Position numbers and translations under genes: made by a program
Shown here: piece after piece, positions 1 to 64,000 of the stretch
How positions within the stretch are numbered: position 1 is the stretch's first letter
Layout: each line of letters begins with the position of its first letter
Source of the DNA: a virus
Strand: one strand, 5' to 3'
Length of the DNA stretch: 64,000 nt
IMG/VR virus record: IMGVR_UViG_3300002835_000029
Coordinates: 1-64,000 of that record
Notes under the pieces: model-generated
What the model saw: only the letters and a program-made list of their open reading frames with translations
The model's database searches: none
What the model was told of the DNA's origin: nothing

Positions 1-1
1 C

Positions 2-91
2 TCACTATTGATTTTGGGATTTTTGTTTTTTGTAGTAATTGTGCCAATAGGTTTGAGTAGTATGATTTGTGAATATTTGGAGAATAACTAA
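2..91 (+). CDS. C-terminal fragment of a membrane protein (5' truncated by window edge)
   Basis: An open frame runs in from the window edge and stops with TAA at 89-91. The visible 29 residues are a long hydrophobic run of Leu, Phe, Val and Ile followed by a short polar tail, as expected for the last membrane helix of a small protein. The stop overlaps the next start (TAATG). The function is unknown because the N-terminus is missing. Confidence 0.45.
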   Translation, partial: SLLILGFLFFVVIVPIGLSSMICEYLENN

Positions 92-189
92 TGATAACTA
101 TACCTCGTTGGGAATATTATCTTCTTTATTTTATTGCATTTATGCAATGTCTAAAATTTATAGATAGGATAGTTGAGTATAACAAATGA
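91..189 (+). CDS. 32-residue small hypothetical protein
   Basis: This is a very short frame joined to both neighbours: its ATG overlaps the upstream stop (TAATG) and its TGA overlaps the downstream start (ATGA). It is rich in aromatic and hydrophobic residues (Trp, Tyr, Phe, Ile) with a basic C-terminus, so it may be membrane-associated. The translational coupling is the main evidence that it is real. No family is recognised. Confidence 0.45.
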   Translation: MITIPRWEYYLLYFIAFMQCLKFIDRIVEYNK

Positions 190-386
190 ATCGTCTACAA
201 CAAGCCACCAAAACTTGGATAGAATCTGTGCAGAAATATTATGAGAATACTCCTCGTAATGAATTGACCCAAATTTATATGAGGGGATATTTTAGTGGTT
301 GGAGTGAGCGGGAGATATTGGGATTGGCCGAAAAACTACTAAAGAATGAACAAGACTATCCTTTGTATAGAGAGAATGAAGAATGA
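186..386 (+). CDS. Hypothetical protein, 66 aa, helical
   Basis: This is a charged, probably all-helical small protein with no recognisable domain. Its start overlaps the upstream stop and its end overlaps the next start by four bases (ATGA), so it is one link in a translationally coupled early-type operon. The function is unknown. Confidence 0.6.
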   Translation: MNRLQQATKTWIESVQKYYENTPRNELTQIYMRGYFSGWSEREILGLAEKLLKNEQDYPLYRENEE

Positions 387-586
387 ACGATAAACTCAGA
401 AAAGATGTTCAAGAGTTCTTGCTTGATTATGAAGAAAGACTTTTTATGTTAGGACTTCTTAATGGTGGTAATATAGAACATACTCTTGCTGATGATTTGA
501 AAACAACCAATTCCTTATTGGAAACTGCTGTTAATCTTTTGAGACAGTGTGTTGTTGATGACAATAAGATTGTTCCTCAAGAATGA
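383..586 (+). CDS. Hypothetical protein, 67 aa, helical acidic
   Basis: This small acidic protein has Leu-rich segments that suggest two or three amphipathic helices. It is coupled to the preceding gene by an ATGA overlap and is the last gene before a 218-base non-coding stretch that holds a structured leader. No family is recognised. Confidence 0.6.
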   Translation: MNDKLRKDVQEFLLDYEERLFMLGLLNGGNIEHTLADDLKTTNSLLETAVNLLRQCVVDDNKIVPQE

Positions 587-650
587 ACTATTTTCCTAAC
601 TTATAAAATAAGAAAATAATCCTACACCTGTAGAAAAAATTAGTGTGTCT

Positions 651-795
651 GAAAAAGGTTAGGGGCTATAATAATTTAGATGCGGTGGGAATCTGCCGCT
701 TAAACATCTTTCGATGTTACTACGAAGCCTGAGTTAGCTGTGGTGGAACTACGGAGAACAAAGGAATCATAGAAAGGTATCTAACTTTTTCTATG
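651..795 (+). ncRNA. Structured leader RNA, riboswitch-like, upstream of the paralogous pair at 805 and 1053
   Basis: The 587-804 gap has no gene but strong secondary structure. Bases 651-662 can pair with 781-791 (11 pairs with one bulged G), closing a domain of about 118 nt. Inside it are a GCGG/CCGC stem (682-685 with 696-699) and a perfect 6-bp stem with a TTTC loop (703-718). A second helix, 768-775 with 788-795, uses part of the same 3' strand (788-791), so the two pairings exclude each other. The second helix ends right before the GAGG of the ribosome binding site at 796-799. Mutually exclusive helices next to an RBS are typical of riboswitch expression platforms. The ligand and class are unknown. 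A TATAAT at 667-672 without a good -35 might instead start a shorter transcript. Confidence 0.5.
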
Positions 796-804
796 AGGTG
801 ATTT

Positions 805-1050
805 ATGAAGACTAAAGTTTTAACAGAACAGAATAGGACTGAGTTTCAACGTAAGTATATCGACCATATTTTAGGATCTTTAAACTTTATGGAGATTAAA
901 GATAGACTAAGAGATTATCTAGAGGTCGAGAAAGATCATTCTTCCGTTTCTGCGTTAGAGGCAGAGATTAGACACGAAGCACCAGATGTGCTAGTGGATA
1001 ATTGGGAAGACATGAAAGGCCCAGCCACTTTAACAAAGAGTGGGAGGTAA
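805..1050 (+). CDS. Hypothetical protein, 81 aa; paralogue of the next gene
   Basis: The ATG follows a GAGGTG ribosome binding site 5 nt upstream that abuts the leader RNA. The product is charged and helical. It resembles the following protein over about 50 residues: a Tyr-x-Asp-Tyr/His-Ile opening, a Lys/Arg-Asp-Tyr block, an alternating Leu/Ile-Glu segment and a Pro-(Asp/Glu)-Val-Leu close. The two genes look like a tandem duplication under control of the leader. The function is unknown. Confidence 0.65.
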   Translation: MKTKVLTEQNRTEFQRKYIDHILGSLNFMEIKDRLRDYLEVEKDHSSVSALEAEIRHEAPDVLVDNWEDMKGPATLTKSGR

Positions 1051-1052
1051 TC

Positions 1053-1316
1053 ATGAAACGTATAATGACAATTACGGAAGATAATAAACCCTATGTTGTT
1101 AGAAGGTATACAGACTACATTACAAGTAGAATGGATAACCTAGAGCTACTAGAAGAATTTAAAGATTACTTCTTCAAGGAGAAAATCAACTATCCAGTTG
1201 ATACTCTACAAAGTGAAATCAATAAATTCTGTCCAGAAGTTTTAGAAGATCATATTGTAGAATCTGTAGTGGGAAAAGGATCAGAATTTTCTCGTAAGGC
1301 CCGACAAACTATATAA
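1053..1316 (+). CDS. Hypothetical protein, 87 aa; paralogue of the preceding gene
   Basis: I chose the ATG at 1053 over an upstream in-frame ATG at 1002 because GGGAGG lies just before 1053, the longer form would overlap the preceding gene by about 50 nt, and the alignment with the preceding protein begins after this start. Conserved features include the Tyr-x-Asp-Tyr motif near residue 20 and the Pro-Glu-Val-Leu motif near residue 65. The function is unknown. Confidence 0.65.
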   Translation: MKRIMTITEDNKPYVVRRYTDYITSRMDNLELLEEFKDYFFKEKINYPVDTLQSEINKFCPEVLEDHIVESVVGKGSEFSRKARQTI

Positions 1317-1339
1317 TCATAAATAAAGAGAGGTGTATC

Positions 1340-1579
1340 ATGGCTAAAATATTTGACAGAGTTGTAAAATTTCATGTTCAAGGTGAAATCTACGGTGATG
1401 ATAACGTTGATCCAAATAGCGTAATCAATAACTATACTTGGACACAAAAAGACGTTGAAGGAGAAATCCATATTATTGGTCGCCACAAAGACAATCGTGG
1501 TAGAATCAACAAGATGGTAAAATTGTCAAAGGTTAGTCCTTGGCTTAGACCAAAAGGCGAACTCTTTGTTCAATTATAA
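1340..1579 (+). CDS. Hypothetical protein, 79 aa, beta-rich
   Basis: The ATG follows an AGAGAGG ribosome binding site. The alternating hydrophobic and polar pattern suggests a small beta-barrel or beta-sandwich. The C-terminal half is basic. The gene is the last before a strong terminator at 1591-1641, closing the leader-controlled unit. No family is recognised. Confidence 0.65.
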   Translation: MAKIFDRVVKFHVQGEIYGDDNVDPNSVINNYTWTQKDVEGEIHIIGRHKDNRGRINKMVKLSKVSPWLRPKGELFVQL

Positions 1580-1590
1580 TTGTTGAATAT

Positions 1591-1641
1591 GGTAGGGCGG
1601 GATAATTTAACCATTGGCCCGCCTTACCTATTCTTTTGTTT
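1591..1641 (+). terminator. Rho-independent terminator
   Basis: An 11-bp GC-rich stem pairs 1591-1601 with 1618-1628 around a 16-nt loop and is followed by a T-rich tract to about 1641. It ends the unit that begins at 805 and separates it from the secreted peptide gene. Confidence 0.85.
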
Positions 1642-1664
1642 TAATTTCTAATTAAGGAGAATTT

Positions 1665-1874
1665 ATGAAGAATCTAATTTGTGCGGTTGCAATTGTTCTT
1701 GGGTCTGCTACACTTGCTAGTGCAGATTGTTGCAGCGGGTCATGTTCGACTAATCCAGTTAGGAAGGCTGGATCAACGGTTGTGAGCGTAACAAAGCGTG
1801 TTCTAACAGCACCATTTCGTATTGTAAAGAAGGCTAGGCAGAGTCGCCAGTGCGGCAGCAGTTGCTGTAACTGA
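1665..1874 (+). CDS. Secreted Cys-rich basic peptide, 69 aa
   Basis: AAGGAGA precedes the ATG. Residues 1-20 form a classical signal peptide with a Ser-Ala-x-Leu-Ala-Ser-Ala cleavage region, so a mature peptide of about 49 residues starting near Asp21 is expected outside the cytoplasm. The mature part has mirrored cysteine clusters, CC-x3-C at residues 22-27 and C-x4-less-one spacing C-x3-CC at 63-68, around a strongly basic central region rich in Val, Arg and Lys. The clusters could form disulphides or bind metal. The gene is insulated by a terminator before it and a long hairpin after it. It could be a periplasmic effector, a membrane-active peptide or a superinfection factor. The role is inferred only from composition, and no family is recognised. 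Confidence 0.65.
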   Translation: MKNLICAVAIVLGSATLASADCCSGSCSTNPVRKAGSTVVSVTKRVLTAPFRIVKKARQSRQCGSSCCN

Positions 1875-1880
1875 ATTTAG

Positions 1881-1928
1881 TGAGATTGCCTAGCCAATGA
1901 AGTTTTTAGTAGTTGGCTAGGTATCTCA
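1881..1928 (+). other. Long inverted repeat, possible terminator or processing hairpin
   Basis: TGAGAT (1881-1886) pairs with ATCTCA (1923-1928), and CCTAGCCAA (1889-1897) pairs with TTGGCTAGG (1913-1921), with a small internal asymmetry and a 15-nt loop. No T tract follows on the + strand, so it is not a canonical terminator. It lies directly after the Cys-rich peptide gene and 2 nt before the next ATG, where it may mask that start or protect the upstream message. Confidence 0.6.
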
Positions 1929-1930
1929 TT

Positions 1931-2119
1931 ATGACACTATTTCGCACCATAGTCCTTGAATATGACTTAATAGAAATTCACTATAACAAAAAATTAAAAA
2001 ACAAACCTTATCTTGTGAGAGTTTTCAGTTATAATAATAGCGATCCACATGAACTGAGAATAGATATTAGTGAGCTTAAAGATCTATATAAAATATTGAA
2101 ACAGCACAAAATTTTATGA
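1931..2119 (+). CDS. Hypothetical protein, 62 aa
   Basis: I placed the start at the ATG at 1931; an in-frame TTG at 1913 would lie inside the hairpin stem. No clear ribosome binding site is seen, and the start sits immediately after the inverted repeat. The product is basic and mixed alpha/beta, with a Lys-rich N-terminal half and a helical C-terminus. It is coupled to the next gene by ATGA. The function is unknown. Confidence 0.5.
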   Translation: MTLFRTIVLEYDLIEIHYNKKLKNKPYLVRVFSYNNSDPHELRIDISELKDLYKILKQHKIL

Positions 2120-2280
2120 AAAACCTAGTCTTGACAGAAGACGAGATAGATGTTATACTTTGGTTAATTGAAGATAGCTTTGATGATATACACGGTGGCC
2201 CGGAAGGTCTTTCCGAATGCATGAAGATCGAATTAGAAGTTATGAATGATCTTAAGAAAAAACTAGAAAAACTACTATGA
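2116..2280 (+). CDS. Hypothetical protein, 54 aa, acidic helical
   Basis: This short frame overlaps both neighbours by ATGA junctions. The product is acidic at the N-terminus with a Lys/Leu-rich C-terminal helix that could form a coiled coil. The precise coupling on both sides supports it as a gene. No family is recognised. Confidence 0.6.
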   Translation: MKNLVLTEDEIDVILWLIEDSFDDIHGGPEGLSECMKIELEVMNDLKKKLEKLL

Positions 2281-2690
2281 TAAAACATTTTCCTATTAAC
2301 GATATAAATAAGATTGTAGAGCATTATTCTCAAAGAGATGGTGTTCCTATTAAATATGTTTGCACTACTGATATAAATAGCGATGACAATCCAGCAGATA
2401 TATTTTATAGGGAAACTCCACATCCAGATTTTGGTAACAGATATTTTTCATTAAGACCGCATTATGGAAAAGCTTACATTAGTAATGCTGATGGCGTAGA
2501 ATCACTAACTTTTGGCATGATAGAAGACGATGATGGTAATTTACAATATTCTCAATTCCATCACGATTATAAAGCATTTGATAATGGTAATATGATTGAT
2601 GGTGGACGAAAATATGTTAGATCATCCGGCAAGCCTATTTATTATGTTGTTCGTAATGGAGAGTTGACAACTGACAATACGGTGGTATAA
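2277..2690 (+). CDS. Hypothetical protein, 137 aa, beta-rich acidic
   Basis: The protein is rich in Asp, Asn, Gly and Tyr with many short beta-like stretches and no Cys pairs or membrane segment. It is coupled upstream by ATGA, and its stop overlaps the following start (TAATG). A consensus sigma70-type promoter lies inside its last codons. The function is unknown. Confidence 0.6.
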   Translation: MIKHFPINDINKIVEHYSQRDGVPIKYVCTTDINSDDNPADIFYRETPHPDFGNRYFSLRPHYGKAYISNADGVESLTFGMIEDDDGNLQYSQFHHDYKAFDNGNMIDGGRKYVRSSGKPIYYVVRNGELTTDNTVV

Positions 2691-2691
2691 T
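2664..2691 (+). promoter_or_regulatory. Sigma70-type promoter with extended -10
   Basis: TTGACA at 2664-2669, a 16-bp spacer and TGG-TATAAT (hexamer 2686-2691) match the consensus exactly. The predicted transcript would start near 2698, which is downstream of the ATG at 2690. The promoter would therefore serve the gene at 2859 and those after it, unless translation of the 2690 gene starts internally. Confidence 0.6.
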
Positions 2692-2881
2692 GACTTTTAA
2701 TGAATGGCTAGAAGAAGTCGAATCATTTTCTTTACGAATGGAGAGAATATACGATGATCTTGTAAAATGCCCCAAAGATCCTGTGGATAATTGGTTACAA
2801 ATAAAAGATTGGCTAAAAGCAGCATATGACGAAGGATACAATCAAGGTATTAATATAAATGAATCAGAAACAAAAAGATAG
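2690..2881 (+). CDS. Hypothetical protein, 63 aa
   Basis: The start overlaps the upstream stop (TAATG). The product is acidic and aromatic, with Trp-rich helices and an Asn-rich tail. An internal Met at codon 17 could be used by a transcript from the promoter that overlaps this start, but it has no obvious ribosome binding site. The function is unknown. Confidence 0.5.
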   Translation: MTFNEWLEEVESFSLRMERIYDDLVKCPKDPVDNWLQIKDWLKAAYDEGYNQGININESETKR

Positions 2882-3041
2882 AATACTTGAGATTATCAAA
2901 CTGTGTAGTGAAAAAGTTCAAGATCAAAAAGATCACGAATCTTCTGCTGGATATGGTGAAGATTATACTGATGGTAGAATTGTCGGCGGCGCTGCGTTAG
3001 CCCGACGAATATTAGATATATTAAAGGGGTTTCAAATTTAA
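2859..3041 (+). CDS. Hypothetical protein, 60 aa
   Basis: This frame overlaps the preceding gene by 23 nt. The product is helical with a central Gly/Asp-rich stretch (around residues 30-45) and an Ala-Arg-Arg-Ile-Leu helix at the end. The length and pattern resemble the small helical proteins common in phage early regions, but no named family is recognised. Confidence 0.5.
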   Translation: MNQKQKDRILEIIKLCSEKVQDQKDHESSAGYGEDYTDGRIVGGAALARRILDILKGFQI

Positions 3042-3055
3042 CAAAAAGGAATATT

Positions 3056-3214
3056 ATGAACAGTCGAAATTATTTTATTGTTGCCGCATTTGCTAGTTTT
3101 GTTTTTAGTGTTACACTATGGTTTGCAGGAGATAGTGACCTTAATAGGCAACAGGCACTATTCGTAGGATTGTGGGTTCCAAGTATACTTTCTTTAGGAA
3201 ATTTATTCAAATGA
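3056..3214 (+). CDS. Small membrane protein, 52 aa, two predicted helices
   Basis: AAAAGGA precedes the ATG. Two hydrophobic segments (about residues 6-24 and 35-50) are joined by a short polar loop, and the C-terminus is basic. The gene is coupled to the next by ATGA. It is probably a two-pass inner-membrane protein of unknown role. Confidence 0.6.
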   Translation: MNSRNYFIVAAFASFVFSVTLWFAGDSDLNRQQALFVGLWVPSILSLGNLFK

Positions 3215-3360
3215 ACAATTTTACCATATTTATCGTGGGTATAGTAGTAACTCTCATAACTGGTATGGGGGTTATTACTAGCCAAGTATTTATGGGCTAT
3301 AAAAAGCCAAAGATTCATCAACAGGACGTTAAATATGATGTTGTCAGCAAGTCTGCTTAA
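3211..3360 (+). CDS. Small membrane protein, 49 aa
   Basis: I chose the ATG at 3211 because it overlaps the upstream stop. One N-terminal membrane helix (about residues 4-26) is followed by a basic, soluble tail. The function is unknown. It belongs to a run of three tiny membrane-protein genes. Confidence 0.55.
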   Translation: MNNFTIFIVGIVVTLITGMGVITSQVFMGYKKPKIHQQDVKYDVVSKSA

Positions 3361-3433
3361 AATATTTGAAGTATGTTGTGGCATATTATTGGCACGATCT
3401 ATACTTTACATAGTAAGTAAAGTTAAAAGATGA
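3335..3433 (+). CDS. Small membrane protein, 32 aa
   Basis: This frame overlaps the preceding gene by 26 nt and the next by ATGA. It encodes one hydrophobic helix with a Cys-Cys pair in the middle and a basic C-terminus. An alternative start is the adjacent ATG three bases on. The support is the overlap pattern and hydrophobicity; the function is unknown. Confidence 0.4.
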   Translation: MMLSASLLKIFEVCCGILLARSILYIVSKVKR

Positions 3434-3714
3434 AAACATACAAAGAAGAAATTAGAAAAGCAATTGATAATGTCATTTGCGATTGCTGTGGTCAATCTTG
3501 TGATACCATAAATATGGGGCCATCATGGGCTAGTCTTGGTGCTACTTGGGGTTATGGTTGCAAGGATGATGGTATGGAGTATGATATTGATTTGTGTGAA
3601 GATTGTTTTACTGAAGTATTACATTTTATCAAAGATAAAAAACGAAAAGTTTTAGGGGGATTCAATTACCCATATGATCATGATCCTTTAAATGGAAAGA
3701 GATATTTCCCATGA
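3430..3714 (+). CDS. Putative zinc-binding protein, 94 aa
   Basis: The N-terminal part has a Cys-x-Cys-Cys-x2-x-Cys cluster around residues 15-22 and the C-terminal half has Cys-x2-Cys in an LCEDCF context near residue 58. Together they could make a treble-clef or zinc-ribbon site. A Gly/Trp-rich loop lies between. It is coupled to both neighbours. A structural or regulatory zinc protein is inferred; the partner is unknown. Confidence 0.55.
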   Translation: MKTYKEEIRKAIDNVICDCCGQSCDTINMGPSWASLGATWGYGCKDDGMEYDIDLCEDCFTEVLHFIKDKKRKVLGGFNYPYDHDPLNGKRYFP

Positions 3715-3959
3715 ATGATTTTTCTTACATAACCGCACTAACAATCTTTGTTACTTATGTTGCAATTGATATGTTATACGCTTGGTACATTATGAGCGTT
3801 AACAAAAAGCGGGCCTTTACAGCAGCAGTTTTGACTAGTATAATCTACAGTCTACTGGCATTTGGCGTAGTATCATATAGTAAGAACATTTATTACTTAA
3901 TCCCGCTAGCGTCTGGAGCGTTTCTTGGTACATATTTAATGGTTAAATTTAAGGAATAA
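3711..3959 (+). CDS. Integral membrane protein, 82 aa, three helices
   Basis: There are three hydrophobic segments (about residues 6-27, 36-55 and 61-77) with a short Lys/Arg loop after the first, and no signal-peptide cleavage site. The length and topology match a small phage membrane protein type with an Asp in the first helix, but I cannot name a family. It is coupled upstream by ATGA. Confidence 0.6.
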   Translation: MNDFSYITALTIFVTYVAIDMLYAWYIMSVNKKRAFTAAVLTSIIYSLLAFGVVSYSKNIYYLIPLASGAFLGTYLMVKFKE

Positions 3960-3960
3960 T

Positions 3961-4182
3961 ATGAAAGCTACATTTGAATTTGATCTTCCAGAAGATCAGC
4001 GTGAGTATGACGTAATGAATCAAGCAATCCGTATGCAAAAAGTATTATGGGATTTAAGCGAAGCATTACGCACATGGGAAAAATATGGTGATCCATTTAC
4101 AGATGCCCGTGATGCTGTAGTCAAAATAAGAGAAGAGTTTTACAGAATACTTAACAATTATGAAGTGAATATTGATCTATAA
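3961..4182 (+). CDS. Hypothetical protein, 73 aa, helical
   Basis: The product is acidic and helical, with a start (an N-terminal Phe-Glu-Phe-Asp-Leu-Pro strand) that resembles small phage proteins preceding the larger conserved gene that follows here. The stop overlaps the next ATG (TAATG). The function is unknown. Confidence 0.6.
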   Translation: MKATFEFDLPEDQREYDVMNQAIRMQKVLWDLSEALRTWEKYGDPFTDARDAVVKIREEFYRILNNYEVNIDL

Positions 4183-4913
4183 TGTTTAAAATTATAAAAC
4201 AATCCCGAATTAATTACTGGAGTTGCTCACATTTCGCTGACCTTATTAGGGGAAACACTAAGCCATTAGCATTAGGTTTAGATGAATGGGAAACTTGGAG
4301 ACAAGAATCTAAAACAAAACACCCTTTACGACACTGGATTGCTGAAGAAGTTCTAAACTTTTTACAGGACATTGTGCATCTTCCTATGGATATTTACTAT
4401 ACCATAGAAGTTTATGTTCGTAACAGATATATTGACAAACTTCATTATTTACGAACAGGACTAAAGCCGGGGAAGTATTATGATCTTGACTATCGTATTC
4501 TTCATGGTCTTTTTAATGAGTTAGTTCTTTTTGTTGAGAGTGATCAGGCTCATTTGATGAAAGCATATCCAGAGCGTAACTATAAGTTTGTTAACGGAAG
4601 ATGCAAACAAGCAGGATTAGACTATTTAAATTGGGCCTGTGACCTTAAACTTAATGAAGATAATGGTTTTAATCCAGATGATGAAGATTACAATAAGGCA
4701 ACAGCACAAGCAATAGCCTCTCAAAAGATTTTGGAACTTTACAATTGGTGGCTAGATAGAGACTACAGGGCGAATCCATATGATCTGTTCACTAAAGAAA
4801 AAGACGGAAAGTATTACTATCGCAAAATTGATGAGATGGAGCATAAGTATGACGAAGAAGATACTGAAAAACTAATTGAACTAATTAAGATTAGGAGTTC
4901 GCTATGGACTTAA
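4182..4913 (+). CDS. Conserved-looking phage protein, 243 aa, unknown function
   Basis: This is a soluble Trp- and Tyr-rich alpha-helical protein with a Lys-Pro-Gly-x-Tyr-Tyr-Asp-Leu-Asp-Tyr stretch near residue 95 and an Asp/Glu-rich C-terminus. Proteins of this appearance recur in large tailed phages, but I know no assigned function. It is coupled to both neighbours. No nuclease or ATPase motif is visible. Confidence 0.65.
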   Translation: MFKIIKQSRINYWSCSHFADLIRGNTKPLALGLDEWETWRQESKTKHPLRHWIAEEVLNFLQDIVHLPMDIYYTIEVYVRNRYIDKLHYLRTGLKPGKYYDLDYRILHGLFNELVLFVESDQAHLMKAYPERNYKFVNGRCKQAGLDYLNWACDLKLNEDNGFNPDDEDYNKATAQAIASQKILELYNWWLDRDYRANPYDLFTKEKDGKYYYRKIDEMEHKYDEEDTEKLIELIKIRSSLWT

Positions 4914-5263
4914 ATGGTACACTAAAAGCAGTTTTTGATAAGCCAGACTTAGAATATGATCTCATTAATAATGAACGTATAGTAGCCAAATGTATTAATA
5001 GCCAAGTCTATTGCACAGACCTATATGGGGCTTTGTGCAATAACAGATTCTTTTATGGTGATAAAGAGTGGACTTGCTCATGGAGAATGTCTGGCGGCAT
5101 AGTAGCTGATATAATCAATAGTGGAGAATATATGGATTGGTATTGTTCTGGCAACGAAGGGGTTGTTACTGATGAAATTAAATTAGATTTAATGATGATG
5201 GGATGGACTGTTAAACCTTATGAGCCAAGATTACAACCGGGAATTTATAGAAATGAATGGTAA
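4904..5263 (+). CDS. Hypothetical protein, 119 aa
   Basis: The start overlaps the previous gene by 10 nt. The protein has a Trp-Thr-Cys-Ser-Trp-Arg strand and a Tyr-Met-Asp-Trp-Tyr-Cys-Ser-Gly-Asn-Glu-Gly block around residues 65-85, a pattern I associate with short uncharacterised phage proteins. No catalytic motif is recognised. Confidence 0.6.
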   Translation: MDLNGTLKAVFDKPDLEYDLINNERIVAKCINSQVYCTDLYGALCNNRFFYGDKEWTCSWRMSGGIVADIINSGEYMDWYCSGNEGVVTDEIKLDLMMMGWTVKPYEPRLQPGIYRNEW

Positions 5264-5423
5264 TCTCACAAAAGAACAAAAGTTTGCTATCTTTTGGTGT
5301 TTCAATAATGCCATGAAATATATGGAAATTGATGAATATGATTCTAACAAAGATATAGTTGTAAACGGAATAAATATTAATGAAACTATTGCAGAATTGC
5401 TAAAGGACAGGTTATTTGTATGA
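5253..5423 (+). CDS. Hypothetical protein, 56 aa
   Basis: I chose the ATG at 5253 rather than an upstream in-frame ATG at 5220 to limit overlap with the preceding gene to 11 nt. The product is helical with an acidic middle. The stop overlaps the next start by ATGA. The function is unknown. Confidence 0.5.
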   Translation: MNGNLTKEQKFAIFWCFNNAMKYMEIDEYDSNKDIVVNGININETIAELLKDRLFV

Positions 5424-5563
5424 ACATTGATATTTCTAAAAATGAGGCTTGGAAGATTATAGATGCTATACAGGCATATAAAAAAGACTATGCATTAACA
5501 GCACCGGTTATTAAAACTATAGAGAATATCACAAAAAAGCTAAAGGCAATAACCAATGAGTAA
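5420..5563 (+). CDS. Hypothetical protein, 47 aa, helical
   Basis: This short frame has an ATGA overlap upstream and an 8-nt overlap downstream. The product is an amphipathic, Lys- and Ile-rich helical peptide. The exact coupling supports it as a gene; the function is unknown. Confidence 0.5.
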   Translation: MNIDISKNEAWKIIDAIQAYKKDYALTAPVIKTIENITKKLKAITNE

Positions 5564-5753
5564 AAGAGAACAACAACTAAATGAGTATATGAAAGAAAAG
5601 TACGAAAACAGTATAGGTATACAAGATACTAAGAAACGAATAGATTTCATAAACGAACAAATTCAATACTTAGAAAATGAAAGATTCTATCTAATATCTA
5701 AACTATTTAATGAGCAAAGCAAAAAATTTGTTATGGAGAACCATGAAGATTAA
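5556..5753 (+). CDS. Hypothetical coiled-coil protein, 65 aa
   Basis: The protein is almost entirely charged helix, with heptad-like Ile, Leu and Tyr spacing from about residue 20 to 50. It is likely a small dimeric coiled coil. It overlaps both neighbours by about 10 nt. The function is unknown. Confidence 0.55.
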   Translation: MSKREQQLNEYMKEKYENSIGIQDTKKRIDFINEQIQYLENERFYLISKLFNEQSKKFVMENHED

Positions 5754-5955
5754 TAACAAGACTCATATAACTATGAGCGATGAAGATGTTAAGGATGCTA
5801 TTATAAAGTATCTTTATCAAAATCAAGGAATAAGTGGAATTTTTGACGTTAAATTCAAAATTGTAAATGAACCAATTCCAACCCACAACTATATAGATAG
5901 TATAGATCATTGGGTATTTGATGGTGCAGAAATTGAGGTCGATTTAAATGAATGA
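5743..5955 (+). CDS. Hypothetical protein, 70 aa
   Basis: The ATG at 5743 sits just after GGAGAACC and keeps the overlap with the preceding gene small. The protein is mixed alpha/beta with an acidic N-terminal helix followed by strands. It overlaps the next start by 8 nt. No family is recognised. Confidence 0.55.
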   Translation: MKINNKTHITMSDEDVKDAIIKYLYQNQGISGIFDVKFKIVNEPIPTHNYIDSIDHWVFDGAEIEVDLNE

Positions 5956-6040
5956 ACCAACCGCTTGGACAATATTGGGTATAGTATATATTATATGTGC
6001 AATAGTCACAGTAATAATCTGTCAAATTGAGAAAAGATGA
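5948..6040 (+). CDS. Single-pass membrane micro-protein, 30 aa
   Basis: A frame overlapping both neighbours encodes a short polar N-terminus, one Ile/Val-rich membrane helix (about residues 8-25) and a Lys-Arg end. This is a typical phage membrane micro-protein. The function is unknown. Confidence 0.45.
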   Translation: MNEPTAWTILGIVYIICAIVTVIICQIEKR

Positions 6041-6225
6041 TTTGCTTTAAAATAAATCCAGAACTTACATGCGAAAAGGTATGTAATGCTCTGAAAAAAT
6101 TACTGGATGGTGGAAATCACCAAGGAGATACATTCTTGGTGATCACCATCAAAAAGGTAGAACAAACAAATGATGATTTAATACCCAAGTTAACATACGA
6201 GGGTGGTGTTGATAATAATGATTGA
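6037..6225 (+). CDS. Hypothetical protein, 62 aa
   Basis: This is coupled upstream by ATGA and is the last gene of the long small-gene string. The product has two Cys in the first half and an alpha/beta pattern ending in an Asp/Asn tail. A new transcription signal follows it. The function is unknown. Confidence 0.5.
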   Translation: MICFKINPELTCEKVCNALKKLLDGGNHQGDTFLVITIKKVEQTNDDLIPKLTYEGGVDNND

Positions 6226-6232
6226 TTAAAAA

Positions 6233-6246
6233 GTGTATATATATTC
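6233..6246 (+). promoter_or_regulatory. Candidate late-type promoter element (GTGTATA class)
   Basis: GTGTATATATATTC sits in an AT-rich gap 40 nt before the thioredoxin-like gene, with no -35 hexamer. Similar elements occur before genes at 8881, 10373 (minus), 23378 and 45505. The shared sequence and spacing suggest recognition by a phage-modified polymerase. Confidence 0.4.
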
Positions 6247-6285
6247 AAGGTAGAATATATTATTTACCAACTGGAGGGTTATAGC

Positions 6286-6627
6286 ATGAGAAATACACTA
6301 GTATCTATCCTTTTGATTTCGTGTTTAATATCTATCGCTTCTGTTTTTGCTTTTGATAATACAAACGAAAAGGTTTTAATCATATTTTCCGCCGATTGGT
6401 GTAAATACTGCCACATAGCTAAGAATGATATGAAGAATGACCCACAACTATCAGAGATTGTAAAAAATTATACCATCGTAGACGTAGATTTTGATGTTGA
6501 CAAAGACATCGTTGAAGGCTACAATATAAAGACGATCCCTGCCTTTGTGGTTTTCGAAAACGGTAAAGAGAAGGGAAGGAAGATTGGCTATAATGGGCCA
6601 AGCGGTTTAATAAACTTCTTAAAATAA
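6286..6627 (+). CDS. Exported thioredoxin-like protein
   Basis: GGAGGG precedes the ATG. Residues 1-22 form a signal peptide ending in Val-Phe-Ala, so the product should act outside the cytoplasm. The rest is a compact thioredoxin fold: an IIFSADW strand, the redox motif C39-K-Y-C42, and the cis-Pro region Thr-Ile-Pro-Ala-Phe. The length of 113 aa fits one thioredoxin domain plus a leader. CKYC is an atypical active site (thioredoxin has CGPC). The role may be reduction or formation of disulphides in a periplasmic partner, possibly the Cys-rich peptide at 1665; that link is inference. The tmRNA begins on the base after its stop codon. Confidence 0.85.
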   Translation: MRNTLVSILLISCLISIASVFAFDNTNEKVLIIFSADWCKYCHIAKNDMKNDPQLSEIVKNYTIVDVDFDVDKDIVEGYNIKTIPAFVVFENGKEKGRKIGYNGPSGLINFLK

Positions 6628-6975
6628 GGGGGCGAAAGGTATCGACAGGTAAACGGATATATAGATGGCATCCACTGGTTAATCGACCGGCCAGTATAAA
6701 AGTCGATTAAAATGTTAGTTGGCGAAACTCGTTTCGCTCTCGCTGCCTGACCTAGTTAGGCAAGAGTGCGGTGGCATGAACCGTATTGCCCAATCATGCT
6801 GACTCCGATAATCGGATATGGTATCCTCACCAAACATAAATGGGGGTAATGATTGTATTCAATCTGACACAGATAATTCTGTTAGCTTTGTTAGCTGTGC
6901 GAGAACAACTAACTAAGGATGTAGATGTTTATATTGAAATTATTCTGGACGCGAGTTCGATTCTCGCCGCCTCCA
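6628..6975 (+). ncRNA. ssrA: tmRNA (transfer-messenger RNA), one-piece
   Basis: The 5' end GGGGGCG pairs with CGCCTCC at 6968-6974 to form the acceptor stem, with discriminator A at 6975 and no encoded CCA. GGTATCGACAGG follows the 5' strand, as in bacterial tmRNAs, and the 3' end has a T arm with GCGAG, TTCGATT and CTCGC. The tag frame follows TTAGTT: nine codons from GGC at 6721 to TGA at 6748-6750 give GETRFALAA, so the full tag would be Ala-GETRFALAA. The Ala-Leu-Ala-Ala end is the usual protease degron. In bacteria tmRNA rescues stalled ribosomes with SmpB. No smpB is seen here, so host SmpB would be needed. The RNA starts directly after the thioredoxin stop codon and is probably processed from that transcript. 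Confidence 0.95.
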
Positions 6976-6976
6976 C

Positions 6977-7005
6977 TTGACAATAGCAACTAATAGAGAT
7001 ACAAT
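6977..7005 (+). promoter_or_regulatory. Sigma70-type promoter in front of tRNA-Ser
   Basis: TTGACA at 6977-6982 and TACAAT at 7000-7005 are separated by 17 bp. The predicted start is near 7012, at the mature 5' end of the tRNA, so the tRNA may be transcribed with almost no leader. It may also serve the gene at 7123. Confidence 0.5.
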
Positions 7006-7010
7006 TAGTA

Positions 7011-7097
7011 GGAAGAATGGCAGAGTGGACTAATGCATCTGATTACTAATCAGAAGAAGCGTAAAAACTTCCGTGGGTTCGAATCCTACTTCTTCCG
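7011..7097 (+). tRNA. tRNA-Ser with anticodon ACT
   Basis: The 7-bp acceptor stem GGAAGAA/TTCTTCC, Ser-type 3-bp D stem (GCA/TGC), 5-bp anticodon stem TCTGA/TCAGA and T arm GTGGG-TTCGAAT-CCTAC all form. The 7-nt anticodon loop TTACTAA gives anticodon ACT, reading AGU. The long variable arm (GAAG/CTTC stem) and G discriminator at 7097 fit a class II serine tRNA. CCA is not encoded. Bacterial AGY-reading tRNA-Ser normally carries GCT, so A at position 34 is unusual. Confidence 0.92.
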
Positions 7098-7122
7098 TTA
7101 CTTTTTTATGAAAGGTTGAATA

Positions 7123-7413
7123 ATGACTGTCAAAGAATTGCAAGACAATGGATACAAAGTAAAAGTTTTTCACAACCGTCTTTATAATGGATATCATGCT
7201 TGGCAAAACGGTAAGAGAGTCTATGGTTATACTGATGGAATTATTGGCCCAGATACCAAGGGTGGCTCTACCGAAGTTATTATTGATTCTCCTACTGGCG
7301 AACGTTTTCATGGACTTGCTATTTGTAGCACAGAAGATAACTATGATAAGAAACTTGGTGTTAGAATAGCACTTGGGAGGGCTTTATATGCAAATGAATC
7401 AACTAGAGTTTGA
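7123..7413 (+). CDS. Hypothetical phage protein, 96 aa
   Basis: AAAGG precedes the ATG. The N-terminal Thr-Val-Lys-Glu-Leu helix is followed by a beta-rich region with a basic Val-Lys-Val-Phe-His strand and a Thr-Glu-Val-x-Ile-Asp strand. It may be a small nucleic-acid-binding or structural protein, but I recognise no family. The HNH gene starts inside its 3' end. Confidence 0.6.
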   Translation: MTVKELQDNGYKVKVFHNRLYNGYHAWQNGKRVYGYTDGIIGPDTKGGSTEVIIDSPTGERFHGLAICSTEDNYDKKLGVRIALGRALYANESTRV

Positions 7414-7957
7414 TTTTTCAGAAGATCAAGTAGACGATGAAGAAGAGTTAACCACAGTAATCTTGAATGGAATTCCAATAAAAGAATACAGCGTTTCAAA
7501 AAGTGGTAATATATACTCTCATTTTAAAAGAATTAATGAGGAAAAAAGTGGTTATCGTATTTGCATTATTGATACTTCATATAAAAAACTTTTAAAACCT
7601 CGTATATGTAAGCAAGGATATAATAAGGTGGATATTTCATTTGATTGTGGTACTTTTGATTATGAATATAGCTCAAAAGGAAGATATGGAGCTAAAAGAC
7701 AATCATTAAATTGTCGAGTTCATAAATTAGTAATTGATAGCTGGAAGCCATTTGATCAAAATCTACCAAAAGAAATTAATGCAAAAGACTATAAAAAGAC
7801 TCCAGAATCTATCAAAGTATTTCTAAGAGAGTTATTCATCGTCAATCATATAGATCACAATAAGTCTAATAATAGCCTTGATAATTTAGAGAGAGTAACC
7901 CACAAGCAAAATGCTAGGGCGGCAGTAAAACATTATGGATCAATAGATGAAGATTAA
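7388..7957 (+). CDS. HNH homing endonuclease (NUMOD4-HNH type)
   Basis: I placed the start at the ATG at 7388 after GGGAGGG. After an acidic N-terminus, a NUMOD4-like region carries the phrase Ile-Lys-Glu-Tyr-Ser-Val-Ser-x2-Gly-x-Ile-Tyr-Ser. The C-terminal third carries the HNH core: a Val-His-Lys-Leu-Val strand, an Asn-His-Ile-Asp-His motif and a Ser-Leu-Asp-Asn-Leu-Glu-x-Val-Thr close. This is a free-standing phage homing endonuclease of about 190 aa. It is not inside a recognisable intron. The start overlaps the upstream gene by 26 nt. Confidence 0.85.
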   Translation: MQMNQLEFDFSEDQVDDEEELTTVILNGIPIKEYSVSKSGNIYSHFKRINEEKSGYRICIIDTSYKKLLKPRICKQGYNKVDISFDCGTFDYEYSSKGRYGAKRQSLNCRVHKLVIDSWKPFDQNLPKEINAKDYKKTPESIKVFLRELFIVNHIDHNKSNNSLDNLERVTHKQNARAAVKHYGSIDED

Positions 7958-8150
7958 TATAAATGACTTTCCAGTAGATATAGATGACTATATAAATAAA
8001 CTGTTGAGGGATATAGAATCCCTTAAAAATATAGTAGAATCATTAAAACTGGAAGTAAAAACCCAAAGAAAAGAAATAGCCCTACTTAGAGAAGAAAGAA
8101 AAGCCATTTTAGACAACGATAAACCCCCCGGTTGGTGTATAAAATGGTAG
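7947..8150 (+). CDS. Hypothetical coiled-coil protein, 67 aa
   Basis: Residues 12-52 form one long charged helix with heptad Leu/Ile spacing, followed by an unusual Pro-Pro-Gly-Trp-Cys-Ile-Lys-Trp tail. It is a likely small coiled-coil oligomer of unknown function. A GTGTATA element lies in its last codons. Confidence 0.55.
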   Translation: MKININDFPVDIDDYINKLLRDIESLKNIVESLKLEVKTQRKEIALLREERKAILDNDKPPGWCIKW

Positions 8151-8185
8151 CCTACCTAAAATATCCCACCTTAAGGAGTTTATTC

Positions 8186-8356
8186 ATGAAATATACATTT
8201 GTAGCATTATTACTTTCAATATTAGTATCATCTTTATCGGTAAATTTACTATATATTGACATACTTAATGAAATTAATCAGAGCCACAGTGTAAATGAGC
8301 ACAAGATGAGTATAATAATGGAAAAGGTAGATGAGCTAACATACAAAGCAGAGTAG
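8186..8356 (+). CDS. Small membrane-anchored protein, 56 aa
   Basis: I chose the ATG at 8186 because AAGGAG precedes it by about 7 nt; an upstream in-frame start at 8132 would overlap the prior gene. There is one N-terminal membrane helix (residues 4-24), then a charged helical tail that could extend into the periplasm. It resembles an i-spanin or accessory membrane protein in shape only. Confidence 0.55.
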   Translation: MKYTFVALLLSILVSSLSVNLLYIDILNEINQSHSVNEHKMSIIMEKVDELTYKAE

Positions 8357-8483
8357 ATTTATGTTTTTATGGCTAAATGACAGACTATTTAATAGATATC
8401 TAAAAGTTTTGCGAAAGATGGATATGCGTAGTATCTATCCTATAGCATTTAAGTGTGATTTTTTATACAGAGAGGAATTTTCT

Positions 8484-8777
8484 ATGGCACTAGTTTATAA
8501 TGTAACCGCTGGCCCAGTTGTTGATAGTGACGTTTCAGAGCGTAGACTTTCAGTGGCTGTTAATGGTGAAGTTCGTTCAACATCGCCCTTCCCAGCAAAT
8601 ACCACCAGTTTTGGTGAGCTATCATTCTCAGATAATGATAGTGTTGTTTTAACCTTAGTAGACGTTGACGATGCTGGCAATGTAAGTTCGCCAGCCACCG
8701 TGGAGTTTACTGCTGTTGATACTGTACCTCCCGTAGCACCGGGTGAATTTGGCGTGGCTTTTGTTCGTGAAGAGTGA
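8484..8777 (+). CDS. Ig-like/fibronectin-type small protein, candidate virion decoration protein
   Basis: AGAGAGGAA precedes the ATG at 8484. The frame is open back to 8361, but that extension is basic, has no good ribosome binding site and looks non-coding. The 97-aa product is all beta, rich in Val, Ser, Thr and Asp, with a Val-Asp-Asp-Ala-Gly-Asn-Val-Ser-Ser-Pro motif near residue 62 typical of Ig-like or fibronectin III repeats in bacterial surface and phage virion proteins. A strong terminator follows, so it is the end of a unit and may be made in large amounts. A virion role is inferred. Confidence 0.6.
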   Translation: MALVYNVTAGPVVDSDVSERRLSVAVNGEVRSTSPFPANTTSFGELSFSDNDSVVLTLVDVDDAGNVSSPATVEFTAVDTVPPVAPGEFGVAFVREE

Positions 8778-8806
8778 ACAATAGTTACCTAATAAGTAAT
8801 GAATCA

Positions 8807-8834
8807 GGGGGTGGCGAAAGCTGCCCCCTTTTTT
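8807..8834 (+). terminator. Rho-independent terminator
   Basis: A 9-bp stem (GGGGG with CCCCC plus four inner pairs, two of them wobble) closed by a GAAA tetraloop is followed by six T residues. It ends the unit of the Ig-like gene. Confidence 0.95.
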
Positions 8835-8839
8835 ATTTA

Positions 8840-8855
8840 GTGTATATATATAAGG
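8840..8855 (+). promoter_or_regulatory. Candidate late-type promoter element (GTGTATA class)
   Basis: GTGTATATATATAAGG lies immediately after the terminator and 26 nt before the HNH gene. It shares its first 12 bases with the element at 6233. Its placement after a terminator supports a promoter role. Confidence 0.45.
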
Positions 8856-8880
8856 GTTTTTTTAATCTTATGGGAAAATT

Positions 8881-9243
8881 ATGTTTAATTGGTTAAGAGA
8901 TAAAATATCTGACTATTCTAGATCGCCCAAGTGGTCTAACGTCAGGAAGGAACATTTAAAACATCAATCAATTTGTCAGGCGTGTAGGAGAAAAAACGAT
9001 CTACAAGTTCATCACATAATACCATATCATTTAGATCCAAGTAATGAATTAAATCCAGATAATTTAATCACATTATGCTCTGATTGTCATCTATTATTGG
9101 GCCATTTGATGGACTACAAAAGCTGGAATACAAATGTAGTCACTGACTGTGAACAAATATCACTCAAAATCAAGAATAGGCCATATAATGAACAAACTTA
9201 TCAACAACCTCGTAGTTGGATTTCTTATTGGTTTAATATCTAA
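8881..9243 (+). CDS. HNH endonuclease-family protein, 120 aa
   Basis: The core has a Cys-x2-Cys pair (ICQAC) near residue 35, a His-His-Ile-Ile-Pro motif (residues 48-52), an Asn-Leu-Ile-Thr-Leu-Cys-x2-Cys-His motif (about 65-75), and a Trp-Arg/Lys-rich N-terminus. This is the compact zinc-stabilised HNH fold found in McrA-like proteins and in phage packaging-associated HNH proteins. No terminase is seen nearby, so it may be a stand-alone nuclease. The following gene starts inside its 3' end. Confidence 0.85.
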   Translation: MFNWLRDKISDYSRSPKWSNVRKEHLKHQSICQACRRKNDLQVHHIIPYHLDPSNELNPDNLITLCSDCHLLLGHLMDYKSWNTNVVTDCEQISLKIKNRPYNEQTYQQPRSWISYWFNI

Positions 9244-9952
9244 TATATATGCTGGCACAATAGACCCCAATACTCCAGATGAAAAATATATTGAATATGG
9301 TAAAAAATTTGATTGCGTATTAGAGATAATGGGTTCTTATAATAATGATGGTTTATTCTCAGCCTCTGCTGTTGCTATAGATTCTCGTTGGGTATTAACG
9401 GCGGCTCATGTTGTGAAAGACTCTAAGTTTGCTTTCTTACACAGCGAAAAGAAAAAACAGATCATAGTTATAGATGAAATTATATGCCATGAAAACTTTG
9501 AAGAGAAGCAATTTGGATTTGCAGATATAGCATTATGTCATACAACATCAGACATAGAGCTTGAATTTTATCCAAAGCTATACGAAGAATCAAATGAAGT
9601 TGACAAAATATGCGCTATTGCTGGCTATGGTAAAACTGGTACTTTTATAACTGGAATACAGAATGGAGACAAGAAAAAAAGGGGCGGATCAAATAAAATA
9701 GATAGAATAGAAAATGATCTTTTAATTTGCAGTCCTTCTATATTAAATAGAACAGAGCTTGAATTCTTAATAGGTAGCGGGGATAGCGGCGGCGGTTTAT
9801 TTATAGATGGCAAATTGGCTGGTATAAATTCTTGTGTCACAACCCTTGACAAAAAGCCAGACTCAACGTATAATGATGATGGTTGTCATACGAGGATTAG
9901 TAACTTCTTAGATTGGATCAAGACACATATACAAAAAAAGAGAGCGAACTAA
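9188..9952 (+). CDS. Secreted trypsin-like serine protease
   Basis: The ATG at 9188 begins a signal peptide (residues 1-23, ending Tyr-Ala-Gly). The mature protein is a chymotrypsin-fold peptidase (S1-like): H74 in Leu-Thr-Ala-Ala-His, D113 in Phe-Ala-Asp-Ile-Ala-Leu, and S200 in Gly-Ser-Gly-Asp-Ser-Gly-Gly. All three catalytic residues are in order and at normal spacing. The 254-aa length fits the domain plus leader with no extra module. Export implies action on periplasmic, surface or extracellular proteins, for example in lysis or receptor processing; the target is unknown. It is one of three trypsin-like genes in the window and the only one with a signal peptide. Confidence 0.9.
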   Translation: MNKLINNLVVGFLIGLISNIYAGTIDPNTPDEKYIEYGKKFDCVLEIMGSYNNDGLFSASAVAIDSRWVLTAAHVVKDSKFAFLHSEKKKQIIVIDEIICHENFEEKQFGFADIALCHTTSDIELEFYPKLYEESNEVDKICAIAGYGKTGTFITGIQNGDKKKRGGSNKIDRIENDLLICSPSILNRTELEFLIGSGDSGGGLFIDGKLAGINSCVTTLDKKPDSTYNDDGCHTRISNFLDWIKTHIQKKRAN

Positions 9953-9966
9953 AAGTTCGCCCTCTT
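9933..9966 (-). terminator. Terminator for the minus-strand gene (stem possibly bidirectional)
   Basis: GCGAACT (9944-9950) pairs with AGTTCGC (9954-9960), and AAGAG pairs with CTCTT around one mismatch. On the minus strand a run of T residues follows (A run at 9933-9939 on +). It overlaps the end of the protease gene and sits between converging genes. Confidence 0.85.
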
Positions 9967-10004
9967 AACCAAACATACGTATGTTCTCTATCAAACCCTA
10001 TCCA

Positions 10005-10373
10005 TCATGCTTCGCTTTGTAGATCATACTTGGCACTTGAAACATTAAGATCAAAACTCATTGAGTATGTTTTTGTGGCAGTGTTATCTGAAGTTAACGA
10101 TGTTTGTCTTGAAGCACTAAACTTACTTGGGAGATCATCTGCAAGCGTAGGAACACCAGATAAATTGTTTAAACCAGTTACAAACTTATCTACTATTGAA
10201 TATACTAATTCTCCGATTTCACCACTATTACCAACATTATAACTTTCTAATGCGGCAAATGGGATGAATATGCCACTAGTACCAGTGACAGTAGATGGAC
10301 CAGCTATAATGCCGGGGAAGAATACGTTTCTGCCGGGAAACATGTTACCAGATTGTGTTGGTGAAAAAGGCAT
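10005..10373 (-). CDS. Candidate structural protein, 122 aa, minus strand
   Basis: On the minus strand, AAGGAG lies 7 nt before the ATG at 10371-10373. The product starts Met-Pro-Phe-Ser-Pro and is rich in Gly, Ser, Thr, Phe and Pro, with no charged clusters, typical of small virion or fibre-associated proteins. A GTGTATA element lies 41 nt upstream on the same strand and a terminator follows, so it is a complete one-gene unit running against all its neighbours. The exact role is unknown. The frame also extends further upstream on this strand, but the extension lacks a ribosome binding site. Confidence 0.75.
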   Translation of the reverse strand: MPFSPTQSGNMFPGRNVFFPGIIAGPSTVTGTSGIFIPFAALESYNVGNSGEIGELVYSIVDKFVTGLNNLSGVPTLADDLPSKFSASRQTSLTSDNTATKTYSMSFDLNVSSAKYDLQSEA

Positions 10374-10413
10374 AAAAATCTCCTTATAAGGTTCTAAAAT
10401 CGAGTACTCATTA

Positions 10414-10424
10414 CAATTATACAC
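10414..10424 (-). promoter_or_regulatory. Candidate late-type promoter element (GTGTATA class), minus strand
   Basis: The minus strand reads GTGTATAATTG here, 41 nt before the start of the minus-strand gene. The neighbouring + strand gene starts only 10 nt away on the other side. Confidence 0.4.
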
Positions 10425-10434
10425 GAAAATCAAT

Positions 10435-11082
10435 ATGGACATTACTTTATTAGTCGGCACTTGCGATAAATACAATTTCCTATGGAACAAATTTGGTCTA
10501 TTATTCAACAGATACTGGGACCACAATATAGATATTCCAAGATATTTTTTATCAGAAACCCTAGAATTTAACGACTATGGTTTTAAATCTATTTTACCGG
10601 GCAAAATACCTTATTCAGATTGTCTAAAGTATGCTCTAGATAGAGTCGATACAGAGTACGTATTATGGTTACAGGATGATTATTTTTTGAGAAAAACTAT
10701 ACCAAAGTCACAATTTGATATGTATATTCAAATATGTCGGCAGGGAATAAATAGATTAGGAATTCATGAAGATAGTAGATTATATAATAAGTTTCATATA
10801 ATAGGAAACATGTATGCATTGCGTCAGCATAGTTTATATACAATATCAATGCAAGCTTCTATATGGAATAAAGAGTTTTTTAAATCTTGCTTGATCAACC
10901 ACGGTTCAGAAAACCCTTGGGAATTTGAGGTAAATGGGTCTAAAAGATTAAATAGCAGTATGCAACACAGAATACTGTTTGACAAACAAGATACGCCTTG
11001 GTACAATGAAGCTATGAGAAAAGGCGAATTTACTCCAGAATATTATGAGATAATAGCAAAAGAAAAATTATATGATATTTAA
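10435..11082 (+). CDS. Putative GT-A type glycosyltransferase
   Basis: The protein begins with a Leu-Leu-Val-Gly-Thr-Cys-Asp-Lys-Tyr strand-turn and has Val-Leu-Trp-Leu-Gln-Asp-Asp-Tyr near residue 80, which fits the Asp-x-Asp-like metal site after the central strand of GT-A enzymes. The 215-aa length is near that of a single GT-A domain. No signal peptide or membrane helix is present, so it acts in the cytoplasm. The acceptor is unknown. It lies apart from the main glycosyltransferase cluster at 53-62 kb and has no clear ribosome binding site. Confidence 0.55.
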   Translation: MDITLLVGTCDKYNFLWNKFGLLFNRYWDHNIDIPRYFLSETLEFNDYGFKSILPGKIPYSDCLKYALDRVDTEYVLWLQDDYFLRKTIPKSQFDMYIQICRQGINRLGIHEDSRLYNKFHIIGNMYALRQHSLYTISMQASIWNKEFFKSCLINHGSENPWEFEVNGSKRLNSSMQHRILFDKQDTPWYNEAMRKGEFTPEYYEIIAKEKLYDI

Positions 11083-11419
11083 AGAAGCCTTGCGTATAAA
11101 AATTGGTGATAAAATTTACACCCATTCTGGAGATATTGTGGTAATATCTGGATGGCATCAGAATTTTGAAAATTCTTGTATAAAAGATGACTTCTACTTT
11201 ATATGCATAGACAGTATGTTTAATACCATAAAGTATAGGTATAATGAATTATGTGGGCCAGAACTTTGCGACGAAGATAAAATGTTCATCGATTGGCTAC
11301 AAAACCAGAACATAATGAAGAGTGATATTCCGCTTTTAAAAGAAGCATTTATGTCTGGATTTTCTAGTGGGTATTCCCACAAGCAAAAGGTAAGGTCAGA
11401 AGACCAATTACAAAAATGA
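11072..11419 (+). CDS. Hypothetical protein, 115 aa
   Basis: The first half is beta-rich with a Gly-Asp-Lys-Ile-Tyr-Thr-His turn, like a small SH3-type barrel. The second half is helical with a Phe-Met-Ser-Gly-Phe-Ser-Ser-Gly-Tyr-Ser motif. It overlaps both neighbours. No family is recognised. Confidence 0.55.
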   Translation: MIFKEALRIKIGDKIYTHSGDIVVISGWHQNFENSCIKDDFYFICIDSMFNTIKYRYNELCGPELCDEDKMFIDWLQNQNIMKSDIPLLKEAFMSGFSSGYSHKQKVRSEDQLQK

Positions 11420-11631
11420 CTTGGACAGAAATAAGATCGTGGGCCAAAGGTCTTGGATATGAGACTATTAAAGATAAAGACGATGCTCAGTATTATTGGG
11501 CAAAATCTAGTGATAATTCTATTAGCGGTAGCGGTGCTGCTCCAAGCGTTAGTAAACTGGCTAGGGCAATATTTAATCATCATACGAATGGTAAGTGGCT
11601 AGATCACCAAAGAGAGTATAATGAAAAATAG
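11416..11631 (+). CDS. Hypothetical protein, 71 aa
   Basis: The product is basic and Trp-rich with a Ser-Trp-Ala-Lys-Gly-Leu-Gly-Tyr helix near the N-terminus and a Ser-Lys-Leu-Ala-Arg-Ala helix later, which suggests a small DNA- or RNA-binding protein. It is coupled upstream by ATGA. No family is assigned. Confidence 0.55.
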   Translation: MTWTEIRSWAKGLGYETIKDKDDAQYYWAKSSDNSISGSGAAPSVSKLARAIFNHHTNGKWLDHQREYNEK

Positions 11632-12121
11632 TTTATTTATTGATAGAGAATGGGAAACCAAATGTATAGATAAAATATGCGATGAAATTCGTCATAATAG
11701 TCTTATTAACTTGTCTAGTCGCATAGGTATATTACAATTAAGTTATGAATATTCTGGGCTTGTGGCTCAATTAATATCTCATAAATTATCAAATAAAGAT
11801 GAGCCTATAGATATAGAACCCGTTAATATTCCATATAAAGATGAGTTTGAAGCATTTATTCATCCAAATCAATTAGATCCATACTATATCTTAATTGTAG
11901 TAGATAGCGGATGTCTCAGTGGAAATAATTTTAAGAAAATAGAACAAAAACTTTTAGATTATGGTTATCCAAGATCTCAATTATTTTTTACTTGCATAGC
12001 CTGTGATCTTAATAGCGTTTTTCGTCCAGATTTTTGTCCAATATATTTTGATGGCGATACAACAATGGCGCATTTTTGGTGGGAAACTAGAACAGATAAA
12101 TTTAATAGAGAAAAAACATGA
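11621..12121 (+). CDS. Phosphoribosyltransferase-like protein
   Basis: Residues 90-103 contain Ile-Leu-Ile-Val-Val-Asp-Ser-Gly-Cys-Leu-Ser-Gly-Asn, which resembles the PRPP-binding loop of type I phosphoribosyltransferases (hydrophobic strand, acidic residue, Gly, Ser/Thr-Gly). The strand pattern before and after fits a Rossmann-like fold. The canonical double Asp/Glu is reduced to one Asp, so activity is uncertain. It overlaps ThyX by ATGA, within a nucleotide-metabolism neighbourhood. Confidence 0.4.
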   Translation: MKNSLFIDREWETKCIDKICDEIRHNSLINLSSRIGILQLSYEYSGLVAQLISHKLSNKDEPIDIEPVNIPYKDEFEAFIHPNQLDPYYILIVVDSGCLSGNNFKKIEQKLLDYGYPRSQLFFTCIACDLNSVFRPDFCPIYFDGDTTMAHFWWETRTDKFNREKT

Positions 12122-12753
12122 ATGTAAAATTAATTAGCGTTACTCCCGATGCAGAAAAATTAATGGCATATTGTGCTAGAGTATCAAATCCAAAAGGACA
12201 AGATAACGATAACTATGCTAAACTTTTGAAATATTGTATTGAGCATCAGCATTGGAGTATTTTTGAGCACGGCTTTATGACTGTTGAAATTAATACAACA
12301 AGAGGTATTGCTGCTCAGATTCTAAGACACAGAAGCTTTACTTTTCAAGAGTTTAGCCAACGTTATGCCGATACAGCATTGTTAGCAGAAGACATTCCGT
12401 TATTTGAACTTCGCCGTCAAGATACTAAAAATAGACAAAACAGTATAGATGACATTAGCGATGAAGTACGAGTTAAATGGAATACAAAAATTCGTGAGCA
12501 TTTCGCTAAAACAAAATCAATATACGATGACATGATTAAAGACGGGGTGGCTAAAGAGTGTGCTAGGTTTGTATTACCACTAGCAACTCCTACCAGACTT
12601 TATGTTTCTGGAAATGTCAGATCATGGATTACGTATATAGCACTAAGAGAAAAAAGCGGTACTCAGAAGGAACATATGGATATAGCGAATGGATGCAAAG
12701 AAATTTTTGTACAACAATTCCCTACAATTAGTGAGGCTTTGGATTGGAAATGA
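12118..12753 (+). CDS. thyX: Flavin-dependent thymidylate synthase
   Basis: ThyX makes dTMP from dUMP using methylenetetrahydrofolate and FAD. The signature is clear: Arg-His-Arg at residues 70-72 followed by Gln-Glu-Phe-Ser-Gln-Arg-Tyr, matching the ThyX motif RHRx7S-x-RY. The C-terminal region Arg-Ser-Trp-Ile-x2-Ile-x-Leu-Arg and the 211-aa length are normal for the family. It is coupled to both neighbours by ATGA overlaps. Together with dCMP deaminase, dUTPase and ribonucleotide reductase it supplies dTTP for the AT-rich phage DNA. Confidence 0.95.
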   Translation: MNVKLISVTPDAEKLMAYCARVSNPKGQDNDNYAKLLKYCIEHQHWSIFEHGFMTVEINTTRGIAAQILRHRSFTFQEFSQRYADTALLAEDIPLFELRRQDTKNRQNSIDDISDEVRVKWNTKIREHFAKTKSIYDDMIKDGVAKECARFVLPLATPTRLYVSGNVRSWITYIALREKSGTQKEHMDIANGCKEIFVQQFPTISEALDWK

Positions 12754-13052
12754 AAATCAAGCTTGAAATGAGTGAAAGTGATATTATTCGTGCTATGCGT
12801 GATAATAGGTATTCACCACTTGAGTTATTAGCAGCAAAGCACTTCAAAGAAAATATAAAGAATGTAGAAGTGACCAATGACTCTATAGTGATTTGGGATG
12901 ATTCTATAAACGATTATAATTCATATAGATATTGCACAGATGATATAGATACCATAGGATCTTTTATTGATGAATGGGCAGAATATATTGATGGTCATTT
13001 AGTTGACTTTGCATTAGAACCCATATCTTTCTGTGTAGAAGACAACCGTTGA
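12750..13052 (+). CDS. Hypothetical protein, 100 aa, acidic
   Basis: The ATG at 12750 overlaps the ThyX stop. The product is strongly acidic with an N-terminal amphipathic helix and an Asp/Tyr-rich middle. It is the last gene before the rII-like promoter. The function is unknown. Confidence 0.6.
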   Translation: MKIKLEMSESDIIRAMRDNRYSPLELLAAKHFKENIKNVEVTNDSIVIWDDSINDYNSYRYCTDDIDTIGSFIDEWAEYIDGHLVDFALEPISFCVEDNR

Positions 13053-13072
13053 AAAAAAATTAAACTGGCCGC

Positions 13073-13100
13073 TTGACACTGCCGATAACTCTGGTATACT
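13073..13100 (+). promoter_or_regulatory. Sigma70-type promoter for the rII-like pair
   Basis: TTGACA at 13073-13078 and TGG-TATACT (hexamer 13095-13100) are separated by 16 bp. The predicted start near 13107 leaves a short leader to the ATG at 13146, which has AGGAG upstream. The same TGG extended -10 recurs at 2664 and 19445. Confidence 0.75.
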
Positions 13101-13145
13101 CAAAGTACACACAGCACTTAAGCACTTTTTAGGAGATTAGCAATT

Positions 13146-15278
13146 ATGAAACTTCACGCTAGTACGAACGTTATTGAGAAGTCCGGTCAGTTTGAAGAGT
13201 CCAAGTTCAGCATCGAAGCATCGTCTAAGGCATTCTTTATCCTTTCTGACGGTCTTTATTCTAACAAGATTCTCGCAGTTGTTCGTGAACTCTCTACTAA
13301 TGCCTACGATTCTCACGTTGAGGCTGGCAAGGCAAACGTACCTTTTGACGTTCATATCCCCACCGCCATCTCGCCCGTATTCTCTATTCGTGACTACGGC
13401 ACTAGCATGGATCATGAAAACTGTATGCAACTCTATACTACGTATTTCCGTAGCACCCGAAATAATAGCAATGATGCGGTTGGTTGTCTTGGTCTGGGTA
13501 GCAAGGCTCCCTTTGCATACTCCGATAGTTTTACCGTTGAGGCTTATCTTGATGGTACTCGTAGGCTTTATACTGCCTATAAGGATGAGAGCGGCAGTCC
13601 CGTCTTCTCTTTGATGGACGAGTCTGATACCAGCGAACAGAATGGTATCAAGGTTTCTATCAATGTGAATGAGTATGATATCAACCGATTTCAACATGAA
13701 TCGCACCATGTTTATGAACATTTCAAGGTAAAGCCAAACTTTGTGGCTTATAAGCCCTCATTCCGTAGCATTGATAAGGTTCTGGCTGGAACCAACTGGT
13801 ACTTTGATGACAATGCCAGAGAGAATCTTATTGTGATGGGTCAGATCTCATACCCAATTGACGTTAACCAGTTTACTGCTAATGGTGACAAGTCTTTCCA
13901 ACGTCATCGTGAATTTATTGAGTATTCTAACGGACTGAGAATCTTTGTGAATATTGGAGATGTTGACATTACTCCTAGTCGTGAGTCTCTTTCATATAGT
14001 CGAGACACTAAAAAGAATATTCTTAGCATGATTGATAATATCATTAACGAGATTGCTGTTAAGATTGAAGAACAAATTGCTAGCCAGCCTTCTTTGTTTA
14101 AGGCCCGTATGAAGTATGTTCAGATTAGCAATCAGTGTTCGTCTATCAATACTGCTGTTCAGTCTCTTCAAAAGTCTATCACTTGGAATGATATGAAGCT
14201 TTTTGATAGCGTTGCTGGAGAGTATATCAATGCTAAAGATAGTGGTATTAACTTGATGGAAAAGTCCCAGTATCGTTCTAAGGTTGATATTAAGTACGGT
14301 GTTGAGCGTATTGTCTTTAATACTCACACAAAGTTTTTTATTGATAACCTTACTAGGGGTGGAGTTAGTCGAATTCGTCAGTACATGAAAGAGAACGGTG
14401 GCTCTCAGGCTTGCTATGTCTACAAGCTTAAGGAAAGCGAGACTATTGACAACTGCCGTTTGTATGGTATCCTTGGTGATGCTGATCGGACAGATGTTGT
14501 CTTGACTTCAACTCTTGATAAAGTTAATTACAATCGTTCTAGTTATGGGTTTACAAACTCTGGTCCAGTTGTACAGGCACGGGTTTTCAATGAAGAAACT
14601 GGTCGCTTTGAGGATTGCAACATGAGCGTAAAGTATGAGAATGCTCACTATTTCACAGAGTCTAAGGGTTCTGTTGAAATTGATTCTCACGAAGTTGATG
14701 TCAGTTTTCTTGAAAATGTACTTGAATATGTTTGCAAGAATCACTCTGACATGGTTGAAGATGCTACGTTTTATATTGTCAAGCCATCCGTTGTAAAGAA
14801 TAGGAAGCTTGATGAGCGTGGTAACTGGACCCGTGGTGTTAACGTACTTGAAAAAGTTTTTGATCATGCCACAAAGACCAACAAGCAAAATATTATTAAT
14901 GTTAATCGTAGGGTTCCACTTTCAAATGAGCGATATGATCGATGGAAGGATATCATTACGATGACTTCTAATAGCGAAGTCAAGAACATCATTAATGAAT
15001 ACAACGAATATTGCTCCAACATTAATAACATTGCAACAGAAATGAATATGATTTACAGCATGTCAAAGATGTTGCCCAATGTTGAGAAGGTTAGTTTTAG
15101 CGATGTGAAACTCGATGATAATAAGTTCGCTAGCAAGTTTGACAAGGAAATGAAGAAGTATCCTATGCTCAGACTGCTTTCGATTCCTTGGAATGATGCT
15201 GATAGGAAGCTTGTTGCTGACTATATCGATACTATTGAATCGGGCCTGAAGGCCCAAACTGTTCTTAACTCACTGTGA
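13146..15278 (+). CDS. rIIA: rIIA-like GHKL-ATPase protein
   Basis: The 710-aa product has an N-terminal Bergerat ATP-binding fold: Glu-Leu-Ser-Thr-Asn52-Ala-Tyr-Asp (N box), Ile-Arg-Asp83-Tyr-Gly-Thr-Ser-Met (G1 box), and Gly-Leu-Gly-Ser-Lys near 115-120 (G2 box). This arrangement is that of T4 rIIA and related phage proteins; the rest is a long helical and beta region without other motifs. rII proteins in T4 protect against prophage exclusion and are membrane-associated, but their exact activity is not settled. The gene is followed by the rIIB-like partner 28 nt on. It uses CGT for Arg and ATC/ATT for Ile more than its neighbours, which use AGA and ATA, suggesting selection for high expression. 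Confidence 0.85.
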   Translation: MKLHASTNVIEKSGQFEESKFSIEASSKAFFILSDGLYSNKILAVVRELSTNAYDSHVEAGKANVPFDVHIPTAISPVFSIRDYGTSMDHENCMQLYTTYFRSTRNNSNDAVGCLGLGSKAPFAYSDSFTVEAYLDGTRRLYTAYKDESGSPVFSLMDESDTSEQNGIKVSINVNEYDINRFQHESHHVYEHFKVKPNFVAYKPSFRSIDKVLAGTNWYFDDNARENLIVMGQISYPIDVNQFTANGDKSFQRHREFIEYSNGLRIFVNIGDVDITPSRESLSYSRDTKKNILSMIDNIINEIAVKIEEQIASQPSLFKARMKYVQISNQCSSINTAVQSLQKSITWNDMKLFDSVAGEYINAKDSGINLMEKSQYRSKVDIKYGVERIVFNTHTKFFIDNLTRGGVSRIRQYMKENGGSQACYVYKLKESETIDNCRLYGILGDADRTDVVLTSTLDKVNYNRSSYGFTNSGPVVQARVFNEETGRFEDCNMSVKYENAHYFTESKGSVEIDSHEVDVSFLENVLEYVCKNHSDMVEDATFYIVKPSVVKNRKLDERGNWTRGVNVLEKVFDHATKTNKQNIINVNRRVPLSNERYDRWKDIITMTSNSEVKNIINEYNEYCSNINNIATEMNMIYSMSKMLPNVEKVSFSDVKLDDNKFASKFDKEMKKYPMLRLLSIPWNDADRKLVADYIDTIESGLKAQTVLNSL

Positions 15279-15306
15279 CGCTATAATAAGTTTAAGGAGA
15301 CATAAC

Positions 15307-16176
15307 ATGAAATACATTATTGCAAATGACGGTACTGTTACTGCGGTTGTTAGTGGTCAGGCATACTGCTTCGGCAAGTCCCACCCTAACTATAATAAGT
15401 TAATTAATCATCTTAAGAATAACAATGTCGAACACTTTGAGGCTTCTTACGATATCATTTCGCATGTTAATGCTTACTGCGATGGATATGTAAATTGCCA
15501 AGATGGTGGCTTGAGTTGGGATGGAATTAAGATGCCCGATATGTTTACTGGAACAATCCTTGATATGATTAAGCAAGGTTTTCCTTTTGAGCCTATGTTG
15601 AATTTCCTTGATAATCTTAGTCAGAATCCATCTGACCATGCTGTTATTGAGTTGTTCGACTTTATGGAAAACAAGAACATGCCTATCACATATGATGGTT
15701 GTTTCTTGTCCTATAAGGCTGTACGCGAAGACTACAAGGATATTTATTCCGGCACTTTTGACAATCGCGTTGGTTCTATTTGCGAAGTCCAGCGTAGTAA
15801 GGTAGACAGCAATCGTGACAACGGTTGTGGTAAGGGTCTACACGTTGGTGCTATTGATTATGCTAAGAGTTATGGCGGCATTGATATTGATAACGATAAT
15901 GATGGCGGTGGCAATCGTCTAATGATTTGCAAGGTTAATCCACGCGATGTTGTTAGCGTACCAAATGACTCTAAGTTTCAAAAGCTTCGCACTTGTCGAT
16001 ATGAAGTTGTATCTGAATTTGATAGCATTTTCGATAAGGTTGTTCATATGACCGGTGATGATATTGAACATGTTAATCGTAAGAAGCGTAACCGGGATTG
16101 GGTTGTTGAGGTTACGGCAAAGATGGATAGACTTAATAGAGTTCTTTCCAAGCGTAGGCAGGCTGTTAGTGTTTGA
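15307..16176 (+). CDS. rIIB: rIIB-like protein
   Basis: AAGGAGA precedes the ATG. The protein has the pattern of phage rIIB: an N-terminal beta region, a Met-x-Phe-Met-Glu-Asn-Lys-x-Met-Pro-Ile-Thr helix with Asp-Gly-Cys-Phe-Leu-Ser-Tyr-Lys-Ala-Val, and a Gly-Leu-His-Val-Gly segment near residue 178. The 289-aa length is close to T4 rIIB. It forms a two-gene unit with the rIIA-like gene, sharing promoter, CGT-rich codon use and the terminator that follows. The partnership is inferred from the T4 system. Confidence 0.85.
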   Translation: MKYIIANDGTVTAVVSGQAYCFGKSHPNYNKLINHLKNNNVEHFEASYDIISHVNAYCDGYVNCQDGGLSWDGIKMPDMFTGTILDMIKQGFPFEPMLNFLDNLSQNPSDHAVIELFDFMENKNMPITYDGCFLSYKAVREDYKDIYSGTFDNRVGSICEVQRSKVDSNRDNGCGKGLHVGAIDYAKSYGGIDIDNDNDGGGNRLMICKVNPRDVVSVPNDSKFQKLRTCRYEVVSEFDSIFDKVVHMTGDDIEHVNRKKRNRDWVVEVTAKMDRLNRVLSKRRQAVSV

Positions 16177-16189
16177 TTGTGTGTTAAAT

Positions 16190-16223
16190 CCGATGGGGGA
16201 AGAAATTCCCCTGTCGGTTTTTT
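16190..16223 (+). terminator. Rho-independent terminator after the rII-like pair
   Basis: CCGA and GGGG (16190-16198) pair with CCCC and TCGG (16208-16217), followed by six T residues at 16218-16223. Confidence 0.95.
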
Positions 16224-16236
16224 CTTGGAGTAAATA

Positions 16237-17280
16237 ATGAATATTAATAACGATACAAAACTTGATTTCGATGATGTATTACTCGTTCCACAGAGATCCC
16301 GAGCCGCCTCACGGTCCTTGGTCGATGTAAAAAGAACGTTTAAATTTTTTCACTCATCTTTGGAGTGGAGTGGTGTTCCTATAATGGCCGCGAATATGGA
16401 TACCACTGGCACATTCGAAATGGCAGAATCTCTATCAAAGAAAAATTGTATCACATGCCTACACAAACATTATAATATAGAAGATTATATAGAAAATCTC
16501 CAAGATCTAAATACATTTTGGTATAGCATGGGAATTAATGATGAAGAAGTCAGCAAACTTAGGAAGATAGTTGATAGAATAGAAGATATACCAAATATCT
16601 GTATTGATGTTGCTAATGGATATACAGATAAGTTTGTAGACCACTGTGCAAAAATAAGGGAGAAGTTTGGAACTAGGCCCGTTATAATGGCTGGCAATGT
16701 ATGTACTCCCGAAATGGTTCATGAATTAATTCTTCACGGTGGCGTTGATATTGTTAAGGTTGGAATTGGGCCGGGATCAGCATGTACAACAAGACTAAAA
16801 GCTGGAGTAGGATATCCTCAATTATCAGCAATTAATGAATGCTCTCACGCTGCCCATGGATTAAAAGCACAACACAAGCACTTGGGTCTAATTTGTGCAG
16901 ATGGTGGCTGTAGGACTCCAGCAGACGTTGTAAAAGCATTTGCTGCTGGTGCAGACTTTGTTATGCTTGGAGGCATGATTGCTGGTACAGAGGAATGCAG
17001 TGGAGAATGGAGTCATATAAACGGTAGTAGGGTTTTAACATTCTATGGGATGAGTTCCCATGCAGCACAGGAAAAATATGGTGGAATTAAAAATTATAGG
17101 GCCAGTGAAGGTCGCGTTAAGACGGTAGAATATAAGGGTGAGGTATCAGATGTCATTGATGATATATTGGGTGGTATCAGAAGTGCTTGTGCATATGTTG
17201 GGGCAGATAGTATAAAAGACCTTCCAAAATGTGCAGAATTTGTTAAAGTTAATAGGGTACACTTTGATAGGAGCATTTAA
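16237..17280 (+). CDS. guaC: GMP reductase
   Basis: The enzyme converts GMP to IMP with NADPH. The IMPDH/GMPR TIM-barrel is complete in 347 aa, the same length as E. coli GuaC, with no CBS insert, which separates it from most IMP dehydrogenases. Key features are the catalytic loop Gly-Pro-Gly-Ser-Ala-Cys183-Thr-Thr-Arg, the following Gly-Val-Gly-Tyr-Pro-Gln, Asp-Gly-Gly-Cys-Arg-x-Pro, Met-Leu-Gly-Gly-Met, and the GMPR-type Phe-Tyr-Gly-Met-Ser-Ser flap. Phage-encoded GMP reductase is rare. It would drain GMP towards IMP and AMP, favouring adenine nucleotides for an AT-rich genome. A role in supplying a modified purine is a weaker alternative, since no partner gene is seen. Confidence 0.93.
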   Translation: MNINNDTKLDFDDVLLVPQRSRAASRSLVDVKRTFKFFHSSLEWSGVPIMAANMDTTGTFEMAESLSKKNCITCLHKHYNIEDYIENLQDLNTFWYSMGINDEEVSKLRKIVDRIEDIPNICIDVANGYTDKFVDHCAKIREKFGTRPVIMAGNVCTPEMVHELILHGGVDIVKVGIGPGSACTTRLKAGVGYPQLSAINECSHAAHGLKAQHKHLGLICADGGCRTPADVVKAFAAGADFVMLGGMIAGTEECSGEWSHINGSRVLTFYGMSSHAAQEKYGGIKNYRASEGRVKTVEYKGEVSDVIDDILGGIRSACAYVGADSIKDLPKCAEFVKVNRVHFDRSI

Positions 17281-17846
17281 TGGAACTGGAATTACAAGAA
17301 ATAATAAACAATAATGGATTACGCAAAGAATCTTTTCAATTGATGATTGACAAATTATCAAAAAAAGATAGTCCGTTGATTATAGAAACTGGCTGTGTAA
17401 GACAAGTAAATGATTACGGTGCTGGAATGTCAACTGTAATATTTGATAAGTTTATTCAAGACAATAAAGGTCAATGTTATTCAATAGATATAAATCCATA
17501 TAATATAGAATTAGCAAAAAGTATAACTAAAAATATAAGTCTTATATGTTCTGATTCAGTTTCTTATTTATTTCATATGAATAAACAGTTGAGAGAAATA
17601 AACAAAACAGTAGATCTTTTGTATCTAGATTCTTACGATTTTGATCATAACAATCCTCACCCATCATCTATGCACCATATTATGGAATTGTTATGTATTT
17701 GGCCTTCATGTTCTGCCGGAACTATAATTGCTGTAGATGACAATTTTGAAAATGGACACGGTAAAGGTAAATACGTTAAACAATTTATGAAGAACATAGG
17801 TATAGATCCTATTTTTGATGGCTATCAAATAGTTTGGGAATTATAA
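17280..17846 (+). CDS. SAM-dependent methyltransferase-like protein (class I)
   Basis: The 188-aa Rossmann-like fold has Ile-Ile-Glu-Thr-Gly-Cys-x6-Gly-Ala-Gly-Met-Ser-Thr as motif I, Tyr-Ser-Ile-Asp-Ile-Asn as the acidic ribose-binding strand end (motif II), and Leu-Leu-Tyr-Leu-Asp-Ser-Tyr-Asp as the post-strand-4 acidic motif. The arrangement resembles the small-molecule and O-methyltransferase group (Methyltransf_24 type). No DNA-methylase NPPY/DPPY motif is present. It is coupled to both neighbours. The substrate is unknown; sugar or cofactor methylation is possible given the glycosyltransferases elsewhere. Confidence 0.65.
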   Translation: MELELQEIINNNGLRKESFQLMIDKLSKKDSPLIIETGCVRQVNDYGAGMSTVIFDKFIQDNKGQCYSIDINPYNIELAKSITKNISLICSDSVSYLFHMNKQLREINKTVDLLYLDSYDFDHNNPHPSSMHHIMELLCIWPSCSAGTIIAVDDNFENGHGKGKYVKQFMKNIGIDPIFDGYQIVWEL

Positions 17847-18271
17847 TGTCTAAATGGGATTATAGGTTTCTTGATTTAGCTAAATTTATTTCTGGATGGT
17901 CTAAAGATCCATCGACTAAAGTTGGTGCTGTCATAGTTGATAAAAATAATAGAATAGTCTCTGTTGGATATAATGGTTTTCCTAAACATATAGAAGATAA
18001 TGATAGACTGAAAGAGAGAGATACAAAGTATAATATTATTGTACACGGCGAGATAAATGCAATCTTATTTGCTAATAAATCTGTAGAAGGATGTACTTTA
18101 TATACTTACCCATTTATGCCATGTCCAAGATGTGCTGGTTTAATAATACAGTCAGGAATAAGCAGAATAGTTTCATTCGTAAACAAAATAGATAGATGGG
18201 AAAAAGACTTTGAATTATCAAGGGAATTATTTCATGAATCTGATGTCGAATGTGTGGAGTATCAAACATGA
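17846..18271 (+). CDS. dCMP deaminase-like protein
   Basis: The ATG overlaps the upstream stop (TAATG); an in-frame TTG 12 nt earlier is less likely. Zinc site residues are clear: H67-x-E69 (His-Gly-Glu) and Pro-Cys93-Pro-Arg-Cys96. The N-terminal Ser-Lys-Asp-Pro-Ser-Thr-Lys-Val-Gly-Ala strand is characteristic of phage and bacterial dCMP deaminases, and 141 aa is the usual length. The product is dUMP, the substrate of ThyX. The allosteric Gly-Tyr-Asn-Gly-x-Pro loop is also present. Confidence 0.92.
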   Translation: MSKWDYRFLDLAKFISGWSKDPSTKVGAVIVDKNNRIVSVGYNGFPKHIEDNDRLKERDTKYNIIVHGEINAILFANKSVEGCTLYTYPFMPCPRCAGLIIQSGISRIVSFVNKIDRWEKDFELSRELFHESDVECVEYQT

Positions 18272-18480
18272 GTACTAATAATAAACGCACAGTAAAAGAG
18301 ACTCTAGATATGATAGAGGAATGTGTTTACTCAAACAAGCTAGAATTTCTTGCAGAACTAGTAGTCAGGCTAGAAAGTGAATATATAGATATTGCTAGAC
18401 TTGGAACAGATGACAATTATCAACCTAATTGGACTCATCTTCAAGTTTTAGATTATATGACATATGAACAAAAACCATGA
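18268..18480 (+). CDS. Hypothetical protein, 70 aa
   Basis: The ATG overlaps the deaminase stop (ATGA). The product is helical and acidic with a Glu-Thr-Leu-Asp-Met-Ile-Glu-Glu-Cys helix and an aromatic C-terminus. The function is unknown. Confidence 0.55.
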   Translation: MSTNNKRTVKETLDMIEECVYSNKLEFLAELVVRLESEYIDIARLGTDDNYQPNWTHLQVLDYMTYEQKP

Positions 18481-18536
18481 TTGTTTTTGACAGTACTAAT
18501 GGGTATAACAAGGTGAAAGAACAAGGAGAAAAAGAT

Positions 18537-18716
18537 ATGACGGTTGTAGAAATGGCAAAAGCACATTTGCAAAATGTTGCTCAAAGGATTGAAGAATTGA
18601 CAAAGCAGCAGGCTTTAATTCAAAATGAGATTGAGCAACTAAAGGCTTATGTGCAAAATGGCGTTAAAGATGTTCAAGTTTTCGAAGAATTAAATAGCAA
18701 TGAAGAAGGAGATTGA
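18537..18716 (+). CDS. Small coiled-coil protein, 59 aa
   Basis: I chose the ATG at 18537 because AAGGAG lies upstream of it; the frame also reads back to 18477 without a ribosome binding site. Residues 5-40 form a coiled coil with Gln/Glu/Leu heptads, followed by an acidic tail. Small coiled coils of this type occur in many phages with unknown function. Confidence 0.6.
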   Translation: MTVVEMAKAHLQNVAQRIEELTKQQALIQNEIEQLKAYVQNGVKDVQVFEELNSNEEGD

Positions 18717-18717
18717 T

Positions 18718-19035
18718 ATGAATTATACTGAATTTTTTGACAGACTATCAAACCTAGCTGATGCATATCATTGGGATATTAATCATAATCGTGTTGTTGC
18801 CACCATTCAAAGTGGTCACTACAAGGGTGTAACATTAAATCCAATTACTGCTTTAGCACACAAGTCTGGGTTTGGATTTTTTCGTAATAATCGTGAAGAT
18901 ACAGAGTTCGCTGCTCGACTTCTGGGTATTCCGCGATCAATTGCTAGAAACGTATACAGTGCTACACTAGGCACTTATAATCGTGGCAATACACAGGTAG
19001 TAAGAGGTAGAATTCGTTCAGCATTGGAGGTATGA
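18718..19035 (+). CDS. Hypothetical protein, 105 aa
   Basis: GAAGGAG precedes the ATG at 18718. The protein has an aromatic N-terminal helix, a Thr-Ile-Gln-Ser-Gly-x-Tyr-Lys-Gly strand and an Arg-rich C-terminal half, so nucleic-acid binding is plausible. Its position directly before ssb suggests a replication-related role, but no family is recognised. Confidence 0.6.
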   Translation: MNYTEFFDRLSNLADAYHWDINHNRVVATIQSGHYKGVTLNPITALAHKSGFGFFRNNREDTEFAARLLGIPRSIARNVYSATLGTYNRGNTQVVRGRIRSALEV

Positions 19036-19039
19036 TAGC

Positions 19040-19372
19040 ATGAATATTAATACATGGTTAGGTTGTGGCAGATTAACAAAGGATGCGGAATTAAGCACAA
19101 CCCAAAAGGGTACTGCTATGGCAAAGTTTCGTATGGCCGTGAATGATCGTCGCAATGAAGATACTCTATTCTTAAATATCCTATGTTTTGGAAAAATGGC
19201 TGAAGCATTAAAGGATCATCTAAAGAAGGGCAGATTGGTTGGCGTTCAAGGGAAGCTAAAAATTGATGATTATCAAGATAAGGATGGGAATCAAAAGAAC
19301 TCTATCTGCGTAATGGCAGATGAAATTTCTTTAGGCCCGTCTGGAATTGTAGGGCAAGACTCTAAAGAGTGA
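19040..19372 (+). CDS. ssb: Single-stranded DNA-binding protein
   Basis: The OB-fold of SSB is recognisable: Gly-Arg-Leu-Thr-Lys-Asp-Ala-Glu-Leu near residue 10, Phe-Arg-Met-Ala-Val-Asn-Asp near 30, a Phe-Leu-Asn-Ile-Leu-Cys-Phe-Gly-Lys-Met-Ala strand (about 43-53) and a Val-Gly-Val-Gln-Gly-Lys-Leu strand. At 110 aa it is short, lacking the long acidic-tipped tail of bacterial SSB, though the end is mildly acidic. GGAGG precedes the ATG. A terminator follows. A second SSB-like gene is at 53068. Confidence 0.9.
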   Translation: MNINTWLGCGRLTKDAELSTTQKGTAMAKFRMAVNDRRNEDTLFLNILCFGKMAEALKDHLKKGRLVGVQGKLKIDDYQDKDGNQKNSICVMADEISLGPSGIVGQDSKE

Positions 19373-19396
19373 AATGGATAGTCAATCTGTCTAAGG

Positions 19397-19433
19397 AATG
19401 GCCCGTCGCCTTGTGCTTCGGGCCATTTTTTTT
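19397..19433 (+). terminator. Rho-independent terminator after ssb
   Basis: AATGGCCCG (19397-19405) pairs with CGGGCCATT (19419-19427) and is followed by an uninterrupted T run to 19433. Confidence 0.97.
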
Positions 19434-19444
19434 AAGTTTGCGTC

Positions 19445-19472
19445 TTGACTGTGACGATAGTTATGGTATGAT
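19445..19472 (+). promoter_or_regulatory. Sigma70-type promoter with extended -10
   Basis: TTGACT (19445-19450), a 16-bp spacer and TGG-TATGAT (hexamer 19467-19472) follow the terminator. The predicted start near 19479 leaves about 11 nt before the ATG at 19490, including AGGA. Confidence 0.75.
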
Positions 19473-19489
19473 CACAGTAGGAAAAAATT

Positions 19490-19990
19490 ATGAACCCACA
19501 GCCACATCCTAGCGTTGGAAATTTTTGGGCATTTGTTATCATTTGCTTAACAATTTTTTATACATATAAGGCATACATTGAGGGCAAATCAATTAGCTTC
19601 AACAAGCTAGATAAGTTTGTTATTGGATATGTAGAAGACTACACGTATATTGAAAAACCAAAACAAGTAAAGGTTGTACCAACACAAAGCTGTGCTGTCA
19701 AGAGTGTACCAAAACGCACCGTTGCAGATAAGCCCAAACCTAAGAAAAATAACCCCGTCATTAATCAACCGGCAACCATACCTACTATTACACCAACAAC
19801 AACAACCCCTAAACCAAAACCAGTACGAGATGAGCAACTTTACAATGATTGTATTAGTTCGCTTGTAGCACTTGGATACAAAAAGACAGAAGCAAAACAG
19901 AAAACCAAACAAGCTTTTGATAATCATAAAGTAACTAGTATTCAAGAATTTATCAAGCTTATTACTATCAATACTATAGATTTCTCATGA
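19490..19990 (+). CDS. Membrane-anchored protein with RuvA-C/UBA-like C-terminal domain
   Basis: An N-terminal membrane helix (about residues 9-27) leads into a Lys/Pro/Thr-rich linker (about 60-110) and a compact C-terminal three-helix domain. The helix pattern Ser-Leu-Val-Ala-Leu-Gly-Tyr-Lys-Lys-Thr-Glu-Ala (about 124-135) matches the third domain of RuvA and related UBA-like helical bundles. The architecture suggests a membrane tether for a replication or recombination partner. The function is not established. It heads the operon with two nucleotide-metabolism genes. Confidence 0.6.
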   Translation: MNPQPHPSVGNFWAFVIICLTIFYTYKAYIEGKSISFNKLDKFVIGYVEDYTYIEKPKQVKVVPTQSCAVKSVPKRTVADKPKPKKNNPVINQPATIPTITPTTTTPKPKPVRDEQLYNDCISSLVALGYKKTEAKQKTKQAFDNHKVTSIQEFIKLITINTIDFS

Positions 19991-20394
19991 ATATAATAGA
20001 TCAATCACTTGAAATAGCACTGAGCCTTTTACCTAAAGCCAAAGAGGAAAGACAAACTAAGAATAAATTTTTTCACTTTGCTTTTGGATACAAGAAAAAT
20101 AAACTTCTTGCAATAGGGCAAAACAATCCAGAGAAAACCCATACTCAAGCACTAGTATTAGCTAAAAGGTTCAATACAGATAGTGAATACCCTTACTTTC
20201 ACGCAGAAACTGATCTAATATCTCGTTTATGGGGTAAATATTATATAGATAATAGCCTCAAAATGGTTATTATAAGACTAAATAAGCGTGGCGAATTAAG
20301 ATGTAGTCAGCCGTGCGATAAGTGTGATAGAATAATGAGATCTCTAGGTATTAACAAAGTATGGTGGAGCATAGACAATGGATTCAATAAATAA
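19987..20394 (+). CDS. Zinc-dependent cytidine/dCMP deaminase-family protein
   Basis: The zinc-binding set is present: H72-A-E74 and Pro-Cys110-Asp-Lys-Cys113. The 135-aa length is typical of a single deaminase domain. It differs from the dCMP deaminase at 17846 in both motifs (HAE instead of HGE, PCDKC instead of PCPRC), so it is not a recent duplicate. The substrate could be a free nucleoside, a nucleotide or a nucleic-acid base. It is coupled to its upstream neighbour by ATGA and overlaps the downstream gene by 17 nt. Confidence 0.75.
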   Translation: MNIIDQSLEIALSLLPKAKEERQTKNKFFHFAFGYKKNKLLAIGQNNPEKTHTQALVLAKRFNTDSEYPYFHAETDLISRLWGKYYIDNSLKMVIIRLNKRGELRCSQPCDKCDRIMRSLGINKVWWSIDNGFNK

Positions 20395-20938
20395 CTTAGT
20401 TGGCATGAGAGTTTATTTAGTTGGTGCTATGGATAGAGTTCCAGACGGTGGAACTACTTGGCGTAAGCGAATAACTCCATATCTAAACGAACTAGGGGTA
20501 ACTGTCATTGACCCGTGCGACAAACCAATCAATGGGGTTATTGAAGATGAAGAGACTAGGCACTGGATAGAATACTACAAAGAGACAGAAAAGTATGAAA
20601 AGATCAAAGAGAAATTTGGTATAATACGCAGTGCAGATTTGCGATGTGTAGATATATCTGACTTCATTATTGCTCATATTGATCTTAATATTCATGCTTG
20701 TGGAACATACGAAGAGATAGTAACAGCTAATAGGGAGAAAAAGCCAGTTTTAATATGGTGCGAACAGGGTAAAAGCCAAGCACCCAATTGGTTATTCTTT
20801 ATGTTGCCACACGAACATATATTTAATTCTCTGAGCGAGGTATTAAACTATCTTAGCTATATAAATCAAGAAGAAGACGTAACAAAACTAAAACGATGGT
20901 TCTTTTTTAGGAATAACAAAATAAACTATGAATACTAA
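20378..20938 (+). CDS. Nucleoside 2-deoxyribosyltransferase-like protein
   Basis: The sequence has Met-Arg-Val-Tyr-Leu-Val-Gly-Ala-Met-Asp near residues 10-19, Asp-Gly-Gly-Thr-Thr-Trp-Arg just after, and a His-Ile-Asp-Leu-x6-Gly-Thr-Tyr-Glu-Glu segment around 105-118 that fits the catalytic-Glu region of the family. These enzymes move deoxyribose between bases or hydrolyse deoxynucleotides, as in DNPH1/RCL relatives. In this operon a role in salvage or in clearing unwanted nucleotides is plausible. GGAG lies 11 nt before the ATG at 20378. Confidence 0.75.
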   Translation: MDSINNLVGMRVYLVGAMDRVPDGGTTWRKRITPYLNELGVTVIDPCDKPINGVIEDEETRHWIEYYKETEKYEKIKEKFGIIRSADLRCVDISDFIIAHIDLNIHACGTYEEIVTANREKKPVLIWCEQGKSQAPNWLFFMLPHEHIFNSLSEVLNYLSYINQEEDVTKLKRWFFFRNNKINYEY

Positions 20939-22001
20939 AATTAATGTAATGGCCCCAATTAATCAGCTTGGTTACGGCGTATCATCCTTAAACATTATCA
21001 AAGAACTATCTAAATCCATAGAAGTTTCTTTATTCATGATAGGACAACCTCAAGTAACAAATCAAGAAGATGCCGACATAATCTCTAAATGTATAAAAAA
21101 TTCTCAGTTTTATGATTATAATGCCCCATGTATTAAAATATGGCATCAACATGATATGGCACAATTTGCTGGCAAAGGAACCAGAATAGGGTTTCCGATA
21201 TTTGAGTTGGATAAGTTTAATGATTTTGAAAAGCATCAACTTCAATCTTTAGATAGAGTGTTTGTATGTTCAGAATGGGCTAAGAAAATAGTATTAAATA
21301 ATACAACTATTGAAGAATCTAACGTTATAGTAGTCCCGCTGGGTGTTGATTCATCTATTTTTCAGCCGTCTGAAATGCCACAAAATAGTCCAACAAGATT
21401 TTTTAATTGTGGTAAATGGGAAATAAGAAAGGGGCATGATGTATTAGTTGATATATTTAACTCAGCGTTTAACGAAGATGATAATGTAGAACTATTCATG
21501 ATGTGCGAAAATCCTTTCTGCACAGAGCAGGAACAAAATGAATGGATAAATCTATATAAAAAGTCTAAACTGGGATCTAAAATACATATTATTCCACGAC
21601 AGAACACTCAGCAAGAAGTGTATAATATAATGTCCCAAACTCATTGTGGAATATTTCCAGCAAGAGCAGAGGGGTGGAATTTAGAGCTATTAGAAATGAT
21701 GGCTTGTGGAAAACGTGTAATAGCCACAGATTATTCTGCCCATACAGAATTTTGTAACTCTAATAATGCATTGTTAATACCTATAGAAGAAACCGAAACT
21801 GCATATGACGGTAAATGGTTTCACGGTCAAGGTAATTGGGCTAGGATAGATAATAGGGCCAAAAATATTGCTATAAAATATATGCAAAATATCCATGAAC
21901 TAAATATAACTAATAGTTTAACTGTTAACGAATATGGAATTACAACTGCTAAAAATTTTAGCTGGAAAAACACCGGGAGAAAAATATTAAATGTTATTTA
22001 A
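20928..22001 (+). CDS. GT-B glycosyltransferase (GT4-like)
   Basis: The 357-aa enzyme shows two Rossmann-like halves. The C-terminal half has a Phe-Asn-Cys-Gly-Lys-Trp-Glu-x-Arg-Lys-Gly strand-turn near 155 and the nucleotide-sugar site Ala-Glu-Gly-Trp-Asn-Leu-Glu-Leu-Leu-Glu-Met-Met-Ala-Cys-Gly (about 245-259), the Glu-x7-Glu type motif of GT4. The N-terminal half begins with a Gly-Tyr-Gly-Val-Ser-Ser loop. It resembles the glycosyltransferases at 54042-57806, so it probably belongs to the same modification pathway. The acceptor is unknown. Confidence 0.8.
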   Translation: MNTKINVMAPINQLGYGVSSLNIIKELSKSIEVSLFMIGQPQVTNQEDADIISKCIKNSQFYDYNAPCIKIWHQHDMAQFAGKGTRIGFPIFELDKFNDFEKHQLQSLDRVFVCSEWAKKIVLNNTTIEESNVIVVPLGVDSSIFQPSEMPQNSPTRFFNCGKWEIRKGHDVLVDIFNSAFNEDDNVELFMMCENPFCTEQEQNEWINLYKKSKLGSKIHIIPRQNTQQEVYNIMSQTHCGIFPARAEGWNLELLEMMACGKRVIATDYSAHTEFCNSNNALLIPIEETETAYDGKWFHGQGNWARIDNRAKNIAIKYMQNIHELNITNSLTVNEYGITTAKNFSWKNTGRKILNVI

Positions 22002-22362
22002 TTTCTTCAAGAAAAAACCAGATAATGAACAAGTTTCAGAACCTAATGAAGTTTTAGCAAAAATAAGTTATATAGTTTCTAAAGGTTCAGATTCTACGAT
22101 AGTGGATGTAGAACTGGAGGATTATAGTGATGAATCTATTGAATCACTGTGTTATATAATCGACACTTTAGCAGAAGATAGGGCGATACTAGAAACTATG
22201 AATATAGTAAAAAATGCCCTTGTAGAAGAAGGTAGAGAAGATTGTCTAATTAAAATTTTCAATCTTATTAGTAAAGATACTAAAGCAAAAATCATAAATG
22301 GGCATAAAGATAGTAAGGCGGATGAACCTTGTATAAAACCGTCTGAAGTTTTCACAAAATAG
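21991..22362 (+). CDS. Hypothetical protein, 123 aa
   Basis: The product has a short Phe/Lys-rich start, then an acidic helical body with a Ser-Lys-Gly-Ser-Asp-Ser-Thr-Ile-Val strand. It overlaps the glycosyltransferase end by 11 nt. No known motif is seen. Confidence 0.6.
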   Translation: MLFNFFKKKPDNEQVSEPNEVLAKISYIVSKGSDSTIVDVELEDYSDESIESLCYIIDTLAEDRAILETMNIVKNALVEEGREDCLIKIFNLISKDTKAKIINGHKDSKADEPCIKPSEVFTK

Positions 22363-22371
22363 GAGTCATAT

Positions 22372-22827
22372 ATGTCTAAAAAAATAGGATGGCAAAAATA
22401 TGAAGATTATATTGAAAAACAATTATCATGCCCCATATTACAGAATATAATACAGAATATGATGCCAGAAGCAGAAGAAGATATTTTGGGTGAAGAAGAC
22501 GATGACGATGATGAAGACGAATCATATGAAGATGAAGACAATAAAAAAGATATGATGTCAGCAGCTTTGCATAAGATGTTGCCACTCACTCCGCAGGTAA
22601 TAGATGATATATCTATGTTAGCTAATTTTGACTGCTGGATTGGTCACACAAACTTCGATATTACACCAGCCATAAAAAATAAACTCAATAAAATGCCCGG
22701 TATTGAGATACTAAAAATCTTTAGTCGTTATAGATTTTTTGTTGGTATAGGACAGATGTTTGATTTTCAGAATATAAGATTTGATATTGAACAAGAACTT
22801 ATAAAAGGAGAATTTGATGATGAGTAA
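22372..22827 (+). CDS. Hypothetical protein with polyacidic segment, 151 aa
   Basis: AGGAG precedes the ATG. Residues 35-60 are a dense Asp/Glu run, flanked by helical regions with Trp and Phe. Acidic linkers of this type often mimic DNA or bind basic partners. Its place directly before the sigma-like gene suggests a transcription-related role, which is inference. Confidence 0.6.
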   Translation: MSKKIGWQKYEDYIEKQLSCPILQNIIQNMMPEAEEDILGEEDDDDDEDESYEDEDNKKDMMSAALHKMLPLTPQVIDDISMLANFDCWIGHTNFDITPAIKNKLNKMPGIEILKIFSRYRFFVGIGQMFDFQNIRFDIEQELIKGEFDDE

Positions 22828-23293
22828 TTGCATAGATGATAAGATACAGGTTGCCCTTAAGGATGAAAATATTGTTAAAATTATGAATAAGGCTTCTAAG
22901 AGATTTAGAAATCAATTAGATGCTGATTCTATAAAGACTTGCCAACTTAATGCGTTATGGAAAACATTCGTTAACTACAATGCAGAAAAGGGAGCTAAAT
23001 TTACAACTTATCTATATAAGGGCGTGTTTATTGAGTGCATGAAGGAGATTAAGTTTGCCAATAAAAATAAGTCTTTTGGAATGTTGCACCAAAATATAGC
23101 ATCCAATACAGATCCATTTTTTAGTATTGATCTAATGGACGAGTTTAAGAATTCAGAAGATAGGGATTTGATTGAAGATAGACTTAGCAATATGACTATA
23201 GCAGAAATATCTGAAAAACGTGGTAAAAATAGGGAAAGTATTAGACGTAAAATCCACAAACTTGCAGACAACATAAAAGATAAATTCTGTTAA
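22817..23293 (+). CDS. Sigma-70-like RNA polymerase specificity factor
   Basis: AGGAG lies six bases before the ATG at 22817. The first half has a region-2-like helix pair with Ala-Leu-Trp-Lys-Thr-Phe-Val-x-Tyr-Asn and Lys-Phe-Thr-Thr-Tyr-Leu-Tyr-Lys, as in sigma region 2 (Phe-Ser-Thr-Tyr). The last 40 residues form a helix-turn-helix, Met-Thr-Ile-Ala-Glu-Ile-Ser-Glu-Lys-Arg-Gly-Lys-Asn-Arg-Glu-Ser-Ile, like region 4. At 158 aa it is a minimal sigma, comparable in size to phage late sigma factors. A GTGTATA element and a candidate structural gene follow, so a late-gene sigma role is a reasonable inference. Confidence 0.7.
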   Translation: MMSNCIDDKIQVALKDENIVKIMNKASKRFRNQLDADSIKTCQLNALWKTFVNYNAEKGAKFTTYLYKGVFIECMKEIKFANKNKSFGMLHQNIASNTDPFFSIDLMDEFKNSEDRDLIEDRLSNMTIAEISEKRGKNRESIRRKIHKLADNIKDKFC

Positions 23294-23295
23294 AT

Positions 23296-23312
23296 GTGTA
23301 TATAATTTTAGG
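23296..23312 (+). promoter_or_regulatory. Candidate late-type promoter element (GTGTATA class)
   Basis: GTGTATATAATTTTAGG lies 66 nt before the isolated structural gene at 23378 and just after the sigma-like gene. It has no matching -35, as in sigma systems that read only an extended -10. Confidence 0.5.
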
Positions 23313-23377
23313 AACTGGACTATAAAAGGATGCGGAATTATTACTTTGCAAATTTTATTTAATAAAAGGAGAATAAT

Positions 23378-23995
23378 ATGGCATCCCAAAAAGCAGTTTC
23401 TGCAAATGCATACAATAATGACGGTGGCGTTGTTCTAAATGGCGGTGCTGTTAGTGAAAATCTAACAGATCTATCACTTATCAACAATTTAGCTGACGTT
23501 CCGGGCTATGGTACAGTTGTAACTGAAGATACACCTACAGCCCCAAATAATTTTCGTGATCCACACGGTGTAACAAGGGCAAAAGAGGGTGGCACTTTTG
23601 CATATACTCCACCCGCTGGTAGCGAATTTCTATTAATGGCCGCTGGTGATACCAATGCTGGTAAAATCAATGGATCATCTTCAACTATTTTAACTATCCC
23701 CGGTGGTGCTACAGAAGCCGTAGTTAATAAGAATCTAAAGACTACTCAGTTTGGTTCATATGCTACAAGAACATTTAATGTTCTTGCAACTCCATCTAGT
23801 GGCAATTTCCCCGGTCTTACCAGAGGTACTGGTGCTGGTACTGCTGTAACTTATAGAGCTACCAGCGGTAACTTCCCAGCCGTTGATGATGCTGCAAGTA
23901 CTAGTAGAGCAGTTCCCGGTGAACTTACCTATAGATTTGGAGCAGCTTTACCAACTCGTAATGTTGCCTACAAGGCTAAAGATAGTAACGAATAA
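23378..23995 (+). CDS. Candidate abundant virion protein, 205 aa
   Basis: AAAAGGAG precedes the ATG. The protein is rich in Gly, Ala, Thr, Asn and Val, has no Cys or Trp, and carries a short internal repeat (Ser-Gly-Asn-Phe-Pro, twice, near 150 and 170). This composition is typical of capsid, decoration or fibre proteins. It is a one-gene unit with a candidate late promoter before it and a strong terminator after it, which suits heavy expression. I recognise no exact family, so capsid decoration, tail-tube and fibre roles all remain open. Confidence 0.6.
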   Translation: MASQKAVSANAYNNDGGVVLNGGAVSENLTDLSLINNLADVPGYGTVVTEDTPTAPNNFRDPHGVTRAKEGGTFAYTPPAGSEFLLMAAGDTNAGKINGSSSTILTIPGGATEAVVNKNLKTTQFGSYATRTFNVLATPSSGNFPGLTRGTGAGTAVTYRATSGNFPAVDDAASTSRAVPGELTYRFGAALPTRNVAYKAKDSNE

Positions 23996-24007
23996 GTCGT
24001 TATTTTT

Positions 24008-24054
24008 GGATAAGTGCCTTTTGAGAAATCTTAAGGCACTTTATCCTTCTTTTT
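24008..24054 (+). terminator. Rho-independent terminator after the virion gene
   Basis: GGATAA (24008-24013) and GTGCCTT (24014-24020) pair with AAGGCAC (24033-24039) and TTATCC (24041-24046), with one bulged T, followed by a T-rich tract. Confidence 0.9.
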
Positions 24055-24069
24055 CCTACGGAGGCAATT

Positions 24070-24663
24070 ATGCTAGACATAAAAAGTCCAGAACATATCA
24101 CCTTTATATTTACTATCATTGGTGGTCTAGGAACATTTTTTAGCTTAATGTGGGTCAAGGTAATAAAACCAACAGTTAAATTTGTTAAAGGGCAGGAAGA
24201 AGTTGGTAGATCATTAGAAACAATCAAAAAAGAACTAACAACTAATGGTGGAAATAGCCTAAAAGACGCTATTGTAGACTTAAGATCTACCGTTAATAGG
24301 ATGGAAAAAAGACAAAAAGTTATAGAACAAAGAACAAAAGCCGCACTTCACTATAATGATGCGGCATTATTTGAAACAGATGATCATGGTAGACTAACTT
24401 GGACCAATAATAATTTTTATGAATTAACACAAGAAGTTATTAACAGTGTAGAAGGTTATGATTGGCTCAATTATATAAAAGAAGAAGATAGAGAAGATCT
24501 TTTTGATGAATTGAAATCTTGCTTAAAAATGAATAGAAAATTAGTCAAAACAGTACAAACAGTAGATGATAAGATAGTAAAAATGATGGGATTTCCATAT
24601 AGGATAAATGACAAGGAGCATGGTGGATTTTTAATAAGCATTTCTCAACTCAAGGAGATATAA
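24070..24663 (+). CDS. Membrane protein with coiled coil and C-terminal PAS domain
   Basis: GGAGG precedes the ATG. One N-terminal membrane helix (about residues 9-30) is followed by a coiled coil (about 40-95) and a C-terminal region matching a PAS fold: Ala-Leu-Phe-Glu-Thr-Asp-Asp-His-Gly-Arg-Leu-Thr-Trp-Thr-Asn-Asn, then Leu-Asn-Tyr-Ile, an acidic helix and a Gly-Gly-Phe-Leu-Ile-Ser-Ile strand. PAS domains sense small ligands, redox or light and act by dimerisation. No kinase or output domain follows. It lies directly before a holin-like gene, so it could sense the membrane state or anchor the lysis complex; that is inference. Phage PAS proteins are uncommon. Confidence 0.7.
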   Translation: MLDIKSPEHITFIFTIIGGLGTFFSLMWVKVIKPTVKFVKGQEEVGRSLETIKKELTTNGGNSLKDAIVDLRSTVNRMEKRQKVIEQRTKAALHYNDAALFETDDHGRLTWTNNNFYELTQEVINSVEGYDWLNYIKEEDREDLFDELKSCLKMNRKLVKTVQTVDDKIVKMMGFPYRINDKEHGGFLISISQLKEI

Positions 24664-24664
24664 G

Positions 24665-24886
24665 ATGTTAGATCTAAAAGTAGGTTCAAAAGCATTCTCA
24701 TTAAATACAACTGATCTTATTTCAGTTGGTAAGAACGCAGCATTAGTTGGTTTAGCCGCACTATTAACATATATTGGCGAAAATCTAACTAAGCTTGATC
24801 TTGGTAGCATGACAGCACTAATTGTGCCTGTTACAGTAGTATTAATTAACACAGTAGTTAAATGGGCAAAGGATAACTCAAAGTGA
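24665..24886 (+). CDS. Holin-like small membrane protein, 73 aa
   Basis: Two hydrophobic segments (about residues 24-42 and 48-66) are separated by a short loop, with a charged Lys-rich C-terminus. This is the size and topology of class II holins, but small phage membrane proteins of other kinds look similar. It overlaps the peptidase gene, which supports a lysis cassette. The function is inferred from architecture. Confidence 0.5.
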   Translation: MLDLKVGSKAFSLNTTDLISVGKNAALVGLAALLTYIGENLTKLDLGSMTALIVPVTVVLINTVVKWAKDNSK

Positions 24887-25803
24887 TGTTCAAGACACCG
24901 AAAGATTTATTAAAAGCCTATAAAGATGGCTTTGTAGGATCATACTGTGACCCAAAAGAGTTGGACAAGCTCTTAGGAGAACTGCCACATCCACTATTTG
25001 GTGTGGCAGCACATGATTTATATGGTACTGGAAAAGGAAAACTATCCCTACCGTTTAAGTCTCTCTTGAAGTTTGATCCCTCTTTTGGTCCATCAGAAAG
25101 GCAAGTCCAAGGAGATTGTGTTTCACATGCAACGCGAAATAGCGTAGATATTACACGCAGTTGTGAAATTATAAATGGACAACGAGAAGAGTTTGTGGCC
25201 CGTGGTGCTACTGAAGGTATTTATGGTTCACGCGGACACGGCGGTGAAGGTATGACTTGTGGTGGTGCTGCTAAATTCGTCCACCAAAATGGAGGAATAT
25301 TACTTCGTCAAAAGTACGGAGATTATGATCTTTCAACATATAGTGCTATTGGTGGCAGATGGGGTCGTACTGGTGTTCCAGAAGAATTAGTAAAAGCAGC
25401 AAAGAAACATCAAGTTAAGACTATCAGTTTAATTAACACAATAGATCAAGCCAGAGATGCAATAGCCAACGGTTATTCTATTAGTGTATGCAGTAATTCT
25501 GGATTTAGTTCTAGAAGAGATAAGAATGGTATTGCCGCCCGATCTGGATCATGGGGTCACGCGATGGCTTGGATTGGGATGGATGATACTCATGAAATTT
25601 ATAATGAAACACTATTCTTAGTCCAAAACTCTTGGGGGGTTTGGAATAATGGTGAGAAGCGTTTAGATCAACCAGATGGAAGTTTCTGGATAAGAGAACG
25701 AGATGCAGCAGAAATGTTAGCACAGAATGGCTCTTGGGTATTTAGTGATGTAGACGGCTTTCCTCCAAGAAAAGTAATTTGGACATTAAAAGATCAATTC
25801 TAA
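24886..25803 (+). CDS. Papain-like (C1-type) cysteine peptidase
   Basis: The ATG at 24886 shares its A with the upstream TGA; an adjacent GTG at 24883 is also possible. The catalytic set is C78 in Gln-Gly-Asp-Cys-Val-Ser-His, H225 in Ser-Trp-Gly-His-Ala-Met, and N248 in Val-Gln-Asn-Ser-Trp-Gly. The Asn-Ser-Trp motif is diagnostic for papain-family enzymes. No signal peptide or cell-wall-binding module is seen in 305 aa. Its location after a holin-like gene suggests a lysin, but cell walls are more often cut by CHAP or NlpC enzymes, so a protein substrate such as a virion or host surface protein is equally likely. Confidence 0.85.
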   Translation: MFKTPKDLLKAYKDGFVGSYCDPKELDKLLGELPHPLFGVAAHDLYGTGKGKLSLPFKSLLKFDPSFGPSERQVQGDCVSHATRNSVDITRSCEIINGQREEFVARGATEGIYGSRGHGGEGMTCGGAAKFVHQNGGILLRQKYGDYDLSTYSAIGGRWGRTGVPEELVKAAKKHQVKTISLINTIDQARDAIANGYSISVCSNSGFSSRRDKNGIAARSGSWGHAMAWIGMDDTHEIYNETLFLVQNSWGVWNNGEKRLDQPDGSFWIRERDAAEMLAQNGSWVFSDVDGFPPRKVIWTLKDQF

Positions 25804-25816
25804 AAAGGGGTAAAAT

Positions 25817-26065
25817 ATGCCAATTTCAACAACAGATGTAATCACTAATGTAGTTTCTGGTAGAGAAACAATTCAAAACGGTTCAGCCGTTGTATATTGC
25901 TGGTTCGGAAAGCCAGTTAGTGGGAGTGGCAATTATCAAGCTCTTATAAGTCCATTTGAATATGAGAAATCTTATTCATATACAGCTATAGAAAACAGAC
26001 TAAAAGATAGATTTGATGACGTTACTTATTATACTACCGGATCTTCTGGCATATTAGGAGTTTAA
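25817..26065 (+). CDS. Hypothetical protein, 82 aa, likely virion-associated
   Basis: AAAAGGGG precedes the ATG. The product is beta-rich with Ser, Thr, Tyr and Gly, resembling small tail-tip or fibre-accessory proteins. It lies directly before the first fibre gene. No family is assigned. Confidence 0.5.
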   Translation: MPISTTDVITNVVSGRETIQNGSAVVYCWFGKPVSGSGNYQALISPFEYEKSYSYTAIENRLKDRFDDVTYYTTGSSGILGV

Positions 26066-26066
26066 G

Positions 26067-27572
26067 ATGGTTGTCACAAGAATACACCAATTACCATCTA
26101 GTTCCTCTATAACTCCAGACGATGTTTTGGTAATGGTAGATAATCCAGATGGAACACCTGTAACTAAAAAAATATTATGGAAGGATGTTGATGCACCATC
26201 TGGCACTATTACATATGGTCGCCGCAATAATCAGTGGGTTGATATTACATCTCCAGCTAATTTACAAATTCGTAGAGGAACATTAGCAGAAGTTAATGCA
26301 ATAACTCCATTAGAAGGTGAGCCTTTATGGGCTACCGACTCCAAAGTATTACGAATGGGTGATGGTATTACACAAGGAGGTGTGCCAATAAGTTTTTCTG
26401 AAAGCATACCTGCACTAACGACGACTATCACAGGGTCTACTCCAATATATTCAAGGAATGCAGCCCTTATTACTTTTCCTAAAAACATAATGACAATAAA
26501 TGGAAATGTGTTAACAGGAACAGGACCGTGGGTTGAAGGTTCGTGGCCCCTCTATAATAATCAAGATTTTGTTGATGGTAGAATAGCTACTATTTCATCC
26601 AACATAGAAGGTCTTACCGGTAATTTATTTTCTACTATGGGTACTGTCACTAATCTTACAAGCATATTACTAAATAATTTTAAATATATAAATGGAAATT
26701 TGTTTGATTCTACTACGATGAATAGTTTAACAACTCTGTCATTACCAGAAATTGTACATATTACTGGGAATTTTGGATTAACAGCAAATGCTCTAACGTC
26801 TTTTCAAATGCCAAAGCTCACTTATGCAAAATATTTATTATTTACTGGCTCAAACTTGACATCAATAAGCTTACCATTATTAAATACTATTGATTATTTT
26901 AATTTAACAGCAAACAGCTTAAGCTCTTTATCTCTACCATCATTACAGTATGTTGTTACTAGCAACGGTGGAAATTTTAATATCTCTTCGTCTTCTATGA
27001 CATCAATATCTATTCCATCGATAGTAGCGGTAGGGAGTTCTTTTTCTAGTACCATAACATTCACAACCCCCGTTTTACAAACACTAACTCTTCCTTCTCT
27101 TGGAACATGGAAAAGTTGTGGTTTGAATGTGTCTATAACTAATGCTTCGCTAAATCAAAGTAGTGTTGATAATTTATTAGCAACATTCGCATACATGGAT
27201 GGAACTAATGGAACAACATCTTATGGATCTCCTAATGCAAGAAGTATCAATATTAGTGGAGGGTCTAGCGCATCTCCTTCAAATTTAGGCAGTATTACTA
27301 CCAATGGTTCAAATTTCGTTTGTTCTGGTACAACTTGTACTGTAAATTTAACTAATCATGGATATCTCAGTGGAGATGTATTAAGAGTCAGTGGAATTAC
27401 AACAGCTACAAATGCAAACAGGTATGCTGTTATTACGGTAACTAATAGTAATCAATTTACTTATACTATATCATCTCAAACAGCAACTGGTGCTGGCACA
27501 GCCACTATCATTAAAGCTGGCTCTAGTGCAAAAGCATTAGTAACCAGAGGAGTAACACTAACTACTAACTAA
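26067..27572 (+). CDS. Tail-fibre-like protein A with leucine-rich repeats
   Basis: The N-terminal module (residues 1-110) begins with Ile-His-Gln-Leu-Pro and contains Val-Met-Val-Asp-Asn-Pro; the same module starts the fibre at 28795 and probably attaches the protein to the virion. Residues 130-370 have repeats of the form Leu-Thr-Ser-x2-Leu-Pro-x-Leu-x4-Tyr, like BspA-type leucine-rich repeats. The C-terminus (about 420-480) has an Asn-His-Gly-Tyr-Leu-Ser-Gly-Asp-Val-Leu-Arg-Val-Ser-Gly motif seen in Ig-like fibre tips. It is probably a receptor-binding or appendage protein. A trypsin-like gene follows 1 nt after the stop. Confidence 0.75.
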   Translation: MVVTRIHQLPSSSSITPDDVLVMVDNPDGTPVTKKILWKDVDAPSGTITYGRRNNQWVDITSPANLQIRRGTLAEVNAITPLEGEPLWATDSKVLRMGDGITQGGVPISFSESIPALTTTITGSTPIYSRNAALITFPKNIMTINGNVLTGTGPWVEGSWPLYNNQDFVDGRIATISSNIEGLTGNLFSTMGTVTNLTSILLNNFKYINGNLFDSTTMNSLTTLSLPEIVHITGNFGLTANALTSFQMPKLTYAKYLLFTGSNLTSISLPLLNTIDYFNLTANSLSSLSLPSLQYVVTSNGGNFNISSSSMTSISIPSIVAVGSSFSSTITFTTPVLQTLTLPSLGTWKSCGLNVSITNASLNQSSVDNLLATFAYMDGTNGTTSYGSPNARSINISGGSSASPSNLGSITTNGSNFVCSGTTCTVNLTNHGYLSGDVLRVSGITTATNANRYAVITVTNSNQFTYTISSQTATGAGTATIIKAGSSAKALVTRGVTLTTN

Positions 27573-27573
27573 T

Positions 27574-28785
27574 ATGTATCCATCTGTAAATCATCCAATT
27601 AACTGCGGTTTAGCATCAACCGTAAACTTCAATAATTATGCTAAAAAAAGGATTAGCGATAGATCTTTTGACATTGTAGGTAATGTCATAAATAGAATTA
27701 CAGTGTCTGGCTCTAATTCTATAGCTTATGATAAAGATAAAATGCTCAATAGGCAAACTAGTGCTGAATATGTTACAGATTTTACTATACAAAATATATT
27801 CAATCAATCTACATTCAATAGCCTTGTTAAATTTTCATCATCCAATCCATCTGTATTAACTATAAATAATAATGGTGGAATAGCTACGTATCAGAATGAT
27901 GGATATTGTACTATTACAGCAATATCTAATGATGGTGAAACATCAGCAATAGGACTGTATGCTCAAAAAACATATTCTGGAAATATAGACTCTTTTAACA
28001 GTTGGGCTAATAATTCATTAGCAAAAAATACTACTGATGCCATCGACAGTCGTATAAGCAACAAAGTTCCCGGTTACTCAAAACCTATTTTTTCTAATAT
28101 AAACAACTCATCTAATATTTATATTAGAAATACAGGATGTTGGGTTTCAGACATAGATTTAACGTGCATAAGTCCATGGAACTCATATGGTGGCAATAAT
28201 ATGGCGGGAGTACTTATTTCTCCTCGTCATGTTTTATTTGCCGCCCACTATCAACCACCAGTAGGAACAACAATAAGATATGTCACATCAGACAATATTG
28301 TTATTAATAGAACTATTGAAACATTGCAAACAGATCCTTCATACACTCCATATTATCCAGATATAACTATTGGTGTATTAAATTCTGATGTTCCTAATAG
28401 TATATCATTTGCTAAAATTTTGCCAGAAAACTGGACATCGTATTTACCTTCTATTTCTCATCCAATAAAACTTCCAGTTTTAATAACGGATCAAGAAAAA
28501 AAAGCTATGGTTGCTGATTTATATGCAATATCTAATCAAGTTGTACTGATGCGCCCGACAAATTCTTTTAGATTATCATTTTATGAAGATATTATTGGCG
28601 GAGATTCTGGTAGTCCATCATTTCTAATAATTAACAATCAATTAGTAGTTCTTACAGTTTGGACTAGTTCTAGTTTGGGTACATTTATAACTCAAAGAAA
28701 AAATGCTATCAACACAATGATGTCTCAGCTTGGCGGTGGGTATCAACTAACTGAAATAGATCTTTCATCTTTTTTATCTTATTAG
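27574..28785 (+). CDS. Trypsin-like serine protease A, virion-associated by context
   Basis: The N-terminal 130 residues are a beta-rich region with no signal peptide. The C-terminal chymotrypsin-type fold has H225 in Phe-Ala-Ala-His, D263 in Pro-Asp-Ile-Thr-Ile-Gly and S345 in Gly-Gly-Asp-Ser-Gly-Ser-Pro. All three triad residues are intact. The gene forms a pair with the fibre at 26067 and is duplicated by the pair at 28795-31397. Lack of a leader and association with a fibre suggest a protease carried on the virion or a fibre-maturing enzyme. The substrate is unknown. Confidence 0.8.
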   Translation: MYPSVNHPINCGLASTVNFNNYAKKRISDRSFDIVGNVINRITVSGSNSIAYDKDKMLNRQTSAEYVTDFTIQNIFNQSTFNSLVKFSSSNPSVLTINNNGGIATYQNDGYCTITAISNDGETSAIGLYAQKTYSGNIDSFNSWANNSLAKNTTDAIDSRISNKVPGYSKPIFSNINNSSNIYIRNTGCWVSDIDLTCISPWNSYGGNNMAGVLISPRHVLFAAHYQPPVGTTIRYVTSDNIVINRTIETLQTDPSYTPYYPDITIGVLNSDVPNSISFAKILPENWTSYLPSISHPIKLPVLITDQEKKAMVADLYAISNQVVLMRPTNSFRLSFYEDIIGGDSGSPSFLIINNQLVVLTVWTSSSLGTFITQRKNAINTMMSQLGGGYQLTEIDLSSFLSY

Positions 28786-28794
28786 GAGTTTAAT

Positions 28795-30099
28795 ATGGGT
28801 GTTGTAAAAATAACGCAGTTACCATCAGTATCATCTGTAACAGATGATGATCTTTTTGTTATGGTGGATAGCCCAAATGATCAAGCAATAACAAAAAAAG
28901 TTTCTGCCAGCACATTAAGAAGTTCTGTACTAAATCAAGCTGCAACTTTGCAATTAAAGCAGGGTCTTGATTCAGAAAGACTATTGGTAACTCCATCGGT
29001 AGCAGAACCGTTATGGACAACCGATACTAAAAAACTATATGTTGGTGATGGATCTACAGTTGGCGGAATAGTAATCTCATCCCCAATAGTTGAAATCTCT
29101 GGTAATAATACTACAAAATTTAACAATATATTAGGAAGCGGAAATCTATGCTTGGGATCAGGAAACTCAATAATTTCATCACTGCTTGGTTCAAGTTTTA
29201 ACTATAATGGTATTTATCACGCTAATACTTGTACTGCAAGTGGTTATAATATAACAATTTTATCTGGTAATGGCTGTGTTGGTAGCGGTGTTTATACATC
29301 TATTCTTAATGGAGATAGAAATACTGCTGGATCACCAGCCTCTAGTAACGCTACCATAATCACTGGTTTAAGAAATACTGTAACGTCTCCTAACTATGGG
29401 TTGATATGTAATGGAACTTTTAATATGAGCAGAGGAACTTATTCTTCTATTATAAATGGATTTGGTCATTCTGCTATTTCAGATTATACTTTTATTGGAA
29501 ATGGGAATCAAAACACAGCAACTGCTAACTATTCTAGCATCATTAACGGTCAAAACAATATTGCTAGCGGAATATATTCATCTATTTTAGGTGGTATATC
29601 CGCAAAAACTACTTTATATGGAGAAGTGGCACAGGCTGGTGGTAGTTTTGCTTCTGCTGGAGATGCACAGCGATCAACCATAGTGCTAAGAACTGAAACC
29701 TCAAGTAATACATCAAATGTAATTTTAACGGCAAATGGATCTGCATCTCTAGTAACATCTCCAAGTAACACGACTTCAAGAAATTTTATATTTTTACCAG
29801 ATAAAACTACGGTAAATTTTAACATACAAATTAGTGCTTATAATGACACGGATACTTCTTCAGCCGTATGGAATTTTGTTGGAGGTATTAAAAGAGGGGT
29901 TGGTGCTAGTACTACCGCTTTGATTGAAACACCCACTGAAACAAGCTGGAAAGATGCTGGTATGACTTCGGCTTTAGCCAGCGTAGCAGCAGATGCTACA
30001 AATGGAGGATTGTCTATTAGAGTTACTGGATTAGCAACTAAAAATATTAGATGGGTAGCGGCAGTAAATTACTGTCAAGCTAGCTATGGAACACCATAA
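28795..30099 (+). CDS. Tail-fibre-like protein B with YadA-head-like repeats
   Basis: The same N-terminal module as the 26067 protein is present (Ile-Thr-Gln-Leu-Pro and Val-Met-Val-Asp-Ser-Pro near residues 5-26). Residues 110-270 contain repeats of the pattern Tyr-Ser-Ser-Ile-Ile-Asn-Gly-x-Asn-x-Ala-x-Gly, as in the trimeric YadA-type head and phage fibre shafts. The C-terminus is a distinct beta domain. It replaces the leucine-rich shaft of protein A while keeping its base, as expected for alternative receptor-binding fibres. It overlaps the next gene start. Confidence 0.75.
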   Translation: MGVVKITQLPSVSSVTDDDLFVMVDSPNDQAITKKVSASTLRSSVLNQAATLQLKQGLDSERLLVTPSVAEPLWTTDTKKLYVGDGSTVGGIVISSPIVEISGNNTTKFNNILGSGNLCLGSGNSIISSLLGSSFNYNGIYHANTCTASGYNITILSGNGCVGSGVYTSILNGDRNTAGSPASSNATIITGLRNTVTSPNYGLICNGTFNMSRGTYSSIINGFGHSAISDYTFIGNGNQNTATANYSSIINGQNNIASGIYSSILGGISAKTTLYGEVAQAGGSFASAGDAQRSTIVLRTETSSNTSNVILTANGSASLVTSPSNTTSRNFIFLPDKTTVNFNIQISAYNDTDTSSAVWNFVGGIKRGVGASTTALIETPTETSWKDAGMTSALASVAADATNGGLSIRVTGLATKNIRWVAAVNYCQASYGTP

Positions 30100-31397
30100 T
30101 GATAGAAGCTCAAAATATACCTCTCAATTGTGGTTCTATATCTGAGAATTCATCTTATCTGTTTAAAAAACCAGATATTGGTGGAGATAGAGTAAAAATC
30201 ACAGCACAGCCCCAAGATAGGATATTAGTTTCTACTGGCTCTGGTTATACTACGAATTATGACGCTACAGTATTCAGATCTACTAATTCATCTACTATAA
30301 CTGATTTTAATATAATATTATATAAACAAGATGATATATCAGTTACTGTATATAGTACAGATAACAGTATTTTATCAAATTTAAATCCTAACAACTATAT
30401 ATGTTCTGGAGTGCCAACGGGAAGCACTTCTAAAAGAGCAGTAAAAATTATAGCAAGTGGAATAAATACATCTGATTTTAACATTGCAGAAGTAAATGTC
30501 AATTGTAATATAGGTGGACAAATAGATGCTTTTTGTGAATTTACATCTGGTAGTTTAGCAAAAAATTGTTCTGATAGCGTCGATAATAGACTATTAAATA
30601 AAAACCCAACTATAGCAAAAGATATTTATAGTACTCAAAACCATTCAACTTCTACATACGTTAGAAATACTAATTGTTGGGCTTATGATTTAGATTTAAC
30701 TTGCATAAGTCCTTGGAATACAACTGGATCAAATACTAGAGCTGGAACTCTAATTAGCCCAAGTCACTTAGTTTTTGCTACTCATTATGAAATAGATATC
30801 GGGGCTAAAGTTAGATTTGTTACTAATGATAATGTCGTTATAGAAAGAACATTAATAGACAAAATGCCAACATTGACTAGTGATATTTATTTGGGACTTT
30901 TAGATTCTGACGTACCAAATTCCATTAGTTTTGCCAAATTACTTCCTTCTAATTGGTCTATATATTTACCTACAATTTATAGAAATAAAAGTGGTACTTA
31001 TACCATCTACAGACTTCCAATGCTATCTTTAGATCAAGAAGAAAAAGCTTTAGTAAAAGAATTTCTATACGTGGACCCAACGGGCAGTTCCGCATATACA
31101 CAGCAACCAACACAAAATTATCTTGATCCCAATAATAGTTATTATAATACATACCCAAATAGAATATTATTTCATGAATCAATAATCGGTGGAGATAGTG
31201 GTAACCCATCATTTTTAATCATCAATAATCAATTGGTTTTGATAATAACATGGACCGGACCAGACAGTGGACCATTCTATAGTAATTTTATAAGTACATT
31301 AAATACTAATATGAATCTACTTTGGACAAGAAATAATAGATCTGGTAGTTCATATACTGTAACAACAATTGATTTGTCTTCATTCACTTTATACTAG
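30099..31397 (+). CDS. Trypsin-like serine protease B, paralogue of the 27574 product
   Basis: The triad is H229 (Phe-Ala-Thr-His), D262 (Ser-Asp-Ile-Tyr-Leu-Gly) and S367 (Gly-Gly-Asp-Ser-Gly-Asn-Pro). Long stretches match protease A, including Asp-Val-Pro-Asn-Ser-Ile-Ser-Phe-Ala-Lys and the Leu-Asp/Glu-Leu-Thr-Cys-Ile-Ser-Pro-Trp-Asn region, and the end Ile-Asp-Leu-Ser-Ser-Phe is shared. It is 29 residues longer, mostly from an insertion before the serine. The start overlaps the fibre stop (TAATG). Retention of the whole triad in both copies indicates selection for activity. Confidence 0.8.
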   Translation: MIEAQNIPLNCGSISENSSYLFKKPDIGGDRVKITAQPQDRILVSTGSGYTTNYDATVFRSTNSSTITDFNIILYKQDDISVTVYSTDNSILSNLNPNNYICSGVPTGSTSKRAVKIIASGINTSDFNIAEVNVNCNIGGQIDAFCEFTSGSLAKNCSDSVDNRLLNKNPTIAKDIYSTQNHSTSTYVRNTNCWAYDLDLTCISPWNTTGSNTRAGTLISPSHLVFATHYEIDIGAKVRFVTNDNVVIERTLIDKMPTLTSDIYLGLLDSDVPNSISFAKLLPSNWSIYLPTIYRNKSGTYTIYRLPMLSLDQEEKALVKEFLYVDPTGSSAYTQQPTQNYLDPNNSYYNTYPNRILFHESIIGGDSGNPSFLIINNQLVLIITWTGPDSGPFYSNFISTLNTNMNLLWTRNNRSGSSYTVTTIDLSSFTLY

Positions 31398-31405
31398 GAA
31401 TTACA

Positions 31406-31711
31406 ATGAATAAATATATACTATTAGCATTATTATTAGCTGGATGCTCAAATAATATGTTTTCTGTCAATCCAGAAGATATAACAAATATGTACTCTTC
31501 TTACGTAACGGAGTGGCAAGAGAAGTGTAAAGCAGCTTTTGATAACGCAGAAAAAGAGGTTTTTAAGGTAGATCCAAAACCACAGCCCGTTGTGGATACT
31601 GATCCAGACCCAGCCAAATGCGTTTGCAAAGGCACGGGAATAATAGTTCAAGGAGATGGTCATAAAACAGTGTGTCCATTTCATGCAAAGACCACTAATT
31701 TAAAGAGGTAA
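31406..31711 (+). CDS. Small lipoprotein, 101 aa
   Basis: Residues 1-14 form a lipoprotein signal with the lipobox Leu-Leu-Ala-Gly-Cys14. The mature protein has a Pro/Lys/Asp linker and a C-terminal Cys-x-Cys-x-Gly-Thr-Gly and Cys-Pro-Phe-His segment that could bind metal. It follows the fibre-protease cluster and precedes small membrane proteins, so an outer spanin-like role is possible. Without an i-spanin identified, that remains speculative. Confidence 0.65.
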   Translation: MNKYILLALLLAGCSNNMFSVNPEDITNMYSSYVTEWQEKCKAAFDNAEKEVFKVDPKPQPVVDTDPDPAKCVCKGTGIIVQGDGHKTVCPFHAKTTNLKR

Positions 31712-31715
31712 TAAG

Positions 31716-31991
31716 ATGGAATCGTGGAATGTTTGGTTGATTGTAATTGCTTTACTTATATTAGCAACTAACTTTGTAGATATTCCATACTGGGTATCTA
31801 GATTATTTGCTAAGTCTAAAGTCAAAGTTGTAGAGAACAAAGAAGAGGGATTTTTGGAAATAGTTAGTTTATGGTATCAGCTAAAAAATAAATGCGATGA
31901 ATACCATTTAACCGTAGCGTCTGAGAAATTAGACGAAGTATTTCCACTATTAAACAAAGTAATTGAGGACAACGATGGAAAAGTTTCTTAA
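31716..31991 (+). CDS. Membrane-anchored protein, 91 aa
   Basis: GAGG precedes the ATG. An N-terminal membrane helix (about residues 5-24) precedes a mostly helical soluble domain. The size and topology are compatible with an inner spanin, next to the lipoprotein gene, but sequence similarity cannot be judged. The stop lies inside the next gene. Confidence 0.5.
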   Translation: MESWNVWLIVIALLILATNFVDIPYWVSRLFAKSKVKVVENKEEGFLEIVSLWYQLKNKCDEYHLTVASEKLDEVFPLLNKVIEDNDGKVS

Positions 31992-32442
31992 GGTTAGAAA
32001 TCTTATAGCACTAGTTTTACTAGGTTTAGCTTTATACAAACCGGTATTAAATTTAATTCCAGTTTTTCCAAAGCCCGATGTTGCTATTCTAAATATAGAT
32101 CGCCCAAGCGATGAAATAATAGAACTTGTTAAACCGGTATCATCATTAATTACTGACCCTACCGATAGAGCAAAGATGGCTATATATAGTCAAGAGTTTG
32201 CTAGTAGGGTAAAAACCTATGACGCTCAGTTACAACAAGTAAATGATGTGCTAGCATTATCTGCAAGTGGATTCTTTGAAGGGGCTATGAACGATAAGTA
32301 TAAAGATTTAGATGTCGCTATCATAGATTTAATTACTTCTGCCGCTGGTGGTGATGACAATCATAAACTAACAGATGAAGAAAAAAATAAAATCTCAGAT
32401 AGATTTATGGGCTTGGCTTGGTCACTAATACAGAAAAATTAA
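31975..32442 (+). CDS. Membrane-anchored protein, 155 aa
   Basis: I chose the ATG at 31975 over a TTG at 31963. One membrane helix (about residues 8-28) is followed by a helical domain rich in Asp and Ile with a Leu-Thr-Asp-Glu-Glu-Lys motif near the end. It overlaps the preceding gene by 17 nt. The function is unknown. Confidence 0.55.
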   Translation: MEKFLKVRNLIALVLLGLALYKPVLNLIPVFPKPDVAILNIDRPSDEIIELVKPVSSLITDPTDRAKMAIYSQEFASRVKTYDAQLQQVNDVLALSASGFFEGAMNDKYKDLDVAIIDLITSAAGGDDNHKLTDEEKNKISDRFMGLAWSLIQKN

Positions 32443-32443
32443 T

Positions 32444-33082
32444 ATGGCAATACCAATTTTACAAATTAAACAGATTGTTGATTTTATCTTTTCAAAGAAT
32501 GGTTATGACATTAAAAATCTAAATATAAGTTTCCCCCAACCATTAGATATTAAAGTCATAAAAGATACCTCTGAAAATATCATTCTTTCATTTACTGAAT
32601 CTCTCCCAAAAGTCACTTGGAAAAAGTACATAAAGTTAAGTGCTTACGTACAGGGCTTGACTTTGGGTAAAGATGGTGGTACACTAAAGTTGAGATACCT
32701 TCCAGATATCAAGTTTTCCTATGATGAAAACTCAGAAACTCTGTTTGGTGGTTCTTTCGACACTAGCGACATAGAAGCTCAGATTGATGCTGAATACGCA
32801 GACGAAGAAAGAAACTTTTTAGCCAAAAAATGTTTGCAGTATGGCAACGAATGGGCTACAATAGCTAGCCAAGGCGGAATGAACTTTGCGGAGTGTGACA
32901 AATATAGCAAGAGGCAACTAAAAAGAGACTGCAAAGACTTCGTAATGTCTAATGTAAAACAAGATCCAGAAGTAATTCATGGGTCTGTTATACTATCATT
33001 CTTGCTAATCTATGTTGTTTTGCCCGTTATATTAAAGTTTATACTTGAAAGATTGTTTAGAAAACTTTTTAACGAATATTGA
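32444..33082 (+). CDS. Hypothetical protein with C-terminal membrane helix, 212 aa
   Basis: The N-terminal 120 residues are beta-rich, followed by a Lys/Arg/Asp-rich region with four Cys and a C-terminal membrane helix (about 183-203) with a basic tip. It is probably a tail-anchored membrane protein. It lies between the lipoprotein cluster and nrdA. No family is recognised. Confidence 0.55.
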   Translation: MAIPILQIKQIVDFIFSKNGYDIKNLNISFPQPLDIKVIKDTSENIILSFTESLPKVTWKKYIKLSAYVQGLTLGKDGGTLKLRYLPDIKFSYDENSETLFGGSFDTSDIEAQIDAEYADEERNFLAKKCLQYGNEWATIASQGGMNFAECDKYSKRQLKRDCKDFVMSNVKQDPEVIHGSVILSFLLIYVVLPVILKFILERLFRKLFNEY

Positions 33083-33108
33083 TAGTTGATTAAAAGAAAG
33101 AGGGGATT

Positions 33109-35343
33109 ATGCGCGTTCAAAAAAGGAACGGTAGTTTCGAAGTCTATACAGTTGAGAAGATTCATAAGGTTGTAGAGTGGGCGATAAAAGACATCGCTAA
33201 CGTTTCTTGGTCAGATATAGAGATGAATGCTAACCTCTCTTTAAAAGATGGAATAACCACAGAAGAAATCCATCAAATCTTAATCAAGTCTGCTAACGAT
33301 CTAACTTCTCCCAGCAAGCCAAACTATCAATATGTTGCATCTAGACTATTGAATATGTCCCTTAGAAAAGATCTCTGGGAAAACCATGATGCTCCACCAA
33401 GTTTGTTGTCTCATATATCTAGTAATGTAAAAGCTGAAATATATGATGAAACTCTATTATCAAAGTGGAGTAAAGAACAAATAGATCAGATTGAAAAGTT
33501 CGTGGATCATGATAGAGATTATTTATATACTTATGCTGGATTACAGCAAATGATAGATAAGTATCTTATTAAGAATAGGTCTACTGGACAGATGTATGAA
33601 ACACCACAGTTTGCTTATGTAGCAATCGCTATGTCTTTATTTGATACCGTAGAGGAAGTAGAAGAGGCATATGAATGTTTCTCTACATTTAAGATTAATC
33701 TTCCAACTCCAATCATGGCTGGAGTAAGAACTAAAATCAAACAGTTTGCTAGCTGTGTTCTAGTAGACGTTGAAGATGATCTTGATTCTATATTTTCAAG
33801 CGTACACGCTGTTGGAAAGTATACTGCAAGAAGGGCTGGCATTGGTTTAAATATTGGCCGCATTCGCCCAATTAACTCTAGCATTAGGGGCGGCGAAGTA
33901 ATTCATACTGGTCTTATCCCATACTTAAAGATATTTGAGTCAACGGTTAAAGCAACAAGTCAGAATGGTATTCGTGGTGGTTCTGCTACTGTGCATATTC
34001 CATTTTGGCACTATGAAATTGAAGATATAATGACATTAAAGAATAACGCGGGAACTGACGATAATAGAGTAAGAAAGCTAGATTATTCTGTTCAGTTTAA
34101 CAAGTTATTCTATGAGCGTTTAATTAAAAATGAAGACATTACACTAATGAGTCCTCATGAAACTGGTGGTCTTTATAGTTCTATGAACAATAATGAAGAC
34201 TTCAAAAAGCTATATGAAAAATATGAAAACGCTCGCTACGTAAAGATGAAGAAGAAAATTAACGCAAGAAAGCTTGCTGAAATTTTTACCAAAGAGAGAT
34301 TAGAAACTGGTCGCATTTATGTTATGAATATTGATAATGCTAATGAGCATGGATCATGGGATGCCCCAGTTTACATGAGTAATCTATGTCAAGAAATTAT
34401 CCATCCAACTAAACCAATATCATCTATAGATGACAAAGAAGGCGAAATTGGTATTTGTATTCTGTCAGCATTAAACCTACTTGAACTGGAAGATAACAAG
34501 GACATAGAAAAAGCTTGCTCTATTGCTGTAAAGTCTTTAGAATCTATTATTGATTATCAAGATTATCCAGTAGCGGCTGGTGAAAACTTTACAAAGAATC
34601 GTAGATCACTTGGAATTGGTATTACTAATTTTGCTGCATTTTTAGCAAAGCACAAGCTAAAATATGATGATGCCGAAACATTAAGATTAGTTCATGAAAT
34701 CATGGAAAAAATTCAGTGGTACTTACTAAATGAGTCCTGCAAACTTGCTGAACTCAAGGGTCCATGTAATAAATTTAATGAGACTAAATATTCTCGCGGA
34801 TTGCTTCCAATCGATTGGTACAAAAAAACAGTTGACGAACTGGTTAAGCCAGAGTATATTATGGATTGGGAGGGTTTGAGAGCTAGGATCAAAATTCATG
34901 GTCTAAGACACTCTACTCTGACTGCTATAATGCCCTGTGAGTCCTCTAGCGTCATCCAGAACAGCACAAATGGAATTGAACCTGTCCGTAGCCTCATGTC
35001 TTATAAAAAGGCTAAGAACGGCATCCTCAAGCAATTAGTGCCAAATTATGCTTCTCGTAAAAATTACTATACTTTAGCGTGGGAAATGCCAAACAACAAA
35101 GCAATATTAAATATTTGTGCAGTGTTACAAAAATTTGTTGATATGAGCATAAGTGTTAATTTATACTATAATTATTCCCATTATCCTGACGGCAATATTC
35201 CTTTGAGTATTTTGATCAAAGATCAGATACAGGGGTATAAATATGGTGTAAAGAACTTTTATTATTGCAATACGCCAGATTCTGATGGTAATACTGAAAA
35301 AGATTTGTTATCTACCTGTGAGGGTGGTTCTTGTGCAATATAA
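33109..35343 (+). CDS. nrdA: Ribonucleoside-diphosphate reductase class Ia, large subunit
   Basis: The 744-aa enzyme begins with an ATP-cone (Arg-Asn-Gly-x3-Val-Tyr, then Val-Val-Glu-Trp-Ala). The catalytic residues are C216 (Phe-Ala-Ser-Cys-Val-Leu), N425-x-C427-x-E429 in Ser-Asn-Leu-Cys-Gln-Glu, and C450 in Gly-Ile-Cys-Ile-Leu-Ser. The radical-transfer pair is Y718-Y719, and the redox tail ends C737-x4-C742. All parts of an active enzyme are present and uninterrupted, with no intein. It reduces NDPs to dNDPs with NrdB. The C-terminus overlaps a homing endonuclease that separates it from nrdB. Confidence 0.97.
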   Translation: MRVQKRNGSFEVYTVEKIHKVVEWAIKDIANVSWSDIEMNANLSLKDGITTEEIHQILIKSANDLTSPSKPNYQYVASRLLNMSLRKDLWENHDAPPSLLSHISSNVKAEIYDETLLSKWSKEQIDQIEKFVDHDRDYLYTYAGLQQMIDKYLIKNRSTGQMYETPQFAYVAIAMSLFDTVEEVEEAYECFSTFKINLPTPIMAGVRTKIKQFASCVLVDVEDDLDSIFSSVHAVGKYTARRAGIGLNIGRIRPINSSIRGGEVIHTGLIPYLKIFESTVKATSQNGIRGGSATVHIPFWHYEIEDIMTLKNNAGTDDNRVRKLDYSVQFNKLFYERLIKNEDITLMSPHETGGLYSSMNNNEDFKKLYEKYENARYVKMKKKINARKLAEIFTKERLETGRIYVMNIDNANEHGSWDAPVYMSNLCQEIIHPTKPISSIDDKEGEIGICILSALNLLELEDNKDIEKACSIAVKSLESIIDYQDYPVAAGENFTKNRRSLGIGITNFAAFLAKHKLKYDDAETLRLVHEIMEKIQWYLLNESCKLAELKGPCNKFNETKYSRGLLPIDWYKKTVDELVKPEYIMDWEGLRARIKIHGLRHSTLTAIMPCESSSVIQNSTNGIEPVRSLMSYKKAKNGILKQLVPNYASRKNYYTLAWEMPNNKAILNICAVLQKFVDMSISVNLYYNYSHYPDGNIPLSILIKDQIQGYKYGVKNFYYCNTPDSDGNTEKDLLSTCEGGSCAI

Positions 35344-35803
35344 TTTAAAAGAAATGTTATTATATGACCCCAACACTGGAAATATATTCTGGAAAATAAA
35401 TCCTAATTTGGGATATACAAAGGCGGGAGATATCGCAGGTACTATTGATAATAAGGGGTATATAGTAATATCAGTAGGATATAAAAGATATAAAGCACAC
35501 AGATTGGCATGGTATTTGTATTATGATGAATGGCCTAAAAATCAAATAGATCACATTGATAGAAATAAACAGAATAATTGTATTAATAATTTACGAGATG
35601 TCACACAAGAAATTAATCAAAGTAATTCACATGTTAGAAAAGATTCAACTAGTGGGTATAGAGGTATTTCTTGGAATAAAATAAGAAAAAAGTGGCAAGT
35701 AAGAATACAAATTAATGGTAAACGCAAAGAGTTAGGCTTTTTTGATGATATAAATAAAGCTATAGAAAGAAGATTGGAACATGAAAACAATATTAAATAC
35801 TAA
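35333..35803 (+). CDS. HNH-AP2 homing endonuclease between nrdA and nrdB
   Basis: I placed the start at the GTG at 35333, because it restores the N-terminal Leu-Lys-Glu-Met-Leu-Leu-Tyr-Asp-Pro-x-Thr-Gly pattern of this family; an ATG at 35354 is an alternative. The HNH core has His-Arg-Leu-Ala-Trp and Ile-Asp-His-Ile-Asp-Arg, followed by Asn-Asn-Leu-Arg-Asp-Val. The C-terminus is an AP2-like DNA-binding domain (Ser-Gly-Tyr-Arg-Gly-Ile-Ser-Trp). It overlaps nrdA by 11 nt and nrdB by 23 nt, a free-standing homing gene inserted at the operon joint. Confidence 0.9.
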   Translation: MQYNLKEMLLYDPNTGNIFWKINPNLGYTKAGDIAGTIDNKGYIVISVGYKRYKAHRLAWYLYYDEWPKNQIDHIDRNKQNNCINNLRDVTQEINQSNSHVRKDSTSGYRGISWNKIRKKWQVRIQINGKRKELGFFDDINKAIERRLEHENNIKY

Positions 35804-36860
35804 AAACGTTGACTACTTGAAGCAACCATTATTTTTAGGCGAAAACTTATCATTACAGAGATATGATAAATTTAAATATCCAGTATTTTTTGATTTATAT
35901 AAGAAACAAATTGAATTCTTTTGGCGTCCAGAAGAAATAGAACTGAAGAAAGATCGTAATGACTTCAAAAATGATGATATTATGAGTGAGAATGAAAGAT
36001 TTATTTTCACATCTAATCTTAAATATCAAACTATGCTTGATTCAGTTATTTGTAGGGGTGTTCCAAGCTTCAATCAGTATGTTTCTAATCCAGAATTAGA
36101 AGCTTGTATGAATGTTTGGCAATTTTTCGAACAAATTCATAGTTACAGCTATACATATATTATTAAGAACGTATATAATAATCCTAGTGAAATATTAGAT
36201 AGCTGTTTAACAGACAAAGAAATTCTCAAACGAGCTAATGTAGCAATAAAAGAATATAACGCTTTACGAGAAGTAGGTCATTCCGGCAAAGTTAAAGATA
36301 TAAAAAAGCAGATTTACCTAACTCTCATTAGCGTTAACATACTTGAAGCAGTTAGATTTTATGTCTCATTTATTTCTGCATTCGCGTTTGCAGAAAATAA
36401 GAAAATGATCGGTAATGCAGACATTATTAAACTAATAAAACGCGATGAGGCATTACATCTTTATAATACTCAGGAAATTATTAAGATTCTTCATAATGTT
36501 CCAGAAGAGGGATTTGTAAAGATAGCAGAAGAATGCCAAGAAGAAGCCGTAGCAATGTTTGAATCCGCAGCAAATGAGGAAAAAGCATGGGCAGAATATC
36601 TATTTAAAGATGGATCAATCATTGGCTTAAATGAAAAGGTAATGGCTGAATACATTGATTGGCTATGTATGACCAGAAGAAAGAATATAGGACTACCATA
36701 CGATAAGGGTTGTAGAAACCCAATATCTGGATGGACTGACCCTTGGATGAATAGTGAATCAGTACAAGTTGCACCACAAGAGCATGAAATTACTTCATAT
36801 AAGATTGGTGCTAGTAAGAATGACTTAGAGGATGTTGACCTAGGAGGATTCGATCTATGA
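35781..36860 (+). CDS. nrdB: Ribonucleoside-diphosphate reductase class Ia, small subunit
   Basis: The ferritin-like fold carries the di-iron and radical site: D86 or D87 in Met-Leu-Asp-Ser, E117 and H120 in Phe-Phe-Glu-Gln-Ile-His, the probable radical tyrosine Y124 four residues after the His, and a later Lys-Arg-Asp-Glu-Ala-Leu-His. The 359-aa length is normal, and the acidic tail ending Gly-Gly-Phe-Asp-Leu fits the NrdA-docking peptide. It is coupled to dut by ATGA. It generates the stable radical used by NrdA. Confidence 0.96.
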   Translation: MKTILNTKNVDYLKQPLFLGENLSLQRYDKFKYPVFFDLYKKQIEFFWRPEEIELKKDRNDFKNDDIMSENERFIFTSNLKYQTMLDSVICRGVPSFNQYVSNPELEACMNVWQFFEQIHSYSYTYIIKNVYNNPSEILDSCLTDKEILKRANVAIKEYNALREVGHSGKVKDIKKQIYLTLISVNILEAVRFYVSFISAFAFAENKKMIGNADIIKLIKRDEALHLYNTQEIIKILHNVPEEGFVKIAEECQEEAVAMFESAANEEKAWAEYLFKDGSIIGLNEKVMAEYIDWLCMTRRKNIGLPYDKGCRNPISGWTDPWMNSESVQVAPQEHEITSYKIGASKNDLEDVDLGGFDL

Positions 36861-37276
36861 TTTCTGTTCAATTACTTGATAATAATGCCAAAGTTCCAAC
36901 AAAAGCTAATATAAATGACGCAGGATTTGACTTATACTCAGTGCTTGATACCGTCATACCACCAAAACAACGTAAGACTGTCAGAACGGGGATAGCAATA
37001 CAAATGCCAGAACACTTTGCCGGTTTAATTTGGCCCAGATCGGGACTATCAGTTAAACATGGAATTGATGTTTTAGCAGGGGTAGTGGATAGCGGATATA
37101 GAGGAGAAATAATGGTATGCTTATACAACACTTCTGATGAAGTTGTAGGTATAAATACCGGGGATAGAATCGCTCAGATTATATTCCAAGAGGTTCCTCG
37201 CGTAAGTATGGAGGTCCATGAAACGTTAGGTTCCTCGCAACGAGGAGACAACGGCTTTGGCAGCAGCGGCAAATAA
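36857..37276 (+). CDS. dut: dUTPase
   Basis: All five trimeric-dUTPase motifs are seen in 139 aa: Asn-Asp-Ala-Gly-Phe-Asp-Leu (motif 1), Pro-Arg-Ser-Gly-Leu-Ser (motif 2), Gly-Val-Val-Asp-Ser-Gly-Tyr-Arg-Gly-Glu (motif 3), Gly-Asp-Arg-Ile-Ala-Gln (motif 4) and the Gln-Arg-Gly-Asp-Asn-Gly-Phe-Gly-Ser-Ser-Gly end (motif 5). It hydrolyses dUTP to dUMP, protecting DNA from uracil and feeding ThyX. The next gene starts inside its 3' end. Confidence 0.96.
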   Translation: MISVQLLDNNAKVPTKANINDAGFDLYSVLDTVIPPKQRKTVRTGIAIQMPEHFAGLIWPRSGLSVKHGIDVLAGVVDSGYRGEIMVCLYNTSDEVVGINTGDRIAQIIFQEVPRVSMEVHETLGSSQRGDNGFGSSGK

Positions 37277-37949
37277 CAATCCGAGAAAGAATAATAACAA
37301 CAAAAAAAATAAAAAGCAAACTCCTAAAGAAAATGTTTTAATAGCTAAAACAGACAATCAAAAAGAATATATCTTATCTATTGTTGAGAATGATATTATT
37401 TTTTGCACTGGCCCATCTGGTACTGGCAAATCTTTTATTGCTGCCGGTATAGCTGCTGAACATCTTATGAAGGATAAGATAGAATCCATTATAGTAACAA
37501 GACCCTTAGTTTGCACTGGCAAAGATATTGGTTCTTTACCGGGAGAACTTGGGGACAAAATTAAACCATACTTACAGCCTATGGAAGAAAATCTTAAATA
37601 TTTTCTAGGCAGAGATAAGTTTGGCTTGTACTATAATACTAGAAGAATAAGATTTGAGCCGTTAGAAACAATGAGAGGATCAACATTCCATAATGCATAT
37701 ATGATTTTAGATGAAGCCCAAAATTGCACATTAGAGCAGATTAAAATGTTTATAACAAGAATGGGCGAGAATTCTAAGGTTATGATCAATGGCGATACAA
37801 AACAAACAGACTTGTATCGTGGTAATGGATTATTAGAATGTATAGATAAATTAAGTAATATCAATGGTATTGGTATTTGCGGTTTAGGTTATCAAGATAT
37901 ACAAAGAAATGGAATATTAGGAGCGGTTTTACACGCTCTAGAATCTTGA
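37257..37949 (+). CDS. phoH: PhoH-like P-loop ATPase
   Basis: The start is a TTG at 37257 with GAGGAG nine bases upstream inside dut. A Lys/Asn-rich disordered N-terminus (about 30 residues) precedes the core: Walker A Gly-Pro-Ser-Gly-Thr-Gly-Lys-Ser, Val-Thr-Arg-Pro-Leu-Val, Leu-Pro-Gly-Glu-Leu-Gly-Asp-Lys, and Walker B Met-Ile-Leu-Asp-Glu-Ala-Gln-Asn. These are hallmark PhoH motifs, and PhoH is a widespread phage gene. The biochemical role is an ATPase, probably helicase-like on RNA, and not settled. Confidence 0.93.
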   Translation: MAAAANNNPRKNNNNKKNKKQTPKENVLIAKTDNQKEYILSIVENDIIFCTGPSGTGKSFIAAGIAAEHLMKDKIESIIVTRPLVCTGKDIGSLPGELGDKIKPYLQPMEENLKYFLGRDKFGLYYNTRRIRFEPLETMRGSTFHNAYMILDEAQNCTLEQIKMFITRMGENSKVMINGDTKQTDLYRGNGLLECIDKLSNINGIGICGLGYQDIQRNGILGAVLHALES

Positions 37950-37956
37950 GGAAAAA

Positions 37957-38307
37957 ATGCTATATGACTACGTTTGTGATGAATGTTCGCATGAAATGAA
38001 GGACGTTTACCAATCTATAAAAGATGATGCTTTGACTCAATGTACAAATTGTGGAAAAGAAGGTCTGAGAAGGGTAATATATGGTGGCATAGCTTCTTTT
38101 ATGTCAGAACCTAAGACTATTGGAAGTCTCGCGGATAGAAATTGGTCTAAAAAAGGTCACTACGAGAAGTCTGAGATAGAAGCCCAATCGAAGAAGAGTG
38201 TGGGTAATGACTCGCACTTTTCTTCATTGGGGTCTGCCTCCAAAAAAGAAATAAATAAAATGTCAGAAACCCAAAGAACTAAATATATAATGACAGGTGA
38301 AAAATGA
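37957..38307 (+). CDS. FmdB-like zinc-ribbon protein, 116 aa
   Basis: Residues 3-50 contain Tyr-Asp-Tyr-Val-Cys-x2-Cys and Cys-x2-Cys (Gln-Cys-Thr-Asn-Cys-Gly) followed by Leu-Arg-Arg-Val-Ile, the FmdB-type zinc ribbon found as a small regulatory or assembly protein. The C-terminal half is a charged, likely disordered Ser/Lys-rich region. It may be a transcription-associated or packaging-associated factor; phages often carry this fold without a known role. Confidence 0.75.
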   Translation: MLYDYVCDECSHEMKDVYQSIKDDALTQCTNCGKEGLRRVIYGGIASFMSEPKTIGSLADRNWSKKGHYEKSEIEAQSKKSVGNDSHFSSLGSASKKEINKMSETQRTKYIMTGEK

Positions 38308-38651
38308 AGTTTATTAGCTCATCAGATAGTTTTGAAAATATTGATAAGAAAGAAATTCATGAAGTATTGTTAAACAAACTTGGCAGATCCATCACAGATG
38401 AATCTGAACGAGTTTTTGCTAAGACTATTACTACCGACATGGGTGAAGGTAGGGTTCAGATGAAATATGCCATCATCACATTCAATAATCAACCTTATGA
38501 TCCTTATGGAGCAGACAGTCATAGAGAGTCTAATCTAAGATTAGAGTATAAGCCCGTAAGTCAACAAACATACAATTATTATACATCGTATTTGAAAAGC
38601 AAGAACTCACTATATATGACTAGAGCGCAAAGGAGTTTCATCAATGGCTAA
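38304..38651 (+). CDS. Hypothetical protein, 115 aa
   Basis: The product is alpha/beta with an N-terminal Asp/Glu-rich helix, a central Met-Lys-Tyr-Ala-Ile-Ile-Thr-Phe strand and an Arg/Ser-rich tail. It is coupled upstream by ATGA and overlaps the next start by 8 nt. No family is recognised. Confidence 0.55.
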   Translation: MKFISSSDSFENIDKKEIHEVLLNKLGRSITDESERVFAKTITTDMGEGRVQMKYAIITFNNQPYDPYGADSHRESNLRLEYKPVSQQTYNYYTSYLKSKNSLYMTRAQRSFING

Positions 38652-38928
38652 AACAGGACCACTTGGAAAAGCAGAAGCTTTTTATGTTGAAGAAAAATTT
38701 AAGTCTGGACAATCAATAGAACAAATAGCAACAGATTTAGATAGAGCTTCTGGAGCTATAGAAAAACATATCAAGAAAAATAAAGTAGAACCACCAAAAA
38801 CATTGATCGATCAGCAGTTTGCTCGTCAGAACGGTGCTACTATAATGACAGAAAGTGCATCTACAATGATAGATGAAAAAAGAAAAGTTACTCCAATAAA
38901 GCACGAATGTGTTACTAAAATAAGATGA
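38644..38928 (+). CDS. Small HTH-containing protein, 94 aa
   Basis: AAAGGAG precedes the ATG. Residues 10-40 have a helix-turn-helix pattern, Phe-Tyr-Val-Glu-Glu-Lys-Phe-Lys-Ser-Gly-Gln-Ser-Ile-Glu-Gln-Ile-Ala-x-Asp-Leu, like a sigma region 4 or transposase HTH. The rest is Lys/Thr-rich. A DNA-binding regulatory role is plausible. Confidence 0.6.
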   Translation: MAKTGPLGKAEAFYVEEKFKSGQSIEQIATDLDRASGAIEKHIKKNKVEPPKTLIDQQFARQNGATIMTESASTMIDEKRKVTPIKHECVTKIR

Positions 38929-39353
38929 TAAATTTCATAAGATCATATCAAGATTGGCTAGAAGAATATAAAAAAAACAAGTACAATACTTGGATAAGAG
39001 CAACCCTGACAAACAATGAAGAAATATACTTAAGAGAGTATTCAGAGTGGTTAGAGCTTAAAGATTATTGTAAACAAAAAAATCTGGGTGTAACCAAAGT
39101 TGGTCTACAGTATAGATCTAATTCCATTGAAGTTGATACATGCAACTCAGACGGTGTTTATCTAACAAGATCTATCCTTGCTTCTTTTGGGCAGTCAGAG
39201 AGGCAAACTTATACTGTTGGAAAAGTGTTTGAATCTAGAGTTGAAAAAAGTATCTGGGTTATTCCAGAGCTGATAAAACAGCTTGAAGAAGAAGATAATA
39301 TTGATCAATGTTTTGAAGAGGCGATAATTTATAACTATGTCAAACAAAGATAA
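38925..39353 (+). CDS. Hypothetical protein, 142 aa
   Basis: The N-terminus is a Trp- and Tyr-rich helical region with Lys runs; the C-terminus is an acidic helix. It is coupled upstream by ATGA and overlaps the next gene by 17 nt. Position between an HTH protein and recA suggests a replication-region accessory; no motif supports more. Confidence 0.55.
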   Translation: MINFIRSYQDWLEEYKKNKYNTWIRATLTNNEEIYLREYSEWLELKDYCKQKNLGVTKVGLQYRSNSIEVDTCNSDGVYLTRSILASFGQSERQTYTVGKVFESRVEKSIWVIPELIKQLEEEDNIDQCFEEAIIYNYVKQR

Positions 39354-39852
39354 GCCGCAATTATTTAATCAGACGTATCAAAAAGAATGGTCAGAAACTC
39401 ATAAATACAAGCATATTCATACTGGTGAATACTGTACTTTTGAAGCATATGTTGCAGAATATATAGTTTTGAGAAGATCTGAAAAATTGAACTTGGGTAA
39501 ACCTTCATATAAGTTCTGGACTAAAGGTGATCCACTACATTGGTTGTGGAAGAAACAGCACGGTGCTGCGGTTCAGCTTAAAAAGAAATATAGCGAAGAA
39601 GCTATATTGCAAGCTATAAAATCAAAAGACTTTGATAGGCTACTGGTACTTGGTGTGCAAAATGGAAGAGGATATAAGATTAGCCCAGAAGCAGAAAAAG
39701 TAATTGCCAAATATCAAAAGAAGATTGAAGAAGAACAAAATAAACCCCAAGTTAATCTTGAAGTTAAAGAAGAAAATACACCGCTTGAAACTAGATCGTC
39801 TAGCGGCTATAATACAAAAAGGACAACGTTGAACCAACTGAGGAATTTATGA
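39337..39852 (+). CDS. Hypothetical protein, 171 aa
   Basis: The protein has a Trp-Ser-Glu-Thr-His-Lys-Tyr-Lys-His-Ile-His start region, a Trp-Leu-Trp-Lys-Lys-Gln-His helix near residue 70 and a highly charged coiled-coil-like tail ending in a basic tip. It may bind DNA. It overlaps recA by ATGA. No family is recognised. Confidence 0.55.
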   Translation: MSNKDKPQLFNQTYQKEWSETHKYKHIHTGEYCTFEAYVAEYIVLRRSEKLNLGKPSYKFWTKGDPLHWLWKKQHGAAVQLKKKYSEEAILQAIKSKDFDRLLVLGVQNGRGYKISPEAEKVIAKYQKKIEEEQNKPQVNLEVKEENTPLETRSSSGYNTKRTTLNQLRNL

Positions 39853-40955
39853 GCAAAACCAAAAAGATAACAGGTAAGTTTTCAGAAGATGCGGTTAGTA
39901 ATTCTATAGTAAGTAAGTATGGCGATGTTGTTAGGAGTGGAACAGAAGTTCTTCAAAATATAAATAGTCTGGGAGTTATAGGAATATCTCCAGCCCTTGA
40001 TATTGCTTTGGGCGGTGGGCTAAGAGAAGGATCTGTAGTAGTAATGACGGGAGATCCAAAAAGCGGAAAAACCACAACAGCATTACATTTTGCTGCCAAG
40101 TGTCAAAAGCTCAACAAAAGAATCATTTATATAAACACAGAGGGTAGACTATCTAAGCAAAACTTTGATGGTATTAAAGGTCTAGAACCAGATAATATTA
40201 TCATTATAGAATCAACTGATGAGAGAGTTCTATCAGCAGAAGACTTCTTAAACATTATTGAGTTTTATATTAACAATGATCCCGGTTGCCTCATAATTAC
40301 AGACTCACTATCTAATATGGTTCCAGCGTGTGAGCTAGAGGGAGAAGTTAGAACGGGCGTAAGAAATGCTTTGCCAAGATTACTCTCCATGTTTTTCAAG
40401 CGTATTAGTGGTACGCTTATGAAGAATAAGACTATATTAATTTGTATTACTCATAATATTGCTAATACTGGCGGATCTCCATATGCACCACAAAAGATGG
40501 CAGATTGTGGAAACATGTTACAATATCAAGCCGGTACAAACATGGTGATCACCCATCGCGGAAAGTGGCAAGTTCCAAAAGATACTGGTGTACACGTTGG
40601 TCAGATAGCAAACTGGGTAATAAAAACATCAACCGCTGGCGGTAGGCCAAATAGTACAGCAGAAAGTTGGATTAAGTACGGGGTTGGAGTTGACGAAGTA
40701 CAAGAGATAATTCAGATTGCCTGTGAGTTTAGACTTATCAAAGCGGCTGGTGCTTGGTATACTATACAGTGTGCCGTAGATGAACCAGAAAATCCCATTG
40801 TTTCTAAGGTGCTAGAAGAAAACCAGATAGGCAAGACTCCAGACGAAATAGAAAGATTCTTTAAGTTTCAAGGCGTTAACAACGTAGCAGAATTCTTGAA
40901 TGGCAATCTAGCAATTTCATCATTTATTTATAACAAGATAAAGGAGCTTCATTGA
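39849..40955 (+). CDS. recA: RecA-like recombinase
   Basis: The 368-aa protein has Walker A Gly68-Asp-Pro-Lys-Ser-Gly-Lys-Thr75, Ile-Ile-Tyr-Ile-Asn-Thr-Glu (catalytic Glu), Walker B Cys-Leu-Ile-Ile-Thr-Asp-Ser-Leu, and an L2-like loop after Ile-Cys-Ile-Thr-His-Asn. The order matches bacterial RecA and phage UvsX. It would form filaments on single-stranded DNA for recombination-dependent replication and repair. The downstream nuclease gene starts within its last codons. Confidence 0.92.
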   Translation: MSKTKKITGKFSEDAVSNSIVSKYGDVVRSGTEVLQNINSLGVIGISPALDIALGGGLREGSVVVMTGDPKSGKTTTALHFAAKCQKLNKRIIYINTEGRLSKQNFDGIKGLEPDNIIIIESTDERVLSAEDFLNIIEFYINNDPGCLIITDSLSNMVPACELEGEVRTGVRNALPRLLSMFFKRISGTLMKNKTILICITHNIANTGGSPYAPQKMADCGNMLQYQAGTNMVITHRGKWQVPKDTGVHVGQIANWVIKTSTAGGRPNSTAESWIKYGVGVDEVQEIIQIACEFRLIKAAGAWYTIQCAVDEPENPIVSKVLEENQIGKTPDEIERFFKFQGVNNVAEFLNGNLAISSFIYNKIKELH

Positions 40956-41374
40956 AAGTTACCGGCATAAATGGTAAAGAATATGCGTGGAATCTAACTG
41001 GATATGATGTTTTTAATGATGACAAGCGTAAGCGATCTAAATATCATATTCGGGCTAGAAACTTACTAAAAGAAATCTACAATAGTTATAGAATACTAGA
41101 AGAAGTAAAGTTACCGGGAAGCACAGCCTTACATAGAAAATCTGTACTGTACCTTGACTTTTATATTCCTTCTATTAAACTGGGGGTTGAGGTTCATGGA
41201 GAGCAGCACTATGAGTACAATCCATTCTTTCATAGGAGCAAAGCAGACTTCATAAAAGGTCAAGTTCGTGACGATGATAAGATAAACTGGTGTGAGTTGA
41301 ATGGAATTGAACTAATAACCCTAAAATATTCAGAAAGCGACGATGAGTGGCGACAAAGAATTAAAGGCATCTGA
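40952..41374 (+). CDS. PD-(D/E)xK nuclease-like protein (Vsr/DUF559 type)
   Basis: The start is TTG at 40952 with AAGGAG five bases upstream, overlapping the recA stop. The C-terminal half has Tyr-Leu-Asp-Phe-Tyr-Ile-Pro followed by Leu-Gly-Val-Glu-Val-His-Gly-Glu-Gln-His, which gives the D...E-x-H core of Vsr-like and DUF559 nucleases, then a basic region and Gly-Ile-Glu-Leu-Ile-Thr-Leu. Coupling to recA suggests a nick or recombination-intermediate nuclease. Confidence 0.75.
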   Translation: MKVTGINGKEYAWNLTGYDVFNDDKRKRSKYHIRARNLLKEIYNSYRILEEVKLPGSTALHRKSVLYLDFYIPSIKLGVEVHGEQHYEYNPFFHRSKADFIKGQVRDDDKINWCELNGIELITLKYSESDDEWRQRIKGI

Positions 41375-41819
41375 TAAGTTAGCAGAATATATAGCATCAA
41401 TTAATGACTATATAAATTTGAGTAATACAAAGTTCTCTTCTTTTAGAGAAGAATATTTGTTTGTAGCAGATATGTCCTCTGATCAACTTAGGAAGTTAAC
41501 ACAAACAGAACTATTTGATGCCGCATATCTTTTATATGGTTACGCTACCTACATTCAAGACGAAATAAGTAAGAATAAAGTGGCATTGAACTGGTGCAAT
41601 GATCAAATGGAAAAGCTAATTGTTAAGAATAGTCAAGAGTTTGGTCAGTATACTAAGCACGAATCTAAGAAGCACATATTAGCTAATAGTAATTCATATG
41701 CTGCATCGCTAGAAAATATGAGAGAAGTAGCAGAGGCTAGGCTACAATCATTAGATGGTAAAGTATTTGAACTAAAGAGAAAAGCCGATATACTACTTGA
41801 GAAAGGTAAACGATCATGA
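41343..41819 (+). CDS. Hypothetical coiled-coil protein, 158 aa
   Basis: The protein is predominantly helical with two long charged segments (about residues 55-95 and 115-155) that form coiled coils. It overlaps the nuclease by 32 nt and the next gene by ATGA. A scaffolding role in the replication region is possible, but nothing specific is seen. Confidence 0.55.
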   Translation: MSGDKELKASDKLAEYIASINDYINLSNTKFSSFREEYLFVADMSSDQLRKLTQTELFDAAYLLYGYATYIQDEISKNKVALNWCNDQMEKLIVKNSQEFGQYTKHESKKHILANSNSYAASLENMREVAEARLQSLDGKVFELKRKADILLEKGKRS

Positions 41820-42235
41820 GTATGAACGATTTTATAAATATGCTTAACGATGAGCAAAAGCAAGCTTTATTAAAAGCACTAGTTGGTGATAGTCCAACCG
41901 TAGCCAGCGTTCCAAAAGAAGTGAAAAAGGAAAGCATAAAGAAAATACAATCTTCCACGCCTCCTGCAAGCGTGAATGAAGATTTTACTGTTTTTAAGCA
42001 GGATAGTAATTCTAATACTAGGAGAAAAGAAGCCGTGAGAGCCAGAAAGAACGAGTGGAAAGACACGGGCGAGTTTAAGGATGTAGAAACTCCACAGTTT
42101 GAGAGAACACCCCGTCGCCGTCAACCACATAAAAGAGTAGAAGTAGAGTGCCACGTTTGTGGAAAATCATTCAAGGAAGATCCCAAGTTTGTTCATGGAG
42201 ATTACTACCGTTGCAATCGATGCACCGGCAAATAA
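41816..42235 (+). CDS. Zinc-finger protein with basic linker, 139 aa
   Basis: An acidic N-terminal helix leads into a Lys/Arg-rich middle and a C-terminal zinc finger: Cys-His-Val-Cys-Gly (about residue 115) and Cys-Asn-Arg-Cys (about 133). It lies one base before the helicase start and is probably a nucleic-acid-binding replication accessory. It is coupled upstream by ATGA. Confidence 0.6.
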   Translation: MSMNDFINMLNDEQKQALLKALVGDSPTVASVPKEVKKESIKKIQSSTPPASVNEDFTVFKQDSNSNTRRKEAVRARKNEWKDTGEFKDVETPQFERTPRRRQPHKRVEVECHVCGKSFKEDPKFVHGDYYRCNRCTGK

Positions 42236-42236
42236 T

Positions 42237-43703
42237 ATGGAAGTTAAACTAACTGATATTGGATCAGAAAGAGCCGTTTTAGCTGGACTATTGCAGCACG
42301 GTATAGATGGATATGTAGCTATATCTGACGTAGTGAGTCAAGATACTTTCGGACATTTGAATAATCAAATATTGTTTAAGTGCATTGAAAAGGTTATTCT
42401 CAACGATCAGAAAGTAGATATACCATCAATACTGTCGGCAGCAGATCAGTTGAATCTTTCTGAAAGCATAAACACAGATCAAGAGTTGAAGTATATTAAG
42501 TCTTTAATGGACTTCCCAATCAACAAAGATAATGTGTTTAGCTTTGCAATACAGATGAAGAAGTTTGAATTTGCACGTAAGATAAAAGGTCTTACTGCAA
42601 AAATTCATAAAGATGTAGATAGTGTTACTGGTGCTGAGTCTATAAATGAGATTATACAAATACTGGAGAATCCAGTTACTGATTTCTTAAGGGAAGATGA
42701 TAGCGGCGATCTTCCAGAAAAGATTGGCAAGGATGCCAAAGATTATATACAGTTTCTAGAAGAAAATAAATGTGACATTATAGGCATTCCAACCGGCTTC
42801 AACAAGTATGATGAAGCAATTGGCGGTGGATTGCGAAGGAAGTGTGTTGATTTAATATCAGCACGACCCAAAGTTGGGAAAAGCGTGTTCGCTGATAATG
42901 TAGCATTAAATGTATCTTCTGGTGGAGTTCCAGTATTGATGTTAGATACTGAAATGAGTAAGGAAGATCATTTAAATAGACTATTGGCAAACATAAGTGG
43001 AGTTCCAATCAATGAAGTAGCCACTGGTAAGTTTACAGAAGATGAAGAAAAACGACGCAAGGTAATGGAAGCAATTGAAAAGATTGAGTCTATACCTTAT
43101 AGTTATGTTAGCGTTGCTGGAAAACCATTTGAACAAATACTTAACCTAATTAAACGTTGGGTTATGCAAGAAGTCAAGATGGGTGATAATGGCAAGACAA
43201 ATAACTGTCTTATTATATATGATTATCTTAAGTTAATGTCATCCACTTCTATTACTAATAATATACAAGAGTACCAAGCACTTGGTTTTCAGATTACATC
43301 GCTACATAATCTTTGCGTCAAGCTTGACATACCATGCTTGTCCTTTGTACAATTGAACCGTGACGGCATAACAAAAGAAAGCACAGACGCTGTTTCTGGA
43401 TCGGACAGATTGATTTGGCTATGTACATCATTCAGTATATTCAAAATCAAATCTCCAGAAGAACTAGCAGAAGATGGGCCAAATGCTGGCAATAGGAAGC
43501 TTGTGCCAATTGTTTCAAGGCATGGTGGAGGTTTGGACGATGGTGATTATATCAACATGGTAATGCAGGGATCTCACGCCAAGTTAAGAGAACTTAAAAC
43601 ACGTAATGAATTTAAGAATCAACCAGTTGGAGATACTGGTATGGTAGATCAGAATACATTAGATAAGCTAAAAATTAATGGACTTGCAGAAGATCAAGAA
43701 TAG
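42237..43703 (+). CDS. dnaB: Replicative DNA helicase, DnaB-like
   Basis: I chose the ATG at 42237; the frame is open to 42159 but that part overlaps the zinc-finger gene in another frame. The 488-aa protein has the DnaB N-terminal domain (Glu-Arg-Ala-Val-Leu-Ala-Gly-Leu-Leu, then Asp-Ile-Pro-Ser-Ile-Leu) and a RecA-like motor with Ile-Pro-Thr-Gly-Phe-x2-Tyr-Asp, Walker A Ala-Arg-Pro-Lys-Val-Gly-Lys-Ser (about 209-216), Leu-Asp-Thr-Glu-Met-Ser (H1a) and Ser-Phe-Val-Gln-Leu-Asn-Arg. It unwinds DNA as a hexamer at the fork. Confidence 0.93.
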   Translation: MEVKLTDIGSERAVLAGLLQHGIDGYVAISDVVSQDTFGHLNNQILFKCIEKVILNDQKVDIPSILSAADQLNLSESINTDQELKYIKSLMDFPINKDNVFSFAIQMKKFEFARKIKGLTAKIHKDVDSVTGAESINEIIQILENPVTDFLREDDSGDLPEKIGKDAKDYIQFLEENKCDIIGIPTGFNKYDEAIGGGLRRKCVDLISARPKVGKSVFADNVALNVSSGGVPVLMLDTEMSKEDHLNRLLANISGVPINEVATGKFTEDEEKRRKVMEAIEKIESIPYSYVSVAGKPFEQILNLIKRWVMQEVKMGDNGKTNNCLIIYDYLKLMSSTSITNNIQEYQALGFQITSLHNLCVKLDIPCLSFVQLNRDGITKESTDAVSGSDRLIWLCTSFSIFKIKSPEELAEDGPNAGNRKLVPIVSRHGGGLDDGDYINMVMQGSHAKLRELKTRNEFKNQPVGDTGMVDQNTLDKLKINGLAEDQE

Positions 43704-44718
43704 TCTTAACGAGCAATCAGAAGAAGTATTCTCAAAACTAGGTATGAAATACGAAGTTTTGGGAGATAACATCTATTGTAATTGTCCTGTCCACGAAGGC
43801 AGCGATAACCCAAGAGCATTCTCATTCTCTAAAGATAAAGGCATATGGAAATGCTGGACTAGAGATTGTCAGCAACAATACAGGAATGATATATTTGGAG
43901 TTATAAGAGGATCACTTTCAAAGGAGATTGGAGTAGAGGCTGAATTTTCTGATGCTCTAAAATGGGCGTGTGATTTTCTAGGTATCAAAAAAGATAGAAG
44001 CTCATCTCAAAAAACTATTGTTAAAGAACCAATAAAAGAAGATGACTTTAATAAACTAGTAAACACAATAAACTCTAAAGTTAAACTAGATGATAATTAT
44101 CCAGCAATTGAAATAGAAGAATGCGTAAAAACACCGTCACAATATTTTATATCTAGGGGATTCAAACCAGAAACTTTAGTTCATTTTGATGTTGGAGATT
44201 GTTATGATCGTGGATCAAAATTATACGAAAGATCAGTAGTCCCCATTCATAATGATACGGGCGATAAAGTAATAGCTTGTATAGCAAGGTCTATAAAAGA
44301 ATATAGAAGCCCAAAGTTTCTTCTAGACCCAAAGGGGTTTGATAAGAGATATTTCTTTTATAACTATCACCGAGCTATAGAAAGTGTTAAACAAACATCA
44401 TCATTATTTCTAGTAGAAGGACAGGGCGATGTTTGGAGACTATATGAAGCTGGTATTACTCAGTCAATGAGTCTTTTTGGTAGGAATCTTAGCAAAGAAC
44501 AAGAATTAAAACTGTCTAAAATGCCCCTCACTCATATAATAGTCTTACTAGACAATGATCAAGCGGGTCGAGAGGCAAAAGTTCAACTCCAAAGACAATT
44601 GGGTAGAATGTATAAGTTATCTTTCCCCAAAATACCAACCAAAGACGTTGGCGAGATGAGAGTCGAACAAATACAGAATATTATCATACCACAGGTTAGG
44701 GGAACAATAAATGGTTAA
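43678..44718 (+). CDS. dnaG: DNA primase, DnaG-like
   Basis: The N-terminus has a zinc site with C34, C36, H39, C59 and C64 in the CHC2-type arrangement. The TOPRIM domain follows: Leu-Phe-Leu-Val-Glu247-Gly-Gln-Gly-Asp and Val-Leu-Leu-Asp292-Asn-Asp-Gln-Ala-Gly. At 346 aa it lacks the C-terminal helicase-binding domain of bacterial DnaG, as is usual for phage primases. The gene overlaps the helicase by 26 nt and the next gene by 8 nt, which supports joint primosome expression. Confidence 0.92.
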   Translation: MDLQKIKNSLNEQSEEVFSKLGMKYEVLGDNIYCNCPVHEGSDNPRAFSFSKDKGIWKCWTRDCQQQYRNDIFGVIRGSLSKEIGVEAEFSDALKWACDFLGIKKDRSSSQKTIVKEPIKEDDFNKLVNTINSKVKLDDNYPAIEIEECVKTPSQYFISRGFKPETLVHFDVGDCYDRGSKLYERSVVPIHNDTGDKVIACIARSIKEYRSPKFLLDPKGFDKRYFFYNYHRAIESVKQTSSLFLVEGQGDVWRLYEAGITQSMSLFGRNLSKEQELKLSKMPLTHIIVLLDNDQAGREAKVQLQRQLGRMYKLSFPKIPTKDVGEMRVEQIQNIIIPQVRGTING

Positions 44719-45451
44719 AATTATTGGGATTTCTGGTAGAAAACAGTCTGGTAAAAACACAGTAGCGAATTATATTAATGGCCAAGTGCTGAAAGAAAGG
44801 TCTATGATTAATGATTTTGCTATCAGCGACGATGGCAACCTACTAATAAATACTCAGGATATAACTGGAACAAGTGGATATGGAATATTTGATGTTACTA
44901 GAAAAGACTCAATTTTTATTGAGTATGCAGAAAAAGAATTGTGGCCTTATGTCAAGGTGTACCATTTCGCAGATTACTTGAAAGACATGTCAGTTAATTT
45001 ATTTGGACTCAATTCTAAGAATGTATATGGCACTGACGATCAAAAGAATGAACATACCCCATTTCTATGGGAAGAAATGCCAACCCCAACAAATAAAACT
45101 GGAAATATGACTCATAGAGAGTTTTTAGAATACTTTGGAACTAAAATAATAAGACGGGTTAAGTCAGATGCTTGGGTACACGCAACAATAAACAAAATAC
45201 TAAATGAAGATTCTCAGTTGGCTATTGTTCCAGATGTTAGATTCCCAAACGAAGTCAAGGCTATCAAGGACAATGGCGGAATAGTTATAAGATTAACTAG
45301 GAACATGTTCAATAGTGATTCTGAATCAGAATCATCATTAGATAGCGACAGATTTGATTGGCACAATTTTGATACAGTAATTGATAATCATAATATGACA
45401 CTAGAAGTTCTATGTGACGAACTCAAGAATAATACCTTTTGGAGAAATTAG
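44711..45451 (+). CDS. Deoxynucleoside monophosphate kinase-like protein
   Basis: The P-loop Gly-Ile-Ser-Gly-Arg-Lys-Gln-Ser-Gly-Lys-Asn-Thr is at residues 6-17. The remainder fits phage dNMP kinases: Gly-Thr-Lys-Ile-Ile-Arg-Arg near 155, Pro-Asp-Val-Arg-Phe-Pro-Asn-Glu near 177 and Val-Ile-Asp-Asn near 228. It is 246 aa, near T4 gene 1 length. It would phosphorylate dTMP, dGMP or modified dNMPs to feed the polymerase. It is coupled to the primase. Confidence 0.85.
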   Translation: MVKIIGISGRKQSGKNTVANYINGQVLKERSMINDFAISDDGNLLINTQDITGTSGYGIFDVTRKDSIFIEYAEKELWPYVKVYHFADYLKDMSVNLFGLNSKNVYGTDDQKNEHTPFLWEEMPTPTNKTGNMTHREFLEYFGTKIIRRVKSDAWVHATINKILNEDSQLAIVPDVRFPNEVKAIKDNGGIVIRLTRNMFNSDSESESSLDSDRFDWHNFDTVIDNHNMTLEVLCDELKNNTFWRN

Positions 45452-45459
45452 TATTTTAT

Positions 45460-45475
45460 GTGTATACATATTATG
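45460..45475 (+). promoter_or_regulatory. Candidate late-type promoter element (GTGTATA class)
   Basis: GTGTATACATATTATG lies in the short gap before the homing endonuclease, 29 nt from its start. The base composition is shared with the elements at 6233, 8840 and 23296. Confidence 0.4.
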
Positions 45476-45504
45476 TACTAAAGTCCTTCACTAAGGAGCA
45501 TAAT

Positions 45505-46188
45505 ATGAAACCAAAAGATCTTTTAACCAAAGAATTTCTTGAAGAGCATTATATTAAACAAAGAAAGAGCATTAACCAAATAGCTAAAGAATTCAATATC
45601 AATTCTCATAATTCAATAAGTCAATATATAAAAAAATATGGCCTGTATAGATCTAACTTAAAAGATAGTTCTAAAATATTGACCAAAGAATTCCTTGAAG
45701 AGTATTATATCAAACAAAATTTAAGTCTAAAAGACGTAGCTATACTTGCAGGATTTCAAAGAAAAGCTATAGTAAAAAAGGCTCTAGAAAAACATGGAAT
45801 TACAGAGAGAGAACACACTAAAAGTTCAAAATTCCAAATAGCAATAGAAAATAATAGAAAACATCACACTATACCAGCAAGGTATTTTTATTCATTAAAG
45901 CATGGAGCGAAAAAAAGAAAGATTAATTTTCAAATTACTGTTGATGATCTATGGCAACAATTTAAAATGCAAAATAGAAAATGTTCTTTGTCTGGATTAG
46001 AATTACAATTCCCAAAGTTTGGAGAAAAACCAACAGTACAAACCGCATCATTAGACAGAATAAACAGTGATCTAGGGTATACGACAGACAATATCCAGTG
46101 GTTACACAAAGATATAAATAAAATGAAGTGGGAATTAAGTCAAGAGAGATTTATAGAGCTATGCAAATTAATAACAAAGGAACAATAA
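45505..46188 (+). CDS. HTH-HNH homing endonuclease
   Basis: AAGGAG precedes the ATG at 45505; the frame opens earlier without a ribosome binding site. Two related HTH repeats (Leu-Thr-Lys-Glu-Phe-Leu-Glu-Glu-x-Tyr-Ile-Lys-Gln, near residues 5 and 58) come first. The C-terminal half has a Cys-Ser-Leu-Ser-Gly-Leu-Glu-Leu strand, Ala-Ser-Leu-Asp-Arg-Ile-Asn-Ser and Asn-Ile-Gln-Trp-Leu-His-Lys-Asp-Ile-Asn-x-Met-Lys, typical of phage HNH homing enzymes. It sits between the dNMP kinase and a RecB-like nuclease with its own promoter element. Confidence 0.85.
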   Translation: MKPKDLLTKEFLEEHYIKQRKSINQIAKEFNINSHNSISQYIKKYGLYRSNLKDSSKILTKEFLEEYYIKQNLSLKDVAILAGFQRKAIVKKALEKHGITEREHTKSSKFQIAIENNRKHHTIPARYFYSLKHGAKKRKINFQITVDDLWQQFKMQNRKCSLSGLELQFPKFGEKPTVQTASLDRINSDLGYTTDNIQWLHKDINKMKWELSQERFIELCKLITKEQ

Positions 46189-47211
46189 ATGTTATGTACT
46201 TATATTAGAAGTTCTTCATATAACCAATATGAATATTGTCAAATGAGTTATTTTATTACTTATAACTTAGGATTTAATCAACCGTCTGGTAAACGTGCAG
46301 ATATGGGTACTATTGTCCACAAGGTTATGGAAATATTAGCTAAAACCAAAGAAAAAATTCAACAAAATCTAAAGATCAAAAAAATACAATTTCAAGATGA
46401 TGCTTTAGGGTCTATTATCATTGATAAAAATGAATTTTTGACAGATAAGATAATAGATAAACTTTTAAATCTTAGTTTTGATTATTATTCTAATAGATCT
46501 TCTCATAATAAATTTACCAAAAAAGATAGAGAAGATTGTTTAAAAATGTGTTTTGACGCTGTTAGATATAACAATGGTCAGTTTGATCCAAGACTAAGGA
46601 AAATAGTGGCGGCAGAGCCTCACTTTGATATACCAATCGATGAAGATTGGGCTTTCTATGAGTATGAAGTAAATGGTCAAAAGATAAAAGGGCAGCTTGC
46701 TATTAAGGGTACTATTGACTTAGTAACAGAAACAGAAGAAGGTATTATTGAAGTAATAGATTGGAAGACAGGTCGTAGGCTAGATTGGGCAACCGGCGAG
46801 GAAAAGACATATGGTAAGCTATGTTCAGATCCTCAGTTATTGCTATATAATTATGCAATTTCTAAGCTCTTCCCCCAGTACAAGCAGTCAATAATGAGTA
46901 TCTTTTTTATTAAGGATGGTGGTCCATTTTCGATGTGTTTTGATAAAGCTGATGAAAAAAGGTTCTTGGAGATGCTAAAGGAAAGGTTTCTAGACATCAA
47001 AAAGAATGAAAAACCACAGCCAATTTCGCCCAATAGAGAGAACTGGAAATGCACTAAATTGTGCCATTATTGCAAAAACAAGTGGCCCGAAACCGACCAG
47101 AACATGTGTATATATATAGAGAATAGCATAAAAACTAATGGTATGGAACAAACCATAAAGGATTGTACAAGGTCAGGATTTGATATTGGATTCTATTCTG
47201 CTCCCGGTTGA
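46189..47211 (+). CDS. RecB/Cas4-like PD-(D/E)xK exonuclease with Cys cluster
   Basis: The nuclease core is Gly-Thr-Ile-Val-His-Lys-Val-Met-Glu (helix), Ile-Lys-Gly-Thr-Ile-Asp-Leu-Val, Glu-Val-Ile-Asp-Trp-Lys-Thr-Gly (D...D-x-K), and Gln-Leu-Leu-Leu-Tyr-Asn-Tyr-Ala. One Cys at about residue 18 and a C-terminal Cys-x3-Cys-x2-Cys-x10-Cys group (about 285-305) recall the iron-sulphur cluster of Cas4 and AddB. It would process DNA ends for RecA-mediated recombination. At 340 aa it is longer than Cas4 alone. The cluster assignment is inferred from spacing. Confidence 0.85.
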   Translation: MLCTYIRSSSYNQYEYCQMSYFITYNLGFNQPSGKRADMGTIVHKVMEILAKTKEKIQQNLKIKKIQFQDDALGSIIIDKNEFLTDKIIDKLLNLSFDYYSNRSSHNKFTKKDREDCLKMCFDAVRYNNGQFDPRLRKIVAAEPHFDIPIDEDWAFYEYEVNGQKIKGQLAIKGTIDLVTETEEGIIEVIDWKTGRRLDWATGEEKTYGKLCSDPQLLLYNYAISKLFPQYKQSIMSIFFIKDGGPFSMCFDKADEKRFLEMLKERFLDIKKNEKPQPISPNRENWKCTKLCHYCKNKWPETDQNMCIYIENSIKTNGMEQTIKDCTRSGFDIGFYSAPG

Positions 47212-47222
47212 GAAAAGGAAAT

Positions 47223-48095
47223 ATGAGTAAATTACTTACAATAGGAATGGCTACATATGACGATTTTGATGGAGTGTATTTTACCACTCAATCGTTAGTA
47301 ATGTACCAAGAGATACTAAAAAATATTGACTATGAGATAATAATTATAGACAATAATCCAACAGGAAAGCACGGGCAGGCTGTTAAAGACGTATCTGGGT
47401 GGCTTAGAAATCACGTAAAATATATACCATATGAAGAAAAGGCTAGTACAGCAGTAAGAAATGAAATATTTTCTAACTCGTCTGGTAAATATGCAATATC
47501 TATTGACTGCCACGTTTTAATCAAGCCCGGTGCAATAGAATCGCTATTAAAATACTATGAAAGTAATCCAGACTGCAAAGATATAATACAAGGACCAATG
47601 ATATATGACGATCAAGTTAGTTATTCAACTCAATTTGATCCCGCTTGGCGTGGAGATATGTTTGGAACATGGGGGACAAATACAGAAGCTTACGAAAAGG
47701 GAGAACCTTTTGATATACCAATGATGGGGCTTGGACTTTTTTCATGCGAGACAAAAAACTGGCTAGGCTTTAATAAGCACTTCAAAGGATTTGGTGGAGA
47801 AGAAGGATATATACACGAAAAATTTAGAAGAAATGGTGGACGGGCAATATGCTTACCACAACTAGGATGGTTACATAGATTTGGTAGACCAGAAGGTGTT
47901 AAATATAGACTAGTCTTAGAGGACAGGGTTTGGAATTATTTCGTTGGATGGCTAGAAATAACTAAAGATCCAAATGACATAATGGTGTTGGGTGCTTACA
48001 ACTATTTTAGAAATAGAATACCCAGAGAAAGCTTAGATAACATTTTTAACGACGCTAAAAAACTAATACTTGGAGACAATTATGCCACTTCCTAA
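47223..48095 (+). CDS. GT2-type glycosyltransferase
   Basis: AAAAGGA precedes the ATG at 47223. The GT-A fold starts Ile-Gly-Met-Ala-Thr-Tyr-Asp-Asp and has Ile-Ile-Ile-Asp-Asn-Asn-Pro, a Ser-Ile-Asp-Cys-His-Val-Leu metal region (Asp-x-His variant of DxD) and Gly-Gly-Glu-Glu-Gly-Tyr-Ile acceptor loop. The 290-aa length fits a single-domain transferase. It lies away from the main glycosylation island, next to a capsid-like protein gene, so a virion protein could be the acceptor; that is inference. Confidence 0.8.
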   Translation: MSKLLTIGMATYDDFDGVYFTTQSLVMYQEILKNIDYEIIIIDNNPTGKHGQAVKDVSGWLRNHVKYIPYEEKASTAVRNEIFSNSSGKYAISIDCHVLIKPGAIESLLKYYESNPDCKDIIQGPMIYDDQVSYSTQFDPAWRGDMFGTWGTNTEAYEKGEPFDIPMMGLGLFSCETKNWLGFNKHFKGFGGEEGYIHEKFRRNGGRAICLPQLGWLHRFGRPEGVKYRLVLEDRVWNYFVGWLEITKDPNDIMVLGAYNYFRNRIPRESLDNIFNDAKKLILGDNYATS

Positions 48096-49068
48096 AAGAA
48101 ATAAAGATGAAGACAAAGATAAGTTCGTAGCACGATGCATGGGTAGCGAAGTTATGAAAAAAGAATATCCAGATAATTCTCAAAGAGTGGCAATTTGTAT
48201 TGGTCAAGCTACCGCAGATTGTGGGTGCGTAGAAGCGGCTGATTTTAAATTGCAAATGGAAAATTATGGATACGAAGAAGAAATCACAGAAGAAAATTTT
48301 TATATCCCAACTCAAGCAGAGTATGAAGACTTTGGCGAAGAAGTAGAAGAGTATGATATTGCAGCAGAAAAACCCGGCTTATGGGAAAATATACGTAAGA
48401 AAAAAGAACGTGAAGGTAAAAACTACAAGCCAGCAAAAAGGGGCGACAAAGATCGTCCAGATCCAGAAGCTTGGAAAAAAGCTCAATCTGATGGTGGTGA
48501 TGAAATGGCTCTTGAGCAAATACAAAAAATGCACGATCAGCTTATGGAAATAGTCACAAAATTAAAAGTTATGCAGTTGTCAGTAGAATTCCAAGATTGG
48601 ACTAAGGATATGATTTCCAAAGCAGAAATCTATATACAAAATGTATATGATTTCGTTAAATACTATGAACCGGGGAAATACGAAGATGAATATACCGGCG
48701 ACGATGAAGAAGAAACAGAAGGTTCATATGAATATCAAGATACAAAAACTGGAGAAGTTTATACATACAGACGCAAAGGCTATTACGAAAAAGATGGCAG
48801 AGTCTTAATGTATATGGGTGAAGGCAGCGAGTACCAAGGAAGAAAAGTTACTCTTAATAAACCATTTAGAACTTCTAATGGTCCTAAAAAGTTTGCAGTA
48901 TACGTCAAAAATGAGAGTGGAAATGTTGTTATTGTTAGATTTGGCGATCCAAATATGACAATTAAGAAAAACATTCCAGAAAGACGTAAGAGTTTCAGAG
49001 CTAGACACAATTGTGATAATCCGGGTCCAAAGTGGAAAAGTCGATATTGGGCGTGTAAGAGTTGGTAA
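48082..49068 (+). CDS. Putative prohead/internal virion-associated protein
   Basis: TTGGAGA precedes the ATG at 48082. The N-terminus Met-Pro-Leu-Pro-x7-Asp-x-Phe-Val-x-Arg-Cys-Met and Arg-Val-Ala-Ile-Cys, and the C-terminal Arg-Lys-Ser-Phe-Arg-Ala-Arg-His-Asn-Cys-Asp-Asn-Pro-Gly-Pro-x4-Arg-Tyr-Trp-Ala-Cys-Lys-x-Trp, are peptides I associate with T4-like and other phage prohead or internal proteins. The middle is acidic and coiled-coil-like with a Tyr/Glu-rich linker. It is the last gene before the polymerase promoter. The assignment rests on remembered terminal motifs. Confidence 0.5.
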   Translation: MPLPKRNKDEDKDKFVARCMGSEVMKKEYPDNSQRVAICIGQATADCGCVEAADFKLQMENYGYEEEITEENFYIPTQAEYEDFGEEVEEYDIAAEKPGLWENIRKKKEREGKNYKPAKRGDKDRPDPEAWKKAQSDGGDEMALEQIQKMHDQLMEIVTKLKVMQLSVEFQDWTKDMISKAEIYIQNVYDFVKYYEPGKYEDEYTGDDEEETEGSYEYQDTKTGEVYTYRRKGYYEKDGRVLMYMGEGSEYQGRKVTLNKPFRTSNGPKKFAVYVKNESGNVVIVRFGDPNMTIKKNIPERRKSFRARHNCDNPGPKWKSRYWACKSW

Positions 49069-49080
49069 TTAAATTTTGAA

Positions 49081-49108
49081 TGGGGGTCATATTGACTTAT
49101 GGCCCCCA
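49081..49108 (+). other. Hairpin enclosing the -35 of the polymerase promoter
   Basis: TGGGGGTCAT (49081-49090) pairs with ATGGCCCCCA (49099-49108), 10 bp with one T-G pair, around the loop ATTGACTT. The loop contains the TTGACT promoter hexamer. No T tract follows, so simple termination is unlikely. It may be an operator, a cruciform or a weak terminator of the upstream gene. Confidence 0.65.
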
Positions 49109-49120
49109 AGGCGGTATAAT
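49092..49120 (+). promoter_or_regulatory. Sigma70-type promoter for the polymerase operon
   Basis: TTGACT (49092-49097) and TATAAT (49115-49120) are 17 bp apart. The start would be near 49127, 30 nt before the ATG at 49157, which has AAGGAAA upstream. It drives the split polymerase, exonuclease and SSB-like genes. Confidence 0.8.
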
Positions 49121-49156
49121 AAGTTGTTGATCTCTTGATTTTGAATAAGGAAATAT

Positions 49157-50782
49157 ATGAACTGGTTCCCGTTGAAGAATTATACCCATTACAGTTTGCT
49201 CAAAGGTTATTCAAAGCCAGAAGAATTGGCTAAAAAATGTAAGTATAATGGATATCCAGCATGTGGTATTTGTGATTATAAAACATTATCTGGTGCAGTT
49301 GCTTTTTATAAAGCCTGCAAAAAACAGGGTATAAAGCCCATCATTGGATGCTCATTTGATTTTGCTACACTTTTTGCTAAGAATAAAGATGGGTGGTACG
49401 AGTTAATTGAGATGGTTTCATCACTAGATGAAAATGGTAAATTACCAGAGCAATATGACAACACAAATATCAGTAAAAATTTGATTAGTGTCTATAATGC
49501 TCCTACTGAATCAATGCCTATTAGTTATTATACAAATAGGGAAGATGCCAAACTTCACAGAATATTATTATGTTCTGATATGAAGACTACGCTACCAAAA
49601 ATAAAGAAATGCATTAGGCCAGACAACAGCGGTGGTATAAATGTAGACTCAAAATATCCCCAAGAGCATATGGATAAATTGGTATATTTTATGCAAGACT
49701 CTTTCTACGTTAAAGACAAAGACGAATCTAAGGGCTTAGACTCATCTAAACTAAAAGAGATTTATGACCAGTGTGAAGACTACGATATTCTCAGCAAGCC
49801 AATGTTGCCTAAATTTGAATGTCCAAAAGGGGCATCAGAAGAAGATTATCTCAAGGAACTATGTCGTATTGGCTGGAAGAAAATATTAATAGATCAAAAC
49901 AAGGTATCAAACGAAGAAGATAAGCAGAAGTATTTGAGTAGATTCAAGGAAGAGTTTGATGTTATTAAAGATGCTAATCTATTCGGATATTTTCTTATTG
50001 TTCGTGATATTATAAAGCACGTTAATGATATGGGTTGGCTATCTGGTCCCGGTAGAGGATCTGCCGCAGGATGTTTAATCTCATATTTAATTGGCATAAC
50101 GAAGATTGACCCAATAGAGTTTGACCTTCTATTTGCACGATTTTATAACGCTGGAAGAAACAGTGCTGATCATATATCTCTACCAGATATTGATATAGAC
50201 GTTCCCGGTACTAAGCGTGATGAAATTATTGCATATCTAAAAGATAAGTATGGGAATAGTCGAGTTAGCCAAATGTTAACGTTTGGAAGACTTCAAGGAA
50301 AGAGTGCTATTAAGGAAGTTTTACGTGTTAATGAGGCTTGCTCATTCTCTGAAATGAATGCTATAAGTAACTGTATACCAGACGAAGCAAGAATCTCAGA
50401 TCAATTAGCAGAAATGGATGATGAAGATCGATCTATTATTAAGTGGGCTTTGATTAATAACTCTGAGGATCTAAGAGATTTCTGTAGAATATCAGAAGAT
50501 GGAAAACTTGAGGGAGAGTATGCTGAATATTTTGAACAAGCTATTCAGATAGAGGGAACATTTAAAACTCAAGGCAAACACGCTGCCGGTGTGGTAATTT
50601 CAGCAGAGCCACTTCAAAAGGTATGCCCAATGGTAAAACAAAAAGGCTCGTCAGAAAAGGTGGCTGGACTTGAAATGGCAGACTTAGAGGCACTGGGCCA
50701 CGTAAAGTTTGACGTTCTAGGAATCAATTTGCTAGATAAAATTATGAAGATTGAAGAACTAACAGGAGTATCTAATGGCTAA
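49157..50782 (+). CDS. dnaE: DNA polymerase III alpha, N-terminal half (PHP and palm)
   Basis: Residues 1-220 align with the PHP domain but the metal histidines of the His-Leu-His-x-His region are replaced (Leu-Lys-Asn-Tyr-Thr-His-Tyr-Ser), and Thr-Asp-His becomes Cys-Asp-Tyr, so the PHP site is probably inactive. The palm is intact: Gly-Pro-Gly-Arg-Gly-Ser-Ala-Ala-Gly-Cys near 296, the catalytic pair D344 and D346 in Pro-Asp-Ile-Asp-Ile-Asp, and D519 in Val-Lys-Phe-Asp-Val-Leu-Gly. The protein ends at residue 541, shortly after the third aspartate, where a single alpha chain would continue into Phe-Gln-Leu-Glu-Ser. The remainder is encoded 663 nt on. The next gene overlaps by 8 nt. Confidence 0.92.
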   Translation: MNWFPLKNYTHYSLLKGYSKPEELAKKCKYNGYPACGICDYKTLSGAVAFYKACKKQGIKPIIGCSFDFATLFAKNKDGWYELIEMVSSLDENGKLPEQYDNTNISKNLISVYNAPTESMPISYYTNREDAKLHRILLCSDMKTTLPKIKKCIRPDNSGGINVDSKYPQEHMDKLVYFMQDSFYVKDKDESKGLDSSKLKEIYDQCEDYDILSKPMLPKFECPKGASEEDYLKELCRIGWKKILIDQNKVSNEEDKQKYLSRFKEEFDVIKDANLFGYFLIVRDIIKHVNDMGWLSGPGRGSAAGCLISYLIGITKIDPIEFDLLFARFYNAGRNSADHISLPDIDIDVPGTKRDEIIAYLKDKYGNSRVSQMLTFGRLQGKSAIKEVLRVNEACSFSEMNAISNCIPDEARISDQLAEMDDEDRSIIKWALINNSEDLRDFCRISEDGKLEGEYAEYFEQAIQIEGTFKTQGKHAAGVVISAEPLQKVCPMVKQKGSSEKVAGLEMADLEALGHVKFDVLGINLLDKIMKIEELTGVSNG

Positions 50783-51455
50783 TAGAGACTATATTATATT
50801 TGATTTTGAAACAGGATCACGCAATCCACATCGTACTCAACCAACACAAATCGCCGCTATTGCCTTAGATGGAAGAACATTGCAGATGAAGGGGCAATTC
50901 AACAGTGAAATTAAGCCTATTTTTGATGATGAAAAAGCTATAGCGGCTGGATTTGACCCCATACAAGATGAAGCTCTAAAGATAACAAAGAAGACAAGGG
51001 AGCAATTAGAATTAGCACCATCCTTAAAGTCCGTATGGAATAAATTTACAAAATTTGTTGATCAATACAACTGGAAGGGTGAACCATTTTTTAATCCTAT
51101 CCCTGTTGGTTTTAATATAATTGGCTTCGATATGCACATAATAAACAGACTATGTAGAGATTTTGGACCTTGGGACAAAGAGAGAGAGCAGCAAAAACTA
51201 TTCAGTAGAGTCTATAAGATAGATATCATGGATAGTGTATTTGCTTGGACTGAAAGCGATCCCAGTGTTAGATCTATAAGCATGGATTCTTTGCGTGAGA
51301 GAATGGGCTTAAGTTTTGACAATGCTCACGATGCTCTACAGGACGTTAAAGATGAAGCAAATATATTTATTAAGCTTATGAAAACTCATCGTGCGGTATA
51401 CCAAAACATGAACTTTGATAAGGCTTTTGCTGACGGAAATTTGTATGTTAAATAA
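50775..51455 (+). CDS. DnaQ-like 3'-5' proofreading exonuclease, inserted between polymerase halves
   Basis: The DEDDh set is complete: D10 and E12 in Ile-Ile-Phe-Asp-Phe-Glu-Thr-Gly, D119 in Gly-Phe-Asn-Ile-Ile-Gly-Phe-Asp, H185 and D190 in Ala-His-Asp-Ala-Leu-Gln-Asp. The 226-aa length is near E. coli epsilon without the C-terminal alpha-binding tail. A degenerate PHP domain in the polymerase leaves proofreading to this separate subunit. It starts inside the end of the N-half gene and ends inside the start of the C-half gene, so all three are translationally coupled and probably assemble together. Confidence 0.9.
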   Translation: MANRDYIIFDFETGSRNPHRTQPTQIAAIALDGRTLQMKGQFNSEIKPIFDDEKAIAAGFDPIQDEALKITKKTREQLELAPSLKSVWNKFTKFVDQYNWKGEPFFNPIPVGFNIIGFDMHIINRLCRDFGPWDKEREQQKLFSRVYKIDIMDSVFAWTESDPSVRSISMDSLRERMGLSFDNAHDALQDVKDEANIFIKLMKTHRAVYQNMNFDKAFADGNLYVK

Positions 51456-53016
51456 TTTAGACTATAATGATAAAACAACTTGGCAACTGTTCGCAGAAGG
51501 CAAGACTAAGGGAATCTTTCAATTAGAAAGTAACCTTGGAAAATCATGGTCTAAAAAAGTTGCACCAAATAATATTGAAGAACTATCAGCACTAATTGCT
51601 ATCATTAGGCCGGGAACTTTGAAAGCAATTGTTGATGGGAAAAGCATGACCCAGCATTATGTAGACCGTAAGCACGGTAGAGAAGAAGTAACATATCTTC
51701 ATCCAGCACTTGAAGAGATTCTAAAGCCAACATATGGAGTTCTTGTATATCAAGAGCAGTCTATGCGTATAGCAGAGAAAATCGCTGGTTTCAATTTACA
51801 AGAGGCAGACGTTCTTCGTAAGGCCATTGGAAAGAAAAAGGCTGACCTCATGAATGAAGTCAAAAAATCATTCATAGCGGGGGCAGAGCGTGTTGGAATT
51901 GTAAGTAAGGAGAACGCAGAAGAAATTTTCGGATGGATTGAGAAATCATCAAGATACGCATTTAATAAATCCCACAGTGTTTCATATGCTGTATGTTCTT
52001 ATTGGAGTGCATACTTTAAGGCTCATAACACCAAGGAATTCTTTTTGTCTTACCTGTTCTACGCGAATGAAAAGCAAGACCCTCATCAAGAAGTTTATGA
52101 ATTGATATCTGAGGCAAAACTATTTGATATTGAGACAAGAACTCCAAGCTTAACCAACTTTGAAAGAAAGTTCAATATTAAGCGTGGTAAGATATACTTT
52201 GGTATTAAGGATGTAAAGTCACTAACGGGTGCGACCGGAGATAAGTTAATAGAAACTATAAATGAAGCTGAAAAGACTTTGAGTAAACCAGTAAAGGAAT
52301 TTACTTGGCTTGAAATCTTGCTTTTTATAGGATCAAATATTAGCTCTACTGCATTCAAGGCTTTAGCCTCAATAGGATTCTTTAGAAATTTCAAGAGCAG
52401 TGTTACTAGAAACAAAGCTCTCTATGATTATGAAATTTATAGAACTCTCACCAAAGCAGAACAGACTTGGATATTAAATCATTATAGTGATAAAAAGTGG
52501 AGTTCCTTTGTGGATTGCTTGAGAGATTTAGCACCGACTAAAAAAGATGGTGGTGGAACTAGCAAAGCTGACAGGAAGCAGGCTATAGAAAATGAAATAC
52601 AACTATTAGTAAGTCCACCGTATGATCTAGAAGACGATCCAACTTGGATTATAGATCAAGAGGTCAAATTTCTAGGATGTCCAGTTACAATGACGAAGGT
52701 TGAGACTTCTGACACTTCTGCTGCTAACACAACTTGCAAAGAAATAATCAATGGCAAGAAGGGTAAGGATATGTGCGTAGTTGCCAACATTCAAAGACTA
52801 TCAGATTATACCATCAATAAAGGCGAATCTAAGGGTCAGGTCATGTCATTTTTGACTATAGAGGATGATACGTGCATATTAGACAGTGTTATAGTATTTC
52901 CAAAGACCCGTGAAAAGTATAAATATATTCTATATGAAGGAAACAACTTAATTTTCTGTGGGTCAGTAAGTGATAAAGATACATCATTTATAGTAGATAA
53001 GATTCATGAAATTTAA
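51445..53016 (+). CDS. dnaE: DNA polymerase III alpha, C-terminal half (fingers, thumb-like and OB)
   Basis: I chose the ATG at 51445 within the exonuclease end (11-nt overlap) over a TTG at 51415. The chain resumes with Gly-Ile-Phe-Gln-Leu-Glu-Ser near residue 25, then Ile-Arg-Pro-Gly-Thr-Leu, Arg-Lys-His-Gly-Arg-Glu-Glu, Tyr-Gly-Val-Leu-Val-Tyr-Gln-Glu-Gln, Arg-Lys-Ala-Ile-Gly-Lys-Lys-Lys and Ala-Phe-Asn-Lys-Ser-His-Ser, all in the order of DnaE fingers. The C-terminal 80 residues form an OB-like domain. It has no own catalytic aspartates. With the N-half it rebuilds a polymerase of about 1,060 residues. No intein splicing motifs flank either break. Confidence 0.92.
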   Translation: MLNNLDYNDKTTWQLFAEGKTKGIFQLESNLGKSWSKKVAPNNIEELSALIAIIRPGTLKAIVDGKSMTQHYVDRKHGREEVTYLHPALEEILKPTYGVLVYQEQSMRIAEKIAGFNLQEADVLRKAIGKKKADLMNEVKKSFIAGAERVGIVSKENAEEIFGWIEKSSRYAFNKSHSVSYAVCSYWSAYFKAHNTKEFFLSYLFYANEKQDPHQEVYELISEAKLFDIETRTPSLTNFERKFNIKRGKIYFGIKDVKSLTGATGDKLIETINEAEKTLSKPVKEFTWLEILLFIGSNISSTAFKALASIGFFRNFKSSVTRNKALYDYEIYRTLTKAEQTWILNHYSDKKWSSFVDCLRDLAPTKKDGGGTSKADRKQAIENEIQLLVSPPYDLEDDPTWIIDQEVKFLGCPVTMTKVETSDTSAANTTCKEIINGKKGKDMCVVANIQRLSDYTINKGESKGQVMSFLTIEDDTCILDSVIVFPKTREKYKYILYEGNNLIFCGSVSDKDTSFIVDKIHEI

Positions 53017-53067
53017 CGGTTGTTTTTTTGATCAGTCGTTGCTAATATATTAAGATAGGAGATTTGA

Positions 53068-53379
53068 ATGAATATATGTTCTTTTACGGGATATTTAGTA
53101 GAAAATCCCAACGTTTCTGTTGTGAATGATGTAGTTTTAGCAGAATTTACTATGGTAGTCTATACTTACCGCAAAACTAAAAGCGGGGAAAAAAATAGAA
53201 TTCCAACTTATATAAATTGTGAAGCTTGGCATACTGGTGCAGAAACCATAGAAAAATATGCAACAAAAGGAACCAAATTAGTGGTTAGTGCTTCTGCCAA
53301 ACATCCAGATAAGGATAGTTCTGAAATAATATTTAGGGTAAATGAATTTGATTTTTGCCATGGCGACATTGAGGACTGA
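53068..53379 (+). CDS. SSB-like OB-fold protein, second copy
   Basis: AGGAG precedes the ATG. The 103-aa OB-fold has Cys-Ser-Phe-Thr-Gly-Tyr-Leu, Ala-Glu-Phe-Thr-Met-Val-Val, Tyr-Ile-Asn-Cys-Glu-Ala-Trp and Leu-Val-Val-Ser-Ala-Ser-Ala-Lys. It is SSB-like but diverged from the product at 19040 and has no SSB tail. Its place directly after the split polymerase suggests fork-associated use. Confidence 0.75.
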   Translation: MNICSFTGYLVENPNVSVVNDVVLAEFTMVVYTYRKTKSGEKNRIPTYINCEAWHTGAETIEKYATKGTKLVVSASAKHPDKDSSEIIFRVNEFDFCHGDIED

Positions 53380-54045
53380 ATGATACCAAATAATATCATA
53401 CTAACATATAGAAATGATAATATTCCTAACTATGTATTCAATAACATCAAAAGATTGAATTCAGATAAAAATTTACTCTTTTTTACAGATAATGATATTG
53501 TTTCATTCTTATCAAAAGAATACGATTCATCGTATGTAGACTTTTTTAATAGCCTAAATCTTGGATGCACAAGAGGTGATTTTTTTAGATATTGTTATCT
53601 ACTAAAGTATGGTGGTTATTATTGCGATATAGACATTGAACATATTGCCCCAATATCAAGTTATATTTCTGATAACATAGAATTTTTCAGCATTAATTCT
53701 GGTGCTTGCCAGAATACTACATTTCAAGCTCTTTTATATTGTGAATCAGATCACCCAATCATTAAAAATTGCATATTAGACATAATGAATCCGACCTCAT
53801 CAAATGACGCCTTCTATTTTACTACTAGAGATATGTATAAAAATATTAAAAACTTCCTTTCAGTAGATGAGGTTATATCAAATGACTATATTGATAATGA
53901 TAAAATTATAGGTATAGGACAAGAAACTCCAATGAATAATAGGTGGTGCTGCGTATATAAAAACCGGCTCATAGCCTTCTCAAGATATGAAACTTACAGA
54001 AAAAATTCACCCGGAACAGATAAAGAAATAGGATTTTTTATATGA
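53380..54045 (+). CDS. GT32-like (Och1-type) glycosyltransferase
   Basis: The 221-aa enzyme has Asn-Ile-Ile-Leu-Thr-Tyr near the start, Gly-Cys-Thr-Arg-Gly-Asp-Phe-Phe-Arg-Tyr at about 64-73 and Leu-Lys-Tyr-Gly-Gly-Tyr-Tyr-Cys-Asp-Ile-Asp at about 78-88, the DxD site of sugar-transferring GT32 enzymes. It opens the glycosylation island and is coupled to the next gene by ATGA. The donor and acceptor are unknown. Confidence 0.8.
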   Translation: MIPNNIILTYRNDNIPNYVFNNIKRLNSDKNLLFFTDNDIVSFLSKEYDSSYVDFFNSLNLGCTRGDFFRYCYLLKYGGYYCDIDIEHIAPISSYISDNIEFFSINSGACQNTTFQALLYCESDHPIIKNCILDIMNPTSSNDAFYFTTRDMYKNIKNFLSVDEVISNDYIDNDKIIGIGQETPMNNRWCCVYKNRLIAFSRYETYRKNSPGTDKEIGFFI

Positions 54046-55712
54046 GAAAACCCAGAATATTATTTTGCAGTGAAGCAACATTTTTAAATACTGGTTATGC
54101 TACTTACACAAGAGAAATACTCAATTATTTATACAGCACTGGCAAGTATGATATTGCGGAAATGGCTTCATATGGCGAAAGAAGCGACCCAAGAGCATCA
54201 AATATACCTTGGAAATTTTATGGAGTTGTTCCAGACAATTCCTGCTCACAAGAAGAAAAAGATCAATACGCACAAAATCCAATGGCTCAGTTTGGAGAAA
54301 CAATGTTTGAGCATGTATGTTTAGACTTTTTACCAGACGTTGTATGCGATATACGAGATTTTTGGATGCTTGATTTTGCTGAACGGTCGCCCTTTAGAAG
54401 AAATTTTAAATGGTGCATTATGCCCACAGTAGATGCTAGACCGCAGGCTAGGCAGTGGGTATCAACATATGAATCCGCTGATGCCTGTTTAACATATTCT
54501 GAGTGGGCTGGCGAGGTATTGAAACAACAGTCTGGCGGTAAGATAAACTATATTGGCATTTCTCCTCCGTCTGCACACAGTGCTTATCAACCAATAGAAG
54601 ATAAGGCTGGACTTAGAGCATCAATGGGAATTAATCCAGATGCTAAAATTATTGGAACAGTGATGAGAAACCAGCGAAGAAAATTATATCCAGATTTATT
54701 TCAAGCATTTAGACTTTTATTAGACAGCGTAGAAGATAGCAGTAATTATTATTTATATTGTCATACAAGTTACCCCGACTTAGGTTGGGACATTCCAGAG
54801 TTATTACAGCAATACCAGCTATCATCTAAAGTATATTTTACATATATATGTGGACAAACTGGAAAACCTTTCCCATCTTTATTTAAGGGTGCTATTACAC
54901 AATCTCCATATACTGGTCAATTTGGTTCATCTTTGTCTAACGTAAAGCACGGCGTAGAATATGAAGAACTTTCTAAGATCATAAACTTGTTTGATCTATA
55001 TGTTCAGTATGCTAATTGTGAGGGTTTTGGATTACCACAAGTAGAAGCCGCCGCATGTGGAGTACCAGTAATGGCCACAGATTATTCTGCTATGGAAAGT
55101 GTAGTCAGAAATCTTGGTGGAACTCCACTTACTCCAAAAGCTTTATACAAAGAACTTGAAACTGGATGTTTTAGAGCGGTTCCAGACAATATATTAGCCG
55201 CTCAAAAGTTTAAAGAGTTTTTCGAACAGCCTGTCAGTATAAGAAGAAGACTAGGTTTTGATACCAGACAAGCGTTTCTAAAGCATTATCAGTGGGATAA
55301 GAGCGGAAGTGCTTGGGAAAGTTTCTTTGATAGTATAGAAATATCAGAAGATTTTGATAATTGGAAAAATCAACCAAGGATATCTACCCCAAAACCAAAG
55401 CCAGAAAAATTACCTAATAACATACCGCATAAAGATATTGCTAGATGGCTCATTGCGGAAGTGCTAGGAGAACCAGAAAGATTAAATTCATACTTTGAAT
55501 CAAGGATGATAAGAGATTTGACATATCAAAGTTCTACATCCACAACTGGTGGAATGTATTTTAATGAAAATTCATCTATGTTTGATGGAAAAAATAGCAG
55601 AAATGCATTTGATTTTAATACCGCTTATGATCAAATGGCTTATTTATGCCAAAGAAGAAATTTTTGGGAAAACAAAAGAATCGAAATGCTGAAAGCTAGA
55701 GGGATGACATGA
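54042..55712 (+). CDS. GT-B glycosyltransferase with C-terminal extension
   Basis: Residues 1-420 form a GT4-like fold with Thr-Gly-Tyr-Ala-Thr-Tyr near the N-terminus, Ile-Gly-Thr-Val-Met-Arg-Asn-Gln-Arg-Arg-Lys near 205, and Glu-Gly-Phe-Gly-Leu-Pro-Gln-Val-Glu-Ala-Ala-Ala-Cys-Gly-Val-Pro near 325. The final 120 residues are a separate charged helical region not usual for GT4, perhaps for partner or acceptor binding. It is coupled on both sides by ATGA. Confidence 0.85.
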   Translation: MRKPRILFCSEATFLNTGYATYTREILNYLYSTGKYDIAEMASYGERSDPRASNIPWKFYGVVPDNSCSQEEKDQYAQNPMAQFGETMFEHVCLDFLPDVVCDIRDFWMLDFAERSPFRRNFKWCIMPTVDARPQARQWVSTYESADACLTYSEWAGEVLKQQSGGKINYIGISPPSAHSAYQPIEDKAGLRASMGINPDAKIIGTVMRNQRRKLYPDLFQAFRLLLDSVEDSSNYYLYCHTSYPDLGWDIPELLQQYQLSSKVYFTYICGQTGKPFPSLFKGAITQSPYTGQFGSSLSNVKHGVEYEELSKIINLFDLYVQYANCEGFGLPQVEAAACGVPVMATDYSAMESVVRNLGGTPLTPKALYKELETGCFRAVPDNILAAQKFKEFFEQPVSIRRRLGFDTRQAFLKHYQWDKSGSAWESFFDSIEISEDFDNWKNQPRISTPKPKPEKLPNNIPHKDIARWLIAEVLGEPERLNSYFESRMIRDLTYQSSTSTTGGMYFNENSSMFDGKNSRNAFDFNTAYDQMAYLCQRRNFWENKRIEMLKARGMT

Positions 55713-56824
55713 AATTATTATATATAGGACATTATAAAGAAAGTAGCGGCTGGTCAAAAGCAGCTATAGATTTAATACATGCTATAGATTCAGCTGGTAT
55801 AGATGTAGTTTGTAGGAATGTAAAACTAACACCAAAACCATTTAGTATACCAGATAAGATAACAGAGCTAGAAAAAAAGTCTTTAGACAATATTGATTTT
55901 TGCATCCAGCACCTATTACCACACCATATAGTTGGAACTTCTAAGTTCAAAAAGAATATTGCCTACTATGTTGGTGAGTCTAATACTTTAAAATACAATC
56001 CTTGGAAAACAAGCCTGAGTCTTGTTGATGAAATATGGGTTCCAAATAATACTCAATTGCATAATATGAAAAAAGATGGCTTTAGTAATGTAAAATACGT
56101 TCCACACGCATTTGATATTAGTAGATACAAAAAAGACATAAAGACGAGAGTTAATTTTGGAGCTAAAAATAGCAGCTTCAAATTTTATTATATTGCAGAT
56201 ATAAATGAAAGAAAAAATATAGAATCAGTTATCAAATCTTTTCATAGCGAATTTCATGCATATGAGCCGGTTTCGTTGGTTCTTAAGATTAAGAAATTTG
56301 GAGTAAATTCAACAGATTTAAAAAATCATGTAAAAAGTATGTGTGATTCAATTAAAAAGACTCTAAGAATCTATCCTAAGATTGAAGATTATCATGAAGA
56401 AATCATAATATCAGACGAAATGACTTCAGAAGAGATAGATATATTACATAAATCTTGTGATTGTATGGTCAACACAACTCACGGTGAAGGGTGGTCTATT
56501 CCTTCATTTGATGCTATGTGCTTTGGCAATACTCCAATATGTAGCAATGAGGGTGGACCAAAAGAATATATCTTAGATAGAAATCATGGAACACTAATAA
56601 ATGGGGTACAGTCTGTTTGTGAACATTCTGATTCTGCTTTTCCCAATATTTTTACCGGTAGGGAATTGTGGTTTACTCCAGATGAGCAAGAGATAAAATC
56701 TGCCATGAGATTCTATTATGACAATAGGGGTAATATAGATAAAACAAAAGGGCTAGAGTGTGCAGAAAAGTTTTCTTATGAAAATGTGGGAAATATTATA
56801 AAGGAAATACTAAATGCTGAATAA
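55709..56824 (+). CDS. GT-B glycosyltransferase (GT4-like)
   Basis: The 371-aa enzyme has a Gly-His-Tyr-Lys-Glu-Ser-Ser-Gly-Trp-Ser start, Tyr-Ile-Ala-Asp-Ile-Asn-Glu-Arg-Lys-Asn near 155, and Thr-His-Gly-Glu-Gly-Trp-Ser-Ile-Pro-Ser-Phe-Asp-Ala-Met near 258. This follows the GT4 pattern with Asp in place of the second Glu. It is coupled to both neighbours. The substrate is unknown. Confidence 0.82.
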   Translation: MKLLYIGHYKESSGWSKAAIDLIHAIDSAGIDVVCRNVKLTPKPFSIPDKITELEKKSLDNIDFCIQHLLPHHIVGTSKFKKNIAYYVGESNTLKYNPWKTSLSLVDEIWVPNNTQLHNMKKDGFSNVKYVPHAFDISRYKKDIKTRVNFGAKNSSFKFYYIADINERKNIESVIKSFHSEFHAYEPVSLVLKIKKFGVNSTDLKNHVKSMCDSIKKTLRIYPKIEDYHEEIIISDEMTSEEIDILHKSCDCMVNTTHGEGWSIPSFDAMCFGNTPICSNEGGPKEYILDRNHGTLINGVQSVCEHSDSAFPNIFTGRELWFTPDEQEIKSAMRFYYDNRGNIDKTKGLECAEKFSYENVGNIIKEILNAE

Positions 56825-57806
56825 TACAACAAATAGAATTATTAGTCTAGCAAATAGTCCAAAAAAGGATAAGTATAATATTCTTACTTTTCCTACTCAC
56901 GAAAGGTATGAGACAGGGCTATGTAAAACAAATCATGAGTTTTATGCGTTGAATATTTCAAACATGAAAAAGTGGAATTCAAATCAAACAGATATTCCAG
57001 CAAATTATCATATTCTACCAGAAAATCAATTGTGTGATTATTTAAATTTTGATATGATTCTTGTTCAGAGCAAATTTGGACAGTTTCAAATGGCTCAAAA
57101 TATAAATAGGCAGCTTGGATTGCCAATCATATGTTTAGAACACACCTTACCAACCCCTAATTCAATGGCACAAAAGCAAATTGAAGAAATGCGGAGTATG
57201 AATGGCGACATAAATGTTTTTATATCGGATTTTTCTAGATCTGCTTGGGAGTTAGATGGAAAAGTTATTCATCATGGATTAGATACCAGCACCTTTAGTG
57301 TCAAAGACATTGAAAAAAATAATACAATTTTAACAGTTGCTAATGACTTTGTTAAAAGAGATTATTGTTTGAATTTCTCCGGGTGGAAAAGAATAACAAG
57401 TGGACTAAATACAAAACTAATAGGAGATACAGAAGGGCTTTCAGAAGCTGCTAAAAGTATAAATGATTTGGTCGATTCATATAATCAGTGCGCTGTATAT
57501 TTTAATAGTTCAACTCTTAGTCCAATACCCATGTCTTTGCTAGAGGCTATGTCCTGTGGGTGTGCTGTTGTTTCCACGGCAACGTGCATGATACCAAAGA
57601 TAATCAAGAATGGAGAAAATGGCTTTATCTCAAATAACGAGGGTGAGTTAAGGTCATATCTAGAATTACTATTAAATGATAAAAGCCTAAGAGAAAAAAT
57701 CGGTGCTAATGCTAGAAAAACTATAGAAGATAATTTTTCAGAAACACAGTTTGTAAATAATTGGAATAAGTTGTTCGATGAAGCCTATGAGGAATCAACA
57801 AAATGA
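56814..57806 (+). CDS. GT-B glycosyltransferase (GT4-like)
   Basis: The 330-aa protein has His-His-Gly-Leu-Asp near 158, Leu-Thr-Val-Ala-Asn-Asp-Phe-Val-Lys-Arg-Asp near 173 and Leu-Ser-Pro-Ile-Pro-Met-Ser-Leu-Leu-Glu-Ala-Met-Ser-Cys-Gly-Cys-Ala-Val-Val near 240, typical GT4 acceptor and donor loops. It lies in the coupled run with 10-nt and ATGA overlaps. Confidence 0.8.
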   Translation: MLNNTTNRIISLANSPKKDKYNILTFPTHERYETGLCKTNHEFYALNISNMKKWNSNQTDIPANYHILPENQLCDYLNFDMILVQSKFGQFQMAQNINRQLGLPIICLEHTLPTPNSMAQKQIEEMRSMNGDINVFISDFSRSAWELDGKVIHHGLDTSTFSVKDIEKNNTILTVANDFVKRDYCLNFSGWKRITSGLNTKLIGDTEGLSEAAKSINDLVDSYNQCAVYFNSSTLSPIPMSLLEAMSCGCAVVSTATCMIPKIIKNGENGFISNNEGELRSYLELLLNDKSLREKIGANARKTIEDNFSETQFVNNWNKLFDEAYEESTK

Positions 57807-58219
57807 AGATACAGATATTAAACGATATATCTGACTGCGTAGATGGTTATAATCCAGTTATGATAGAAAATGGTATGATCAATTTAGATGTACCAGATAA
57901 TTCTATCAGTTCTATCGTGATGATAAATACCATAGAGCAAGTACCACACAATAACATCAATAATTTTCTTGGAAAGATAAGACAATTACTTAGAATGAAT
58001 GGTAATCTCTTAATTACTGGGGTTGATGCAAATTGTCTATGCATGGATATGATAAATAAGGTTCTTGACTGCGATGTATTCAATGAGGTCGTATATAACA
58101 GAAAAGCTATTTATGACTGCAAAAATCTATCTGATAGATTAGATGCATTAGGCATCAAAACTGAAAAAATGTTTTTGAAAGGATCGACATATGAATTACA
58201 TGCCGTCAGGCACAATTAG
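57803..58219 (+). CDS. Methyltransferase-like protein lacking an N-terminal SAM motif
   Basis: The 138-aa protein has Pro-Asp-Asn-Ser-Ile-Ser-Ser-Ile-Val-Met-Ile-Asn-Thr-Ile-Glu-Gln-Val followed by a helix and a Leu-Arg-Met-Asn-Gly-Asn-Leu-Leu-Ile-Thr-Gly strand. This is the second half of a Methyltransf_11-type fold. The glycine-rich SAM motif I is absent, so it may be a non-catalytic or degenerate relative. It overlaps both neighbours inside the glycosylation island. Confidence 0.5.
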   Translation: MKIQILNDISDCVDGYNPVMIENGMINLDVPDNSISSIVMINTIEQVPHNNINNFLGKIRQLLRMNGNLLITGVDANCLCMDMINKVLDCDVFNEVVYNRKAIYDCKNLSDRLDALGIKTEKMFLKGSTYELHAVRHN

Positions 58220-58916
58220 CCAAACTAGCTGTAAAGAATGTATCTTTGCCATATACGAAGATAACACTCAGGTTGCATGTGAAGCTAATCGGATAGAAAA
58301 ATTCAAAAAGGATATTATAGAAGCCTATGATAACGAAAAAGAGTTTTTTGTAATAAATAGAATATGTAACCTATACAAAACTAAGGATTGGAATAATGGA
58401 CAAAAGGATTTAAGCAAAGCAAGGCTTGAATCTTCAATAACCTGTGATATTTTAATTAATTGCGATAATATAGATGATGAAATGATGGAATATATTCAAT
58501 CACTTTTATCAACAATCAATAAAAAATACATACTAAAGTTGTTTCATTCATATCAAATTTCTGATGACAAAAAAGAGAAAATCAAAAATCTAGTTTATAC
58601 TGATCATAACATATTTGTCTCTATGTACATTAATAAGGCCGAATACATATACTTGACATTACTCAAGTCTGCTAGTGCATTTCATACCATAGTAGATGAA
58701 ACTAATTACATAGGAATAGAAAAATTTATACTAGATATTGATACTATTATAAATGAGGATCTTGGGAGAGGTCTAATATTTAAGAGTGGATCGAAAACAG
58801 CTATATCAACATTAGCTTTTAAAATACTATATCCAGAATTGTATTTAGATTTCGAAAATAAATACCCAGAAGTAGAACAACAAATAAAAAATAACAACTT
58901 ATATATTGAGTTCTAA
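58191..58916 (+). CDS. Cys-motif protein of the glycosylation island, 241 aa
   Basis: Residues 14-31 contain Cys-Lys-Glu-Cys-Ile-Phe-Ala-Ile-Tyr-Glu-Asp-Asn-Thr-Gln-Val-Ala-Cys, a short metal-site-like motif that I associate with phage proteins near glycosyltransferases. The rest is alpha/beta with several Cys and no known catalytic site; the middle resembles a GT-A fold without a DxD. It may be a regulatory or structural subunit. An in-frame ATG nine bases on is an alternative start. Confidence 0.5.
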   Translation: MNYMPSGTISQTSCKECIFAIYEDNTQVACEANRIEKFKKDIIEAYDNEKEFFVINRICNLYKTKDWNNGQKDLSKARLESSITCDILINCDNIDDEMMEYIQSLLSTINKKYILKLFHSYQISDDKKEKIKNLVYTDHNIFVSMYINKAEYIYLTLLKSASAFHTIVDETNYIGIEKFILDIDTIINEDLGRGLIFKSGSKTAISTLAFKILYPELYLDFENKYPEVEQQIKNNNLYIEF

Positions 58917-59678
58917 ATGGTAAGAATAATAAAGAAAAAACGAACAATAATCAAAAAACAGGCCGAAGAAAAAATACATGATTTTGTTACAATAATAATG
59001 CTATGTGATCTGCCGGGATATAGAATGAAATCTTATGGTCCAGTATCATTGATTCAAATAAATAAGAAAGTGTTAATAGATATACAAATAGAATGCATTA
59101 AAAAATGTTTCCCAAATAGCGAAATAATAGTTTGCATTGGGTTTGATGGTGAAAAGATATCAAAGTATATACGCTCAAAGTATAAAAATCTTAATATAAG
59201 AATAGTTGAAAATCAAGTATTTGGATCTTGCAATTCATGTGAGGGCTTCAGAATAGCAATTAATAATACTTTTAATGAGAAAATTCTTGTCGTGGATGGG
59301 AGTCTATTAATAAACAAAAAAGCTTTATCGCTAATAGATACTAATAAAATATGTGCCGTTGTTGAACGAAACCCATGCGAAAACCTAGAGATTGGCATAA
59401 ATGTAAACTCTCAAAATATAGCAGAGCATTTTTCTTTTGGTGCATATAAAACTTGGTCAGAGCTATTATATTTAAACGGTGCAGAGGTAATAGACACATT
59501 ACGAAAATTTTTGAATCATCAAGATAGTAAGAAAAAGTTTATCTTTGAAGCTATAAACGACATTATCAAAAATGATTACTCCATTTCTTGCATCGAAAAC
59601 AAATTTCCGATCTATAAAATAAATAACATCAAAACTTATCACACTATAAAGGATAATCATGAAATTTTTAATATCTGA
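58917..59678 (+). CDS. Sugar nucleotidyltransferase-like protein
   Basis: After a basic N-terminus, residues 25-120 follow the NTP-transferase fold: an Ile-Ile-Met-Leu-Cys-Asp-Leu-Pro-Gly strand, Pro-Val-Ser-Leu-Ile-Gln-Ile-Asn-Lys-Lys-Val-Leu-Ile-Asp and Val-Cys-Ile-Gly-Phe-Asp-Gly-Glu-Lys-Ile, then Leu-Val-Val-Asp-Gly-Ser. The N-terminal Gly-x-Gly-x-Arg signature is degenerate, so catalysis is uncertain. An active enzyme would make an activated sugar for the glycosyltransferases around it. Confidence 0.55.
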   Translation: MVRIIKKKRTIIKKQAEEKIHDFVTIIMLCDLPGYRMKSYGPVSLIQINKKVLIDIQIECIKKCFPNSEIIVCIGFDGEKISKYIRSKYKNLNIRIVENQVFGSCNSCEGFRIAINNTFNEKILVVDGSLLINKKALSLIDTNKICAVVERNPCENLEIGINVNSQNIAEHFSFGAYKTWSELLYLNGAEVIDTLRKFLNHQDSKKKFIFEAINDIIKNDYSISCIENKFPIYKINNIKTYHTIKDNHEIFNI

Positions 59679-60468
59679 TTACAGCACACCTTGGAATACT
59701 GAGCCGTTTTATATCAATGCTGCCCTCTCTAAGATAAATATCGAGTCTAAGATTTTCGATAGTAGAAGCAGCATATATGACGAATTTGATCTTTTCAAGC
59801 CGGATATTTTAATAACTCACATAAGCGGTGTTTCAAAAGATATGATACACTATATGTTATCCAATAAAAATATATCACTATTAATAAATATCAATAATAT
59901 AGATACTACATCATTAGAAGATTTTGCCGCCTCATTAAGTGACAAAAAAATAAATGCTAAATTTTTTGGAAATAGCAATCTTGAGCTAAAGAATGGCTCA
60001 TATATTAAAATACTAGAATCAGCAGATATATTTTTGAATTCTGGAAATGCTGAATATTCTATAGAAAAATTGATTTTTGTAGAAAAAGAAGAGGATATAG
60101 TGGAATTAGATGGAACTTATCATTACTCTTCATGGAATCATAAGTTAGCTGATAAAGTAGATTTTATTTTGCCTGTTCATGTTTTGAACACTTTATTCCG
60201 TAACTACAAAGAGATTGTGTTTAAGGGTAGATCATATATAGGTTCACAATTAGCTTTTAATTCTATATATAGTGGAACTAAGGTCACATTTGACACAAAA
60301 GACACCAAGGATCTAGATAAAATAGACGATATATTCAAGGGGCAAAAATTATTATCATCAGTAAAAAACAAGCACACTTGTTTACACAGACTAAAAACAC
60401 TATTAAATAGTTTACATATTGATGACAAAGCATCAGAACTTACTAAAATTATTGGAGAAATTAAATGA
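59659..60468 (+). CDS. Hypothetical protein of the glycosylation island, 269 aa
   Basis: The pattern of short strands and helices (Ile-Leu-Ile-Thr-His, Leu-Leu-Ile-Asn-Ile-Asn) suggests a GT-B-like N-terminal Rossmann domain without the usual C-terminal donor motif. It is coupled to both neighbours. A role in sugar modification is inferred from location only. Confidence 0.5.
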   Translation: MKFLISDYSTPWNTEPFYINAALSKINIESKIFDSRSSIYDEFDLFKPDILITHISGVSKDMIHYMLSNKNISLLININNIDTTSLEDFAASLSDKKINAKFFGNSNLELKNGSYIKILESADIFLNSGNAEYSIEKLIFVEKEEDIVELDGTYHYSSWNHKLADKVDFILPVHVLNTLFRNYKEIVFKGRSYIGSQLAFNSIYSGTKVTFDTKDTKDLDKIDDIFKGQKLLSSVKNKHTCLHRLKTLLNSLHIDDKASELTKIIGEIK

Positions 60469-61256
60469 GTAATCTAATTACTATAGTTCTTAGCGGATTC
60501 AAAAGGCCGCACGTTTTAAAGCAACAGTTTGAAGCCATCAAATCTCAAACAGTGAGTGATATAGATATAATGATGTGGGTCAATGTTGTTGATAATGTAC
60601 AATTTGACAGAGATATATTAAACCAGTGCAATACAATAATATCAAACACTGATTATGGTAGCTGGGGAAGATTTGCCGTAGCTTTAAATGCAAGAACTAA
60701 ATACGTGTGTGTAATTGATGATGATACCATTCCGGGTAAAAAGTGGCTAGAAAACTGTTTAAAAACATTGGAAACTCATAATGGTATATTGAGTACTAGG
60801 GGAGTAATAGCACACAAAGGTTATGACCTGACATACCCAGCACCAAAAAGCTATACAGCCGTTGGATGGTGTAATCCTAATGAAGAAACCGTAAGAGTAG
60901 ACATGGGTTGTCATTCTTGGTTCTTTGAAAAAAATTGGTTGAGAGCTTTCTGGGCAGAAATGCCGGATATAAATCCAATGAGATACGGAGAGGATACGCA
61001 TCTATCATTCGCTGTAAAAAGGCATTTTGGATTAAATACATATGTTCCACCGCACCCAAAAGGTGATATGGACATGTGGGGATCTATGCCAGAGACAGCA
61101 TTAAAATACGGTGAAGAGCCAGTAGCAATATCTATGGATTATCACGCAAATATTGGTATGAATAGATATTGGAACTTTGTGAGACAAATGGGATATACAA
61201 TAGCTGAAGAAGAATCAGAAAAGGAACAAAATGAAATTCACAACGCCACCGAATAA
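60465..61256 (+). CDS. GT2-type glycosyltransferase
   Basis: The GT-A fold shows Ile-Val-Leu-Ser-Gly-Phe-Lys-Arg-Pro near the N-terminus, Tyr-Val-Cys-Val-Ile-Asp-Asp-Asp-Thr-Ile-Pro-Gly (a DDD metal site near 85) and Met-Arg-Tyr-Gly-Glu-Asp-Thr-His-Leu (the catalytic Glu-Asp loop) near 173. At 263 aa it is one domain with a charged tail. It overlaps the next gene by 26 nt. Confidence 0.85.
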   Translation: MSNLITIVLSGFKRPHVLKQQFEAIKSQTVSDIDIMMWVNVVDNVQFDRDILNQCNTIISNTDYGSWGRFAVALNARTKYVCVIDDDTIPGKKWLENCLKTLETHNGILSTRGVIAHKGYDLTYPAPKSYTAVGWCNPNEETVRVDMGCHSWFFEKNWLRAFWAEMPDINPMRYGEDTHLSFAVKRHFGLNTYVPPHPKGDMDMWGSMPETALKYGEEPVAISMDYHANIGMNRYWNFVRQMGYTIAEEESEKEQNEIHNATE

Positions 61257-61971
61257 AGATTATAGAGAAGATATCAAGGTTTTAGAGTCTGCACTAAAGT
61301 CTAAGGATAATATAAGCTTTTCGAAGTTTTGTGATGGAGAATGGTCTGTCATGTGCAATCAACCAATAAACAATAAAGAGTTTTGGTTTGATCCTAATAA
61401 TGAGCAAGATCAATTGAAGAGACAAGAACTAATAAATGCTTTTCAATATAAAAATTCTAGATATTTTGTAGGAGTTACGTGCGTTAACGTTTTTGGCTTA
61501 GAAACTCACCAGCAAATGAAAGAGTTGTCCGGTCAAGAAGAAAGTCATTTGACATGGGCAGACATATGGGTAAATAGCAATTATAAATATTATATCAATA
61601 ACATATTGCCCCACTACAAGGAAAGACCCGTTGTTTTATTTTGTAATAAGAACGCTAAAATAGAACGTCTACCATTTAGACCTAAAATAGTTTTTCCGGT
61701 AGAGAACAATGCTTGGCAAAGCAATTGGGATCTAATTGAAAAAAGTAAGTCTATGATTACCGATAGAAACTTAAAAGATATGATATTCTTATTCTGTTGC
61801 GGGCCATTTGGTAATATATTGTGTTATGAACTAACTAAACACTGTGAAGACAATACATACCTAGATATTGGATCAACGCTGAATCCATTTTTACAATCCG
61901 CTGAATTTGATAGACATTATTATTTAGGAAACAATTATTTTTCAAACATGACAGGAGCGTGGGATCAATGA
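61231..61971 (+). CDS. GT-D-fold glycosyltransferase-like protein
   Basis: The N-terminal Ile-Ser-Phe-Ser-Lys-Phe-Cys-Asp-Gly-Glu-Trp (about residues 28-38) matches the Arg-Phe-Gly-Asp-Gly-Glu signature of the SP_1767/DUF1792 family, the GT-D fold, with the Arg changed to Lys. A later Phe-Leu-Phe-Cys-Cys-Gly-Pro-Phe-Gly-Asn-Ile-Leu segment (near 190) and Leu-Asp-Ile-Gly-Ser near 214 fit its C-terminal nucleotide-binding part. It is the only GT-D member in the island. Confidence 0.7.
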   Translation: MKFTTPPNKDYREDIKVLESALKSKDNISFSKFCDGEWSVMCNQPINNKEFWFDPNNEQDQLKRQELINAFQYKNSRYFVGVTCVNVFGLETHQQMKELSGQEESHLTWADIWVNSNYKYYINNILPHYKERPVVLFCNKNAKIERLPFRPKIVFPVENNAWQSNWDLIEKSKSMITDRNLKDMIFLFCCGPFGNILCYELTKHCEDNTYLDIGSTLNPFLQSAEFDRHYYLGNNYFSNMTGAWDQ

Positions 61972-62453
61972 ATTTAGGAATATATATATCTAGATTATCA
62001 GATAAAGAACAACTACATTATATAAGCTCTCTAGTTAATAACAATATAAACAATAAATCAATACATGATATAAGTATCTTTTATGATGATGTAGATTTTA
62101 ATGAAAATCATACTCTGTGCGGAATGTTTAATTCAACAGACTTATGGAGTTTCAATGGAAATTTGATAGTCACATCATTAGAGGCTTTAGCAACGTCCTT
62201 AAAGGTAGTGAATAATATTAATATCTTTTACTATCATGGATGGAATGAAGAGAAGAATACTCTGAGATTGGTGACATCTGTACAAAATGTGCAAATTATA
62301 TCTAGATCAGAAAAAGACTCAAAAGAAATATATAGAATCACAGGTAAATGTCCAATAGGAATATCAGAAAATTTTAATGACATTATCAACTTAATAGCAA
62401 GGTGCGAAGATGAATACAAATCAAATAATAACGATGTATACCAAACAGCATAA
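61968..62453 (+). CDS. Hypothetical protein, 161 aa, glycosyltransferase-like half
   Basis: I chose the ATG at 61968, which overlaps the upstream stop (ATGA). The protein is alpha/beta with Ile-Ser-Ile-Phe-Tyr-Asp-Asp-Val-Asp-Phe-like strands and resembles the N-terminal part of a GT-B enzyme. No donor-binding motif is present. The next gene starts inside its 3' end. Confidence 0.45.
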   Translation: MNLGIYISRLSDKEQLHYISSLVNNNINNKSIHDISIFYDDVDFNENHTLCGMFNSTDLWSFNGNLIVTSLEALATSLKVVNNINIFYYHGWNEEKNTLRLVTSVQNVQIISRSEKDSKEIYRITGKCPIGISENFNDIINLIARCEDEYKSNNNDVYQTA

Positions 62454-63177
62454 GAGTACTTATGAGATTGCGGAAGAGTTAAATACTTATCCCAATCGCA
62501 TAAGACGTATTCTTATCAAGAGTGGCGTTAATCTAAAGACTAAAAGTGAGGCGCAGAAGAATGCAATAGAGAGTGGAACTGCCACTCACCCAACTAGCGG
62601 CAAGATAAGAACACAAGAAGAAAAGCTAAAGATTAGTTCTGGTCTTAAAAAGTATTGGGATGATATGTCAGACGAAATATATGAATCTCGCGTAGCACAA
62701 TCAAAGAAAAGGTGGGAAGAATTATCCGACGTAGAAAAGGATAAAATGATGACTGCTGCTATTAAGAGTATTCAAATTGCTGGCAAAGAAGGATCTAAAT
62801 TAGAGAAATTTTTATACGAAGAAATAACTAGGGCAGGATATAGTGTTGAATATCACAAAAAGCACCTTATCCAAAATCACGACATGGAACTTGATATGTA
62901 CGTACCCTCCATCAAGACTATAATAGAGGTAGACGGCCCATCCCACTTTCTTCCGATATGGGGAGAAGAAAAGCTCCAGAAGCAAATTAAGGCCGATACG
63001 CAAAAGAGTGGTCTTATCTTAAGCAAAGGGATGGTTATTTTGAGAATAAAAAACTTATCTGACTCGGTTTGTTTAGCCGATAAGGAGAAGTTGAGACTTG
63101 ACATTTTAAAATGTTTGAGTAGAATAAAGGAGTCGTTCCCTCCAAAATCAGAAAGGTATATAGAGATTGAAATATGA
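62410..63177 (+). CDS. HTH-fused Vsr/DUF559-like endonuclease
   Basis: Residues 1-40 have an HTH (Ser-Thr-Tyr-Glu-Ile-Ala-Glu-Glu-Leu-Asn-Thr-Tyr-Pro-Asn-Arg-Ile-Arg), followed by a NUMOD-like Lys/Ser region with Gly-Lys-Ile-Arg-Thr and Leu-Lys-Lys-Tyr-Trp motifs, and a C-terminal PD-(D/E)xK core with Glu-Leu-Asp-Met-Tyr-Val-Pro, Ile-Ile-Glu-Val-Asp-Gly-Pro-Ser-His-Phe and Met-Val-Ile-Leu-Arg-Ile-Lys. The mix of homing-type DNA-binding modules and a Vsr-like nuclease suggests a mobile endonuclease. Confidence 0.8.
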   Translation: MNTNQIITMYTKQHKSTYEIAEELNTYPNRIRRILIKSGVNLKTKSEAQKNAIESGTATHPTSGKIRTQEEKLKISSGLKKYWDDMSDEIYESRVAQSKKRWEELSDVEKDKMMTAAIKSIQIAGKEGSKLEKFLYEEITRAGYSVEYHKKHLIQNHDMELDMYVPSIKTIIEVDGPSHFLPIWGEEKLQKQIKADTQKSGLILSKGMVILRIKNLSDSVCLADKEKLRLDILKCLSRIKESFPPKSERYIEIEI

Positions 63178-63929
63178 GTAATATTGAAAGTATTTTTGAA
63201 GAAGTGGTATTATCTTCACCTAGTAATACAAATACATCAGTTAAGGACGTTGTAGTGTCAGATGTTCCATCCATGCTTTCCCCAGAGTGGCATGACTACG
63301 CTATGACTCTATTCACTGAGTCAGAGATGGTTGATGGTCATCCTCTAGTTGCCGGTTTAAGGCGTGTAGCAGAGCTTGTGCTGGGTCCAATTATGTTTAG
63401 TGGCCCAACACAGGTCTTTCCAGTTCAAAGAGAAGATCATCATGGTAGAGCGACCGTCATATTTAGCGTAGAATTTGCTAATGGTATGAGGTATGCGGAA
63501 GTTGCAGACTCTTGGGAAGGCAACACTGATGACATGTTCTGTGCTTTTGCGGTTGCTATTGCTAGCACCAGAGCAGAAGCAAGGGCTTTGCGTAAGGCAC
63601 TAAAGATTAAGGGTGTTGCTGCCGAAGAACTAACTAAGAAGGATACAGCAAAGATCGTCAGGGATATTTCTAATACTAAGAATGCTAGCGAGGGCGAGTA
63701 TGACGATCAGAGTAGAATGAGTGATGCACAATACAACTTTATTGATGTAAAGTGTAAGCAACTCAATATTGATGGAGAGAAGCTATTTGCACGTTTTAGT
63801 GTTGATAGCGGAAAGAAAGTTTCTAAGAAGATCGCTAGTGAAATCATTGATTCACTAAACGATTACCAGCGTGATAAGAGTTCAATTCCACAAGATATTA
63901 TAGGCTATAAACAGGAGTGGCGTAAATGA
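63174..63929 (+). CDS. Candidate single-strand-annealing protein (Rad52/Erf-like)
   Basis: The core has Phe-Pro-Val-Gln-Arg-Glu-Asp-His-His-Gly-Arg-Ala and a later Ala-Val-Ala-Ile-Ala-Ser-Thr-Arg-Ala-Glu-Ala-Arg-Ala-Leu-Arg-Lys-Ala-Leu helix, which resembles the conserved helix of Rad52-like and related phage annealing proteins. The C-terminus (Met-Ser-Asp-Ala-Gln-Tyr-Asn-Phe-Ile then Leu-Asn-Ile-Asp-Gly) looks like the small helical tail of such proteins. Codon use is CGT-rich like the rII-like genes. The assignment is from motif resemblance only. Confidence 0.5.
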   Translation: MSNIESIFEEVVLSSPSNTNTSVKDVVVSDVPSMLSPEWHDYAMTLFTESEMVDGHPLVAGLRRVAELVLGPIMFSGPTQVFPVQREDHHGRATVIFSVEFANGMRYAEVADSWEGNTDDMFCAFAVAIASTRAEARALRKALKIKGVAAEELTKKDTAKIVRDISNTKNASEGEYDDQSRMSDAQYNFIDVKCKQLNIDGEKLFARFSVDSGKKVSKKIASEIIDSLNDYQRDKSSIPQDIIGYKQEWRK

Positions 63930-64000
63930 AGATTCTATATACAACAAAGAATGGCAGACTACAGGCAGAAATAGAGGGCGAATCACAGAAGGATCTATTT
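63926..64000 (+). CDS. Hypothetical protein, N-terminal fragment (cut by window end)
   Basis: The ATG overlaps the upstream stop (ATGA). The 25 visible codons give a short beta-hairpin-like start with a Thr-Lys-Asn-Gly-Arg turn and acidic residues. Short proteins of this look often follow annealing-protein genes in phages, which fits the neighbour. The rest lies outside the window. Confidence 0.5.
   Translation, partial: MKILYTTKNGRLQAEIEGESQKDLF

What the first reader, a model, noticed from the sequence alone, without database searches (positions are those of the whole stretch)
49157..53016. Pol III alpha split in two genes with a proofreading exonuclease gene in the gap
The N-half ends soon after the third catalytic aspartate (D519) and the C-half resumes at the Phe-Gln-Leu-Glu-Ser region, so the break lies inside the catalytic core. 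Between them sits a complete DEDDh exonuclease, and both junctions overlap (8 and 11 nt), which couples all three genes. The PHP domain has lost its metal histidines, so proofreading must come from the separate exonuclease. The three proteins probably form one enzyme from three chains. I see no intein motifs. I do not know of a described phage polymerase with exactly this arrangement.
Basis: partly seen in the sequence, partly recalled or inferred. Interest (0 to 1): 0.9.

Follow-up and report, generated by a model that had tools for sequence, protein, structure and literature searches.

The report
Phage replicase split around exonuclease gene
A large group of uncultured phages appears to copy its DNA with a bacterial-type replication enzyme cut into two separate proteins, with the gene for a proofreading-type exonuclease sitting in the cut, which offers a natural test of whether such an enzyme can work in pieces.

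Summary
Confirmed and extended. The window (part of a 128,858-base virus record) encodes Pol III alpha as two frames: PHP-palm-thumb (541 aa) and fingers-OB (523 aa). An intact DEDDh exonuclease gene lies between them, overlapping by 8 and 11 nt. The predicted halves fit E. coli alpha 4-586 and 584-1073. It is not an assembly error: 281 of 305 related viral-contig loci (167 distinct exonuclease genes) keep the order N-exo-C. The three genes are under purifying selection, and no intein or intron was found at the break. Trees support one old fracture: two intact-alpha relatives with similar neighbours fall outside, and one split sister lineage lacks the gap exonuclease and carries other genes there. 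Gaps often collect extra ORFs (127 of 167 loci). So the exonuclease is a clade-specific resident of an older or equally old break, and tight coupling of all three genes is not conserved (33 of 167). Best reading: a two-chain family-C replicase, probably with the exonuclease as proofreader; chain association was not tested. A split phage Pol III alpha has a published precedent, so this is a new variant of a known kind.

The parts
49157..50782 (+). N-half of Pol III alpha (541 aa): PHP, palm, thumb, palm
   Evidence: Pfam PHP 71 bits and DNA_pol3_alpha 231 bits; AF2 model pLDDT 92.4, pTM 0.90; aligns to E. coli alpha 2hnh 4-586, Z 26.0, rmsd 2.8, 488 residues
50186..50194 (+). codons of catalytic Asp D344 and D346 (PDIDID)
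   Evidence: invariant in 66 of 66 rows; equivalence to E. coli D401/D403 recalled
50711..50713 (+). codon of third catalytic Asp D519 (= E. coli D555)
   Evidence: alignment to 2hnh; invariant in 66 of 66 rows
50775..50782 (+). 8-nt overlap of N-half and exonuclease genes
50775..51455 (+). DEDDh 3'-5' exonuclease (226 aa), the gene in the gap
   Evidence: RNase_T 54.9 bits over cut-off; phrog_192 'DNA polymerase exonuclease subunit' 87 bits; D10, E12, D119, H185, D190 invariant in 17 of 17; only PF00929 match in the record
51445..51455 (+). 11-nt overlap of exonuclease and C-half genes
51445..53016 (+). C-half of Pol III alpha (523 aa): fingers to OB domain
   Evidence: DNA_pol3_finger 166.7 bits; AF2 model pLDDT 92.4, pTM 0.83; aligns to E. 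coli alpha 5fku 584-1073, Z 22.4, rmsd 8.4, 453 residues, and to 2hnh 584-910, Z 20.5, rmsd 3.4, 319 residues
53068..53379 (+). SSB-like protein, neighbour downstream
   Evidence: PF00436 37.2 bits; an SSB-like ORF also follows the intact alpha in L367 and L412, read by eye
46189..47211 (+). PD-(D/E)XK nuclease, neighbour upstream in the replication module
   Evidence: PF12705 80.5 bits; a similar ORF, read by eye, lies upstream in L367
42159..43703 (+). DnaB-like helicase of the same module (followed by Toprim primase-like 43678-44718)
   Evidence: phrog_19 175.7 bits; Toprim
39849..40955 (+). UvsX/RecA-like recombinase of the same module
   Evidence: phrog_97 115.5 bits

Best explanation
The phage's replicase is a family-C (DnaE-type) polymerase made of two chains that are not joined by a peptide bond. 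The N-chain carries PHP, palm with the three catalytic aspartates, and thumb. The C-chain carries fingers and OB. They are expected to reassemble non-covalently along the normal palm-fingers interface. Shown by sequence and models: both halves are complete and complementary, under purifying selection and kept together in nearly all sampled loci; the break falls in a short linker; no intein or intron was found that could join them; no PF00136 (Pol B) or PF00476 (Pol A) match was found in the record. Inferred: that the two chains bind and polymerise. History (inferred from trees): an alpha that was intact, in a similar gene neighbourhood, was fractured once at the palm-fingers linker. The gap then took up other genes, and one large clade holds and keeps there a DEDDh exonuclease that most probably proofreads for the split polymerase (as epsilon does), while many of its members lost the PHP metal motifs.
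For: Models of the two halves cover E. coli alpha 4-586 and 584-1073. 281 of 305 loci in N-exo-C order. dN/dS 0.018-0.051 for all three genes against L004-L006, 0.030-0.125 against L045. N tail under 30 aa past the last conserved column in 167 of 167, and a start codon before the first conserved C column in 166 of 167. NCBIfam intein model silent on the window proteins but at cut-off in L132 and L229, which have inteins elsewhere in alpha. No intron family at Rfam gathering score in the window. Halves up to about 12 kb apart in a split relative. No match in the record to PF00136, PF00476, PF02767 or PF13177, and one to PF00929. Trees: split clade 100 (SH-aLRT, 54 rows) and 100/100 (UFBoot/SH-aLRT, 38 rows); exo clade 99 and 100/100; exo-less split clade 98 and 96/91; L367 and L412 outside. 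Distance matrices correlate: N-C 0.86, N-E 0.78, E-C 0.83, 0 of 999 permutations as high, 65 loci.
Against: Distance correlations also arise from shared ancestry alone. The exonuclease's partner role rests on position, co-inheritance and active-site conservation; no NCBIfam epsilon model reaches its cut-off. The exo-less split lineage manages without it in the gap: no PF00929 match in 3 of 4 records tested, a distant one in the fourth, and no gap-type exonuclease in the assembly of L244. 51 of 167 exo-bearing loci keep both PHP motifs tested, and exo-less L244 lacks one, so PHP loss and the gap exonuclease do not match perfectly. Pol B and A were tested with one Pfam model each and the record may be incomplete, so another polymerase is not excluded. 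The viral relatives come from uncultured contigs.
Confidence: 0.8

Rival explanations
1. The two halves are joined after translation by trans-splicing (split intein) or after transcription by an intron, as in cyanobacterial dnaE or 'fractured genes'.
For: Split and complete inteins do occur elsewhere in alpha in this group: L132 (GPGRG/SAAG), L229 (RPG, and FNK/SH with an endonuclease-like ORF between the parts), and an intein-like insert near RPG in L377.
Against: At the palm-fingers break there is no room: N tails under 30 aa in 167 of 167 loci. No intein model hit on the window proteins. No intron family at Rfam gathering score in the window. Exonuclease and C-half have their own starts and overlap their neighbours in the window.
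Confidence: 0.03
2. The halves are a decaying or secondary polymerase, not the replicase; the host enzyme does the work.
For: No PF02767 clamp or PF13177 loader match in the record, so host replisome parts are probably used.
Against: Low dN/dS, catalytic aspartates invariant in 66 of 66 rows, retention across 19 exonuclease clusters at 60% identity, position in a module with helicase, primase-like protein, recombinase and SSB, no PF00136 or PF00476 match.
Confidence: 0.1
3. The exonuclease is only a passenger that happens to sit in a permissive gap, with a recombination or nucleotide role, and does not proofread for this polymerase.
For: The gaps accept many unrelated ORFs (50 clusters among 167 gap ORFs; sugar, methyltransferase, UDG, HNH and GIY-YIG type matches). 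The split sister lineage lacks it in the gap. Both PHP motifs persist in 51 of 167 exo-bearing loci.
Against: Unlike the other gap ORFs it is kept throughout a well-supported clade, tracks N and C (Mantel 0.78-0.83) and has the lowest dN/dS of the three in 3 of 4 unsaturated comparisons (L004-L006; not L045). Loss of both PHP motifs was seen only in exo-bearing loci (111 of 167, against 0 of 7 exo-less or intact relatives, of which L244 lost one), in line with the published link between PHP loss and a separate exonuclease (PMC3666897, abstract and passages).
Confidence: 0.25
4. Assembly or frameshift artefact of one metagenome.
For: The window is itself an environmental virus record; a few loci do show isolated in-frame stops (L176, L224, L318).
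Against: 167 distinct exonuclease sequences on contigs of many different data sets share the arrangement, with a whole gene in the gap.
Confidence: 0.01

Closest known systems
Bacterial DNA polymerase III alpha (DnaE, family C)
   Same: PHP, palm, thumb, fingers and OB in the same order; catalytic Asp triad; folds superpose
   Different: Two chains instead of one; no tau-binding C-terminal domain (C-half stops at E. coli-equivalent 1073; domain limits 1079-1160 from PMC4703070, passages read)
Split minimal Pol III alpha of group 2.2 jumbo phages (PMC7824862, passages read)
   Same: Phage family-C catalytic subunit in two standalone proteins, proposed to reconstitute
   Different: There: minimal catalytic core only, distantly placed genes, together with a family-B polymerase. 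Here: PHP-to-OB alpha, adjacent genes with an exonuclease gene in the gap, no PF00136 match in the record. Sequence kinship between the two was not tested
Fractured genes with split inteins (Dassa et al. 2009; seen only as cited in PMC3403396 and PMC8899391, original not held) and cyanobacterial split dnaE
   Same: Gene cut in two with another gene in the gap (recalled for Dassa); dnaE as target (PMC3403396, PMC8899391, passages read)
   Different: No intein halves at this break; the gap gene is an exonuclease, not a homing endonuclease
PolC, and Bacteroidetes DnaE1 with a fused exonuclease (PMC3919608, passages read)
   Same: Proofreading-type exonuclease encoded within or next to the polymerase coding region
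   Different: There the exonuclease is a domain of one chain (inside PHP, or N-terminal to it); here it is a separate gene between palm and fingers halves
Other broken phage Pol III alpha genes: Cellulophaga phage phiST, Bacillus phage Jayan, Alicyclobacillus phage MMB025
   Same: Alpha in two ORFs
   Different: Breaks elsewhere: near PDIDID (phiST, Jayan) or in the fingers with an endonuclease gene in the gap (MMB025); no exonuclease in the break
Split gp43 (family B) of some T4-like phages
   Same: Replicative polymerase in two genes (recalled, not read)
   Different: Other polymerase family; homing endonuclease context (recalled)

Membership tests
Family-C Pol III alpha | PHP + palm/thumb + fingers, in order | tested here: met
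Family-C Pol III alpha | three catalytic aspartates | tested here: met
   D344, D346, D519 invariant in 66 of 66 rows; D519 = E. coli D555
Family-C Pol III alpha | single polypeptide | tested here: not met
   two ORFs in window; 281 of 305 loci N-exo-C
Family-C Pol III alpha | tau-binding C-terminal domain of DnaE1 | tested here: not met
   last model residue (523) aligns at 1073 of 5fku; domain 1079-1160 per PMC4703070
Split-intein fractured gene | intein halves at both edges of the break | tested here: not met
   N tail under 30 aa in 167 of 167; no intein model hit in window proteins
Split-intein fractured gene | homing endonuclease gene in the gap | tested here: not met
   gap gene of the window is an RNase_T exonuclease; HNH, Endonuclease VII or GIY-YIG type ORFs occur in the gaps of some relatives
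Group 2.2 jumbo-phage split Pol III | two standalone alpha pieces | tested here: met
Group 2.2 jumbo-phage split Pol III | minimal core without other Pol III domains | tested here: not met
   PHP and OB present
Group 2.2 jumbo-phage split Pol III | accompanied by family-B polymerase | tested here: not met
   no PF00136 match in the 128,858-base record; record may be incomplete
Group 2.2 jumbo-phage split Pol III | sequence kinship and same breakpoint | not tested
   those proteins were not fetched
Epsilon/DnaQ proofreading exonuclease | DEDDh active site, RNase_T family | tested here: met
   PF00929 over cut-off; five residues invariant in 17 of 17
Epsilon/DnaQ proofreading exonuclease | curated epsilon model cut-off reached | tested here: not met
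   NCBIfam PRK06310 and PRK06309 matched below cut-off
Epsilon/DnaQ proofreading exonuclease | binds alpha and lowers error rate | not testable with these tools
   no complex prediction or assay available
PolC | exonuclease domain inside the PHP domain of one chain | tested here: not met
   separate ORF between palm and fingers halves

The most novel reading that the evidence does not exclude
A whole clade of uncultured phages replicates its genome with an obligately multi-chain family-C replicase. The active site is shared by two chains that are never covalently joined, descended from one old fracture at the palm-fingers linker, and the gap in the gene has worked ever since as a landing site from which an exonuclease, encoded between the two halves, was recruited as a third, proofreading subunit.
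Probability: 0.42. Interest if true: 0.86.

Novelty: new variant of a known kind. Interest (0 to 1): 0.72.

Why it matters
Family-C replicases are described with PHP, palm, thumb and fingers within a single polypeptide, and E. coli Pol III as unfolding cooperatively (PMC3666897, abstract and passages). A natural, long-lived two-chain form would show where that core can be cut without loss, and gives ready-made fragments for split-polymerase biochemistry. The family also seems to preserve the steps: intact relatives with similar neighbours, a split lineage without the gap exonuclease, and a split lineage with it. That makes a stepwise account of subunit gain testable. It further suggests how a break in an essential gene can become a stable gene-landing site in phage genomes.

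Tried and rejected
Assembly error: rejected by 167 distinct sequences. Intein or intron at the break: not found; frameshift or hop: not compatible with halves in different places up to many kb apart. Exonuclease of intact relative G013 or of G010 as the source of the gap exonuclease: only 17.5 and 13.8 bits to the gap-exonuclease profile, so not a clear orthologue. L318 (bacterial dnaE with one in-frame stop at this place; contig coverage about 1 by its title) and L224, L176 (isolated stops) set aside as probable errors. The L244 C-half as a single-protein query in viral contigs found no relative. A paper search for split gp43 of T4-like phages gave only an unrelated hit, so that comparison is recalled. 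A host was not established: one relative lies in a Flavobacteriales MAG and two in Lokiarchaeota MAGs, which may be binning errors. The habitats of the contigs were not looked up.

Trees: 374 loci had joined alpha pieces; seven with inteins, extra breaks or stops were left out (L229, L132, L133, L358, L370, L176, L224) and the rest thinned by identity to representatives, 54 rows; 16 named long or redundant rows were dropped for the careful tree of 38 rows. The label phageIntact includes L328, a Salmonella contig held in the phage collection, and L332, which groups with it; both are read as cellular dnaE. PHP motifs were counted by pattern. The Mantel test used 65 loci thinned from 155 usable of 167. 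Gap sizes are counted from profile starts and can be off by a few nt. Gap ORFs (55 aa or more) are mechanical; 39 of 50 cluster representatives and one further ORF were scanned.

N-only, N-N and N-E loci (14 of 305) were not each checked for contig ends.
Full report
Observation. The window belongs to a virus record of 128,858 bases. At 49157-50782, 50775-51455 and 51445-53016 on the + strand lie three overlapping genes. The first carries PHP and DNA_pol3_alpha, the second RNase_T, the third DNA_pol3_finger. PHROGs gives phrog_405 (DNA polymerase) for the first and third, best stretches at profile positions 246-617 and 623-1063, and phrog_192 (DNA polymerase exonuclease subunit) for the second. 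The overlaps are 8 and 11 nt.

Where the break is. Sequence alignment puts the N-half at E. coli alpha up to about 564 and the C-half from 591. Structure models made from alignments of 66 and 70 sequences reached mean pLDDT 92.4 each (pTM 0.90 and 0.83). They superpose on E. coli alpha at 4-586 (2hnh, Z 26.0, rmsd 2.8, 488 residues) and 584-1073 (5fku, Z 22.4, rmsd 8.4, 453 residues; the large rmsd may reflect movement of the OB tail; 2hnh gives Z 20.5, rmsd 3.4 over 319 residues, 584-910). The halves are therefore complementary, and the tau-binding domain (1079-1160 per PMC4703070, passages read) is absent. In the six intact alphas measured (L367, L412, L093, L323, L325, L330) the linker at this place is 13-20 aa. 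PMC4703070 fitted palm and fingers as one rigid body, so the break lies inside that unit, but in a short linker, not in a catalytic motif.

Conservation. Five viral-contig scans were made; four gave loci, 305 in all. Of these 276 are N-E-C, 4 N-N-E-C, 1 N-E-C-C, 5 N-E, 8 N, 3 C, 2 E-C, 2 N-C, 2 one continuous N+C, 1 N-N and 1 N-N-E-E-C. Many loci are contigs found again; the 281 with the three in order hold 167 distinct exonuclease sequences, 19 clusters at 60% identity. Of the incomplete ones, L057 and L058 have N elsewhere in the record, and L337 and L377 have N about 11.8 and 5.1 kb upstream of C. dN/dS against the window is 0.018-0.051 for the three genes in L004, L005 and L006, where dS is 0.37-0.64; in L045 it is 0.125 (N, dS only 0.055), 0.056 (exo) and 0.030 (C); the other seven loci tested are near or at saturation for at least one gene. 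The N, E and C distance matrices agree (Mantel 0.78-0.86; 65 loci), as shared ancestry alone would also give.

No joining mechanism found. N tails end under 30 aa after the last conserved column in 167 of 167 loci, and a start codon precedes the first conserved C column in 166 of 167. The NCBIfam intein model does not hit the window proteins, and Rfam reports no intron at gathering score in the window. Positive controls come from the same family. L132 has an intein N-part after GPGRG and an intein-like C-part before SAAG in two ORFs. L229 has one intein at RPG and a second, split one at FNK/SH with an endonuclease-like ORF between the parts. The intein_Nterm model reaches cut-off in L132 (25.5 against 24.5) and L229 (42.3); the C-parts were read by eye. 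So inteins are visible here when present, and none is seen at the palm-fingers break.

History. A deeper scan found split alphas with the same break but no gap exonuclease: L336/L418, L337/L415, L338/L416 and L377/L417, to which L244 from a MAG contig belongs. Their gaps hold a macro-domain gene plus a UDG gene (L336), DUF4326 plus a macro-like gene (L244), or several kb with methyltransferase- and glycosyltransferase-like ORFs (L338, L377 and L337, read by eye). It also found two continuous alphas, L367 and L412. L367 has PD-(D/E)XK-like, SSB-like and glycosyltransferase-like neighbours like those of the window; L412 has the SSB-like and glycosyltransferase-like ones (by eye). In a 54-row tree the split clade has support 100, the exo-bearing part 99 and the exo-less part 98. 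In a 38-row careful tree these are 100/100, 100/100 and 96/91, with both intact alphas on the outgroup side. The simplest account is one fracture of an intact alpha. Whether the exonuclease arrived afterwards in one branch or was lost in the other is equally parsimonious; none was noted beside the intact alphas, and the distant RNase_T genes of G013 and G010 are not clear orthologues.

The gap as a landing site. 127 of 167 loci carry at least one further ORF of 55 aa or more in the gaps (167 such ORFs, 50 clusters). Of 40 proteins scanned (39 of the 50 cluster representatives and one further gap ORF), matches include HNH_3, Endonuclease_7, T5orf172/MUG113, UDG, DUF4326, FkbM methyltransferase and sugar-epimerase families. 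Both junctions are compact (30 nt or less) in 33 of 167, so translational coupling of all three genes is a feature of this phage and some relatives, not of the family.

Role of the exonuclease. It is the only PF00929 match in the record, its DEDDh residues are invariant in 17 of 17 aligned, and it is kept throughout a well-supported clade. The PHP motifs tested by pattern (HxH and DH) are both gone in 111 and both present in 51 of the 167 exo-bearing loci, with 5 mixed. Both are present in 6 of 7 exo-less or intact relatives (split L415-L418, intact L367 and L412), while L244 keeps the first only. This fits the published link between PHP metal-site loss and a separate exonuclease (PMC3666897, abstract and passages), but shows that loss is not a precondition.

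Context. No match to PF00136 (Pol B), PF00476 (Pol A), PF02767 (beta clamp) or PF13177 (delta-prime-type loader) was found in the record. DnaB, primase-like, UvsX-like and SSB genes lie nearby. No record of the phage collection is close: all 1,311 records matching the N-half are under 60% identity, the best-ranked row being 33% over 93% of it in an uncultured faecal phage clone. For the exonuclease all 7 matching records are under 60%, best 27%, in a Bacteroides phage whose alpha is continuous and lies about 14 kb away.

Comparison with print. PMC7824862 (passages read) describes a minimal Pol III alpha split into two distantly encoded proteins in group 2.2 jumbo phages that also carry PolB. 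That is the closest precedent; it differs in domain content, gene placement and the accompanying polymerase. In PMC3919608 the passages read mention intein-split, frameshifted and exonuclease-fused bacterial forms, not this one; those of PMC12926913 mention none of these for alpha. Ten paper searches of the held open library showed no description of this arrangement in the listings and passages seen; subscription papers are mostly not held. Hence: new variant of a known kind.

Limits. No interaction or activity was tested; complex prediction was not possible with the tools. Viral relatives are uncultured contigs, scans were capped and seeded from split members, and the record may be incomplete.

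Noticed in passing
window 6628-6978 and 7011-7097: The phage carries a full tmRNA gene (Rfam 108.8 bits; tag peptide GETRFALAA) followed by a tRNA-Ser gene.
   Followed up: no
L132 2763-5102 (same contig as L358): Natural split-intein arrangement inside the N-half of alpha at GPGRG/SAAG, so this relative would need trans-splicing on top of the palm-fingers split.
   Followed up: partly
L229 8473-12109; L377 4957-7572: L229 C-half holds a complete intein at RPG and a second, split one at FNK/SH with an endonuclease-like ORF between the parts; L377 has an intein-like insert near RPG.
   Followed up: partly
L092 (Bacillus phage Jayan) 3986-7393 and L333 (Bacillus phage PS1) 3986-7072: Two phages with nearly identical alpha (very short branches), one with alpha broken near PDIDID with a small ORF between the parts, one with alpha continuous: a recent break.
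   Followed up: no
L045 against the window: Synonymous distance is 0.055 in N, 0.23 in the exonuclease and 0.36 in C, suggesting recombination within the module.
   Followed up: no
gap 1, e.g. L393 4131-4382 and L138 5020-5229: Two clusters of small proteins of about 70 aa (45 and 24 of 167 gap ORFs) recur between N-half and exonuclease; the L393 representative has no Pfam match. Possible further subunits.
   Followed up: partly
L243, L244 and L242: Relatives sit on contigs binned in two Lokiarchaeota MAGs and one Flavobacteriales MAG; binning error or a host hint.
   Followed up: no
L336 5306-5899 and L139 2500-3072: A UDG-family gene sits in the gap of exo-less L336 and a UDG-like one, read by eye with one UDG match among the scanned set, in that of exo-bearing L139; possibly an older gap resident.
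   Followed up: no
L057 and L058: Exonuclease and C-half stay together while the N-half lies about 6 kb upstream, behind genes resembling aldehyde dehydrogenase and aminotransferase by eye.
   Followed up: partly
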